In this document: positions 1 through 46,085 of the stretch, in pieces | Numbering within the stretch: the stretch's first letter is position 1 | How the letters are laid out: each line of letters opens with the position of its first letter | DNA from: a virus | IMG/VR virus record: IMGVR_UViG_3300037285_000174 | Location: 1 to 46,085 of that record | Reading direction: 5' to 3' (one strand) | Length of the DNA: 46,085 nucleotides | Notes under the pieces: model-generated | Told to the model about the DNA's origin: nothing | Seen by the model: only the letters and a program-made list of their open reading frames with translations | The model's database searches: none | Made by a program: the position numbers and the translations under genes

Positions 1-561
1 TGCTTCCACATCAATGCCGTGCATTGCTTGTGCGTCTTGTGCAGCTTCAAAAGTCCAACGTGCTGATAGCTTACGTGATTTAGCTTCAACAGTCTGCTTG
101 AGGATCTGGATAGACATCTTGTTACCAGCAACGCCTTCGAGCGCAGCAGTGTTTGCTGGGCGGCCGTTACCAGTGCCTACGTTACCGGAGTAACCTTCGG
201 CAATTTTGAAAGGGCTAAGAGCCTCTTCGCCGGCTGTTACGTTTCCACCAGTGGCGTCAGTGAAGGTGTCACTGTAACGTACACGTAGAGTGTGGATCTG
301 TGAAATTGGACCAGTCATTGGCTGAACACCAACAAGCTCGTTTGCAATAACAGTAGGCATAACACGTCTAATCACTGGAAGGATTACACGGTGTAGTGTT
401 GCGATATTACCAGCAGAAGTGGCACCAGCAGTTGCACTTTCTGAAAGATACCGACGGGTATTTTCCAATGTTGCATTCATTACTGCTTTTTTGTTGCCTG
501 CAAGGCCTTCAAGAAGGGCACCCTTGGTCTCCTGCCATCTACTTTCTAATAGTTCTGACAT
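1..561 (-). CDS. 23: Major capsid protein gp23, N-terminal part (3' end outside window)
   Basis: The first 187 codons of the T4-type major head protein, which forms the hexameric lattice of the capsid. I read this directly on the minus strand from an ATG at 559-561 preceded by AAGGAG. The start MSELLESRWQETKGALLEG is followed by a variable stretch, then HRVILPVIRRVMPTVIANEL and GVQPMTGPISQI, matching the gp23 region (RRAIPNLIAFDICGVQPM in T4). The segment ends with EAKSRKLSARWTFEAAQDAQ and MHGIDVE, the conserved gp23 motif EAKSRxLxAxxxxExAQD. In T4 the N-terminal peptide is removed by gp21, and a similar cleavage is expected here. It is the last gene of the head run, 12 bases after gp22. The open frame continues past base 1, so length and C-terminus are unknown. 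Identification is firm. Confidence 0.95.
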   Translation of the reverse strand, partial: MSELLESRWQETKGALLEGLAGNKKAVMNATLENTRRYLSESATAGATSAGNIATLHRVILPVIRRVMPTVIANELVGVQPMTGPISQIHTLRVRYSDTFTDATGGNVTAGEEALSPFKIAEGYSGNVGTGNGRPANTAALEGVAGNKMSIQILKQTVEAKSRKLSARWTFEAAQDAQAMHGIDVEA

Positions 562-573
562 TTTTGATTCTCC

Positions 574-1659
574 TTATTTCAATCCTGCAAGACGACGCAT
601 GTCTAATACATTTGTGTCTGCTGTCGATGTCATGTGTTGTTTACGATTGCCTGTGATTTCTTTGCCTTCTTTAAGGGTTGCCTTTTTCTTTGTTTGAGTT
701 CCATTGTCAATTACTGACGGAAGGTACTTATTAAACGAACTTTGCAGTCTGTTTGTTTGTACTGACTCTAACAAGTCATTCATTATTGCCTTTTGACCTT
801 TATTTAAAGGTCCAGTGAGGTCGTTTAATACTTTTGCTCTGTCTCTAGATTCAACTAGGTGCTTGACTTCGTTATTCTTTGATTCTGCCAGGTGCTTTGC
901 TTTAACAGCAAAGGCTTTGGCTTCTGCAAGCTGTTTGTCTTTTGCATTAAGTACTTTTAATAGTTTTTTGGTTTCTGACTTCTCATTTAAGTGACTGTTC
1001 AGATATTCACCAGCAAACGCCTCAAATATTTTACGACCAAAGTCGTTTGTACGTGCAACATCAATATCTTCTTTGAGTTGAAGAATTTCGGAACGTAGTC
1101 CCTTTTCAACTGTTTCGGATAATGCAGTTACGCTTCTTGTAATAAAGTCTTGCTTAACTTTAGCAAAGTGTGATTTTGATTCTCTAACGAGACGCACTTT
1201 AGTTTCTGCAAGGTCTTTTTTGTCTTCCTGGAATTCAGCAAGTTCTTTTGCAAGTTGTTCTACAACAAAATCTTCAAGTACAGCAAACTTAGTTGCTGTT
1301 GTCTTTTGATCTGTGTGTAATTCAGAAATTTCACCAACTAGTTGTTCCATTACAAAGTTCTTCAATATCTTTGCGTCTTCACGCATTTTAATTGCATACT
1401 TTGCTTTAGCTTCGGCTAGCTGTTTACGGTCTTCATTGAATTCTACCATTTCTTCTGTAAGCTTTTCGCTTACAACAGTATCAATTGCTTCGATCATAGC
1501 ACTTTTATCATGCTCATATTTCTTAGCGAATTCTTCACGAAGTTCCGATGTTACCTGTTTACGGTTTTCTACAACCTTAACGTCCCAGGCTTCTTGAATC
1601 TCTGATTTTATTTGCTCAGATATCGCGTCACTCTCTAAAAGGGCTTTTAGTGCTTCCAT
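574..1659 (-). CDS. 22: Prohead core scaffolding protein gp22
   Basis: A 361-residue, highly charged protein that is almost wholly predicted coiled-coil: long runs of Lys/Glu/Ala heptads such as EDRKQLAEAKAKYAIKMRED and AKDKQLAEAKAFAVKAK. This composition, the position between the prohead protease and the major capsid gene, and a conserved C-terminus (NKYLPSVIDNG, then a basic tail ending DMRRLAGLK) match the internal scaffold gp22 of T4-like phages. In that family the scaffold forms the inner core on which gp23 assembles and is later degraded by gp21. It starts at an ATG with AAAGGAG seven bases upstream. It is somewhat longer than T4 gp22 (about 270 residues), as in marine relatives. Assignment rests on synteny and composition more than on motifs. 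Confidence 0.88.
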   Translation of the reverse strand: MEALKALLESDAISEQIKSEIQEAWDVKVVENRKQVTSELREEFAKKYEHDKSAMIEAIDTVVSEKLTEEMVEFNEDRKQLAEAKAKYAIKMREDAKILKNFVMEQLVGEISELHTDQKTTATKFAVLEDFVVEQLAKELAEFQEDKKDLAETKVRLVRESKSHFAKVKQDFITRSVTALSETVEKGLRSEILQLKEDIDVARTNDFGRKIFEAFAGEYLNSHLNEKSETKKLLKVLNAKDKQLAEAKAFAVKAKHLAESKNNEVKHLVESRDRAKVLNDLTGPLNKGQKAIMNDLLESVQTNRLQSSFNKYLPSVIDNGTQTKKKATLKEGKEITGNRKQHMTSTADTNVLDMRRLAGLK

Positions 1660-1671
1660 TCTCTTCTCCTT

Positions 1672-2295
1672 TTACTTGAGTCTGTCTATTATGTTCAATA
1701 GACTCTCTGCAATGTATTTTTGTGCCTGTGGGTTGCCTGTTACTTCTTTACTTCGCATAAATGCTTTATAACCGCCTCGTTCGTTCATGAGTTGCTCATA
1801 AATTGGTGTTGGGTATGCCCCAGGAGCACTAGGTTGTGCTACTACATCAACAGTAATAATTTCAAATTCTGATACTTCGCCGGAACCGTCTTCTTTAACG
1901 TTGCCACTTCCACGCGACGAAACACCTAGTTTAACACCCGCTTCGAGCATTGTTTGAACTAGTTGTCCCATCGGTGTAGGAAGTATCTTTAGTTTACCAT
2001 AACCGTTTGGGCCATCCATCCACATTTCTGTGATCATATGACTCACACGGTCTAGGTTAATATTAAGGCCTTCGGGATGATCTACTTCGCCGAGAACTGA
2101 GTATCCTCCAGTAACTTGATCGTTAAGAGTTCTGACAGCCCTGCCAATTTCATTAACAGGATACACACGCTGGTTTGCGTTACGTATTCCGCCTTGAATA
2201 ACAATTCCCTTCATATGAAGAGACTTGCCGTCGTCGGCAGACTCAACTACCATTTTAGCTTGGTCGAAACTAAGACTCTCTCTTAAGTAATTCAT
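1672..2295 (-). CDS. 21: Prohead core protease gp21 (peptidase family S80)
   Basis: A 207-residue serine protease of the herpesvirus-assemblin/T4 gp21 type, which cleaves scaffold and capsid proteins during head maturation. Visible motifs are KGIVIQGGIRNANQRVYP near the N-terminus, GEVDHPEG around residue 70 with the likely catalytic His, and GVSSRGSGNV around residue 125 with the catalytic Ser. These are the hallmark segments of the family. The start ATG has AAGGA six bases upstream. It lies between the acidic core protein and the scaffold, the usual T4-like order. Its length agrees with T4 gp21 (212 residues). Motif match and context agree, so the call is firm. Confidence 0.94.
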   Translation of the reverse strand: MNYLRESLSFDQAKMVVESADDGKSLHMKGIVIQGGIRNANQRVYPVNEIGRAVRTLNDQVTGGYSVLGEVDHPEGLNINLDRVSHMITEMWMDGPNGYGKLKILPTPMGQLVQTMLEAGVKLGVSSRGSGNVKEDGSGEVSEFEIITVDVVAQPSAPGAYPTPIYEQLMNERGGYKAFMRSKEVTGNPQAQKYIAESLLNIIDRLK

Positions 2296-2317
2296 CTGTT
2301 GTCCTTACTTTCTTGCC

Positions 2318-3391
2318 TTACTTCTTGCGTACAGTAGTTTTAATTGTACTACCTGCGCCTTTGTCGGCAGTTTCTGGCTTGCCTTTCTTTTCGGCGCCAT
2401 GTCCTGGTTCACTCTTCTTAAAAGAAGATTTGCCAGCCTTCCCGCCTGGAACGTTTACATTCCCTGCGTTATCTGTTTTTGGGTTACCTTTAAACACACT
2501 CTGACCTTTTAGGTGGCCTTTGTTTGCTTCAGTTGGAGTTTCTGTATCAGTACGTAGTACATTTGCAGCAGTTCCGCCCATATCATTCTTTGAGGCAACA
2601 GTCGACTTGGAATTTGCTCCGTTGTCGCCGCCAATTTTAGAACCTAGTTCGCCGCCTTGAACTTTTTCAACGTACTCGCGCATTTGTTCTCCGGCACTCT
2701 TTGGTCCTCTTGGTGAATTAGATTCGTACTTAAAAGATTCTTCGGTTTCGTCTTCTTCTTCGTCGCCGAATGGATTGCCTTCTTCGCCTTCTTCTTCGCC
2801 TTCTTCTTCGCCTTCTTCTTCTTCGCCTTCTTCGTCATCATTTCCAAATGGATTTGATTCATCATCGCCGTCGTTGCCGATAATGCCTTCAAATTCGGCT
2901 CTTAGTTTGTCTAGTGCGTCACCGATATCGTCAATTACAGACATTGCGTCGCCATCGTCGTCAACTATGTCGCCATCGTCGTTATCATCCATTGGATCCA
3001 TATCTGGATCTGCATCTGGATCGTCCATGCTAATGTCGCCCATCATATCATCAGTGGCGTCGCCACCCATCATTGAAGGATCTTCTTCAGCCATGTTGTT
3101 AAGGCCAAACATTTCGTCTAGGTCATCTTCGTCGTCTTTGTAAGATCCTTCGTCAACTTTGTCTTCGTCATCCTCGTCGGATACTTCGTCAAGGTCATCT
3201 TCTTCAGTTTCATCAAGATCGTCTTCTTCTTCAGTTTCGTCAAGATCATCGTCTTCATCAGACTCGATAATATTTTGGTAAATTTTTCTTGATTTTTCTA
3301 CCACAATTTCGTGGAATAATTCTTCAGCGCCGGCTCTGTCTTCGTTAATAAGACGCTCGACCATTTGTTCAAATTTGCTTCGCTCAGTCAT
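2318..3391 (-). CDS. Acidic prohead core protein, gp67-like head domain
   Basis: 357 residues from an ATG preceded by AGGAG with an ideal spacer; an in-frame ATG ten codons earlier has no such site and was not used. Residues 1-45 (FEQMVERLINEDRAGAEELF, then HEIVVEKSRKIYQNII) resemble the helical start of T4 prohead core protein gp67, which is also followed by an acidic tail. Here the tail is very large: several hundred residues dominated by Asp and Glu with a short EEEGEEEG repeat, then a Gly/Lys/Ser-rich region ending GSTIKTTVRKK. Position between portal and protease genes fits gp67 or gp68. T4 gp67 is only about 80 residues, so this is a greatly extended relative, or an unrelated acidic internal protein. 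The function (core component, substrate of gp21) is inferred. Confidence 0.6.
   Translation of the reverse strand: MTERSKFEQMVERLINEDRAGAEELFHEIVVEKSRKIYQNIIESDEDDDLDETEEEDDLDETEEDDLDEVSDEDDEDKVDEGSYKDDEDDLDEMFGLNNMAEEDPSMMGGDATDDMMGDISMDDPDADPDMDPMDDNDDGDIVDDDGDAMSVIDDIGDALDKLRAEFEGIIGNDGDDESNPFGNDDEEGEEEEGEEEGEEEGEEGNPFGDEEEDETEESFKYESNSPRGPKSAGEQMREYVEKVQGGELGSKIGGDNGANSKSTVASKNDMGGTAANVLRTDTETPTEANKGHLKGQSVFKGNPKTDNAGNVNVPGGKAGKSSFKKSEPGHGAEKKGKPETADKGAGSTIKTTVRKK
2778..2834. repeat. Short tandem repeat coding Glu-Glu-Glu-Gly
   Basis: An imperfect tandem array with a period of about 12 bases (CTTCTTCTTCGC on the plus strand) inside the acidic core gene. On the coding strand it gives repeated EEEG units. 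It makes the opposite strand read as a long Ser/Pro open frame, which is an artefact. The array is a likely site of length variation between related phages. Confidence 0.7.
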
Positions 3392-3455
3392 GTTGTTCTC
3401 CTGTATGTACAAGGCTGTCAATTGTATTTACATACAATCTAAAAAAGTATGTCGA

Positions 3456-3477
3456 AATGGGGCTAAACGAGCCCATT
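3456..3477. other. Hairpin between the Rossmann-like gene and the core-protein gene
   Basis: AATGGGGCT and AGCCCATT flank a five-base loop and pair over eight bases with one bulged G. It lies in the 98-base gap between two minus-strand genes. On the minus strand a run of six T follows about ten bases later, so weak termination or mRNA processing is possible. On the plus strand it is followed by TCGTTTATTT, but no plus-strand gene lies upstream. Confidence 0.4.
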
Positions 3478-3481
3478 CGTT

Positions 3482-3489
3482 TATTTAGC
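3482..3489 (-). promoter_or_regulatory. Possible late promoter (GCTAAATA) for the core-protein/gp21/gp22/gp23 run
   Basis: GCTAAATA on the minus strand, directly after the stop of the upstream gene and about 90 bases before the ATG of the acidic core gene. It differs from the T4 late box TATAAATA at two positions, and the same octamer occurs upstream of the tape-measure-like gene. A TGTAAATA at 3425-3432 is an alternative, closer to the start. Confidence 0.3.
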
Positions 3490-4206
3490 TTACACTAGTC
3501 TAAATTTTTTCTTAAAATTATCAATCGTTATGTGTGTTAAATTAGCTATTCCTATCAACGTGTCAGGAATAAATGAGCTTGCAGTTTCTATTACACGTAT
3601 ATATTTAATTGTGGAGTTGCTTTTAATACAAGTTGTTGTTTGTCTTTGCCAATTTCCAAAATAAGTTGCTCTGTCATTGGTGTTTTTGTAGTTAGGAGAC
3701 CCAGTATACAAGTTATTGACCAATTCGTTTTTATTACCTATGCCTTTATAATCGAACCCTAAAATGTAAATTGTTTTATTTGCATGACCACTTGCTAAGT
3801 TTAATGCACTAGGACCACTGCTCCATCCTAAGTTTGGATTAAACAAATTTATCCCACTAATTTCTTTTGAGTATTTGTTTGAATTTGTCCAAACAGAATG
3901 CGTTTTATGATATCCAGCAGATGTGATTTCTCTGATCATTTTAGTGTCAACTGCAATCAGGTAATCAGGAGAAAATTCTCTATAAAGTGCATTGCATCCG
4001 TATGTGGTTCCGTGTATTTTAAGTGATAACGGATCAATGCATTGTCGACTAACTCCGTTACCTAGCACGAAAGCAACATGGGTGTCGGTGGTCAACGGAG
4101 TTATTTTTTCAACGATTAAATTTTGTTCACGAATTTCATTCTTTTCAAGATTCTTTCTTGATTTTCGTTGTTGCTTGGTTTCGTGTGATAAGAATTGTTT
4201 AGACAA
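3490..4206 (-). CDS. Putative MptE/GT42-type Rossmann protein (possible glycosyltransferase)
   Basis: 238 residues starting at a TTG with AGGAG six bases upstream. The open frame extends further upstream but only inside the preceding gene, without a ribosome site. Residues 1-30 are basic and polar. The core begins HVAFVLGNGVSRQCIDPLSL, then YGCNALYREFSPDYLIAVD, and later GWSSGPSALNLAS with KTIYILGFDY. This succession (a G-N-G-x-S loop after a beta strand, an xCNxxY segment, an SSG helix and an IYxxGxDY strand) resembles GT42 sialyltransferases such as CstII (GNGPSL, RCNQFY, ITSGVYM, IYLSGIDF) and the related MptE/DUF115 fold. A clear equivalent of the CstII catalytic His was not found. It is AT-rich compared with its neighbours and sits inside the head operon, where T4 has no such gene, suggesting an acquired cargo gene. 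Activity and substrate are unknown. Confidence 0.5.
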   Translation of the reverse strand: MSKQFLSHETKQQRKSRKNLEKNEIREQNLIVEKITPLTTDTHVAFVLGNGVSRQCIDPLSLKIHGTTYGCNALYREFSPDYLIAVDTKMIREITSAGYHKTHSVWTNSNKYSKEISGINLFNPNLGWSSGPSALNLASGHANKTIYILGFDYKGIGNKNELVNNLYTGSPNYKNTNDRATYFGNWQRQTTTCIKSNSTIKYIRVIETASSFIPDTLIGIANLTHITIDNFKKKFRLV

Positions 4207-4216
4207 CAAAGTCTCC

Positions 4217-4468
4217 TTACATCGGAGGTTGCTCTTGCATTTGTGCAGCCATGCCATACATTGCTTTAATGTGATCCAAGTCTTTTGTAGCTTCTTTTCG
4301 ATGCATATCGTCGGCACGTCTTGCCTTATTAATGTCTTTTAACGTAAGTCTGGTCTTACGAGTGTCGTCAAGATCCATAATAGAATCATCTTCTCCTGCA
4401 TCATAACGCTCGTCGTCAACAGGTTCCATTGTTTCTTTATCAAAGTAATATAATTCACGTATTATCAT
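4217..4468 (-). CDS. Small hypothetical protein downstream of the portal
   Basis: 83 residues, not recognised. It begins MIIRELYYFDKETMEPVDDE, has an acidic middle (DAGEDDSIMDLDD), then a basic helical part (ARRADDMHRKEATKDLDHI) and a Met/Gln/Pro-rich end. It starts eight bases after the portal stop, and a late-promoter-like octamer overlaps that junction. No strong ribosome site is visible, so it may be translated by coupling to the portal. By position between gp20 and the core proteins it could be a prohead-core or head-assembly factor, but nothing in the sequence proves that. Confidence 0.65.
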   Translation of the reverse strand: MIIRELYYFDKETMEPVDDERYDAGEDDSIMDLDDTRKTRLTLKDINKARRADDMHRKEATKDLDHIKAMYGMAAQMQEQPPM

Positions 4469-4473
4469 ACTAT

Positions 4474-4481
4474 TATTTATG
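4474..4481 (-). promoter_or_regulatory. Possible T4-type late promoter CATAAATA
   Basis: CATAAATA on the minus strand, overlapping the portal stop codon and ending five bases before the ATG of the 83-residue gene. It matches the NATAAATA form of the gp55-dependent late box. Transcription would begin at or just past that ATG, so it would better serve the genes further downstream. It could be chance in AT-rich DNA. Confidence 0.35.
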
Positions 4482-7476
4482 ATCCAAACGGCGCATCGCC
4501 GCCTTGCGCATCTGCCGGTGCGCCGCCAAGGTTGCCAGCGCCGCCTGCAGTATCGTCTACATCGATATCTGATTCAGGACCGTCTGCTGCACCCATGTCT
4601 GCACTAATATCTGCTCCAGTAATGCCTGCATCTCTCATTTGTGCGCTTGCATCCTGTTCTCCGGTTTCGAACTCGTCTTCGTTCTCTTCTCTCCACTGTG
4701 TCTCGTTGGCAGTAATTTCTTCTTTGCTAAGTCCAAGGAATCTTTCCATTGCAAACCGGTTAGAAATAAACGGAATAGCCTGCATAGATGTAAATGTTGA
4801 AATTCTATTGCTGTCAAGTTCTGCTTGACGATAGCTTGCAAAGTTTTGTGGCGGCTGTAGTTTTAGATCAAACATTGCAACATCGATGTTGATGCCTTTT
4901 TGGCTTAGATAAAGCTTGAATTCTTTGTTGAACACTTCTGCAACCAGGCTCTGTAGTCTCTCGCAATAGTTGTTAAATCGTAGTTCTTGGATGTAAGCAG
5001 TACCTACTCGACCGTCATTGAATTGGCTTGCACTATCATCTGCACCAGTTGGAAGGTATGAACTAGGAATGCGCAGACCACGTAACAGTTTGTTAGTAAA
5101 GTATCTTAAGTCGTCAATCTCTCCAAGATTAGTTCCTCCTGGAAGTGTTTCAACTTTTGATCCTCTGCCTTCGGCAGTTTGTGGAAAGAAGTAGTCTTCA
5201 TTGATGGAGTTCTTAACAAAAATGCCACTTTCGATAGCAAACGTGTGATAGTTGTGCCATTTTTCAGTGCCGTCTATGGTAATAGTGCCTGTATCTCGAT
5301 TCGATACGGCTTCTATTTTTACTACCTTATGGTTAAACTGATCAATCTCTTTTACAAATTGTTTCCAATTAGCATATCCATTTTTCTTAAGAAGTCGATT
5401 TAGTTTACTATAACCAAATCGCGTAAAGTCAATCTTACACTGGGCGTTTTTATAATCAAGAGCAATAGAATTTTCTTTCTTCATTAGATCCAGTAACTCT
5501 TTGTTATTATCACAAAGATTAATTACGGTATTCTTGTTTGTCGACTGAGTCCTAACTATTTCCACAACTATCTGCAACATTTCAAATGTCAAACACAACG
5601 GTTGGTTTTTTATTTTAACTCTAGATTCTAAGTTTTTTAATACTTGTTGCATAGCATTTGGATTATTATTAAGGTAGTTTCTTCTAGATTTACCTGCGTT
5701 CTTTTTATAACTGGACATAGTAGCAGGATCATTCTGTCTCATCCACACTGATTTCTGTTGCGCTGACCTAATATTGTAGAGAACGGATTGTCTTTCTACA
5801 CCAGTCATGTTCTTCCAACGTGTTTTTAACGTATCAGAAATCTTTCCTGTAACCGTTTGAAATTCTTCTTCTGACAAGTTAAACCAGTAATCTGATTTAT
5901 TTGCAGCATGGTATTGTATGTGATCAGCTTTATTCATATATTGAAGATTCCGCGGATCGTTGTTAAAACGATTATAATCTTGGTGGTGTATTACTGCTTT
6001 AGATTTTCCTGCATTTTGTTCAAGATATGTAAATTCTTGATGTTTACTCAAGTTTCTAAAAAACTCGCCTACTACCCGATGAGTCCACTGCCATTCCTTC
6101 TTGCTGTGATCCCAAACTTGCTCATATTCATTGGAGTTCGACGATATCTTTTTGTTTCTCCTATTAAAAGATATTAAACTGTCAGTTTCAACAATGTCCT
6201 TGGCTTCTATCATGCCTTTTCCAAATACCGGTATCTTATGGTCCGGAGTACAAACCAAAGTTTCACCATTATCAAATGTTAATTGAATAGTTTGTGTATT
6301 CTTACGAGTGATACCGGCCCAGTTAATTACCCCTGGCGCTACTTTACCAGTTATAGGATCACAACTGTATGCCCAGTTTTCTTTGCCTTGCTCAAACTCT
6401 GCAATTAACTCAGTTAGTTCCAGTGTTCTTCCGTCGAGTAAAGGAATCCTTGTGGATAAATCTAAACAGAGAGGATTATAGCTGCTGTCTATAACAGTTT
6501 GGCCTCCGCCTGTCTTAGACGGAATACGTCTCTGGTGAATTTCTGTTTTTACTCTTTCCACAAACTGCATAGCAAGGTGACTCGGCATGTTGCCAACGTC
6601 TACATAGAATACTCTGCGCTCTGGCGCACGCTGAACGCGGTAGATGATAATTGCATCCTCTAGTAATTCTTTTTGCTTGTAAACTTTAAAGATGCTTTCC
6701 AGCAAACTGTTGCCAAACGGGTAGTTTTGATCCATTCCTTCGCTAAGAGACATGTGTATAACGTGTTCTGCATCGATTGCAGTTTCGTTTGATTCGTTTG
6801 AGAAGCGACTGTTATTAGTACCCGGAGTACTGTTTGGTGCGTCGCCGCCGCTGCCCATTGATGGGCCGCCCATGCCGCCTGCGCCGTTTGGTCCATATGC
6901 ATTAGTGGTGTTGAGCTTGGTTGCTGACAATCCTTCAAATGATATGTTTATATCTTTGATCATGTATTGCTCTGGGCGCTTGCCTTCGCTTTCGTTTACA
7001 ATAATTTTAGTTAAATTAGCAGTATCGACATGGAACCACTTTTTAGTTTCTGGATCTCTAAGAAAGAATTGATCGCCATACTTGAAAATGTTTCTAATAA
7101 TTTTATACATGCGTGTTTCAAATTCTTGCAACTTTGCCCATCGGTGCAAGTACTGACTTAAAATTTGAACTTCGCTGTTTGTAGGCGCGCCATTGTATTC
7201 AATCTTAAACGGTGTATTGTTTTCTTTGTTCTTTTGAGTACAAAATTCAGCAAGGATATCTAGTGCTGCATTAATTTCTGAATCAGTGTCCATGGTATTG
7301 TATTGCCCATACCGTTCAACACGGTTGGGGTTACCAACATAAACATCTGGGAGATGTGAACTATAGTTGGAAGCAGCTGGGCCTAGCCCTTGCCCTTTTG
7401 AAAAACTAAACGGGCTATAACTGCCGCCCTGATTCATACTAGTTGGAACAGGGGAGAAATATTTTTTCCACGACAT
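4477..7476 (-). CDS. 20: Portal vertex protein gp20 containing an in-frame intein
   Basis: 999 codons. The exteins form the T4-type portal, the dodecameric DNA channel at the head-tail vertex. N-extein landmarks are ERYGQYNTMDTDSEINAALD, EFETRMYKIIRNIFKYGDQF and APERRVFYVDVGNMP; C-extein landmarks are INEDYFFPQTAEGRGSKVET, LPGGTNLGEIDDLRYF and LLRGLRIPSSYLPTG. Between SSYNPL and SINEDYFF lies a 420-residue insert (residues 337-756) with intein features, annotated separately. Removing it joins YNPL to SINEDYFF and leaves a 579-residue portal, the usual size in marine T4-like phages. The acidic Gly/Ala/Asp C-terminal tail is also typical. The start is an ATG with AAGG about nine bases upstream. 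Portal identity is certain; splicing is inferred. Confidence 0.95.
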   Translation of the reverse strand: MSWKKYFSPVPTSMNQGGSYSPFSFSKGQGLGPAASNYSSHLPDVYVGNPNRVERYGQYNTMDTDSEINAALDILAEFCTQKNKENNTPFKIEYNGAPTNSEVQILSQYLHRWAKLQEFETRMYKIIRNIFKYGDQFFLRDPETKKWFHVDTANLTKIIVNESEGKRPEQYMIKDINISFEGLSATKLNTTNAYGPNGAGGMGGPSMGSGGDAPNSTPGTNNSRFSNESNETAIDAEHVIHMSLSEGMDQNYPFGNSLLESIFKVYKQKELLEDAIIIYRVQRAPERRVFYVDVGNMPSHLAMQFVERVKTEIHQRRIPSKTGGGQTVIDSSYNPLCLDLSTRIPLLDGRTLELTELIAEFEQGKENWAYSCDPITGKVAPGVINWAGITRKNTQTIQLTFDNGETLVCTPDHKIPVFGKGMIEAKDIVETDSLISFNRRNKKISSNSNEYEQVWDHSKKEWQWTHRVVGEFFRNLSKHQEFTYLEQNAGKSKAVIHHQDYNRFNNDPRNLQYMNKADHIQYHAANKSDYWFNLSEEEFQTVTGKISDTLKTRWKNMTGVERQSVLYNIRSAQQKSVWMRQNDPATMSSYKKNAGKSRRNYLNNNPNAMQQVLKNLESRVKIKNQPLCLTFEMLQIVVEIVRTQSTNKNTVINLCDNNKELLDLMKKENSIALDYKNAQCKIDFTRFGYSKLNRLLKKNGYANWKQFVKEIDQFNHKVVKIEAVSNRDTGTITIDGTEKWHNYHTFAIESGIFVKNSINEDYFFPQTAEGRGSKVETLPGGTNLGEIDDLRYFTNKLLRGLRIPSSYLPTGADDSASQFNDGRVGTAYIQELRFNNYCERLQSLVAEVFNKEFKLYLSQKGINIDVAMFDLKLQPPQNFASYRQAELDSNRISTFTSMQAIPFISNRFAMERFLGLSKEEITANETQWREENEDEFETGEQDASAQMRDAGITGADISADMGAADGPESDIDVDDTAGGAGNLGGAPADAQGGDAPFGS
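5209..6468 (-). mobile_element. Intein with HNH homing endonuclease domain inside gp20
   Basis: A 420-residue in-frame insert. It begins with Cys (CLDLSTRIPLLDGRTLEL), the nucleophile of class 1 inteins. Block B is visible as GETLVCTPDHKIPVFG around intein residue 75, with the TxxH motif. Around residue 160 lies an HNH-type segment, HHQDYNRFNNDPRNLQ followed by MNKADHIQYH. A basic region with putative DNA-binding character follows (residues 200-360). The C-terminal block is KWHNYHTFAIESGIFVKN followed by Ser. The final Asn and the +1 Ser are standard; the residue before Asn is Lys, where His is common. The insert lies in a highly conserved portal segment, as homing elements usually do. Because translation stays open on both sides, a self-splicing intein is far more likely than an intron. 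Confidence 0.88.
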
Positions 7477-7499
7477 TTTTTATTACCTTAATTTTCTAA

Positions 7500-9959
7500 T
7501 CACAAGCCTGCGCCTTTGAACATATCTGTTCCTAATCCGCGCATACTTTTTCTTGTTTTTTCCTGAACGTTAACACCTTGTTGTGTAGCGGCCAGTAATC
7601 TCATTATACTACTATTTACTTCATTTAGCTTGTCGACCACTTGTGTCTGAGTATTACCCGAGTCTGACGAAATTATTTTAGTCTGTTGTGCTGCCAGACG
7701 TTCCAATATTTCTTCTATGTCAGGAGTAGGAGTTGCAGTGTTACTCATCACAGCCGGAGTCGGTCTGCTACCATTCTGAAACCCATTTATATTATTTTGG
7801 TTATCAAAGAAATTTGATAGCATTTCACCAGCAGGTGAATCTCTTGGCACAACTGCTTCCGATCCGTGTAACATAACCGGAGTGCCGGCGCCAAATTGTT
7901 CAAATCCGTCTGTACCTGTGTTGTACTGGAGCAGGGATTCCAACACATTTAGTCTATTTTGTGCATCCCAAAGCGCCTGAGGATCTCGATACCCGCCCAC
8001 TATATTAGTGTTTTCAGGGCCTGAAAGTCGAGCAACTTCTGCTTGCATCCTTGAGAGTTCGGTGCGAAGAGATTCTTGATTTTCTTCTCCGCCAAATTCC
8101 CTTCGTACCGATTGGTCTTCTCTGCTTTGTTCTAGAGCTCTATCGTTGATAAACAGTCCGCCGAAGCCATTGTTAAGTGTGTCAAATAAATTAATTATTT
8201 GATCTTCTAAAAATAATCTCATAGAATCCAGCATGCCTTGCACTGCAGAACTTTCCCAGAGATCAGTTATTTTTTCAATTATATATGTAGAAACATTTTC
8301 AAATGCAGTACTAATAGAGTTTCGCAACTCTACATTTTCAAACAATCTAGTAAATGCGCCAGACATCATACTACCAAAATCAACAACTTCCTCAAGCAGT
8401 GCGTTCCATAACCCGACTTCGCCTACATTATCAATAAATTCTTTTCCCCACTTGCCGACAGCTCTAAAACCGTCAGCAACCTTTGTAAGAGAAGTCTGAA
8501 AAGTTGGCGAATTAAAGAAGTCGGATGCCCACCTTAAGCCATTAGTGAATACGCCGGTTGTACCAAATAAATATCTCATAGTATTAGTGATAGTAGTTTT
8601 CATTGTAGAAAACGCACCAGTTGACCCGGATCCAAATGCATCCATTATATCGTTGCCAATGTTGCCAAGCTCTGTTACAAATGCGCTGTCAATAAATGTA
8701 TTAAACAAGAAAGATCTAAATGCAACCAGTGCCTGTTCAAATTTTCCCAGTGTACCAGTTACTCTATCTGTGCGACGTTGTTCAGCTTCTGCTTCTGCAG
8801 TGTTCATGTTCATTATGGCAGAAAGTTCGTGCCCATTGTCTACTAATGACGCCATGGCTCCTTGCACTCCGCCCATTCCTCTAAGAACTTGTAATGTAGC
8901 ATCTGGCATTTGTCGTGCAAATTGTTGCAAATGTGGCTGAACATTATTAGCCATATAATCTACATACTCTGCTTGGCTAACCGAACCTTCGCCAACTCGT
9001 TGCATGAATTGTGTTATTCCAGGAACTGCATTTTGCAATGCGCGACCTATGTCGGATTGAGCTACTCCGTCGCTGAGATCCAACAACGAGTCATGGAAAC
9101 TTGGCAGTACAGTTTTTTGTAAAGTGTAAATTGATCTAAGTTCTTCTGCCTTGGCTGCTCCTAATTGTTCTTCTACTCTTGCAAGTTGATTGCGAACCTG
9201 GCCGTCAGTTTGTAATGCTGCCTGAGAATCCATCAGAGCTTCGCGCTGTTTGCCAGTTAATTTAGCAAGTTTATCCAATTGCATGATATATTCTGCTGCA
9301 CCTGCTTGAGATTCGGCATCACTTCTAATGTTTCGTCTTCCGCGCATGGTTTCTAATGTCATATAACCAATCAGCGCTTCATTGACATTTTCCATTGTCA
9401 AACCCATTTCAAAGAACCGTTGTCCAATTCCCATGCGCACATCTCTGCTGAATTCGCCAATAAGTTTAGCACCTTGTGTTGCACTGCCGCCGAACCTAGC
9501 AAGTTCTTCGCTGTTGCTTCTGACCATGCCGACAAAGTCATCCAGGCTCATTGATGCATCAACACTGGTTCTTACCATGTCTACTAAACTGTTGTTAAAG
9601 CTTGCGCCAACTGACGATAAATCTCTAAACTGATCAACTGTTTTGTCAACGAAGTTTACAAAACGAGTTATTCTTCCGTTCCCTAACAACATTTCAGAAA
9701 AGTCACCAAGTCGGTTTCCTGTAATCAACAGCTTTTCAGCAAATGTTTTAGCTGCACCGGTACCTGCTTTTAAGCCTTTAACAAATTTGCTTTGCTCTTT
9801 GGTAGCGGCTGTTGTGGACCTAGTTTGTAGATCTCTTAATCTCTGTTCGGAGGAGTTTCCAGCGGGTCCTGTACCTTTGACTGCGTCTATAAGTTGTAGT
9901 AGCGTTGCTTCACTGGCGACTCCTCGGCCGCCTACATTTTTAATTTCAACTTCATCCAC
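7500..9959 (-). CDS. Tail tape-measure-like protein (gp29 role suspected)
   Basis: 819 residues, large and mainly helical. The region from about residue 70 to 600 has repeated amphipathic and hydrophobic helices (VDKTVDQFRDLSSVGASF, FRSFLFNTFIDSAFVTEL, TNTMRYLFGTTGVFTNGL). Near the C-terminus stands FGAGTPVMLHGSEAVVPRDS, close to the G-x-x-x-LHGxEAVVP motif common near the end of many tape-measure proteins. The last part is a coiled-coil (EEILERLAAQQTKI). The start is GTG (9957-9959) with AGGA about 11 bases upstream; no nearby in-frame ATG exists. It sits between the portal and the divergent hub-assembly gene, which fits a tail-length ruler next to its assembly chaperone. T4 gp29 is shorter (about 590 residues), so orthology is not claimed. 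Confidence 0.62.
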   Translation of the reverse strand: MDEVEIKNVGGRGVASEATLLQLIDAVKGTGPAGNSSEQRLRDLQTRSTTAATKEQSKFVKGLKAGTGAAKTFAEKLLITGNRLGDFSEMLLGNGRITRFVNFVDKTVDQFRDLSSVGASFNNSLVDMVRTSVDASMSLDDFVGMVRSNSEELARFGGSATQGAKLIGEFSRDVRMGIGQRFFEMGLTMENVNEALIGYMTLETMRGRRNIRSDAESQAGAAEYIMQLDKLAKLTGKQREALMDSQAALQTDGQVRNQLARVEEQLGAAKAEELRSIYTLQKTVLPSFHDSLLDLSDGVAQSDIGRALQNAVPGITQFMQRVGEGSVSQAEYVDYMANNVQPHLQQFARQMPDATLQVLRGMGGVQGAMASLVDNGHELSAIMNMNTAEAEAEQRRTDRVTGTLGKFEQALVAFRSFLFNTFIDSAFVTELGNIGNDIMDAFGSGSTGAFSTMKTTITNTMRYLFGTTGVFTNGLRWASDFFNSPTFQTSLTKVADGFRAVGKWGKEFIDNVGEVGLWNALLEEVVDFGSMMSGAFTRLFENVELRNSISTAFENVSTYIIEKITDLWESSAVQGMLDSMRLFLEDQIINLFDTLNNGFGGLFINDRALEQSREDQSVRREFGGEENQESLRTELSRMQAEVARLSGPENTNIVGGYRDPQALWDAQNRLNVLESLLQYNTGTDGFEQFGAGTPVMLHGSEAVVPRDSPAGEMLSNFFDNQNNINGFQNGSRPTPAVMSNTATPTPDIEEILERLAAQQTKIISSDSGNTQTQVVDKLNEVNSSIMRLLAATQQGVNVQEKTRKSMRGLGTDMFKGAGL

Positions 9960-9993
9960 GGGTCAGATCATCCTAGTTAAATACGTGTATAAC

Positions 9994-10007
9994 ATATATC
10001 GATATAT
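9994..10007. other. Perfect 14-base palindrome in a divergent intergenic region
   Basis: ATATATCGATATAT reads the same on both strands and lies midway between the divergent tape-measure-like and gp26-like genes. It could be an operator or simply AT-rich promoter DNA. No regulator is identified in the window. Confidence 0.35.
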
Positions 10008-10018
10008 AGTGTTAGTAT

Positions 10019-10026
10019 TATTTAGC
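10019..10026 (-). promoter_or_regulatory. Possible late promoter (GCTAAATA) for the tape-measure/portal run
   Basis: GCTAAATA on the minus strand, 60 bases before the GTG of the tape-measure-like gene. It is the same octamer as at 3482-3489, two positions away from TATAAATA. It is the best candidate in the 79-base divergent gap, but weak on its own. Confidence 0.3.
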
Positions 10027-10038
10027 CGGAGAAAATAT

Positions 10039-10911
10039 ATGGAACCATCATTAACAACAGAGCCGACACACAACCCACTATCAAAACATTTTAGACAACC
10101 CAAGTTGTTTGTAGAATTGCCCAGTCGAGGACAGTACTACGCCGATGGTGCAATTGTTATTCCGTCTAATAATCAATTTCCTGTTCTTGCAATGACTGCA
10201 AAAGACGAATTGATGTTTAAAACACCAGATGCGTTGTTAAATGGACAGGCAACAGTTAGTGTTATTCAAAGTTGTTTTCCGAGCATTAAAGACGCATGGA
10301 GTGTTCCAAGCATTGATATTGATGCAATTCTAATTGCTATTCGTATTGCAACATACGGAGAGTCAATGGATCTTGACATTAAAATTCCTAACACCAACGA
10401 GGAAAGAGGATTTTCAGTTGATCTAAGAGTAATGTTGGATACGTTGTCAGCAAGCGAGTACAACAACATATTAGAGTTTGGTGCATATACTTTTGAATTA
10501 CGTCCATTAAATTATAAATCGTATACCGAAACTGCAATGAAAACATTTGAAGAACAAAGAATTTTTCAAACTATAAACAATCAAGATTTAGATGATACAC
10601 AAAAATTAGAAATGTTTACAAAGAGTTTTGACAGGTTGACTGATATCAACATCAGTCAACTTTCAAAAACAGTGGTATCTGTTAGTTATGGTCAAGAAGA
10701 TGCAGTAACTAACCCAGAGTTTATTGCGGAATTTTTCGAGAACACTGAAAAAGAAGTATTCAAATCAATCATTGACAGAATCGATGAAGAGAAAAAGAAA
10801 TTTGCAGTTAAGCCGCAGCTGATCACCACATCCGACGAAGACAGAGAAAAGGGTGCGCCGGAAACTTTTGAAGTGCCAATCACGTTTGACCAAACTAATT
10901 TTTTCGCATAA
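10039..10911 (+). CDS. gp26-like baseplate hub assembly protein (unshifted product)
   Basis: 290 residues from an ATG with GGAG eight bases upstream. The N-terminal half carries the block typical of the T4 baseplate-protein family that includes gp26: LFVELPSRGQYYADGAIVIP, FPVLAMTAKDELMFKTPDAL, LNGQATVSVIQSCFPSI and WSVPSIDIDAILIAIRIATY. A helical middle and an acidic C-terminus (FKSIIDRIDEEKKKFAVKP) follow. In T4, gp26, gp28 and gp51 are needed for assembly of the central hub with the tape measure. Here the gene is divergent from the tape-measure-like gene. The C-terminal codons TTT TTC form a slippery site, so part of the ribosomes should continue in the -1 frame; see the 10899-10960 and 10039-11135 entries. 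The gene number is tentative, the family is likely. Confidence 0.75.
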   Translation: MEPSLTTEPTHNPLSKHFRQPKLFVELPSRGQYYADGAIVIPSNNQFPVLAMTAKDELMFKTPDALLNGQATVSVIQSCFPSIKDAWSVPSIDIDAILIAIRIATYGESMDLDIKIPNTNEERGFSVDLRVMLDTLSASEYNNILEFGAYTFELRPLNYKSYTETAMKTFEEQRIFQTINNQDLDDTQKLEMFTKSFDRLTDINISQLSKTVVSVSYGQEDAVTNPEFIAEFFENTEKEVFKSIIDRIDEEKKKFAVKPQLITTSDEDREKGAPETFEVPITFDQTNFFA

Positions 10912-11135
10912 GGATCTTAACCTGGCCTCTTGACAAAATTTTGGAAGAGGTTGAGGTCCTTGAAGCGGAATGTAAACAATTAAAATTTGATTTATCCAAG
11001 ATGTGTTGGTTCATGCGTGGAAGTGTAAGCCTCACAGAGGCTTACGAAATGTGCCCTGAAGACAGGGAGATTGTCTTTAAATTGATCAAAGAGAATTTAG
11101 AAACAGCCAAGGCAACCAAGCAACCGTTCTGGTAA
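10039..11135 (+). CDS. -1 frameshift extended form of the gp26-like protein (365 residues)
   Basis: After slippage on the heptamer at 10899-10905, reading resumes at 10905 (CGC) and stays open for 76 codons to the TAA at 11133-11135. The junction reads NFF then RIRILTWPLDKILEEVEVLE. The added part, with EAECKQLKFDLSKMCWFMRG and LTEAYEMCPEDREIVFKLIK, is clearly protein-like, ending ETAKATKQPFW. It has no credible start of its own: there is no ATG before residue 35 of the extension, and the TTG at 10941 has no ribosome site. The small Trp-rich helical extension resembles, in size and character, the frameshifted T or E' segments of tail assembly chaperones in lambda and P2, which sit beside the tape-measure gene as this one does. 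Frameshifting itself is inferred from the sequence signals. Confidence 0.75.
10899..10960 (+). promoter_or_regulatory. Programmed -1 ribosomal frameshift signal
   Basis: The heptamer T-TTT-TTC (10899-10905) is in the X-XXY-YYZ register of the upstream frame. Five bases later a hairpin begins: AGGATCTTAACC (10911-10922) pairs with GGTTGAGGTCCT (10949-10960) over twelve pairs, two of them G-U. TCTT (10928-10931) can pair with AAGA (10945-10948) inside it. An alternative stem CCTCTT/AAGAGG competes for two bases. The upstream stop TAA (10909-10911) is at the foot of the stem. Slippery site, spacer and stem all meet the usual design of -1 frameshift sites. Confidence 0.78.
11025..11045. other. 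Perfect 9-base-pair hairpin inside the frameshift extension
   Basis: GTAAGCCTC and its exact reverse complement GAGGCTTAC are separated by three bases (ACA), giving a stable stem within coding sequence about 90 bases before the end of the frameshifted frame. No T run follows, so it is not an obvious terminator. It may attenuate read-through towards the convergent gene or be incidental. Confidence 0.5.
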
Positions 11136-11885
11136 TTACTTTGTTACTTTGTAACCCTGTGATTTTAATTTATCAATCATAACTTGATTGTCGGCGTCGG
11201 CTGACTTACCAGAAGCAGCTGGGTCACTTGCAAACTTGCTTTTGTCAAAGCCTGCTTGGCCTCCATAAGCTTTGGTGATAACTTGCTTGAGTATACCCCT
11301 GATTTGTCTCTTGGACAACGTAGGTTCATCCTCTGCTTCACTTATACTTTCGGTCGGAGCAGTCTTATTCAATTCTGCTTTTTGTACTTTACTGGCCATT
11401 CGTCCAGTCTTAGAATCTCTCCATTGATTACCCAGCCATTTGAATTCAGATCCGTCAGTGGTTTTTGCCATTGATCCTGGTTCTCGCGGCTTAGGTGCAG
11501 CAGGACTTCCAAGTGCAGGAGCACCTGTGTCTCCTGCGGGATTTGGAGGTGTGTCTCCTGTTGTTACAGGTGGCTCTTGTCTTGGGTTGTCCATGCCAAC
11601 TGCACCAGGTCCTGCAGCGTTAGCAGCAGCAGCGTCAACTATTGGATCTCCAATAGTTGCGAGACCTTTTTGTTTTAAATAATTTTTTACAAGTGACGGA
11701 GTGGCAGTTTTGTTTCCTGAGTTCTTCATATAAGTCAATAATTCGACTTCCATGGACTGAGCTTCATCTTTCAATGATCCCTTAGTGGCTTTGTTAGCTC
11801 TCTTTAACTTACGCCCTTGCTTAGTGATTCCTAAGTTCAATTCAACTAGGTCATCATTCTCACATATAACATTATACACTTGCAT
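11136..11885 (-). CDS. Hypothetical Ala/Pro-rich protein under a late promoter
   Basis: 249 residues, not recognised. The N-terminal 80 residues look folded (MQVYNVICENDDLVELNLGI; EVELLTYMKNSGNKTATPSL, which could be a small helical domain). A long Ala/Gly/Pro linker follows (residues 85-140, e.g. PNPAGDTGAPALGSPAAP), then FKWLGNQWRDSKTGRMASK. The C-terminal 80 residues are again helical (LSKRQIRGILKQVITKAYGG) and end KLKSQGYKVTK. The ATG has AAGGATG upstream and a perfect TATAAATA box about 27 bases before it, so late expression and a virion or assembly role are likely. It is convergent with the frameshift gene: the two stop codons touch with no base between them. Confidence 0.72.
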   Translation of the reverse strand: MQVYNVICENDDLVELNLGITKQGRKLKRANKATKGSLKDEAQSMEVELLTYMKNSGNKTATPSLVKNYLKQKGLATIGDPIVDAAAANAAGPGAVGMDNPRQEPPVTTGDTPPNPAGDTGAPALGSPAAPKPREPGSMAKTTDGSEFKWLGNQWRDSKTGRMASKVQKAELNKTAPTESISEAEDEPTLSKRQIRGILKQVITKAYGGQAGFDKSKFASDPAASGKSADADNQVMIDKLKSQGYKVTK

Positions 11886-11911
11886 CTATTCATCCTTAAC
11901 TACATTAATAT

Positions 11912-11919
11912 TATTTATA
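11912..11919 (-). promoter_or_regulatory. T4-type late promoter TATAAATA
   Basis: A perfect match to the T4 late -10 box on the minus strand. The predicted start would fall near 11905, leaving a leader of about 20 bases with AAGGATG before the ATG at 11885. This is the clearest late promoter in the window and agrees with the gp55 gene encoded nearby. Confidence 0.65.
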
Positions 11920-11925
11920 CTTATT

Positions 11926-11945
11926 AGATGAACTAACGTTCATCT
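11926..11945. other. Inverted repeat AGATGAAC/GTTCATCT upstream of the late promoter
   Basis: Two perfect eight-base arms with a four-base loop (TAAC), ending seven bases before the TATAAATA box on the minus strand. It could form a hairpin in a transcript from the right or serve as a protein-binding site. Nothing else supports a function. Confidence 0.4.
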
Positions 11946-12055
11946 GTTCTTTCGCTAACGCTCAATCACTTATCAATGTCTAATAACAAAAGTCTAAAGT
12001 AATTAATTAATGATTTAATTATTAACATCTAATATTCATGTAGATTGTTTTGGTC

Positions 12056-12085
12056 AGACGGAACCTTTGTGTGGCCCCGTCGTCT
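12056..12085 (-). ncRNA. Possible structured RNA element (GC-rich bulged hairpin)
   Basis: On the minus strand AGAC plus GGGGCC pairs with GGTTCC plus GTCT around a seven-base loop ACACAAA, with a three-base bulge GAC. Ten pairs form if two G-U pairs are allowed. On the plus strand the same positions give two A-C mismatches, so a minus-strand RNA is favoured. The element is much richer in GC than the surrounding DNA. It lies about 400 bases after the last gene of the gp47/46 operon. No T run follows. Function unknown; it is only a candidate. Confidence 0.3.
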
Positions 12086-12480
12086 AAAAGATTTACTTCA
12101 TGTGAGTTACATCCAGCCATAGACTTTGGAAATAGGTATTTATTATACACAAGTTCATTGGGCTCTGACCTTTCCCAACCTACGTCGACATCGCGCTATG
12201 TACATAACATCATATACTAAAGATAATATACGATATGAGATACACAGCACTACCTCCCGCTTCGTTCCGATTGCTAAGGAGTTTTTATGAACTATGTTGT
12301 GTTTTTCAATTGACAGTAAACAATCTATACCAACCTGTGAGCCCAATTTGTTTGATGGCTTCCTCCCTCTGGGGAGTCGATCAGTATGTTACGTGTGTTC
12401 CTATACGGTAACTTTTTCCACAGCGGAGAATTTATAATCTGGCCCGCCAACCTTATGTACTGTAATGTTTGCCTATAAAA

Positions 12481-12735
12481 TTATTTTTTTTTTTGCCTTT
12501 GAGCAAGTTCTTTGATTGCAATTTGTCTTGCATAACTTGTTTTATCAAATCTACTAATAATAAATTCCAAGTAGCTATCAGTTAACTCAGATATCTCTTT
12601 GCCTTTGTGAACACCGTTTATCGGCCACACCCCTTTGTTTACAAGGTGCTGATAACTAGTATCGTCAATTTGTGATTTAATCAGTTTGCCTAATTCGCGT
12701 TGCCGCCAGCCTGTGTTTTTACTTTTTTTTGGCAT
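12481..12735 (-). CDS. Small protein with ExoX-C/QSregVF-like motif
   Basis: 84 residues, with a basic N-terminus (MPKKSKNTGWRQRELGKLIK) and a C-terminal half GVHKGKEISELTDSYLEFII followed by ARQIAIKELAQRQKKK. The pattern G-x-(H/Y)-K-G-K-x-(I/L)-x-x-L-x-x-x-Y-L-x-x-(I/F) resembles the short domain found at the C-terminus of exonuclease X-type proteins and in many small phage proteins. It starts inside the end of the GIY-YIG gene, overlapping by 17 bases, so the two are probably translationally coupled. It is the last gene of the gp47/46 operon. A role in nucleic-acid handling is suggested by motif and neighbours only. Confidence 0.6.
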   Translation of the reverse strand: MPKKSKNTGWRQRELGKLIKSQIDDTSYQHLVNKGVWPINGVHKGKEISELTDSYLEFIISRFDKTSYARQIAIKELAQRQKKK

Positions 12736-13153
12736 GTTCTAACAATCGCTCTCGGAGTATGTTTGATCCGCCTACTCTTACGTTAATGATACCGTTATAG
12801 TAGTCATCTGTTTCGAGAACCTTACGATCAAACTGCTCTTTTGCCTCTATGTAACTTAATTCGCCTCTGCTCATGCAGTAGAAAAGTATTTCTCTAGTAA
12901 ATTTGTCGTCACCGAGTGCAGCGATGTCAGCAAGCAACTTGTCAGATGAACCCCAATAGGTCCTCCAGTCGCTTTCTTTTGTGCCGCGCCTTTTATTTTT
13001 TTTGCCTTTAAGAGGTGGTTTAGTTGTCTTGAACTCTGTGAGTTTTTTGCCTATGTATTTTCTATTGTTTGTCAAATTTGTAATAAGATAAACGAAGCCT
13101 ATGTAGCCTTCTGGTATATTTTCAACCGGTTCATCATTGTACATCCATTGCAT
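12719..13153 (-). CDS. GIY-YIG family endonuclease
   Basis: 144 residues. The motif GFVYLITNLTNNRKYIGKK (residues 18-36) is the GIY-YIG signature, with the two Tyr-centred strands 12 residues apart. Further family features are the conserved Arg/Trp segment SDWRTYWGSSDKLLADI, then KFTREILFYCMSRGELSYIE with the acidic metal-binding position, and a conserved Asn near NGIINVRVGGSN. The protein consists of little more than the catalytic module, as in Seg-like free-standing homing nucleases or phage repair nucleases. No clear ribosome site precedes the ATG, so coupling to the gene before it is likely. Target and role (homing or DNA processing with gp46/47) cannot be told from the sequence. Confidence 0.82.
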   Translation of the reverse strand: MQWMYNDEPVENIPEGYIGFVYLITNLTNNRKYIGKKLTEFKTTKPPLKGKKNKRRGTKESDWRTYWGSSDKLLADIAALGDDKFTREILFYCMSRGELSYIEAKEQFDRKVLETDDYYNGIINVRVGGSNILRERLLEHAKKK

Positions 13154-13175
13154 ACAGTACTTACCAGTGAAACTT

Positions 13176-13418
13176 TTACGGGGCCTTCTTTTTGATATTT
13201 TTCTTGTTGATGTAGTTTTTTTCGCCCTTGTACCTATGAGAATCTAATATTTCTTCACGGCGTTCCTTGGCCAATGACATAATAGTACTCAGCCATTTCC
13301 TTGCAGCAACTCGTTTGGCAATCGAGGGTTTACGAATAAACACCTCGTTTGCCTTAAAATATTCTAAAAATGCTCTTGCTAGTTGATCATGTAAGTCGTT
13401 GTCATTATCTTCTATCAT
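13176..13418 (-). CDS. Small basic protein, Hc1/histone H1-like helix pattern
   Basis: 80 residues from the ATG at 13416-13418, four bases after the gp46 stop; an in-frame TTG slightly upstream overlaps gp46 and is less likely. The sequence LARAFLEYFKANEVFIRKPS followed by KRVAARKWLSTIMSLAKERR and a Lys-rich tail (NYINKKNIKKKAP) recalls the two-helix pattern of bacterial Hc1-type histone H1-like proteins (a Lys-rich helix, a short turn, then AxRxRKxLxxLxxLxKExR). This resemblance is by eye and weak. Its position behind the recombination nuclease genes fits a DNA-binding helper. Confidence 0.5.
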   Translation of the reverse strand: MIEDNDNDLHDQLARAFLEYFKANEVFIRKPSIAKRVAARKWLSTIMSLAKERREEILDSHRYKGEKNYINKKNIKKKAP

Positions 13419-13422
13419 GCTG

Positions 13423-15207
13423 TTACACAATACTACTAATTTCGAGATCGTTGCTAAACGTTGTAAATCCGTTTTCTTTAATGACTTTTAATAGATGGTT
13501 AACTCTTCCGATTAACTCGTCTTTGTGAGATATTAAGAAAATATTCTTGTTTCTTTCTCTGCCCATCTTCTTTAGGATAGCAAGAGAATTTTCAACTCCG
13601 GCAGTGTCCATTCCACTGTCAATAAGTTCGTCAATGAACAGTAAATTAACACCTTGGTACAACGATTCCCATACATCACGGAATGCAAAGCTCAGTCCTA
13701 GGATCAATCTGTTGCGTTCTCCTCTTGACAAGTTATCAAAGTCCAAATCTTGTCCTAACTGTGTAATTTCTACAGCTAAATCGTTTTGGAATTGAACTTG
13801 ATGAGGCAATCCTAACTTATCAAGATATGAAGTAAGTCGATTGTTGAGATATGCAAGGTTCTGATCAATTATCTTCTTGCGAATAAAGCTATCCTTGTTG
13901 GTTAACAACTTAAGAAGGAACTCTTGGTGCTCTTTTAGCAACGTAAATGTGTTTACATCGTCCCAACTCACAACCTGTAATGCAGTTTCGGTTAAATCGT
14001 CAATTTGTTGTTGATAAGGATCTTCGTCGTCTAGCTTTGCTTGTAATGCATTAGTTAGTGAGTCAACATTGTTTCGATGCTCGTATGCTTTTTTGGCAGT
14101 TTCGTAGTAAGTATTGGGCCGTCCATTGATATCGCCAATGTTTTCAAGCAATGTTAGTACTGCACTGAGTTTTCGAGTAACTTCGTTCTGATACGTAGTT
14201 GCGTCTTCTAGTTCTTTGTTTCTTTTAGTAGTAATCTCTGCTTTTTTGTCCGCATGAAGCTCTTGGCCACATGTATAACATGTTGCATCGTCTAACCCAG
14301 CTATATCGGTAACAAGAGTAGTTACACTTTTGTCTGCTCGTAATACAGCAGAGTCCAGTGTTGACTTTTCCTTGTTGAGGGCTATTATTTCGTTGTTGTG
14401 CTTGGTCCAGTTGGCAAGTAAATCGTGAGCTTCTAGCTCTTTGTCAATGTCTAGACGCTCGAGCTCCGCAATTGCTGATTGAAACTTTATGATATCCTGC
14501 TTTGTTTTAGTATTCCATGCGTTTCGACGTGTCTTTAGTGTGTTAATACTCTGACCAATCTTCTCGTTACTTGTTTGAATGGCACTAATTTTAAGGGTTT
14601 CTTCGGTAATAGACTCTTTTGTTCTCTTAACTTTCTCTCTTAGCACTTCGGCCTTCTCGGAAAGCAGAGTAATGCCTAGAAGCTGCTCAATGATCTCTCT
14701 TTGATCATTGGTTCTCATACTAAGGAACGGTTCGGAGTAGGTGTTTAGAGCCACAATATGCTTAAACATGTTGTGGGTCATTCCTAGTAATGTACCAATT
14801 GCCTTTTGTGTTTCTCTGCTGTCACCTTGACTTTCGTCGGTAGTAGCGTCAACTTGTTCAATATCGTTTACATAAAATTTGAGTACATTAGGGGATCTTC
14901 CACGCTCGATGCGATAAGTTAGTCCTGCCTTTTCAAAGTTTAGTGTAACCAACATACCTTTGCGGTTGGTTTTGTTGATCAAGTTGTTTCGTTTGATGTT
15001 AGTAAGCGCTTGTCCGTAAAGCGCATACGACAATGCGTTGATGATAGTGGTTTTACCAGTACCGTTGCGCGAACCATTATCGTCGCCGCCTTGATCGAGA
15101 TTCTCACCAAGCACCAATGTTAACTGTTCTTTGTCAAAGTCCACGGCTTGAGTTACGTTGCCCACGCTCATGAAGTTTTTTGCGGTTAAATCTTTAATTT
15201 TAATCAT
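13423..15207 (-). CDS. 46: Recombination endonuclease large subunit gp46 (SbcC/Rad50 type)
   Basis: 594 residues. It is the ABC-ATPase partner of gp47; the complex resects DNA ends for recombination-dependent replication and degrades host DNA. The Walker A motif GSRNGTGKTT is at residues 45-54. Long coiled-coil arms follow on both sides of a zinc hook CYTCGQEL near residue 310. The ABC signature LSRGERNRLILGLSFAF lies near residue 490 and Walker B NLLFIDELIDSGMD near 520, with the H-loop ISHKDEL after it. All elements are intact. The start ATG overlaps the gp47 stop as ATGA, the usual coupling in this gene pair. Length is close to T4 gp46 (560). Confidence 0.97.
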   Translation of the reverse strand: MIKIKDLTAKNFMSVGNVTQAVDFDKEQLTLVLGENLDQGGDDNGSRNGTGKTTIINALSYALYGQALTNIKRNNLINKTNRKGMLVTLNFEKAGLTYRIERGRSPNVLKFYVNDIEQVDATTDESQGDSRETQKAIGTLLGMTHNMFKHIVALNTYSEPFLSMRTNDQREIIEQLLGITLLSEKAEVLREKVKRTKESITEETLKISAIQTSNEKIGQSINTLKTRRNAWNTKTKQDIIKFQSAIAELERLDIDKELEAHDLLANWTKHNNEIIALNKEKSTLDSAVLRADKSVTTLVTDIAGLDDATCYTCGQELHADKKAEITTKRNKELEDATTYQNEVTRKLSAVLTLLENIGDINGRPNTYYETAKKAYEHRNNVDSLTNALQAKLDDEDPYQQQIDDLTETALQVVSWDDVNTFTLLKEHQEFLLKLLTNKDSFIRKKIIDQNLAYLNNRLTSYLDKLGLPHQVQFQNDLAVEITQLGQDLDFDNLSRGERNRLILGLSFAFRDVWESLYQGVNLLFIDELIDSGMDTAGVENSLAILKKMGRERNKNIFLISHKDELIGRVNHLLKVIKENGFTTFSNDLEISSIV

Positions 15208-16214
15208 AAGTCGTTATAAATGTCCAAAAGAATCTTTTTATCAAAGGCTTCACTATCGATTGCAAGTATTTCGTTACTAACAATTTGGTCAACACTCTCG
15301 AATTGTTCAATATCGAGTCCGGTATTGATTTCTTCAAGCTGTTTCTGAGGTATTAATGTAATTTCTCGACATTCATACTCTTCCATGAATGTTTCTTTGA
15401 TGAAAGATGCTTCCTCAAAGCTGATTGGTATATCAAGTGTTACTCTGAGGTACATCTTGTTCTTAATTATTTCATCTTTCCCATCAATTAGGGTACTAAG
15501 CTTGACCGTGCGATACTTTGGGCAGTGTTCCCAATTGATGTAGTGCGGCTCGATGTTGTTTTCGATGTCCAATATCATCATTCCTCTGTCGTCATCCCAT
15601 GCATCGGCATAGTTGTGAGGAAAGGCATTGCCCATGTAGTGGACCTTACCTTGTTTCTGACGTTTATGGAAGTGTCCGCTGAACACATATTCTTGATGCT
15701 TAAAATGTTCAGCTTTTAGCTCACCGTGATCGGGCATTTGCACCATTGCGTTCATATAAAACGAAGGCAGTTCAAAATGACCAAACAAATACTTTGATTT
15801 AATCTTAGAAATGCCTTTCCACTCGTCGCCTACTAGCCACGGAACCAATGCAACGTCACCATCGATGAAAGTTTCGTTAACAACTGTAATTCCCGGAACA
15901 TGTTTTGCAAACTCTGTTGACTTAACATCTCTTTTGTCTTTGTAATAGAGATCGTGGTTGCCTGCAAACATGTAAAATTTGTCAAACGCTGCACCTAGCT
16001 TCTCCAAACACCGCAACCCACTGTCCATTGTGGTTAAATTTAGTGCATTTCTATTGTGATTCCAATCACCGCAGAAGATTCCAGTTTCGCAGCCATTTGC
16101 TTTTGCAGTAGCAATGTACCAGTCGACAAATTCTTCACAATCGTTGTTGTGTACCTTGGAATTACCTTTCATTCCAAGGTGAAGGTCAGTAAAGACCGCT
16201 GCTTTTTTAAACAA
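15204..16214 (-). CDS. 47: Recombination endonuclease small subunit gp47 (SbcD/Mre11 type)
   Basis: 336 residues. It is the metallophosphoesterase nuclease that acts with gp46. Metal-binding motifs appear in family order: FTDLHLGMKGN (residues 8-18), GIFCGDWNHNRNAL (about 46), MFAGNHDLYY (about 82) and GHFHKRQ (about 180), plus FGHFELP. The start codon is TTG (16212-16214) with GGAG seven bases upstream; no in-frame ATG lies nearby. It is the first gene of the operon and has its own sigma70-like promoter in the 52-base gap after gp55. T4 gp47 is 339 residues, so it is full length. Confidence 0.96.
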   Translation of the reverse strand: MFKKAAVFTDLHLGMKGNSKVHNNDCEEFVDWYIATAKANGCETGIFCGDWNHNRNALNLTTMDSGLRCLEKLGAAFDKFYMFAGNHDLYYKDKRDVKSTEFAKHVPGITVVNETFIDGDVALVPWLVGDEWKGISKIKSKYLFGHFELPSFYMNAMVQMPDHGELKAEHFKHQEYVFSGHFHKRQKQGKVHYMGNAFPHNYADAWDDDRGMMILDIENNIEPHYINWEHCPKYRTVKLSTLIDGKDEIIKNKMYLRVTLDIPISFEEASFIKETFMEEYECREITLIPQKQLEEINTGLDIEQFESVDQIVSNEILAIDSEAFDKKILLDIYNDL

Positions 16215-16237
16215 GTTTATACTCCATAATTTACTAT

Positions 16238-16266
16238 ATTATAACGCAAAATAGTTATTAAGTCAA
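16238..16266 (-). promoter_or_regulatory. Sigma70-type promoter for gp47/gp46
   Basis: On the minus strand TTGACT (16261-16266) and TATAAT (16238-16243) are separated by exactly 17 bases. The -35 box abuts the gp55 stop, and transcription would start about 16 bases before the TTG start of gp47. This points to early or middle expression by the unmodified host polymerase. Confidence 0.75.
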
Positions 16267-17097
16267 CTATTTCTTTTTATGAGAATCTTCGAATCTTTGA
16301 AGACCTAGCTCGTATTCGCCTTCGGCTTGCCGAGTGAACGATGGATTTAGGTCATTCATCTCAAGAATGTTGTCTCTTACTTGCTGGTTGCGCTTTTCAA
16401 TGTTGATAACTCTAACAAATGAGTTAGTAACCGCAGCAGTATAGTAGGCAAACGGATTTTGACTCTTTGATTCGTCAAATTGCAGGCCAATTTGGGCTAA
16501 TTGTAAAATAGCCTGGCCCTTCATTTCGTCATTGTAAGTATAACCTCTTACATTGCCTCTGGTTGCGTACCGTTCACATAACTTCAGCCACATCATTGCA
16601 AGAGTGTTGGTGGCTCTTCCATGTTCTTTGGAAAAGTGTCCATTTTCCATTCCGCCTTCCCAGTGACTTTTTCCTACTAATATTAATTCGTTTTGTTCAT
16701 TAAATTTATAATGATGAAACGGAGGAAAGTTTAACTTGGTCTTGGTATCAGCAACAGTCTTGGGGTTTTTCTTGCGACCAGGTTCTTCGGGTATATGGTC
16801 AAATGTCATAACTCTAAAAATTAGTTCATTTTTTTCCATTTTTTTATAGTCGTGTTCGCAGTCGGCCTGCTTTACTTTTTCGCCAGCTTTCTTTCGTCGG
16901 TCATATTCTTCCGAACTAAGCTTCTTTGCTTTATTGCGCTTTGCTTCGGCGATTGTTCTGATGTTAATAGCATCAGTACTCAGCAAAATAATATCATGGC
17001 TGGCATGTTCGGGCGCAACGAAGCTGGAATATGTGCTTTTTGACTTGTGAATTTCTTTTAACATGTCTTTGTTATTGAGGTAGTTTACTCTTTTCAT
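16267..17097 (-). CDS. 55: Late transcription sigma factor gp55 with N-terminal extension
   Basis: 276 residues from an ATG with GGAG five bases upstream; the frame runs further upstream without a ribosome site. The C-terminal half holds the phage late sigma domain: MMWLKLCERYATRGNVRGYT, YNDEMKGQAILQLAQIGLQF, and SQNPFAYYTAAVTNSFVRVI followed by KRNQQ, matching gp55 and sigma region 2, which reads the TATAAATA late box. It ends in a short acidic/basic tail (GLQRFEDSHKKK); whether this is a sliding-clamp contact is unclear. Residues 1-130 (KRVNYLNNKDMLKEIHKSKS; DIILLSTDAINIRTIAEAKR) are extra compared with T4 gp55 (185 residues) and are not recognised. It is divergent from the baseplate run it would activate. 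Confidence 0.88.
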   Translation of the reverse strand: MKRVNYLNNKDMLKEIHKSKSTYSSFVAPEHASHDIILLSTDAINIRTIAEAKRNKAKKLSSEEYDRRKKAGEKVKQADCEHDYKKMEKNELIFRVMTFDHIPEEPGRKKNPKTVADTKTKLNFPPFHHYKFNEQNELILVGKSHWEGGMENGHFSKEHGRATNTLAMMWLKLCERYATRGNVRGYTYNDEMKGQAILQLAQIGLQFDESKSQNPFAYYTAAVTNSFVRVINIEKRNQQVRDNILEMNDLNPSFTRQAEGEYELGLQRFEDSHKKK

Positions 17098-17118
17098 GGT
17101 TTCTCCGATCTTACTATT

Positions 17119-17147
17119 ATAATAATATACATAGTTAATTTTGTCAA
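17119..17147 (-). promoter_or_regulatory. Sigma70-type promoter for gp55
   Basis: On the minus strand TTGACA (17142-17147), 17 bases, then TATTAT (17119-17124). A perfect TATAAT (17116-17121) overlaps it at a less favourable 20-base spacing. The ATG of gp55 is about 20 bases downstream. It supports early synthesis of the late sigma factor. Confidence 0.7.
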
Positions 17148-17154
17148 CTAAATA
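17147..17154 (+). promoter_or_regulatory. Weak candidate late promoter (ACTAAATA) for the baseplate run
   Basis: ACTAAATA lies 18 bases before the ATG of the first baseplate gene and overlaps the -35 box of the divergent gp55 promoter. It differs at two positions from TATAAATA, and the start site would fall within the AGGAG. It is listed because no better plus-strand candidate exists in this divergent gap. Confidence 0.22.
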
Positions 17155-17172
17155 CTGTAGGAGAAACAAATA

Positions 17173-18051
17173 ATGGCAGAAACATCTGGAATCAACAAGT
17201 TTTTACAAACCGTTCAAAGCACCACAAGCGATGCATCAAGAATTATTGGAGCAGGTGTTGGTGTAGCAAACGCAATCGGCGGACTGGGTAGCGCCCTAGG
17301 TATCACTAGTCTGGCTAGACTAGGTGGACTTCCGGCAGGCGCCGAAGAAACTTACGAAAATTACACTCCGGTTAGTTGGAGTGCAGGCACCGAATCAGGA
17401 GGAAACGACTGGAGAGTGAGATTACACCTGCCTACCAACGTTCCGTCATTTATGAATTCTGCAATACTACAACCATTATATGATTCAAACAACAGTATGG
17501 TGTTTCCTACTACTCCCCAAATATTAGTTACTCATGCTGCAAATTATAATAGTTTGCAACCCACTCACACCAACTATGCTTACCCTATTTATCAAAGTAG
17601 TACAGTTGAAGATATTACTATTACAGCAGAATTTCCAGTCGAAAACGAAAGCGATGGCAGATATTGGATATCTGCTGTACACTTTATGAGAAGTGCAACT
17701 AAAATGTTCTACGGAAACAGTAGTCACCAAGGCGCCCCCCCGCCGCTGGTACATTTAAGTGGATATGGAGACTTTATCTTCAATAAAATGCCATGTGTTA
17801 TCAAGTTGTTTACACTTGACTTACCAGACAGTGTTGATTACATTCAAGTTCCTGTATCAAACAGTCTAGATTTAAGTCAAACTCCAGAATTATCGAGAGT
17901 TTCTGTACCCGGGGGATATAGCCATGTTCCGACACTGAGTCGTTTGAACATTACAGTATCACCTGCATACAGTAGAGATACTACAAGAAAGTTTAGCCTT
18001 GACAGTTATGTACAGGGCGGATACATCGGCGGCGGACAAGGAATTATATAA
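17173..18051 (+). CDS. Baseplate tail-tube junction protein (gp48/gp54-like)
   Basis: 292 residues from an ATG with AGGAG nine bases upstream. The N-terminus is Gly/Ala-rich and helical (SRIIGAGVGVANAIGGLGSA), the rest beta-rich. Conserved-looking parts are WRVRLHLPTNVPSFMNSAIL, YWISAVHFMRSATKMFYGNS, PPPLVHLSGYGDFIFNKMPC and LDLPDSVDYIQVPV, which resemble the baseplate tail-tube cap proteins of marine T4-like phages. In T4, gp48 and gp54 complete the baseplate and start tail-tube polymerisation. The gene opens the plus-strand baseplate run and is followed at once by gp53 (TAATG overlap). Which of the two T4 numbers applies is uncertain. Confidence 0.68.
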   Translation: MAETSGINKFLQTVQSTTSDASRIIGAGVGVANAIGGLGSALGITSLARLGGLPAGAEETYENYTPVSWSAGTESGGNDWRVRLHLPTNVPSFMNSAILQPLYDSNNSMVFPTTPQILVTHAANYNSLQPTHTNYAYPIYQSSTVEDITITAEFPVENESDGRYWISAVHFMRSATKMFYGNSSHQGAPPPLVHLSGYGDFIFNKMPCVIKLFTLDLPDSVDYIQVPVSNSLDLSQTPELSRVSVPGGYSHVPTLSRLNITVSPAYSRDTTRKFSLDSYVQGGYIGGGQGII

Positions 18052-18353
18052 TGGCAAGATACAGCAAATCAAGTCCTTACGGATCATCAAGAACAAACGT
18101 TGGCGGATATCTAGATTTTTGGCAAAAAAGACCACTACCAAAGGATTCGAGCGACATTCTTTATGATATTACACCACAATATACATATAGACCAGATTTA
18201 CTGGCGTTTGACCTGTATGGAACATCAAAACTTTGGTGGGTATTCACAGAAAGAAACATTGAAGTTTTAAAAGATCCAATATTTGACTTTATTCCAGGAA
18301 CACAAATATTTTTACCAAAGAAATCAACACTGTCGTCAGTGTTAGGAGTATAA
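18051..18353 (+). CDS. 53: Baseplate wedge subunit gp53-like
   Basis: 100 residues. The segment YRPDLLAFDLYGTSKLWWVF followed by RNIEVLKDPIFDFIPGTQIF is the hallmark of the gp53 family (Y-RPDLLAxDLYG, WWVF, NPDVLxDPIxDFxPGT, with a LysM-like fold). T4 gp53 has 196 residues; this one keeps mainly the conserved core, as in other small phage forms. In T4 it joins wedges into the hexagonal baseplate. It overlaps the end of the gp48-like gene by one base and is followed three bases later by the hub-like gene. Confidence 0.88.
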   Translation: MARYSKSSPYGSSRTNVGGYLDFWQKRPLPKDSSDILYDITPQYTYRPDLLAFDLYGTSKLWWVFTERNIEVLKDPIFDFIPGTQIFLPKKSTLSSVLGV

Positions 18354-18356
18354 AAC

Positions 18357-20981
18357 ATGGCATTATTAGCCAATCCACTACACCAATATTCGTCATTTAA
18401 TTATACCTGGACATTGAGTGCAATGTATCCTGGCGAAGTCAATAGACCAGAAGAATATATAGGAACACAGGGCAAGATTAAAATTATCAAGTCTGGCGGA
18501 ATCGGGAACAAAAAGACAGTTACTACTCAACAAGAAGAGGATGTTGGATCAAACGGTGAATTTTTTATTGACGATGTAGTAATAGATACAACTACGGTTC
18601 CGAGCGTTGATTCCCCTACTACTAATGTTGCGGCACTAACTTTTAAAGTATTTGAGCCATATAGTCTAGGATTGTTTTTACAAACAATGTCGTTGGCTGC
18701 CAGAAAAGCTGGATTTAATAACTATGTACACGCGCCTTATCTTTTAAGTTTACAATTTAAAGGTTGGAAAGACGATGGCACATTTGAAGAAGTGTCGCAA
18801 AAAAACTTTGTCATAAGCGTGGCTGCAATTAATTTTACTACTACTGAACAAGGATCTACATATGAAATAACTGCAACTCCGTGGAATTATGGAGCGCTTG
18901 GATTTGCTCGGCAGGGATTAAAATCAGAATTAAGTCTTAAAGGGTCAACTGTTGCTGAAATCTTAAGTTTTGGAGAACAAAGTCTAGCAGTTGCAGTAAA
19001 CAAGCACGAACTCCTGAGCAGCGAAAACGAATTTAAAGTTATTGGAGATCAATTTCAAATAGGATTTCCGTTTGATATATCACCTGATGCACCAGCAGCA
19101 GGCGGCCCCTTTGGCGGAGCATTGCGCACAATACAAAACAGCCTAAATGTAGTCAACAACACACTTGCATCAATTAGCGGCATTGGCAATGCCTTGGGAA
19201 ATCTCGGAGACGTTGTAACTAATGTAGGATCTGTAGGGTTTGGCAATGGATTAAATAATACCGACGGTACAAATAATGTCACCACTCCTGGGGAAGGAAT
19301 CAATTCTACATTAACAACAATTGGAAGTGCAATTGAAGGGCTTGCATCGGCAATATCACTGGATGGTCTTAGTCAAGTTAGCAATGAAATCGGAACAAGT
19401 GAAATGATTGAAAGTTTCAACGAGTTTGGAACAGTTGATTTTGCTGATGAAGCATTTACATTTGACGAAAGTGGTCAAGTTTATAATAGAGAAAGTTTAT
19501 CAGTTCATCCAACTGAGAGAGTTTATACATATCCGCAAGGGAGTACCATTGAACAAGTAATTACCTCGGTAGTTCTTTTATCAAAGTGGGGTCAGTCATT
19601 TGTAAATCGTCCAGTTGACAGCACAGGAATGCGACCATGGTTTAAAATAAAAGTTAAAACTTACATTCTATCAGTGGCTGAGATGGATACAGCTGGTCGC
19701 CCGGCTTATAGATTTGTGTATGAAGTTTATCCGTATTTTATACACAATGCAACTGTTTCCCTTCCTAGTTCGCTAAACAACGTAGATAGAACAATAGACG
19801 ATGCTGTTAAGGCTTACAACTACCAGTATACTGGACTTAACAGAGATGTTATCGACTTTGATATCACATTTAATTCTGCATTCTATCTAGGGCGCCCTGC
19901 TGACAACAACCAAGCAACTTCTCAGGCAACATCTGGCTGGGCAGGACCAGCATATGCAACTCCACCAACACCGGCGCTGACAACGCCAACTGATGTTGAT
20001 GTTGCTACTGATTTCAACAACACAATTGGTGAATTAAGATCCACTATTGAACAAGTTACTAATCTTTATAAAACAGCCGGTGGTACATATATCGACTCTG
20101 ACAGAACACGCGCTGCACATACTTTTAGAAATTTAATATTAAATAACCCTGCTGACCTTGCCCAGGTTGAACTAACTATTTGGGGAGATCCGTATTATCT
20201 TAGCTCAAGCGACATCGGAAATTACACCTCTGCTCCGTTAGCACCAAACATAAACGCAGATGGCGAGGCCGATGTACTTAGGTCACAAGTGTTTGTATTA
20301 TTAAAATTTAATACTCCAGTTGATTACAATAAAGATTTGTTACAAGGAGACCCACTAGATCAGTTTACTGGACTTTATATGATTACTGCGATTGGAAACA
20401 CCTTCAATCAAGGCAAGTTTGTACAAACTTTGGCACTGTCTAGGATGTCAACTGTATCGCCAAGTTCAATCGACAAGTTAAAAAATGTAGTAGACTCTTT
20501 TTTTGCTGGTCTCAGCGCAATTAGTAACTTTGCAACCCAAATTGGCGCTGACGACGTTGCATTAGGCGTAAATAATTTTATACAAGAAGCAGGTCCTGCT
20601 GCAAACTCGTTGCTAGGAATTGCACAAATAGGAGCCAACATTAAGGACATTGCACAAGGAGACTATCAAACAATTGGAGACAAACTCGTTGGACTCGAAA
20701 GCTTCTTCGAGCAAGTCCAACAGCTTGAAACACAATACAGAGACTCAATAGACGCTCTAGGTAGAATTGACGGTAACCAAACATCTCCGGCTACTAGTGG
20801 AAGACCTACTGGCCGCACACCGACTGCTGCATCACCAGCAGTGACAACTACTACATTGCCCAGTCCTGAACAAGCTGCTCTTCGATCACAAGCAGAAGAA
20901 TATGGAGCAAGCGACCCAGGTTATAGAGTAGATCCGCGCTCAGAGCTTGAACTTCGGATTGGAAGACTTCTTGGACTTTAA
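18357..20981 (+). CDS. Putative baseplate hub protein (gp27 role suspected)
   Basis: 874 residues, recognised only in outline. The N-terminal third is beta-rich with VAALTFKVFEPYSLGLFLQT, then YVHAPYLLSLQFKGWKDDGT and STYEITATPWNYGALGF. A long Gly/Asn/Ser/Thr segment (about residues 255-345) seems flexible. The second half has RPWFKIKVKTYILSVAEMDT, QVELTIWGDPYYLSSSDIGN and LDQFTGLYMITAIGNTFNQG with KFVQTLALSRM. The pattern of a GDP-type loop followed by a closing beta strand is familiar from phage hub proteins of the gp27/VgrG class. It lies directly before the gp5-type spike gene, which in a T4-like hub binds gp27. The C-terminal 60 residues are Thr/Pro-rich and probably disordered. Confidence 0.5.
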   Translation: MALLANPLHQYSSFNYTWTLSAMYPGEVNRPEEYIGTQGKIKIIKSGGIGNKKTVTTQQEEDVGSNGEFFIDDVVIDTTTVPSVDSPTTNVAALTFKVFEPYSLGLFLQTMSLAARKAGFNNYVHAPYLLSLQFKGWKDDGTFEEVSQKNFVISVAAINFTTTEQGSTYEITATPWNYGALGFARQGLKSELSLKGSTVAEILSFGEQSLAVAVNKHELLSSENEFKVIGDQFQIGFPFDISPDAPAAGGPFGGALRTIQNSLNVVNNTLASISGIGNALGNLGDVVTNVGSVGFGNGLNNTDGTNNVTTPGEGINSTLTTIGSAIEGLASAISLDGLSQVSNEIGTSEMIESFNEFGTVDFADEAFTFDESGQVYNRESLSVHPTERVYTYPQGSTIEQVITSVVLLSKWGQSFVNRPVDSTGMRPWFKIKVKTYILSVAEMDTAGRPAYRFVYEVYPYFIHNATVSLPSSLNNVDRTIDDAVKAYNYQYTGLNRDVIDFDITFNSAFYLGRPADNNQATSQATSGWAGPAYATPPTPALTTPTDVDVATDFNNTIGELRSTIEQVTNLYKTAGGTYIDSDRTRAAHTFRNLILNNPADLAQVELTIWGDPYYLSSSDIGNYTSAPLAPNINADGEADVLRSQVFVLLKFNTPVDYNKDLLQGDPLDQFTGLYMITAIGNTFNQGKFVQTLALSRMSTVSPSSIDKLKNVVDSFFAGLSAISNFATQIGADDVALGVNNFIQEAGPAANSLLGIAQIGANIKDIAQGDYQTIGDKLVGLESFFEQVQQLETQYRDSIDALGRIDGNQTSPATSGRPTGRTPTAASPAVTTTTLPSPEQAALRSQAEEYGASDPGYRVDPRSELELRIGRLLGL

Positions 20982-21019
20982 CACAATCAATCTTGACATA
21001 ACTATAAGGTAACCACATT

Positions 21020-24000
21020 ATGAGTAATAACAGACAAAATCAAAATACAAGGCCAATTGATCCAGCACTTTCACATTCGGATCCTGGCCCGTATCTTGCA
21101 AAAGTAGTCAGTCACCTCGATAACAAGTTTATGGGGTCGTTGCAAGTACAACTATTAAAAGTAAACTCTTCTGGTACAGCAGTTGACGATACTGATAAAC
21201 TTGTTACTGCGTTTTATGCAAGTCCGTTTTATGGTACAACAAGCTGGAAATCAGCTCAGGCCACTGATGAATATTCTAGCACACAGCAAAGTTATGGAAT
21301 GTGGTTTGTGCCACCGGACCCTGATACAAAGGTACTGGTAACTTTTGTTGAAGGCCGCCGAGATATCTGTTATTGGTTTGCATGCGTACCCGATGACTTT
21401 ATGAACTTTATGATTCCTGACGGACGCGCCGCAACAACATTGTCAACATCTGGCAGCGGTGGCGCAACTGGACGTAAATTACCAGTTGGCGAATACAACA
21501 AACTCACTACTAATCCAGCAGGAAACAATCAACCTACAAATTATGTTAAACCAGTTAACACAGATTTTGTTAATAGATTAAATGAGCAAGGCTTGCTCGA
21601 AGACGATTTTAGAGGTTTAACAAGTACCAGCGCTCGCCGAGAGGTGCCCAGCGCTGTATTCGGCATAAACACCCCAGGTCCACTTGACAAACGCCCTGGT
21701 GCACCTATTGCGCCTAGAGGCCCAACAAACTCGCCTGCAAACGTTCATAGAAGCCGCCTAGGCGGATCTAGCATTGTCATGGACGACGGTGACGACAAGC
21801 TGGTAAGAAGCAAACCAGCCGGCGAAGGCCCTCCGTCATATGTTCAGCGTGAGACAGACAACGCCGCATTCGAACCCGGCGCCGAAACCCGCCCGGCAAA
21901 CGAATTAATTAGACTAAGAACACGCACAGGACATCAAATCCTTCTGCACAACACAGAAGACTTAATTTACATTTCAAACGCTCGCGGTACTGCTTGGGTA
22001 GAACTTACTTCAAACGGTAAAATTGATGTTTATGCGCAGGACAGTATTAGCATGCACACCGAAGGTGAATTTAACATTACTGCTGATTCTAATATTAATT
22101 TAACGTCTGGGGAAAATGTAAACATAAATGCAGTTGGTGATATAAGAACCACAGGCAGAAATGTTGATACTACAGCAACAGGTAGAGTTGCCTTTCAGGC
22201 AAGTTCGGAATTCACTGCATTAGCAGGCGATTTCATGTCTTTAAAAAGTAGCAGCGATTTAGCAGTTACTTCGAGTGCATCAACTGTTAACATTTCCGGA
22301 GGAACTGACGTTGATTTATTCAGTGGCTCGGGCATTAATTTAGTATCCTCCGGCGGCGCAATAAGAGCATCGGCATCTAGCAACTTTGATGTTATTGCTG
22401 GCACACAAATTGCAATGCTTGCAGAATCAATACATGATTCAAGTACACTACGAGTTGTTACATCTAATGAAATACATTTGAATGCGGGTAACAACCTCTA
22501 CGCTACAGGCGGCGCCGGCATTGACTTGTATTCCGGCGCCGCAATTGTTTCATCAGCTGCTGGCAGAATATCATTTAAGTCAGCCGGCAACTTTGAAGTC
22601 GGTAGTCCAAATTTAAGTGTTTCAAGTGGAGACCATAACTTTAATGGAAATTCTGCAGTTACTGGAACAACCAAAGCCCGCAAACTAGAAGCACCAAATG
22701 GAGAATTTAATACTACAAAAATTAACAGTAGTAGCAACGGCGCATCGGCGTCGACTCCGAGTTACAGTGCTGCTGATCCCGGAAATGCAGAGTTTGCAAC
22801 TGACAGCAACATACCTAGTACAGCTTCGATAACACCAGGACCGGACACTTCGACGCCAGTTCCGGCAGATATTACTGCAAGAGTTCCGCAGCATGAGCCT
22901 TGGTTCCAGCATGAAAACTTAGACCCAGTTGCTTCGGACGTACGAGCAGGGTACGCAGGCACCGATGTTTATACTTCTCCGTTGCCCGACACTTTCTTAA
23001 ATATTGGAAGAAACTCTTCTACTGCAAACAATGTTGTGTACCAGCCCACCCAGCCTGGTATAAATGCCAACAATCAGGATGAATTAGATGTTGACGAAGA
23101 TATGCCAAGCCACAACTATAATGAGTACAACGACAATGTTAAACGAATAGTAGACTTTTTTATAGAAGAAGGATTTGAATCATGGGTGGGCGCAGGCGTT
23201 GCTGGATCACTAATACACGAATGTGGTAAAGATATTAATCCAGGCGCGTACTTGCCACCAAATGACCAATTACCTAAAGGTAGTAGCCCGATTCCGGGCA
23301 ACGGCCCTCATACATATGGCGCAAGAGGAATCTGCCAATGGCGCGGCGGCGGCCCTAATGGCAGATTAACCAACGTTGAAAAGTTCCTTGGAAAATCTAT
23401 ATTAGCACAACCGGTTATGGATCCATTTAACGAAAATTATAGGATCAGATCCAACAGATTACCATCTGGTTCATTAGTATGGACACCGCCAATATACGTC
23501 GTCCCTGCAAATTCTACCCTTGAAGAACAACTTGGAGTTATAATACACGAGTGGAACTCATCTGAGAGTATAACATTAAGAAATATCAGAGCAATAACCT
23601 CGGGCAGCAATGTCAATAAGGCAAGGTTAGTTGCAGGAATTTTCAACGATGACTTCTTGCGATCCCAGAATCCTCTTCATCAAACTTCAACTGGTCCTGT
23701 TCCGGTTAAGACGCTTAGACAGCGATCCGCAGCACAAGTCTACACAGCTTATGTAAGCAATCAATCAACAGATCCTGTAACAGTCGAAGATAATTTGGCT
23801 CCGTCTCCAGTTATATCAACTCCTCCAGTAGCAAACGGTCGGCCGAGATATGAAGGAGATACTGCTGATAGCTCAACTTCATCAAACGTGTTAGATGTAA
23901 TGGATATACGGCCAGGAGGTCAACGAAGAGGCCCACTCAGACCAGCTCTTATAAACGCACTTAACAGAGCTGCTTCTGAAACAGGAATTGTTGGTATTCG

Positions 24001-24553
24001 AACAACCAGTCTTAGCAACGAACCACGACGCATAATTAGTCCATTAGTTAGCTTGCCTCTGACAACATGGTTTCAACAACCCCTACGGACAGACATGAGA
24101 AGTCGTAAAGTCGGCAGATCCACAATTTGGCTAAAATTAAATACGCACACTGGAAAATATGAAAATCGAGATGGCAACGAATCTTATGTTACTCCTGGGT
24201 GGGCAACTGGATCAGAGAGGCATGATACTGGATTAGCAGTCGATGCAAAATTATTTATTAACGATGGTGCCGGCGGCCAGCAACAGTTACTACCAAACTC
24301 GGTTGGTAACCGAGCAATAATAGAAGCGTTTATAGTAGCATTTGCCAAGTATGGCGGACGCGCTGTTGCAGTTGGGAATAGTAGATCAGGCGGAATGCCA
24401 TCGGGTGTCAACCACTATGATATGCTTGGCGGATTTGTTGAAAATGTTGGTTACACTCTTGCAGCTTCGACGTGGGGATATCCAAGAGGCTCTACGCCAC
24501 CTTCTTGGATAGTACCGGCAATTCAACGAGGAATAAACAATGGCAGACGATAG
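21020..24553 (+). CDS. 5: Baseplate central spike (gp5-like) with tail-lysozyme and M15-like peptidase modules
   Basis: 1177 residues. Residues 22-132 form a gp5/VgrG-type OB-fold (YLAKVVSHLDNKFMGSLQVQ; RRDICYWFACVPDDFMNFMI). Residues 296-530 are the triple-stranded beta-helix: a run of short alternating strands (GHQILLHNTEDLIYISN, GEFNITADSNINLTSGENVN). Residues 700-880 are a phage tail-lysozyme domain: AGVAGSLIHECGKDINPGAY with a likely catalytic Glu near 734, then YGARGICQW. The C-terminal 200 residues hold SERHDTGLAVDAKL and NHYDMLGG, matching the SxHxxGxAxD and HxD metal motifs of M15-type D,D-peptidases. T4 gp5 (575 residues) has one lysozyme placed between the OB-fold and the helix; here the enzymes follow the helix. 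The start has AAGGT upstream. The spike would pierce the envelope and open peptidoglycan. Confidence 0.85.
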   Translation: MSNNRQNQNTRPIDPALSHSDPGPYLAKVVSHLDNKFMGSLQVQLLKVNSSGTAVDDTDKLVTAFYASPFYGTTSWKSAQATDEYSSTQQSYGMWFVPPDPDTKVLVTFVEGRRDICYWFACVPDDFMNFMIPDGRAATTLSTSGSGGATGRKLPVGEYNKLTTNPAGNNQPTNYVKPVNTDFVNRLNEQGLLEDDFRGLTSTSARREVPSAVFGINTPGPLDKRPGAPIAPRGPTNSPANVHRSRLGGSSIVMDDGDDKLVRSKPAGEGPPSYVQRETDNAAFEPGAETRPANELIRLRTRTGHQILLHNTEDLIYISNARGTAWVELTSNGKIDVYAQDSISMHTEGEFNITADSNINLTSGENVNINAVGDIRTTGRNVDTTATGRVAFQASSEFTALAGDFMSLKSSSDLAVTSSASTVNISGGTDVDLFSGSGINLVSSGGAIRASASSNFDVIAGTQIAMLAESIHDSSTLRVVTSNEIHLNAGNNLYATGGAGIDLYSGAAIVSSAAGRISFKSAGNFEVGSPNLSVSSGDHNFNGNSAVTGTTKARKLEAPNGEFNTTKINSSSNGASASTPSYSAADPGNAEFATDSNIPSTASITPGPDTSTPVPADITARVPQHEPWFQHENLDPVASDVRAGYAGTDVYTSPLPDTFLNIGRNSSTANNVVYQPTQPGINANNQDELDVDEDMPSHNYNEYNDNVKRIVDFFIEEGFESWVGAGVAGSLIHECGKDINPGAYLPPNDQLPKGSSPIPGNGPHTYGARGICQWRGGGPNGRLTNVEKFLGKSILAQPVMDPFNENYRIRSNRLPSGSLVWTPPIYVVPANSTLEEQLGVIIHEWNSSESITLRNIRAITSGSNVNKARLVAGIFNDDFLRSQNPLHQTSTGPVPVKTLRQRSAAQVYTAYVSNQSTDPVTVEDNLAPSPVISTPPVANGRPRYEGDTADSSTSSNVLDVMDIRPGGQRRGPLRPALINALNRAASETGIVGIRTTSLSNEPRRIISPLVSLPLTTWFQQPLRTDMRSRKVGRSTIWLKLNTHTGKYENRDGNESYVTPGWATGSERHDTGLAVDAKLFINDGAGGQQQLLPNSVGNRAIIEAFIVAFAKYGGRAVAVGNSRSGGMPSGVNHYDMLGGFVENVGYTLAASTWGYPRGSTPPSWIVPAIQRGINNGRR

Positions 24554-25550
24554 CACAATACCAGACGATAGCACAATACCAGACGATAGCACAATACCAG
24601 ATGACTTTGAGTCAATTTTTATATCAGGAGTAACTAATGCAACTGGATTAATTGCAGGTCTGGCTAGCGTTGGCGCAATATTAGATTCATTATCTTCAAT
24701 TTTTAACACACTGTCTGCTCCTGCTGATTTTATTGTTCCGGACCTTGTCGGCAACGGTAGTGCAACAGTAGGCGCAGCAGGCTCTAGTGGCGGCACTGAC
24801 GGCAGTTCGTCAGTGGTTAATATAGTCTCGCCAAGTCTTGACAGTGACATGTTAAATGCAGGAATAATTCCAGGTACATGGGAAGCAATTGATTTTGTAA
24901 TAAACAAAGCACTAACTAATATGAATTGGACAACTCTAAATTCCGACCCCGGAAATCCAAATATATTAGAAGCGTATCGGTTTGCTGGTAGGGCATTTAC
25001 AGCAGACGGGGGCACAGGACAGTATTCATGGGCCGCAGCATTTGCTACATGGGTTTTGGTAAAATCGGGATTCACTGGTCTACGAACAATGGCACCGAGT
25101 CCGTTTTCTAGACACGGTATTCCTGTTAGATTTCATGGCCCCCGCGATTTAGAATATGTGCAAAAATGGGATATTGTTGTATTTACTAGCAACGTAAATA
25201 TTCAACATGTTGGGTTTATTAAAAGCTTTGATCCAGTTGAGCGTACAATGGAAATAGTCGGCGGCGACCAAGCCGACACTGTTAAAATAACAGTGATGCC
25301 TTACAGTGTCAGCAACCCTCTTTTTAGAGTAATACACGTTAGACGATTATGGGCGAGTTCTGCTATAAATGACACTTCGATTGCACCAGGATATCGCGGA
25401 GTTCCTGCCGGAGATATTTCACCAATTGGTGACCCATTGGTAATAACTACTCAAACTATTGCCGATGCTGAACTCATTGACCGTATCGAATCTTCATTAG
25501 ATCGGTTAACAGCACCTGCACCGACCCGTTCACGTAACGGTCCTAGGTAA
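24540..25550 (+). CDS. CHAP/NlpC-P60-like (TIGR02594-type) protein lacking the catalytic Cys
   Basis: 336 residues. The N-terminus has three DDSTIP repeats, then a hydrophobic, Gly-rich stretch (ISGVTNATGLIAGLASVGAI) that may be a membrane or hub contact. Residues 150-280 resemble the TIGR02594-type cysteine amidase domain: SWAAAFATWVLVKSGF (family form WCAAFVxWxLxxAG), KWDIVVFTSNVNIQHVGFI with the active-site His, and EIVGGDQADTVKITVMPY (family form VLGGNQxDxVxI). The Cys expected after Trp is Ala (codon GCC), so hydrolysis by the usual mechanism is not possible. It overlaps the end of the spike gene by 14 bases. A structural or wall-binding role in the hub is more likely than enzymatic activity. 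Confidence 0.72.
   Translation: MADDSTIPDDSTIPDDSTIPDDFESIFISGVTNATGLIAGLASVGAILDSLSSIFNTLSAPADFIVPDLVGNGSATVGAAGSSGGTDGSSSVVNIVSPSLDSDMLNAGIIPGTWEAIDFVINKALTNMNWTTLNSDPGNPNILEAYRFAGRAFTADGGTGQYSWAAAFATWVLVKSGFTGLRTMAPSPFSRHGIPVRFHGPRDLEYVQKWDIVVFTSNVNIQHVGFIKSFDPVERTMEIVGGDQADTVKITVMPYSVSNPLFRVIHVRRLWASSAINDTSIAPGYRGVPAGDISPIGDPLVITTQTIADAELIDRIESSLDRLTAPAPTRSRNGPR
24546..24599 (+). repeat. Three perfect 18-base tandem repeats across a gene overlap
   Basis: GACGATAGCACAATACCA occurs three times without a mismatch, followed by a degenerate start of a fourth copy. It encodes DDSTIP three times in the CHAP-like protein, while the stop codon TAG of the spike gene lies within the first copy. Slippage would change the acidic tail length without harming the spike. 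Confidence 0.95.
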
Positions 25551-25565
25551 TGAGGTAAATATAGT

Positions 25566-26009
25566 ATGAGTTCATTAGAGAAAAATTTATATAAAAATTT
25601 AAGAGTGGTTCCTCCTGGGAGAGAAAATCCAAACGTTTCTGCCGGAACTTATAGAGGAATTTCAACAGTTAATCCCAAAAGCAAAGAATTTAAGTTGTAC
25701 GACTTGGCTTTAATCAAGCAAGATCTTGTAAATCACTTTCATATCAGACTTGGAGAAAAGTTAGAAAATCCAAGCTTTGGAACAATTATTTGGGATGTGT
25801 TGTATGAGCCACTTACTGATTCGCTTAAAGATATTATTGTACAAAATGTTACAGAAATTATCAACTACGATAAAAGAGTTAAATCAGACAGAGTCACAGT
25901 TGACAGTTACGAATCAGGAATTCAAATTGAGTGCGACTTGACCTATTTAGAGTACAGTATTAGTGAACAATTAAAGTTTACATTTGACCAAAGAAATGGG
26001 TTAAATTAA
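25566..26009 (+). CDS. 25: Baseplate wedge subunit gp25
   Basis: 147 residues. The segment YDLALIKQDLVNHFHIRLGE followed by ENPSFGTIIWDVLYEPLTD and IVQNVTEIINYDKRV is the GPW/gp25 family core (acidic lysozyme-like fold). The typical LxNxF.xxxGExxxxPxFGxxxxxxLFEP spacing is kept. In T4, gp25 joins sheath and baseplate wedge together with gp6 and gp53. GAGG lies about nine bases before the ATG. It is 16 bases after the CHAP-like gene and followed by a short gap with a late promoter. Length is close to T4 gp25 (132 residues). Confidence 0.93.
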   Translation: MSSLEKNLYKNLRVVPPGRENPNVSAGTYRGISTVNPKSKEFKLYDLALIKQDLVNHFHIRLGEKLENPSFGTIIWDVLYEPLTDSLKDIIVQNVTEIINYDKRVKSDRVTVDSYESGIQIECDLTYLEYSISEQLKFTFDQRNGLN

Positions 26010-26029
26010 TATACGCACTTTAAAATTAT

Positions 26030-26037
26030 CATAAATA
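26030..26037 (+). promoter_or_regulatory. Late promoter CATAAATA upstream of gp6
   Basis: CATAAATA lies 23 bases before the ATG of gp6 in the only gap of more than 50 bases in the baseplate run. A start near 26044 would leave a 17-base leader with AAGGA. It matches the NATAAATA late consensus. Confidence 0.55.
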
Positions 26038-26060
26038 TTATATAATTAAGGAAGTGCAAT

Positions 26061-29000
26061 ATGTCATCAACTGACAGACAAAATAGACTACTATTAGCTG
26101 AAGATTGGAAAACAATCTATCAGAGTTTCAAGTATGCTGATTTTAAAAGTTACGACTTTGACAATCTTCGTCGAACAATGATTGAATATCTTCGTGAGAA
26201 TTATCCAGAAGATTTTAATGATTATATCGAGTCAAGTGAGTATCTTGCATTAATTGATATGATTGCTTTTCTTGGACAAAATATTAGTTTTCGAATTGAC
26301 TTAAATGCAAGAGAAAACTTTATTGAATTAGCAGAGCGAAAAGAAAGCGTTCTCCGTCTGGCAAATCTTTTGAGCTACAATGCAACAAGAAATCGTCCAG
26401 CACAAGGTCTTTTAAAGTTTACTAGCCTTCGCACAACTGAGCAAGTAACAGACAGCAACGGATTTAATCTTTCAAATAGAACTGTCCTGTGGAACGACAC
26501 AACTAATTCGGATTGGTTTGAGCAGTTCACTAAGATTCTAAATGCCGGACTTCCTGTGCAAAACACCTTTGGCACACCTATTAAATCTGACAGGATTGCA
26601 GGTGTGGCAACTGAGCAATATCGATTAAATAACGTTTCAAACGCTGTATCTGTGTTTACGTTTGCTAAGCCAGTTAACAGTAGAACGCTAGATTTTGAAA
26701 TCGTAAGTACTGGAATGAATGATGGAGAAATCCTAGAAGAAGCACCTAGCCCAGGTAGTCAGTTTGGCTTCTTGTATAGAGACAACGGCCAGGGTCCGGG
26801 TAGTAACACAACGGGATTTTTTGCACACTTTAGACAAGGAACATTGCAACGCGGCGACTTTAATGTTGACTCGGCTGTGCCAAATCAAAAAGTTGACATT
26901 GATGCCGAAAACATTAATCAGTCAGACGTTTGGCTTTACAAGCTTGACAGTAATGGTCGTGAAGGCGACCTATGGGCAAAAGTTGATGCAGTCGAAGGCA
27001 ATAATGTAGTATTCAACAGCTTAAACAAAAAAATTAGAAATATTTACAGCGTGCAAACACGAACCAGCGACAGAGTTTCTTTAGTGTTTGCTGATGGAAT
27101 ATTTGGAGATCTTCCAAAAGGCAACTTTAGATCATATTATAGAACTAGTGCAAACAGTGACTATACAATACTTCCGTCAAACATGACAAACGTTACTGTT
27201 AGAATTCCATACACAAGCAAGGCAAATAAGCCAGAAACGTTAACAATAACGCTTGACCTTAAAGTAGCAGTTGATAATGCCACTAGTACAGAAACAATTG
27301 ATAGTATTAAGTCAAACGCACCGTCGACGTATTATACTCAAAACAGATTAATCACTGCTGAAGACTACAACATTGGCCCTCTTGGAATAAGTCAAGACAT
27401 TATTAAAGTAAAAGCAGTAAATCGAACAGCAAGCGGTATCAGCAGAAACTATGATATCCTTGATGCAACCGGAAAGTACAGCAAAACAAACCTGTTTGGC
27501 ACAGATGGTGTATTGTATAAAGAAAAAATTGAAAACAAAACTACTTTTAAATTCCGTACAAGAACTGATATTGAAAATGAAGTTGAAAACACAATTACAA
27601 ATATCCTACAAGACAAAAACGTTAAGAATTTTTATCTGTCGGAATACTTTAATCAGGATTACAACCAATCGGACCTTTCGTGGTCGAGTGTGTCTTCAGT
27701 TACTAATAGATCAACTGGATTAATCAAAGATGACAATGGAATAATTTATACCGTTGGAAGTTTTACCGAAGGACCGCTAAGATTCTTTGAAACTGGTGCA
27801 ATGGTTAAATTTACTCCCCCTTCTGGAACAGCATTTCTTAAAGAAAAACTAACAACAGACTTAACTGCCCCTGGTACAAAGAATTATATGTGGTCAAAGG
27901 TTATTAGTATATCAGAAGCCGGAACTCAAGTCCTTGATTCAGGACTAGGCCCAATTGTATTTAACGACGTTATTCCTGATGGTTCTGTCCTGAGCAAAGT
28001 TAAACCTAAATTTGTAAGAAATTTAACAAACAGCGTTAAATTACAAATTATTGATAATGCGTTTGCATATAGAACATTTGGACTCAGGTATGACAGAAAT
28101 AACAGAGAATGGCGAGTTATAACGCAGGAAAACCTAAATATTGTACAAGATTTCAACTTAGGCTTAGCTGGCGACAATTCTGGACAACAGTTGGATAGCA
28201 GCTGGGTCGTATTGTTTGAGACAGACGGCACCACATACGAAGTTACATACAGAAATACTAGATATATATTTGAAAGTGATAAAGAAGTTAGGTTTTACTT
28301 TGACAGTGCTAAAAAGATTTACGATAGCAAAACCGGAAAAATAATTAGAGACAAAATTTCTATATTAAGCATTAATCCAGACATCAACACTGCTCCTGGT
28401 ACTAGTGCATTTACTAGAGATTTTGAATGGGAAATTTCTAAAGAATATAGAGATGTAAGTGGATACGTTGACAGTAAAAAAGTCGAAGTTACATTTTTCG
28501 ATTCTGACAACGACGGTGTAGTAGACGATCCGGATATATTTGATCAAATTGTTAATTTAAGCAACTATACATTTACAAAGAAAGTAATTATAAACAACAG
28601 TGAATTTGAAATATACGTTAATTCAACTGACGAAAATATTGTAACAGTTTCGAATGCAAGTCTTGTAAATACACAGGCGATCGGCAATCCTGTTTATTAC
28701 ATTCTTGCTGATGACGTATTTAGACAACTTAACAGCTCAACAAGAACACTAACTACATTGTTTGATTATACTGCGTACACAGGCAGAGAAGAATTAAAGT
28801 TTCAATACAATCATGCCAGCGACGAAAATACTAGAATTGATCCTAGCAGTACAAACATTATTGATACATATATTCTTACTAGGCAATATGATACAATATT
28901 TAGACAATATTTAAACAATATTGTTACCACTCGTCCACTGCCACTAAGTAGCGACCAGTTATTTAGAAGCTACGGTGCAGAAATCAATAAGATTAAAAGC

Positions 29001-29495
29001 ATCAGCGACGAAGTGATATACCAACCAGTAAAATATAGAGTTTTATTTGGAAGTAAAAGTGAATCTAAAATGCAAGCAGTATTTAAAATAGTAAAGAATT
29101 CAACAAGAGTCGTTAACGACAACGACTTAAAATCTCGTGTAATAAGTGCAATTAATAATTTCTTTGCTCTTGATAATTGGGACTTTGGAGAGACCTTCTA
29201 TTGGAGCGAATTGAGTGCATATATTATAAAAGATCTATCACCGGATCTAAGTAGTATTGTAATAGTTCCGCGAGACGCATCGAGCACATTTGGAAGCTTA
29301 TTTGAAATCAAGTCAGAAGCAGACGAAATTTTTATAAGCAGTGCAATTGTAGATGACGTCGAGGTTATTACATCAATTACCTCGGATCGATTAAAGTCAG
29401 AAGGCGCTATTGTAACTTCTGTGTCTACAACAAATACTGGTATACAAAGTACAACAGATACCACATCAACTAATACTGGAGGCTTTATTTACTAA
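26061..29495 (+). CDS. 6: Baseplate wedge subunit gp6 (baseplate J-like)
   Basis: 1144 residues. The N-terminal 110 residues are typical of T4 gp6: YDFDNLRRTMIEYLRENYPE, SSEYLALIDMIAFLGQNISF, RIDLNARENFIELAERKESV and LLSYNATRNRPAQGLLKF. A baseplate-J-like region with beta strands follows, including VSLVFADGIFGDLPKGNFRS and PSTYYTQNRLITAEDYNIGP. The C-terminal part has YRVLFGSKSESKMQAVFKIV, then FGETFYWSELSAYIIKDLSP. gp6 dimers tie the wedges into the inner baseplate ring and drive its opening on infection. The protein is far longer than T4 gp6 (660 residues), with the extra length in the middle. AAGGA precedes the ATG; the stop overlaps the next start as TAATG. Confidence 0.92.
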   Translation: MSSTDRQNRLLLAEDWKTIYQSFKYADFKSYDFDNLRRTMIEYLRENYPEDFNDYIESSEYLALIDMIAFLGQNISFRIDLNARENFIELAERKESVLRLANLLSYNATRNRPAQGLLKFTSLRTTEQVTDSNGFNLSNRTVLWNDTTNSDWFEQFTKILNAGLPVQNTFGTPIKSDRIAGVATEQYRLNNVSNAVSVFTFAKPVNSRTLDFEIVSTGMNDGEILEEAPSPGSQFGFLYRDNGQGPGSNTTGFFAHFRQGTLQRGDFNVDSAVPNQKVDIDAENINQSDVWLYKLDSNGREGDLWAKVDAVEGNNVVFNSLNKKIRNIYSVQTRTSDRVSLVFADGIFGDLPKGNFRSYYRTSANSDYTILPSNMTNVTVRIPYTSKANKPETLTITLDLKVAVDNATSTETIDSIKSNAPSTYYTQNRLITAEDYNIGPLGISQDIIKVKAVNRTASGISRNYDILDATGKYSKTNLFGTDGVLYKEKIENKTTFKFRTRTDIENEVENTITNILQDKNVKNFYLSEYFNQDYNQSDLSWSSVSSVTNRSTGLIKDDNGIIYTVGSFTEGPLRFFETGAMVKFTPPSGTAFLKEKLTTDLTAPGTKNYMWSKVISISEAGTQVLDSGLGPIVFNDVIPDGSVLSKVKPKFVRNLTNSVKLQIIDNAFAYRTFGLRYDRNNREWRVITQENLNIVQDFNLGLAGDNSGQQLDSSWVVLFETDGTTYEVTYRNTRYIFESDKEVRFYFDSAKKIYDSKTGKIIRDKISILSINPDINTAPGTSAFTRDFEWEISKEYRDVSGYVDSKKVEVTFFDSDNDGVVDDPDIFDQIVNLSNYTFTKKVIINNSEFEIYVNSTDENIVTVSNASLVNTQAIGNPVYYILADDVFRQLNSSTRTLTTLFDYTAYTGREELKFQYNHASDENTRIDPSSTNIIDTYILTRQYDTIFRQYLNNIVTTRPLPLSSDQLFRSYGAEINKIKSISDEVIYQPVKYRVLFGSKSESKMQAVFKIVKNSTRVVNDNDLKSRVISAINNFFALDNWDFGETFYWSELSAYIIKDLSPDLSSIVIVPRDASSTFGSLFEIKSEADEIFISSAIVDDVEVITSITSDRLKSEGAIVTSVSTTNTGIQSTTDTTSTNTGGFIY

Positions 29496-32400
29496 TGGCT
29501 TACAACAAAGATCAAGAAGACTTTTCTCTACCTGACGCAAACAACTCAGATAGAAGTGCTAGTAATTTCTTACCAAAATACTTTAGAACAGACATAAACA
29601 AAAAGTTTATAAACAGCACAATTGATCAAATGATCAATCCTGGAGTAGTTGAAAAAATTGATGCTTATGCAGGTCGCAGACATGCAAAGGCTACAAAATA
29701 CACTGATAACTTTTTGCAAGATTTTACAGCCAATCGAGAAAACTATCAGTTTGAGCCAGTTGCTGTTTATAAAGACGAACTTAATAATGTTGAATTTTTA
29801 AAGAATTACAATGATTATATTGCTCAGATTAAAAACTTCAAAGGCACAGTTAGCAATCACAGTTTACTTAACAGTCAGGAGTTCTATGCATGGGATCCGC
29901 ATATTGACTGGGACAAGTTTGTAAACTTCCGCGAATACTATTGGTTACCTACTGGTCCTGTATCTATTGCAGTCGCTGGACAATCAAATGAGGTTGTTAG
30001 CACATATACTGTTACTCTGGCAGATGACGGCGACAATCTTGCTTACGTGTTTACTCCAAATGGGTTTACTAGAAATCCAACGTTGAAATTATATAGAGGA
30101 CAGACATATCGTTTTGAAATTGATACTCCTGGCCATCCAATTGCTATTGCAGTGTTGCGAAACTTCACTGACAATGATTTAACTGTTAACACAGACTTTG
30201 ACAACACCAGTAATTTATACACTGACGGTGTATCGTCAGTTACTGATTATGTCGACAGCGGAGTAATCGAATTTGTTGTTTCAGAGACTGCACCGGACAC
30301 TCTTTACTACATAAGCAAAAACGACATCAATACAAGCGGTGTATTTTCAACGTTCGATATTGAAAGTAATACGGAAATTAACGTTGCTGAAGAAATCATT
30401 GGCAAAAAAACATACAAGACTAGCACCGGAGTTGAACTAAGCAACGGTATGAAATTGTTTTTTCAAGGCGCAGTAACACCTGAAAAATATGCAACTGGAA
30501 ATTGGTATGTCGAAGGAGTCGGTTCACAAATACATTTAGTTGCCGAATCAGACCTTGCAGTTCCGGCAATCTTTACAGCTGATGTTGACATTCCGTTTGA
30601 CAGCGCGGAAATAGGCTTTGACCTATACCCGTTTGACACTGCAACTAGCTTTGCAGGAACCAAGGATTATATTGCTATAAACCGCGCTAGCGCTGATGGA
30701 AATCCGTGGACACGTTATAATAGATGGTTCCACAGAGATATCATTAAAACATCTTTTTTATATAATAACTTGCCAGTTGTAATTGACGAATCAGCTCGGG
30801 CAAAACGTCCAATCATTGAATTTGAAGCCGGGTTAAAACTATTCAATCACGGTACAAAATCAAAATTAAACGTTGACCTTGTTGATACTTTTACAACAGA
30901 TGTATTTTCAACAGTAGAAGGAAGCATCGGATACAACGTTGATAACGTTGACCTTGTTGACGGAATGAACATACTATTTACAAAAGATACCGATATAACA
31001 GTAAAGGGAAAAATTTACAAAGTTAACTTTATTCTACACAACGGAATTAATCAGATTAGTTTAACTGAGATAGTCGAAACAAATCCGTACGTTGGCGAAG
31101 TTGTCTTGGTCCGCTACGGAGTTGAGTACAAAGGTAAAATGTTTTACTTTGATGGAGAAGAATGGATTTTATCCCAAGAAAAAACAGAAGTTAATCAGCC
31201 TCCGTTATTTTCTCTGTACAATAACAACGAAATTAGTTTTTCTGATACTGTTGTGTATCCTGCAAACAGTTTTAACGGTAATAAATTATTCAGCTATCGA
31301 GTTGGAAACGGCCTTGCTGACACAGAGTTAGGATTTCCTCTTTCGTACAAAAATATCGCAAACGTCGGAGACATAGTTTTTGATTTTAATTTGTTAAGCG
31401 ACAATTTTAGTTACCAGGACGAATTAAATGTACCAGTAACTCTTACTAACGATACTGGATACCTAAAAAAATATAATACTACCGGTGATACTAACGTTTA
31501 CGTAAATGCTTGGAAAAAAGCTGTAACTGATAGTAAGCAACTAGTTATTAGGCAATACAATGCTGCCTTGCAATTAAATAACTTTCTAGTTGACGTGTTT
31601 GACAACAGTGGGTCACTAACTGACCTTCGTGTAATAGTTTATGTTAATAACGTTAGAAAAGTTGCAAACGTTGACTACGAAATTCAAAATACTAACGGAA
31701 CAGCAAAAGTTGTTTTTGTCGATGATGTATCTACCAACGACTTGATATTGCTTAGGTGTTACAGTGCTGCATCTAAGAACGACAACGGATTTTATGAAAT
31801 CCCTGCCAACCTCGAACACAACCCGTTAAATGAAAATATAACAGACTTTACACTTGGACAAGTTAATGATCATCTTGACAGCATCGTCGAAGACTTGCCG
31901 GCATTCTCAGGAAACTTTCCAGGGAGCAGCAATCTGCGAGATCTTGGATCTATTACTGCAAACGGTAAAACGTTTGTTCAGCACAGTGGTCCTGTCAACT
32001 TGGCACTTTACCACATAACCGACAAAGATGCAAATGTAATTAAATCTTTAAAATACGCCAGAAGAGAATATGCTAAGTTTAAAAGAAAATTTATTAATGA
32101 ATCATTAACAACTGGATTTGACGGAAATATTAAAGATCACGTTGACTTAATTTTAGTAAAACTTTTAAAAGACAAAACTCCAAATATGCCATTCTTCTTT
32201 AGTGACATGATTGGCGTAGGCGCAGCAACAAAAACTATTCATACAGTTGAATTCACAGGCCCGGCATACTTTGCACTAACTATTGATTTTAATTTAACAG
32301 CACTTTCAACTAGCTCAGTTGGCGTTTATAAAAATAACATTCAACTTCTGCACGCACGTGACTACACGTTTGTCAACGGATTTGTTTATGTAACTGCAGA

Positions 32401-35400
32401 TTTACAAGACACCGACACAGTTGAAATTTACGAGTATGAATCAACCAATGGATCTTTTATTCCACCGACTCCTACTAAGTTAGGACTTTATCCATCTTAT
32501 CAGCCCGCTGTATACACTGATGATACTTACGTTGAATCAAAAACAGTTATACGCGGCCATGACGGAAGTCAGATGATTGCGTTTGACGACTACAGAGATG
32601 ACCTTCTTGTAGAATTAGAAACCCGCATTTATAACAATATCAAATGCAACAACAATAAAGAATTGATAGATATCAATGAATTTGTAGGAGGGTATGCAAG
32701 AAACACTGGACATTCAACCGAAGCTATTAGCGCAGCAATTCTGTCAGACTTTGCACAATGGCTAGAAATTTCTGGATCGCCGGATTATTCAACTCACGAT
32801 TTCTGGGACAACAGCAACACGTTTACTTACAACTATTCTAATACGCACGACTTAGACGGCAATCCGTTGCCCGGTTTTTGGAGAGGCATCTATAAAAAAT
32901 ATTACGACACAGACGCTCCTCACGCTAGACCTTGGGAAATGCTGGGATTTACTATTATGCCACAGTGGTGGGAAACTGCCTATGGCCCAGCACCGTATAC
33001 TAGTAATAACAGAATACTATGGAATGATCTAAAAGAAGGAATCTTTAGAGAACCGGGTAAATCAGTTGTACGCGATTCTAAATATATTAGGCCTGACTTA
33101 TTAAAGTTTTTACCAGTAGATGAGTTTGGAAGATTGCTAAGTCCTCTGGAATCTGGCCTTGCCCAAAACTTTTCACTTACTAGTAGCAACACTAGTTTTA
33201 AGTTTGGGGATATGTCCCCTGTTGAAGCTGCATGGAAAAAAACTAGCGAATATCCGTTTAGCTTAATTACTGCTTGGGTATTACTTCAACCAACAAAAAT
33301 AATTGGACTGGGGTTCGATTGCAGCAGAATTGAAAGAAGTATAACTGGAAATATTGTTTACACCGACACTCAAAAAGCGATTAATCTTAGCAGCTTGGCA
33401 CTACCAAGCATATCGTCATCGGACACAATTGTTCTTACATCTGGATTAGTTAACTATGTTGCAGACTATATGGTTACTAAAACTGAAATAAAGTATAACG
33501 ACTACAAAGAAAAATTAGTAAATCTTACCAATCAACTAGCAATCAAACTTGGCGGCTACGGAGATAAGACAAAGCTAAAGTTAATACTAGACAGCCGAAG
33601 TCCGCTGAATAAAACAAGTGTATTTGTTCCTAACGAAAATTATCAGATTGAATTTGCTACTAGTAATGCACTTGATATTGTTGTACTAAGTGGTATAATT
33701 ATTGAAAAAACTGCTCTGGGATATATTATTTCTGGCTACGACAAAGAAGATCCAGTCTTTAACTTTACTAAACCCATTGTGCAAAACGCAAATTCTACAA
33801 TTACCGTTGGCGGAATATCTGAATCATTTATTAATTGGACAGAAAACAAAGGGTACACTAGCGGAACAGTTGTTGAATACCAAGGAAAATACTACAGAAC
33901 AAAAATAACACATACTAGCTTAACTACCTTTGATTCGGGAAAATTTGTTATATTAGCAAGTCTTCCTGTAGTAGGTGGTATTACTGCTAGTGTGCGAACC
34001 ATGTTTGAAGACACGGTAACAAGTTTTCCTTATGGAACACTACTATCAAGTGTGCAGGAAGTTGCTGACTTTATGACAGGGTATGAAAATTATCTTGTTA
34101 AGCAAGGCTTTGTGTTTGACTTCTTTAATCAAGAGACAAATGCAGTCGAAGATATGAAACTTTGCATTCAGGAATTTATGTTTTGGGTTACTCAAAACTG
34201 GGACAACGGAACAGTATTAACAGTCAGTCCTGTTGCAAACAACGTTACGTTTGAAAGAGAGTATTTTGTTGTTGACGACATATATGACAGCTTTTACGAT
34301 TACAATTTACTAACTGGCGAAGGCAACCGAATTAGCAAGGAATTTTCTAACATATTTAGAAACAACGCCAACGAGTTCGGAGTTAAGCCGGTTAACTCAA
34401 TTGATGGAATTTTCTTAGTTAAACTACCGCTTGTACAAAAAGAACACATTATTTTAGTTGACAACAACACAGTTTTCAACGACACTATCTTTGATATGAA
34501 AACAGGTTACCGTCAAGAGAGAATTAAAGTTGTAGGTTACAGAACAGACAATTGGACCGGAGGACTAAATGCTCCAGGCTTTATTTACGATACTGCAAAG
34601 GTTACACTTTGGAAAGAGTGGACGGACTATGCAATTGGGGATGTAGTTAAGTACAAAGAATTTTTCTATGCAGCAAATTTAAAACACACTGGAACAGACT
34701 TCTTTGATGCTAATTTCTGGAACATACTAGCAAAGCGTCCTGAAGCAGAACTTCTCCCTAACTGGGACTACAGGGTAAACCAATTTACGGACTTTTATAG
34801 CCTTGACACTGACAACTTCGACAGTGAGCAGCAACGCCTTGGCCAACACTTGATTGGATATCAAAAAAGGGAATATCTAGCTAATATCATCCCTGATGCT
34901 GTTAGTCAATACAAGTTCTATCAGGGCTTTATACAAGACAAGGGTACTAAAAATGCACTTACTAAATTATTTGATGCATTAAGTTCAGCCAACAAAGACA
35001 GCCTTGAGTTTTTTGAAGAATGGGCTATTAGATTAGGCCAATACGGCGCAGTCGAAAACATAACCGAGGTTGAATATAATCTCGATGAAGCTAATTATAG
35101 ACTAGAGCCACAATTAGTTGAACTGGCAAACAGTATTTCGTCAACTAGGACTGACCTTGTTTACGAAATTGCACCGCATCAAACTTATGTTAAACCAAAT
35201 AATTATGACCATGACAACTTGTTTACAGAATTATCAGGAACAGAGACTTACGCCAAAGACAGCGGATACGTAAGAGATCAAGACGTTTCGTACTTAGCAG
35301 AAGGAAAAGATCAAATTCTTGCCCTCTTGATTGATAATATTTTAATTGGTGAATTTATATGGGTCAAGGACAACAAGCAGTCTTGGACAGTATTACGTCA

Positions 35401-38400
35401 TGTTAATTCAAATTATCAAGTTAGCAATATTGTTTCGTCATTGCCAGATAATTTACCGGTTGACACCGAAAACAAAAATGGATTTACTGTTTATTTTGAT
35501 GAACACGTAACTTTTAACGAAGGTGATATAATCGGAATTAAATCAGGAATTCTTGATATCAATGGCTTCTTCAAGGTGGCATATGTTTCGCTTAACGAAG
35601 TAGTAATTTTAACAGATACTCCTGTAAACATAAATGAATTTACAGACAGTACAGCACTAGCTGTTACAAAGTTTGTTCAACGACGATTCAGTGATGCAAC
35701 TGACCTCAACGACACTATTACAGATATTAGAGTTGATCTAAAGGATGCAGTCTGGATTGACAACGCAGAGTCGGGCAAGTGGGGCGTTTATGAAAATAGT
35801 AATATTTTTGCACTCCAGGACGAAATAGTCAACCCAACTGATAGCTCTGACGGATTTGCATCAAGCTTTGCAGCGTCGGAAACTAACAATATAGTTGTAA
35901 TTGGATCACCTAATAACGAAACTAACCCGATAACTAGAATTTATAGAAGATTTTCAGAAAGTTCTCCAAGCATTCTTCTGCAAGACATTACTGCAACTGA
36001 TGAGATTTCTTCAAATAGCCTATACGGATTTGATGTTGCAGTTAGTGCAAGTGGCGATTTTATTGCAGTGGGCGCACCGAGTGCAATAAGCACAGATAAT
36101 TTAACTGTTGGTTTACCCTTGCAGGGAGCAGTATTTCTGTATAGCAGAAATCAAAACGGGACTTATGACAAGATTAAAACAATCTTGAGTCCGACTCCTG
36201 CAGAAAATCAACAGTTTGGATATCAGGTTGAACTACAACAAGACGAAAGTGGCGTTACTAGACTATTTGTTGGTGCCCCAGGCCTTATCAACGAAGCTGG
36301 CAAGATTTATGTAGTTGATAACTCGACTACTGAATGGAGTTATAACAACATTGTAATTGATACTGTTAAGAAGTTTTCTGTAAATAAATTCGGCGATGTT
36401 ATTTTAACTTCGTCTCCGATTAACACTACTAACCAGATGTCTGTTTACAGAAAGCAAGACGATGGTACCTTTGACAATTCGATAATGCCTGTAATCAGTG
36501 AAGAAGACAGCGCCGAAGAATTTGGCTATGCTATCGCCATTAATGATGCAGGCGACCAGCTTGCTATTTCCGCCCCACGTAACGATGACGCTGGCATAGA
36601 TGCAGGCGCAGTTTACATTTACAGTCAAACAGCAGCATCTGAGTATGTATTGTCACAAGTATTAAACAGTCCGTTTGACGAAAAGAATGAGGCGTTTGGC
36701 ACCGGTCTAGATTTTTCTTTAAACAAGCTTGCTATTTCTGGAAAAAATACTGATACAATAACAACAACTTCTTTTGACAATTATTTTACACTAATTAGTG
36801 AGTATCAGGTGGGAGTTGACTACACTGGAACACTGGTATATTCAAGATATGTGTTTGATCAAACTTCTGCCAGCAACGAAGCTAACACAACATTTGACGG
36901 CGGAACTACTAGATTTGCAAACGTCGAACCTGATACTGGCAGAATTGCAGTGTTCCAGAAGATCGGCGAATCATTTATATTCGGTGAAGATGTAAACTAT
37001 AGACGAAATACAAAATTTAACGACATTTCAAACTTTAAGTTAGTTGACAATCACATCTATATTGGCTTTCCTAAACTAAATCCAGTAACACAGGATCCTA
37101 TTTTTGAAGGAACCTACATAGGCAACGATTCGAGTGTTGGTATGTTTGCTGACTTAAGAGCTGACGCAAACTCAAATAGTTGGTCAACAATCACACAGGA
37201 ATCAGGTAAAATTGACATTTCGAAAATACAACGTTGCTTTGTATATTCAAAAGATAAAAATGATATTATTTCAAACTTAGACATTATTGATCCAAGACAA
37301 GGAAAAATTGCAGGCCCTGCAGAACAAGAATTAGAATTTAAAACATTTTACGATCCTGCTGTTTATACTATAAACGCTAACAACACGCCTGGCGCAACTG
37401 TGGATAGCTCGTCAAACTGGACCGAAAACTATGTAGGAAAACTGTGGTGGAATCTAGATACAGTAAGCTGGTATAACCCGTATCAAGGCGATGTACAATA
37501 CAGAGCAAATAACTGGAATAAAGTTACTATTGGATCAACTGTTGATGTGCTAGAATGGGTTGGTACTAATTTACTTCCGTTGGAATGGAATGCAATAGCC
37601 GGCACCAACGAAGGTTTTGCTCAGGGTGTTAGTGGAACAGCCCTTTATGGAAATGACATATATAGCCTAAAACGGGTATATGATACTGTTTCAAGATCAT
37701 TTACATCAAAATACTTTTACTGGGTTAGCAGTAGCAGAATTATTCCCAATTCGTCATCAAGAAGACTAAGTGCATTTGATATTGCTGCACTTATTAGAGA
37801 CCCGGCTGCTGCTGGGTACCGTTTCGTGGCACCGCTTGATACTAACAAATTTGCAGTTTACAATTCAAAGAATCTGTTTGAGGGTACAAACAGCATATTA
37901 CACTATAGCTTTGCAACTGATCCAAATTTACAAACTAATATTCACAGAGAATACCAGCTTATAACAGAAGACCTTGCTACAAGCAGAATTAACAACGAAG
38001 TAGAAATTAAATGGTTTGATAGCTTAATTGGGTACGACCAAAACTCTAATCCTGTTCCGGACCCTGAATTGCCAGTTAAGCAACGACACGGAATTTTAAA
38101 TTTTCCGCGCCAGGGAATGTTTGTTAATAGGTTAGAAGCAGTTAAGCAAGTAGTTGAAAGAGTTAATTCGGTGTTAACAGTAAGCCAAATTGTTGACGAT
38201 ACTGATTTTTCTACTTTACTGTCAAAAGACGAGCCGCCGTCTCCTGCTTCTGGAATTTACGATACTATAGTAGACACTGTGGATCAACTAAGTTTTGTTA
38301 GTGTTGCTAGAGCAGCAAGAGCAGAACTTGAGCCAATCATTGAAAATACTAGAGTAGTTGGCGTCAACATTATAAATTCTGGAAGAGGATACACTGTTGC

Positions 38401-41400
38401 ACCTAAAGTAATTATCAGTGACGGATCTGGCACAGGCGCAGTAGTCAACACCGTTATAAACAATCTCGGACAGGTTACAAGTGTAACAGTTAAGTCAGTC
38501 GGAAAAAATTACTCAGATACTGCAACTATATTAGTTAGAAAATTTAGTGTACTTGTTAGTACGGATACTGATATTGGTAACCGATGGGCAATTTATTCAT
38601 GGGATACCACAAGTCAGTCCTGGACAAGAATAGACAATCAATCATTTGACACAACTCGTTATTGGGACTACACAAATTGGTATGCTGCTGGATACAATTC
38701 TCAAACAGCAATCAATCACATTGTTACCCAAACTTATAAACTAAACGGACTTAACGATGATATCAATGATGTTATCAAAATTGAAAATGTTGGCGCAGGC
38801 GGCTGGTTACTTCTAAGAAAAATTAGCAACAACGGCGGACTAGACTTTACAGTTAACTATGAGACTATTGGTAGAGAAAACGGCACTATACAGATCTCGA
38901 CAAAAATTTATGATTATGCATCAACTGCTAGTGGATTTGATGCAACTATTTACGACAACTCATTTTATGATAGAGAACCAGTGGTTGAATTAAGAAACAT
39001 CTTAATTGCACTGCGCGATAACTTGTTTGATGCTGATTTGTCTGTTGAATGGAACAAGCTGTTCTTTGCAAGCATGAGATATGCATTTTCTGAACAGTCA
39101 AACATTAACTGGGCATTCAAAACAAGCTTTGTCAGAGCAAAGCATAACCTTGGCATGTTAACACAAAAAGTTACGTTTCAAAATGACAACTTGTCAAACT
39201 ACGAAGACTATGTAAATGAAGTAAAACCTTATAGTACTAAAGTTAGAGAATATATTAGCTCGTACGAACACATAGAACCTACACAATCATTAACCACAGA
39301 CTTTGACTTGCCACCGACATACAATATTGCTACTAGTAAAATTGAGCCAACTGTTGCAACACAAACAGGCGACGAAATAACTAATCTGGTAACACAGTAT
39401 TTTCAACCATTAATTGATCAGTGGACAGAAAACAACGGATACGAAATTATTAGAATTGATGTAGTAAACGGCGGCGACGGATATAAAGAAACTCCGTTAG
39501 TTACAGTAAGTGGAGATCATGCTACTACTGCAACTGCATTCTTAAGCAGAGGGTCAGTTAAGTCTGTTGTAATCGACAACCCTGGGAAGAAGTATTATAC
39601 TACTCCGATTATTACAATAGTTGGCGACCAAGAAACTGGTAGTACACCTGCAACTGCGGTTGCTATTATAGGTAACGGTAAAGTTCGTTCGACACACATG
39701 ACTATAAAGTTTGATAGAGTAAGTGGTTCGTACGTGTTTACTGAATTAAATGAAACAGAAAGCTTTGAAGGTACTGCAACTAAAGAAACGTTTAATCTAA
39801 AATGGCCAATAAACATTAATACTAATTCTTACACTGTTATTATTGATGGAATTGAACAACTTGCAAGTGCTTTTAAAATAGGCAACAGCATTGATACATC
39901 AAAGGGATACGACAGGTATGTTGGATATATAGATTTTGTCAACTCTCCTGTGTTAGAAGCACAGATTACAATTCGCTATCAAAAAGACATTAAGTTATTG
40001 GCAGCAGCCGACAGGATTAACTTTTTCTACAATCCAACAACTGGCATGCTAGGAAAAGACCTTACACAACTAATAGACGGCACTGAATATTCTGGTGTAA
40101 CACTTAACAGCTTTAACTTTGGTAACAACCATGGATGGGATATTGCAGGTTACGGATCTTTACCGTGGGATACGTTTGATGAGTCCGATCAGGATGAAAT
40201 CTTCATCCTAGATGCTAGTACTACAATATTTGAATTAAGTCAACCACTTGAAAACGCTGTTGAATATAATTTTTATCTAAACGGAACACGATTAGACGAT
40301 CCAGATTACGGCACATCATCACCGGTGACTAACACAGGCGCAGTTATGCAGACCATCATAGGCAACGGAACAACTAGTACTGTAACAATTGATGAAGCGC
40401 TCGTACCTACTGTTGCAGGCGATATCGTAATTATTCGAAAGAGCACAAGCGATGGCGCAGCAAACCTTGCAAATTATGACACACAGTTGTCAGGCGGAGA
40501 TCTCGGCTACACAACAGCAACTGGCATCGACAGTGGAGAAATTAAAATAGACGGCGACGATTTTGTTACTCCAACAACATCAAAAGGTCCTGAAGAACTT
40601 GTTCCAGGTGAAATCAGGGACACATTGGATATTCAAGTGTACCACAGACCGGGCAACGGCGCCGGAATAATTGGCACTGCAAATTATAATATTGATGGAA
40701 CCCAGTCAGTATTTACTCTGCCAGAAATTCCGCAAACAAACGATAGCGTTATTGTTAAAGTAGACAACATAATTCTTGGAAGTGATCTATATACTATTGA
40801 TCACGAAAGTCAAACGCTATCGTTAGACGATAGCACACTCCCAGTTGGGTCTCGATTATCTATTACTGCAATTGGCACAAACGGAATTAATCTAATCGAC
40901 ACAACTAACTTTCTATCAGATGGAAGCACAACTAGTTTTGTAACTTCGGCAATATGGAGCGATCAAGTGTCGTCTTTGATTACTGCTAACGGCATAATTC
41001 TAAAAAATGGTCTTGAATATCTGTTGTCAGAAACTGTAATAGAAGACGGATTTTTACATAGAGTGAAGATTGAGTTTTCAAATAATGTGCTAGCCGAAGG
41101 GGACTTTGTACAGTATAGTCTTTATAGCACATTAATAAAAACGCATAGTCAAGTTGACATTGATAAGACGTTTGTGCCTGATGGTAGTAGCAATTACCAT
41201 ATATTTAACGGATCAACAAGCACTGTTCCGTTTAACAATCTTCCTATATCACACAATATACTTGTTAAAGTCAATAACAAAATTCTAAATCCGGGATATA
41301 GCATTTCGTACACTACAACAGATTCGCGAATTTACGACATTGAAGAGTGGCAGTTTAGAAACACTACAATCGACGCAAGTGAAGTATTTGTATTTGCTAA

Positions 41401-42853
41401 CCACCAGCAATTGACGTCGGCTGAATATACATTTGACTTAGTAAACATGAGAATCAATATACCAAATAATCAAACGGCTCCGGCTGGCACACGATTAGAT
41501 ATCTACGTTATTAAAGATGCTGAATATTATTTTGTTGATACAAAAATTGTATTTGATACCGATGTATCGTCTATTGTTGCTGTTGGTGACACACTTATCT
41601 TAGAATCAGTAGGCGATAGTACTGTCCATACTGGTATTGTTACTTCGGTAAACACCACAGAACTTACTATAAAGAGCCTGCGCACAGAAATAAGAGATTC
41701 TTACTTATCAAATGATAATTTTATTGTTTCAGTAAGCAGCGGTCCTGTTACTGATGTAGTTGTAACAAATGTAACTTACGTTACAAGCGAAGGAATGACA
41801 TTTGTAACGCCGCCACTAACAACCGACGTTGTAGAAATATACCAGTTTAGCAATCATGATATTAACAATTTTGAAAGAATAACTTATAAAGTTATTACTG
41901 ATCCAGCAATAACTATGGCATCAGCTGATTTTGCAACTAGAAACTTAGTTGCAACTGGATTTATTCCACTAAGAGGAATAATATCAACTGCAAGTTATGC
42001 ATGGGTTACAGTAAATGGAGAGTTGTTAACCCCAGATGTTGACTACTCATTAAATTCTGCAGGCGACACATTAGAGCTGTACAACCAACCTACAGAAAAT
42101 GATGTAATTGATGTAATACAATTTGGCGCAACTCCTATAACAGATAAGTTTGGCTTTAGAATGTTCAAAGACATGCTAAACAGAGTTCATTATAAGAGAC
42201 TTAACCAGGATAACAGCTATGTGCTTTCAAATCCGCTAAATTACTATGACATCGGAATTTCTTTAGAAAATACAGTCGGTATGTTTATTCCTGACAAGGT
42301 AAAAAATATTCCAGGTGTGTTGTTTATTGACGGCGAAAGAATTGAATACTTTGAAATTAACGGCAATCAAGTACAGCAGCTGAGAAGAGGTACGTTAGGT
42401 ACTGGCGTTAAAGAAACGCACAGTGAAGGAACACGAGCGTTTGGCGCCGGCCCAGACGAAAATATTAACTACACTGATACTACTATAAATCAGTCAGTTA
42501 TTTCAGACGGTAGCACCGATATTGTTCTTGATTACACACCAGATAGCATCAACGAAATAGAAGTTTATGTTGCTGGTCACAAACTTAGAAAGTCTGCAAT
42601 AAAAAGATACAACCCTGCTCTTCAACAAGACAGTCCAGAAGGAAACGAAACAATTGACGCTGAATTTACACTAGACGGAAACACTGTTGTCTTTAATATA
42701 GACAGAACTGATCCGCTGCCAAAAACTGGAGAAAGAGTATCAATTATTCGAAAAGTAGGCAAAGTGTGGAACGAAGACGGAAAATCGTTAGCAAATACAA
42801 ATAATATTATAGGAAACTTCTTGCGCGGAGCAACAATCGAGTTACCTAAATAA
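29495..42853 (+). CDS. Giant baseplate wedge protein, gp7-like, with FG-GAP repeats
   Basis: 4452 residues, 29% of the window. The N-terminus (SASNFLPKYFRTDINKKFIN, ENYQFEPVAVYKDELNNVEF, LNSQEFYAWDPHIDWDKFVN) is the conserved start of the large structural protein after gp6 in marine T4-like phages, in the place of T4 gp7 (1032 residues). Residues 2120-2410 contain integrin-alpha-like FG-GAP repeats (GFDVAVSASGDFIAVGAPS; FGYAIAINDAGDQLAISAPR; GAVYIYSQ), predicting a beta-propeller. At 2960-3010 and 3325-3390 lie related GxGY-x-x-x-P beta modules (GRGYTVAPKVIISDG; GGDGYKETPLVTVSGDH). The last 200 residues have PGVLFIDGERIEYFE and LRRGTLGTGVKETHSEGT. The frame is uninterrupted. gp7 identity comes from position and family memory; adhesion or scaffold roles of the inserts are inferred. 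Confidence 0.75.
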   Translation: MAYNKDQEDFSLPDANNSDRSASNFLPKYFRTDINKKFINSTIDQMINPGVVEKIDAYAGRRHAKATKYTDNFLQDFTANRENYQFEPVAVYKDELNNVEFLKNYNDYIAQIKNFKGTVSNHSLLNSQEFYAWDPHIDWDKFVNFREYYWLPTGPVSIAVAGQSNEVVSTYTVTLADDGDNLAYVFTPNGFTRNPTLKLYRGQTYRFEIDTPGHPIAIAVLRNFTDNDLTVNTDFDNTSNLYTDGVSSVTDYVDSGVIEFVVSETAPDTLYYISKNDINTSGVFSTFDIESNTEINVAEEIIGKKTYKTSTGVELSNGMKLFFQGAVTPEKYATGNWYVEGVGSQIHLVAESDLAVPAIFTADVDIPFDSAEIGFDLYPFDTATSFAGTKDYIAINRASADGNPWTRYNRWFHRDIIKTSFLYNNLPVVIDESARAKRPIIEFEAGLKLFNHGTKSKLNVDLVDTFTTDVFSTVEGSIGYNVDNVDLVDGMNILFTKDTDITVKGKIYKVNFILHNGINQISLTEIVETNPYVGEVVLVRYGVEYKGKMFYFDGEEWILSQEKTEVNQPPLFSLYNNNEISFSDTVVYPANSFNGNKLFSYRVGNGLADTELGFPLSYKNIANVGDIVFDFNLLSDNFSYQDELNVPVTLTNDTGYLKKYNTTGDTNVYVNAWKKAVTDSKQLVIRQYNAALQLNNFLVDVFDNSGSLTDLRVIVYVNNVRKVANVDYEIQNTNGTAKVVFVDDVSTNDLILLRCYSAASKNDNGFYEIPANLEHNPLNENITDFTLGQVNDHLDSIVEDLPAFSGNFPGSSNLRDLGSITANGKTFVQHSGPVNLALYHITDKDANVIKSLKYARREYAKFKRKFINESLTTGFDGNIKDHVDLILVKLLKDKTPNMPFFFSDMIGVGAATKTIHTVEFTGPAYFALTIDFNLTALSTSSVGVYKNNIQLLHARDYTFVNGFVYVTADLQDTDTVEIYEYESTNGSFIPPTPTKLGLYPSYQPAVYTDDTYVESKTVIRGHDGSQMIAFDDYRDDLLVELETRIYNNIKCNNNKELIDINEFVGGYARNTGHSTEAISAAILSDFAQWLEISGSPDYSTHDFWDNSNTFTYNYSNTHDLDGNPLPGFWRGIYKKYYDTDAPHARPWEMLGFTIMPQWWETAYGPAPYTSNNRILWNDLKEGIFREPGKSVVRDSKYIRPDLLKFLPVDEFGRLLSPLESGLAQNFSLTSSNTSFKFGDMSPVEAAWKKTSEYPFSLITAWVLLQPTKIIGLGFDCSRIERSITGNIVYTDTQKAINLSSLALPSISSSDTIVLTSGLVNYVADYMVTKTEIKYNDYKEKLVNLTNQLAIKLGGYGDKTKLKLILDSRSPLNKTSVFVPNENYQIEFATSNALDIVVLSGIIIEKTALGYIISGYDKEDPVFNFTKPIVQNANSTITVGGISESFINWTENKGYTSGTVVEYQGKYYRTKITHTSLTTFDSGKFVILASLPVVGGITASVRTMFEDTVTSFPYGTLLSSVQEVADFMTGYENYLVKQGFVFDFFNQETNAVEDMKLCIQEFMFWVTQNWDNGTVLTVSPVANNVTFEREYFVVDDIYDSFYDYNLLTGEGNRISKEFSNIFRNNANEFGVKPVNSIDGIFLVKLPLVQKEHIILVDNNTVFNDTIFDMKTGYRQERIKVVGYRTDNWTGGLNAPGFIYDTAKVTLWKEWTDYAIGDVVKYKEFFYAANLKHTGTDFFDANFWNILAKRPEAELLPNWDYRVNQFTDFYSLDTDNFDSEQQRLGQHLIGYQKREYLANIIPDAVSQYKFYQGFIQDKGTKNALTKLFDALSSANKDSLEFFEEWAIRLGQYGAVENITEVEYNLDEANYRLEPQLVELANSISSTRTDLVYEIAPHQTYVKPNNYDHDNLFTELSGTETYAKDSGYVRDQDVSYLAEGKDQILALLIDNILIGEFIWVKDNKQSWTVLRHVNSNYQVSNIVSSLPDNLPVDTENKNGFTVYFDEHVTFNEGDIIGIKSGILDINGFFKVAYVSLNEVVILTDTPVNINEFTDSTALAVTKFVQRRFSDATDLNDTITDIRVDLKDAVWIDNAESGKWGVYENSNIFALQDEIVNPTDSSDGFASSFAASETNNIVVIGSPNNETNPITRIYRRFSESSPSILLQDITATDEISSNSLYGFDVAVSASGDFIAVGAPSAISTDNLTVGLPLQGAVFLYSRNQNGTYDKIKTILSPTPAENQQFGYQVELQQDESGVTRLFVGAPGLINEAGKIYVVDNSTTEWSYNNIVIDTVKKFSVNKFGDVILTSSPINTTNQMSVYRKQDDGTFDNSIMPVISEEDSAEEFGYAIAINDAGDQLAISAPRNDDAGIDAGAVYIYSQTAASEYVLSQVLNSPFDEKNEAFGTGLDFSLNKLAISGKNTDTITTTSFDNYFTLISEYQVGVDYTGTLVYSRYVFDQTSASNEANTTFDGGTTRFANVEPDTGRIAVFQKIGESFIFGEDVNYRRNTKFNDISNFKLVDNHIYIGFPKLNPVTQDPIFEGTYIGNDSSVGMFADLRADANSNSWSTITQESGKIDISKIQRCFVYSKDKNDIISNLDIIDPRQGKIAGPAEQELEFKTFYDPAVYTINANNTPGATVDSSSNWTENYVGKLWWNLDTVSWYNPYQGDVQYRANNWNKVTIGSTVDVLEWVGTNLLPLEWNAIAGTNEGFAQGVSGTALYGNDIYSLKRVYDTVSRSFTSKYFYWVSSSRIIPNSSSRRLSAFDIAALIRDPAAAGYRFVAPLDTNKFAVYNSKNLFEGTNSILHYSFATDPNLQTNIHREYQLITEDLATSRINNEVEIKWFDSLIGYDQNSNPVPDPELPVKQRHGILNFPRQGMFVNRLEAVKQVVERVNSVLTVSQIVDDTDFSTLLSKDEPPSPASGIYDTIVDTVDQLSFVSVARAARAELEPIIENTRVVGVNIINSGRGYTVAPKVIISDGSGTGAVVNTVINNLGQVTSVTVKSVGKNYSDTATILVRKFSVLVSTDTDIGNRWAIYSWDTTSQSWTRIDNQSFDTTRYWDYTNWYAAGYNSQTAINHIVTQTYKLNGLNDDINDVIKIENVGAGGWLLLRKISNNGGLDFTVNYETIGRENGTIQISTKIYDYASTASGFDATIYDNSFYDREPVVELRNILIALRDNLFDADLSVEWNKLFFASMRYAFSEQSNINWAFKTSFVRAKHNLGMLTQKVTFQNDNLSNYEDYVNEVKPYSTKVREYISSYEHIEPTQSLTTDFDLPPTYNIATSKIEPTVATQTGDEITNLVTQYFQPLIDQWTENNGYEIIRIDVVNGGDGYKETPLVTVSGDHATTATAFLSRGSVKSVVIDNPGKKYYTTPIITIVGDQETGSTPATAVAIIGNGKVRSTHMTIKFDRVSGSYVFTELNETESFEGTATKETFNLKWPININTNSYTVIIDGIEQLASAFKIGNSIDTSKGYDRYVGYIDFVNSPVLEAQITIRYQKDIKLLAAADRINFFYNPTTGMLGKDLTQLIDGTEYSGVTLNSFNFGNNHGWDIAGYGSLPWDTFDESDQDEIFILDASTTIFELSQPLENAVEYNFYLNGTRLDDPDYGTSSPVTNTGAVMQTIIGNGTTSTVTIDEALVPTVAGDIVIIRKSTSDGAANLANYDTQLSGGDLGYTTATGIDSGEIKIDGDDFVTPTTSKGPEELVPGEIRDTLDIQVYHRPGNGAGIIGTANYNIDGTQSVFTLPEIPQTNDSVIVKVDNIILGSDLYTIDHESQTLSLDDSTLPVGSRLSITAIGTNGINLIDTTNFLSDGSTTSFVTSAIWSDQVSSLITANGIILKNGLEYLLSETVIEDGFLHRVKIEFSNNVLAEGDFVQYSLYSTLIKTHSQVDIDKTFVPDGSSNYHIFNGSTSTVPFNNLPISHNILVKVNNKILNPGYSISYTTTDSRIYDIEEWQFRNTTIDASEVFVFANHQQLTSAEYTFDLVNMRINIPNNQTAPAGTRLDIYVIKDAEYYFVDTKIVFDTDVSSIVAVGDTLILESVGDSTVHTGIVTSVNTTELTIKSLRTEIRDSYLSNDNFIVSVSSGPVTDVVVTNVTYVTSEGMTFVTPPLTTDVVEIYQFSNHDINNFERITYKVITDPAITMASADFATRNLVATGFIPLRGIISTASYAWVTVNGELLTPDVDYSLNSAGDTLELYNQPTENDVIDVIQFGATPITDKFGFRMFKDMLNRVHYKRLNQDNSYVLSNPLNYYDIGISLENTVGMFIPDKVKNIPGVLFIDGERIEYFEINGNQVQQLRRGTLGTGVKETHSEGTRAFGAGPDENINYTDTTINQSVISDGSTDIVLDYTPDSINEIEVYVAGHKLRKSAIKRYNPALQQDSPEGNETIDAEFTLDGNTVVFNIDRTDPLPKTGERVSIIRKVGKVWNEDGKSLANTNNIIGNFLRGATIELPK

Positions 42854-42856
42854 ATA
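42849..42856 (+). promoter_or_regulatory. Late promoter AATAAATA before the fibre genes
   Basis: AATAAATA overlaps the stop of the giant gene and ends 17 bases before the ATG at 42874. A start near 42863 would just include the AGGTGG ribosome site. It matches NATAAATA and would give the distal genes their own late transcript. Confidence 0.5.
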
Positions 42857-42873
42857 CAATACAGGTGGTAGGA

Positions 42874-43485
42874 ATGACAAATTTAAAAGAATACAGCGGT
42901 TTACATGTCGAAGGTCATATTAAAATATTTGACCCAACGTCTGGTGAAACCTTTATCAATAAGCGCAACGCTATTCATTATGAAAACATGAGTTTATCAT
43001 TAGCAGAAAGCTTGGCCAATCAAGGACAAGGATTTGTTTACGAAATGAGTTTTGGCAATGGTGGCACAAGCGTTGACCCAACAGGTATTATTACCTATTT
43101 AACGCCTAATACAGCTGGCACAAATGCCAGTTTGTATAATCAAACTTATACAAAAGTCATTGACGATCGTAGTGTTAACAATGTAGATCCTACTAGAAAC
43201 AAAACTGAAGTTAGACATGTTTCGGGTACCAATTACACCGACATCTTGGTTAGTTGTCTACTTGACTACGGAGAGCCCGATGGGCAAGACGCATTTGACA
43301 CAGGTACTAGTACAGATGGATTATATGTTTTTGATGAACTAGGATTAAAGAGTTTTAATTCATCTAGTACAGGAAGGCTCTTAACACATGTTATTTTTCA
43401 TCCTGTTCAAAAAAGTCTGAACAGACTAATTCAAATCGACTACACAGTTAGAGTACAGAGTCTTAGTGGATTCAACGAGGGATAA
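42874..43485 (+). CDS. Virion structural protein, unknown (conserved type in marine T4-like phages)
   Basis: 203 residues from ATG 42874, five bases after AGGTGG; an in-frame GTG at 42865 lies inside that site and was not used. It is beta-rich: YSGLHVEGHIKIFDPTSGET, then FINKRNAIHYENMSLSLAES, FVYEMSFGNGGTSVDPTGI, and at the C-terminus GRLLTHVIFHPVQKSLNRLI with DYTVRVQSL. I recognise it as a type that recurs between the giant baseplate gene and the collar fibre in marine T4-like phages, without a T4 gene number. A baseplate periphery or fibre-attachment role is suggested by position only. Confidence 0.68.
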   Translation: MTNLKEYSGLHVEGHIKIFDPTSGETFINKRNAIHYENMSLSLAESLANQGQGFVYEMSFGNGGTSVDPTGIITYLTPNTAGTNASLYNQTYTKVIDDRSVNNVDPTRNKTEVRHVSGTNYTDILVSCLLDYGEPDGQDAFDTGTSTDGLYVFDELGLKSFNSSSTGRLLTHVIFHPVQKSLNRLIQIDYTVRVQSLSGFNEG

Positions 43486-43487
43486 TA

Positions 43488-45560
43488 ATGACGTATAATG
43501 TAAAATTTACCGACAGTGTTAACAAGGGGTCTATTACTATTGACGAGAATACTCTCAATACCGAAACCAGTCTCGGTCTTCCTGGGAGAAATTTAACTAA
43601 TTATGGAGAGCTCATCGCAGAGAATCTATTACATCTATTAGAAAATTTTGCAAATACAAGTTCTCCTACAAATCCAGTCGAGGGGCAATTGTGGTACGAC
43701 TCAACTGATAATGCCAACCAATTAAAGATTTATAATGGTACGCAATGGGTAAGTGCAGGCGGCTTAAAGAAAGCAGCAACTCAGCCAGCAGCAACCGCAA
43801 GTACACTAGGCGATCTTTGGATTAACACTGCAACTCAGCAGCTTTTTTTATACAGTGGGTCTGGATGGATACTTATTGGGCCGTCGGATGCTGAAGGTAC
43901 TGGCAGTGGCACCCAAACACAGATAATCAAAGATACTAACAATCTTGATAGAATTTTAATAGTTAACTATATTAACAATAAGGTAGTATCGGTAATTAGT
44001 GCGGACCAATTTACAGCAAAGAATCAAAATGATCTGCCTGGATTTACAACCGGTACTCCTAACAACATAATATATCCAGGTATTAATCTAAGTAAAACTA
44101 TAACAGGCACTGGAAATCTAAGCGGTATAACAACTGACACAAAATATTATGGAGTTGCAGCATCTGCAGAAAGCTTAATTATTAATGGATCGCCAAAGGT
44201 AGCTGCTGAATTTGCTATTCTTAGTTCACCAAACATCTTTACTAGACCTATAACAATTAACAGCAATGACGGCATAACAGTCGGTGATGATACCAAGTTT
44301 AAAATGTCTGTGTTAGGTAGTATTGGAGAAATTAGAAACGGTGCATCTGACGGAAGTATTGATTTTAAAATAAGAAATGATGGAACATTAACAACTGCCC
44401 TGCGGGTATACAACGATGCAAGTGTTGTAATTGGTAGTCCAACTGGAATACCGACTGCAACCCTTGATGTGCGCGGCGATGTTAAGACAGCAGGCAATCT
44501 TGTCATTGGCATTGATTCGACTAGTTCTCCGAGTAACTTATCAGTTACTGGCAACAACGACATTGCAGGAAATCTGTCAGTTGTTGGAGCAGTTGTTGTT
44601 ACAGGATCTACAACGCTAAACAACATTGTAACTACTCAAGCAAATCAATTCAATGTTGGATCAATTTTGTTACCGTTTGCCAACATGTTTGCTAATAGAT
44701 TTACTGGAGCATTTACTGGAGACTTATCAGGAAGTATAACAGGATCATCTGCAACTACTGGCAAGTTAAGTAGCCCTACTAGTTTTCAATTAATTGGCGA
44801 TGTTGCATCTCCTGTTATTGAGTTTGACGGACAAGTTGGCGGGTTAACAAAACAATTTGATACTACATTAAGTGATACGTTTTTTACTAACAAGGATACA
44901 ACAGCAACGTCGGAAAGCACCGACCAAATTTTAATTAATAGACCTGGCACTGGATTAGTAACAACAGAGAAACAAACACTATTAGGAACAATTCCTAATG
45001 AAGCGCTCGGTCCGTTAGTACCAATTGGAACTATATTACCATTCGGAGGCACGACAGCACCAACTGGATGGTTCATGTGTAACGGTAGCGAGTATTCAAT
45101 TTCTGCATACGAATTACTGCACGATGTTATTGGCGCAAGTTTTGGAATATCATCATTGCCTACGTCATTATTTAAAGCACCTGACATGAGAGGGCGATCT
45201 TTACTTGGTGCGCTTGACGGAGCAACGGGCACGACTAGAGTGCTTAATGACGGCGCAGCAAACACAGTTGGTAACTATGGCGGTTCAGACGGCGCATTTA
45301 TTGCTGAAGATGATTTACCAGAGCACACTCATAGCTTAGAAGGCGATGCAGGCACGCAGTTTTATGCCACTAACAACGATGTTACTAATCCTGCAGATTC
45401 AGGAGCAGTTGCTACATTGCCATCAGCAACTGGCGCGCTTACTGGTTCTGGAATAACAAGAACAGAAGGAATTAGTGACCGTTCCACAACGCAAACAGAA
45501 TTTAAAACAGTTTCTCCTTTTGCAACAGTTAACTTTATCATATACCATGGAGTCTTTTAA
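43488..45560 (+). CDS. Short tail fibre-like protein with C-terminal collar domain (gp12-like)
   Basis: 690 residues. Residues 1-140 form a module (NYGELIAENLLHLLENFANT, PVEGQLWYDSTDNANQLKIY, LGDLWINTATQQLFLYSG) that is repeated in the next gene. The middle is a repetitive fibre shaft with short beta strands (TATLDVRGDVKTAGNLVIGI; AGNLSVVGAVVVTGSTTLNN). Residues 510-585 are the phage tail collar domain: VPIGTILPFGGTTAPTGWFM, then CNGSEYSISAYELLHDVIGA and FKAPDMRGRSLLGALDG. A His-rich segment EHTHSLEGD follows, and the tail ends TVNFIIYHGVF, as in collar-type short fibres whose C-terminal knob binds the host. GAGGG precedes the ATG. The T4 counterpart in role would be gp12, but the N-terminal part differs. 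Confidence 0.82.
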   Translation: MTYNVKFTDSVNKGSITIDENTLNTETSLGLPGRNLTNYGELIAENLLHLLENFANTSSPTNPVEGQLWYDSTDNANQLKIYNGTQWVSAGGLKKAATQPAATASTLGDLWINTATQQLFLYSGSGWILIGPSDAEGTGSGTQTQIIKDTNNLDRILIVNYINNKVVSVISADQFTAKNQNDLPGFTTGTPNNIIYPGINLSKTITGTGNLSGITTDTKYYGVAASAESLIINGSPKVAAEFAILSSPNIFTRPITINSNDGITVGDDTKFKMSVLGSIGEIRNGASDGSIDFKIRNDGTLTTALRVYNDASVVIGSPTGIPTATLDVRGDVKTAGNLVIGIDSTSSPSNLSVTGNNDIAGNLSVVGAVVVTGSTTLNNIVTTQANQFNVGSILLPFANMFANRFTGAFTGDLSGSITGSSATTGKLSSPTSFQLIGDVASPVIEFDGQVGGLTKQFDTTLSDTFFTNKDTTATSESTDQILINRPGTGLVTTEKQTLLGTIPNEALGPLVPIGTILPFGGTTAPTGWFMCNGSEYSISAYELLHDVIGASFGISSLPTSLFKAPDMRGRSLLGALDGATGTTRVLNDGAANTVGNYGGSDGAFIAEDDLPEHTHSLEGDAGTQFYATNNDVTNPADSGAVATLPSATGALTGSGITRTEGISDRSTTQTEFKTVSPFATVNFIIYHGVF

Positions 45561-46085
45561 TGAGTTATAAAATTAATACAACAAACGGTGCTTTACTAGT
45601 AGATTTAATAGACGGCCGCATTGATGATAGTTCCACTGACTTAACTTTAGTTGGAAGAAACTTTACAGGTTATGGCGAAGCATTCAATGAAAATTTTGTT
45701 AAAATTCTCGAAAACTTTGCAAACACTGCGGCCCCATCGACGCCGATTGTTGGACAACTTTGGTATGACACTAGCGAAGCTAGATTAAAAATTTATAATG
45801 GAGAACAGTTTAAAGCGTCAAACGCAACAATTGTTTCTGCAAGTACTCCTGCAACTTTAGTTGCTGGAGAGCTTTGGATCGACACAGCAAACAAACAGCT
45901 ACGATTTAGTGATGGCGATTCGACCTTTCTAGCAGGCCCAATTTATACAAGTGAACAAGGCCAGTCGGGTTTCGATGTGCAAACGTTGGTTGACGAATTT
46001 GGAAATCCAAAAGTTGTTGTAAGATTATTAGTTGCAGCTCAACCGGTTGCAATCATTAGTAGAGAATTATTTAATACCACTGCAA
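45560..46085 (+). CDS. Paralogous fibre protein, N-terminal part (runs off the right edge)
   Basis: 175 codons from an ATG that overlaps the previous stop as TAATG; the frame is open to the end of the window. It reads MSYKINTTNGALLVDLIDGR, then LTLVGRNFTGYGEAFNENFV, KILENFANTAAPSTPIVGQL, WYDTSEARLKIYNG and AGELWIDTANKQLRFSDGD. This aligns with residues 1-140 of the preceding collar fibre (YGELIAENLLHLLENFANTS; VEGQLWYDSTDNANQLKIYN; LGDLWINTATQQLFLYSG), so the two share an attachment module, probably by duplication. What receptor-binding or shaft domain follows cannot be seen. Confidence 0.8.
   Translation, partial: MSYKINTTNGALLVDLIDGRIDDSSTDLTLVGRNFTGYGEAFNENFVKILENFANTAAPSTPIVGQLWYDTSEARLKIYNGEQFKASNATIVSASTPATLVAGELWIDTANKQLRFSDGDSTFLAGPIYTSEQGQSGFDVQTLVDEFGNPKVVVRLLVAAQPVAIISRELFNTTA

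Follow-up and report, generated by a model that had tools for sequence, protein, structure and literature searches.

Phage lambda makes, from its G/GT genes, a short tail assembly chaperone and, by a -1 slip, a minor C-terminally extended one, and the slippery heptamer used there is GGGAAAG. Tail assembly chaperones are as a rule frameshift products, and T4-like phages have been cited as departing from that rule. Vladimirov et al. (2022) reportedly dealt with the chaperone genes of T4-like phages. As that work is represented in a later paper, some T4-like phages do not frameshift and instead possess one short gene plus one longer, fused gene (PMC10885494, citing Vladimirov et al. 2022); for part of the T4-like phages a frameshift may therefore already have been described. 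A conserved -1 frameshift with a poly-T motif and a C-terminally extended chaperone is known from the Vandenendeviridae and Andersonviridae (PMC12846349). The T4 proteins gp26 and gp51 are counted among the hub assembly chaperones, and gp51, though needed, does not occur in the finished particle (PMC3004832).

We analysed a stretch of viral DNA of 46,085 nt (IMG/VR record IMGVR_UViG_3300037285_000174), hereafter called the window. Judged by its sequence, one of its loci very probably encodes a short and a long tail-assembly chaperone by programmed -1 frameshifting on the heptamer T TTT TTC. The features of the locus are as follows:

10039-10911, + strand: gp26-like gene, 0-frame short product of 290 aa, ATG at 10039 with GGAG upstream
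10899-10905, + strand: slippery heptamer T TTT TTC, of the form X XXY YYZ, in phase with the gp26-like frame
10909-10911, + strand: 0-frame stop TAA, one codon past the heptamer
10905-11135, + strand: -1 frame extension of 76 aa, putative gp51-type C-terminal domain of the long product (codons 10905-11132, TAA 11133-11135)
10910-10961, + strand: candidate stimulatory stem-loop (5' arm 10910-10922, 3' arm 10949-10961, loop of 26 nt)
7500-9959, - strand: divergent large gene, probable tape measure protein and likely client, by the same-position genes in relatives

Direct reading confirmed three elements of the preliminary description: the heptamer at the end of the gp26-like gene, the open -1 frame of 76 codons (10905 to 11132), and a 12-pair stem with two G-U pairs five bases downstream, which was right base for base.

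Slippery heptamer and stem-loop of the gp26-like gene

The core of the gp26-like protein was matched by PF12322 (T4_baseplate; 1.4e-9, 38.4 bits, cut-off 24.5) and the protein by the baseplate hub family phrog_150 (1.8e-13), and its predicted fold resembles T4-like baseplate hub assembly proteins (best E 6e-22, TM 0.85). PDB sequence searches with the gp26-like core and with the extension returned nothing meaningful, and at the DNA level the window locus matched nothing in the phage collection.

The 3' end of the gene reads AAT TTT TTC GCA TAA. The gp26-like protein, used as query against IMG/VR, brought up 385 related stretches, of which we retained the best 80 and combined them with six isolate phages (Atu_ph07, Phosso, PA5oct, 121Q, RaK2 and GAP32); those that reach the end of the extension make up 56 distinct loci. 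T TTT TTC stands in phase at the gene end in 56 of these 56 loci, very divergent relatives included, and the 0-frame stop in the relatives usually lies 1, 3 or 4 codons past it (maximum 15). The codon before the heptamer specifies varying residues (N, D, T, S, H, R) and its third base is always T; Phe-Phe elsewhere in the gp26-like genes is written TTTTTC in only 2 of 19 cases. Because all 56 loci have the heptamer at the gene end, and the 15,393 codon positions of the gp26-like genes contain no second TTTTTTC in frame, its presence there is far beyond chance. A second scan, with the extension alone as bait, fetched 65 distinct loci, some on contigs shared with the first set, and the heptamer is present in all 63 that have the whole N-terminus. 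The conservation of the heptamer, which the preliminary description had named as a check, is thus invariant in both sets. Eight contigs from metagenome-assembled genomes also have it, and XacN1 and RAS14 show T TTT TTT, which is also slippery, followed by the -1 extension. Such contigs are held by bacterial and archaeal metagenome-assembled genomes (L190-L197; Neomarinimicrobiota, Pelagibacter and others), where they are probably mis-binned or derived from infected cells.

The stem (10911-10922 with 10949-10960) is lengthened by an A-U pair (10910/10961), and with its onset 5 nt past the heptamer it lies in the window within 5-9 nt of the slip site. The 75 nt past the heptamer (10906-10980) have a minimum free energy of -23.5 kcal/mol, with a z of -3.4 against dinucleotide shuffles (0 of 200 as low) and of -2.35 (p ~0.01) against synonymous-codon shuffles of the -1 frame. 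For the relatives we used shuffles of the same 75 nt that keep the -1 frame protein and its codon usage; the mean z was -2.6, with p<0.05 in 36 of 56 loci, and control stretches in gp26 and in the tail of the extension gave a mean z of about -0.2, with 7-8% at z<-2. The stem is weak or not above this null in RaK2, GAP32, Phosso and some others, and therefore the stimulators may differ there.

The 5' arm always sets in about 3-6 nt past the heptamer, and the 3' arm occupies one of three places: columns 51-63 from the heptamer start in group A, which includes the window, 37-46 in group B and 69-82 in group C. Paired cells amount to 95.9% in group A, 91.3% in group B and 91.3% in group C, against 28-59% in slid controls, and covariation lies above 500 of 500 shuffles in each group, although related rows inflate both kinds of count; in group A (17 distinct relatives; slid controls 28-55% paired) 12 cells have changed on both sides. 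The compensatory changes that the preliminary description had suggested looking for were thus found with all three positions of the 3' arm, and three separate partners for one 5' arm are hard to explain without selection for the stem. An Rfam search found no known element at the locus. A stem rebuilt with three 3' partners at one slip site offers a natural series for the study of stimulators.

Coding capacity of the -1 frame

The -1 frame is under purifying selection: over 41 pairs its median dN/dS is 0.13, whereas the other two frames give 1.1 and 1.6. The predicted structure of the extension is helical (pLDDT 88.8), and a structure search with these 76 residues, proposed in the preliminary description, gave no significant match for what is a small helical fold.

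In several records the extension is a gene of its own (121Q gp595, Munch_275, GAP32_242 and the 'gp51' of cyanophages), and in some loci (L003, L019, Atu_ph07, ValKK3) an ATG overlaps the 0-frame stop, as might be expected if it were an ordinary separate small gene, translated either from a start codon of its own or through re-initiation coupled to the gp26 stop. We consider this highly improbable, because the start is not conserved and the extension of PA5oct contains no ATG, GTG or TTG over its whole length. The first start codon in seven loci (L007, L009, L020, L051, L055, L057 and L072) is at +107, inside the domain, although conservation of the extension begins at the slip site, well ahead of that position, and several loci have no start codon ahead of the central MRG motif. 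Neither a start codon nor a ribosome site of the second frame was found to be conserved when the relatives were examined for them, in agreement with the preliminary description, in which the frame lacked both. A separate gene would also leave the invariant heptamer and the stem unexplained. Where an ATG overlaps the stop, a separate product might additionally arise by coupled re-initiation.

The six consecutive T of the heptamer bring to mind a fusion through slippage of RNA polymerase, not of the ribosome, but six T are short for this, as bacterial transcriptional slippage generally needs longer runs, and the selection of phase (a prior codon ending in T, then TTC) together with a downstream RNA stem at fixed spacing is a ribosomal pattern; transcriptional slippage appears even less probable than a separate gene. 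Finally, single-base indels in homopolymers are a common error, but the idea that a sequencing or assembly error split a single gene into two frames is refuted by the relatives and has a negligible probability, since more than 100 distinct loci, and isolate genomes that were sequenced independently, share the frame break.

Relation of the extension to T4 gp51

T4 gp51 consists of a gp26-like domain and a C-terminal segment. By profile comparison, the extension is homologous to this C-terminus: hhalign gave a score of 26.05 over about 32 columns, against 10.0 +/- 2.1 for column-shuffled profiles (0 of 300 as high). With a shallow gp51 set a single-profile comparison reached only E 0.07, and the relation was clear with deeper sets. 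The single-sequence match of phrog_634 to the extension had only E 0.21; run on whole genomes, phrog_634 matched T4 alone, being too insensitive for the clade of the window.

Above the cut-off, one PF12322 gene each was found in 16 isolate genomes with the frameshift and in the 17 IMG/VR records searched, against two each in the T-even-type phages T4, 44RR2.8t, KM3 and G5211. The window, a 46-kb fragment of a virus that might encode a second, gp51-like gene elsewhere, also has one, and neither its large relatives nor the complete isolates have a second gp51-like gene, so that the two-gene arrangement of T-even phages is found in none of the window, the large relatives and the 16 isolates. The end of T4 gp26, read in T4 alone among the two-gene phages, is TTC TTT, without a slippery heptamer. 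Because of the single versus double PF12322 copies and the T4 gp26 end without heptamer, frameshift and second gene look like alternative routes to the long form. In the Klebsiella phage KM3 (L187:101-844 and downstream) gp51 directly precedes gp26 on one strand, whereas the two are divergent in T4; this arrangement may help to date the duplication.

Among the cyanophages and KVP40-like phages the slip site was read in eight isolates and in the marine virus AG-345-L05. The gp26 gene ends in T TTT TTC in cyanophages and in the KVP40-like Vibrio phage ValKK3, and in T TTT TTT in Melnitz-3; in the cyanophages and ValKK3 the end of the -1 frame is the exact end of the annotated small 'gp51'. Extensions of the cyanophage type match T4 gp51 with E 7e-12, and tblastn with the extension of P-SSM7 retrieved 516 phage records. 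The cyanophage 'gp51' ORFs comprise the C-terminal part of the -1 extension with an internal start (L199:3657-3752 in P-SSM7, L203:1258-1392 in S-RSM4, L206:1258-1392 in S-CAM3), and many cyanophage records have similar 'gp51' annotations. Among the large phages, the extension is annotated as a separate hypothetical protein in 121Q (gp595), Munch (Munch_275) and GAP32 (GAP32_242) and is unannotated in PA5oct. In jumbo phages of the 121Q type, the frameshift extension that follows the gp26-like gene makes up the unnamed family phrog_18291 (121Q gp595; L086:3828-4037).

Because the extension is homologous to the gp51 C-terminus, and because PF12322 genes are single in some phages and double in others, the interpretation of gp26 and gp26-gp51 as a short/long chaperone pair, produced by predicted frameshifting here, in jumbo phages, in cyanophages and in the KVP40-like Vibrio phage, is supported. 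We further think it likely, with considerably less confidence than we have in the frameshift of the window, that the T4 superfamily (jumbo phages, cyanophages, KVP40-like phages and the uncultured clade of the window) ancestrally and almost universally obtains its long chaperone of the gp51 type by -1 frameshifting at T TTT TTC, that T-even phages owe their separate gp26 and gp51 to a derived duplication which fixed the short and long forms, and that what hundreds of records list as small 'gp51' ORFs are fragments of frameshift products. The exception ascribed to T4-like phages was seen only in T-even-type phages with two gene copies, and the other T4-superfamily phages examined keep the frameshift. 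This pattern suggests why T4 needs both gp26 and gp51 and gives gp51 a testable role as the long form of the chaperone; the frameshift reading also corrects annotations in many phage records.

Proposed products, neighbouring genes and known systems

The conserved heptamer, -1 frame and stem, the lack of a usable start, the gp51 homology and the PF12322 copy number all support the programmed -1 frameshift put forward in the preliminary description. One start would serve two products: most ribosomes would halt at the TAA (10909-10911) and release the gp26-like short chaperone of 290 aa, and a minority, in an event and at a rate that we infer, would slip by -1 on T TTT TTC, aided by the stem-loop 5 nt downstream, and bypass the 0-frame stop. 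The slipped product would be a long chaperone of 365 aa (...QTNFF-RIRILTWPLDK...PFW) to which 76 gp51-type residues are added. By analogy with lambda G/GT, the short form might coat the tape measure protein, and recruitment of tail tube subunits might fall to the extension of the less abundant long form.

The divergent neighbour, described earlier as tape-measure-like, does look so: family searches gave no match for the window copy (7500-9959) itself, and the genes at the same position in four relatives (L058, L080, L021 and L068) match PHROG tape measure families with E 8e-8 to 3e-15. The gp26-like gene therefore adjoins a probable tape measure gene as its divergent neighbour. The tape-measure-like genes of relatives encode about 650 to 1524 aa (L058:632-4900, L080:345-4916, L062:451-5010 and L082:874-4899, all on the - strand), and several contain cell-wall hydrolase domains (VgrG3-like C-terminal, GH19, SLT). 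A T4-like portal gene lies beyond the divergent gene in the window, Phosso, PA5oct, 121Q, RaK2 and GAP32; that of the window (4477-7476, - strand; PF07230) is split by an intein with an HNH endonuclease domain.

The preliminary description knew of no such frameshift as an established feature of T4-like phages. Lambda G/GT already provides this kind of mechanism, and Vladimirov et al. (2022), as known via citing papers, makes a frameshift in T4-like phages less new; in the literature thus covered we found no account of the clade of the window, of the jumbo phages or of the three stem forms.

The locus of the window resembles lambda G/GT in that slippage by -1 on a heptamer of the form X XXY YYZ, close to the 3' end of a short ORF, would give a minor extended product, and in that it adjoins the tape measure gene. 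It differs in its heptamer (T TTT TTC, not GGGAAAG), in its unrelated sequence family (PF12322), in being divergent from, and not upstream of, the tape measure gene, and in its strong, covarying downstream stem. The frameshift of Vandenendeviridae and Andersonviridae uses a GTTTTT motif and is comparable by mechanism. T4 gp26 and gp51 belong to the same protein family as the product of the window, in which a gp26-like core and a gp51-type extension are both recognisable; in T4, however, the two proteins have a gene each, with gp51 made up of a gp26-like domain plus the extension, and gene 26 ends without a heptamer. Closest in arrangement are the gp26 genes of the cyanophage and KVP40 type, with T TTT TTC or T TTT TTT at most one codon before the stop and a -1 frame that ends with the annotated gp51, although their extension is closer to T4 gp51 (7e-12) and they immediately precede a large gene of the same orientation.
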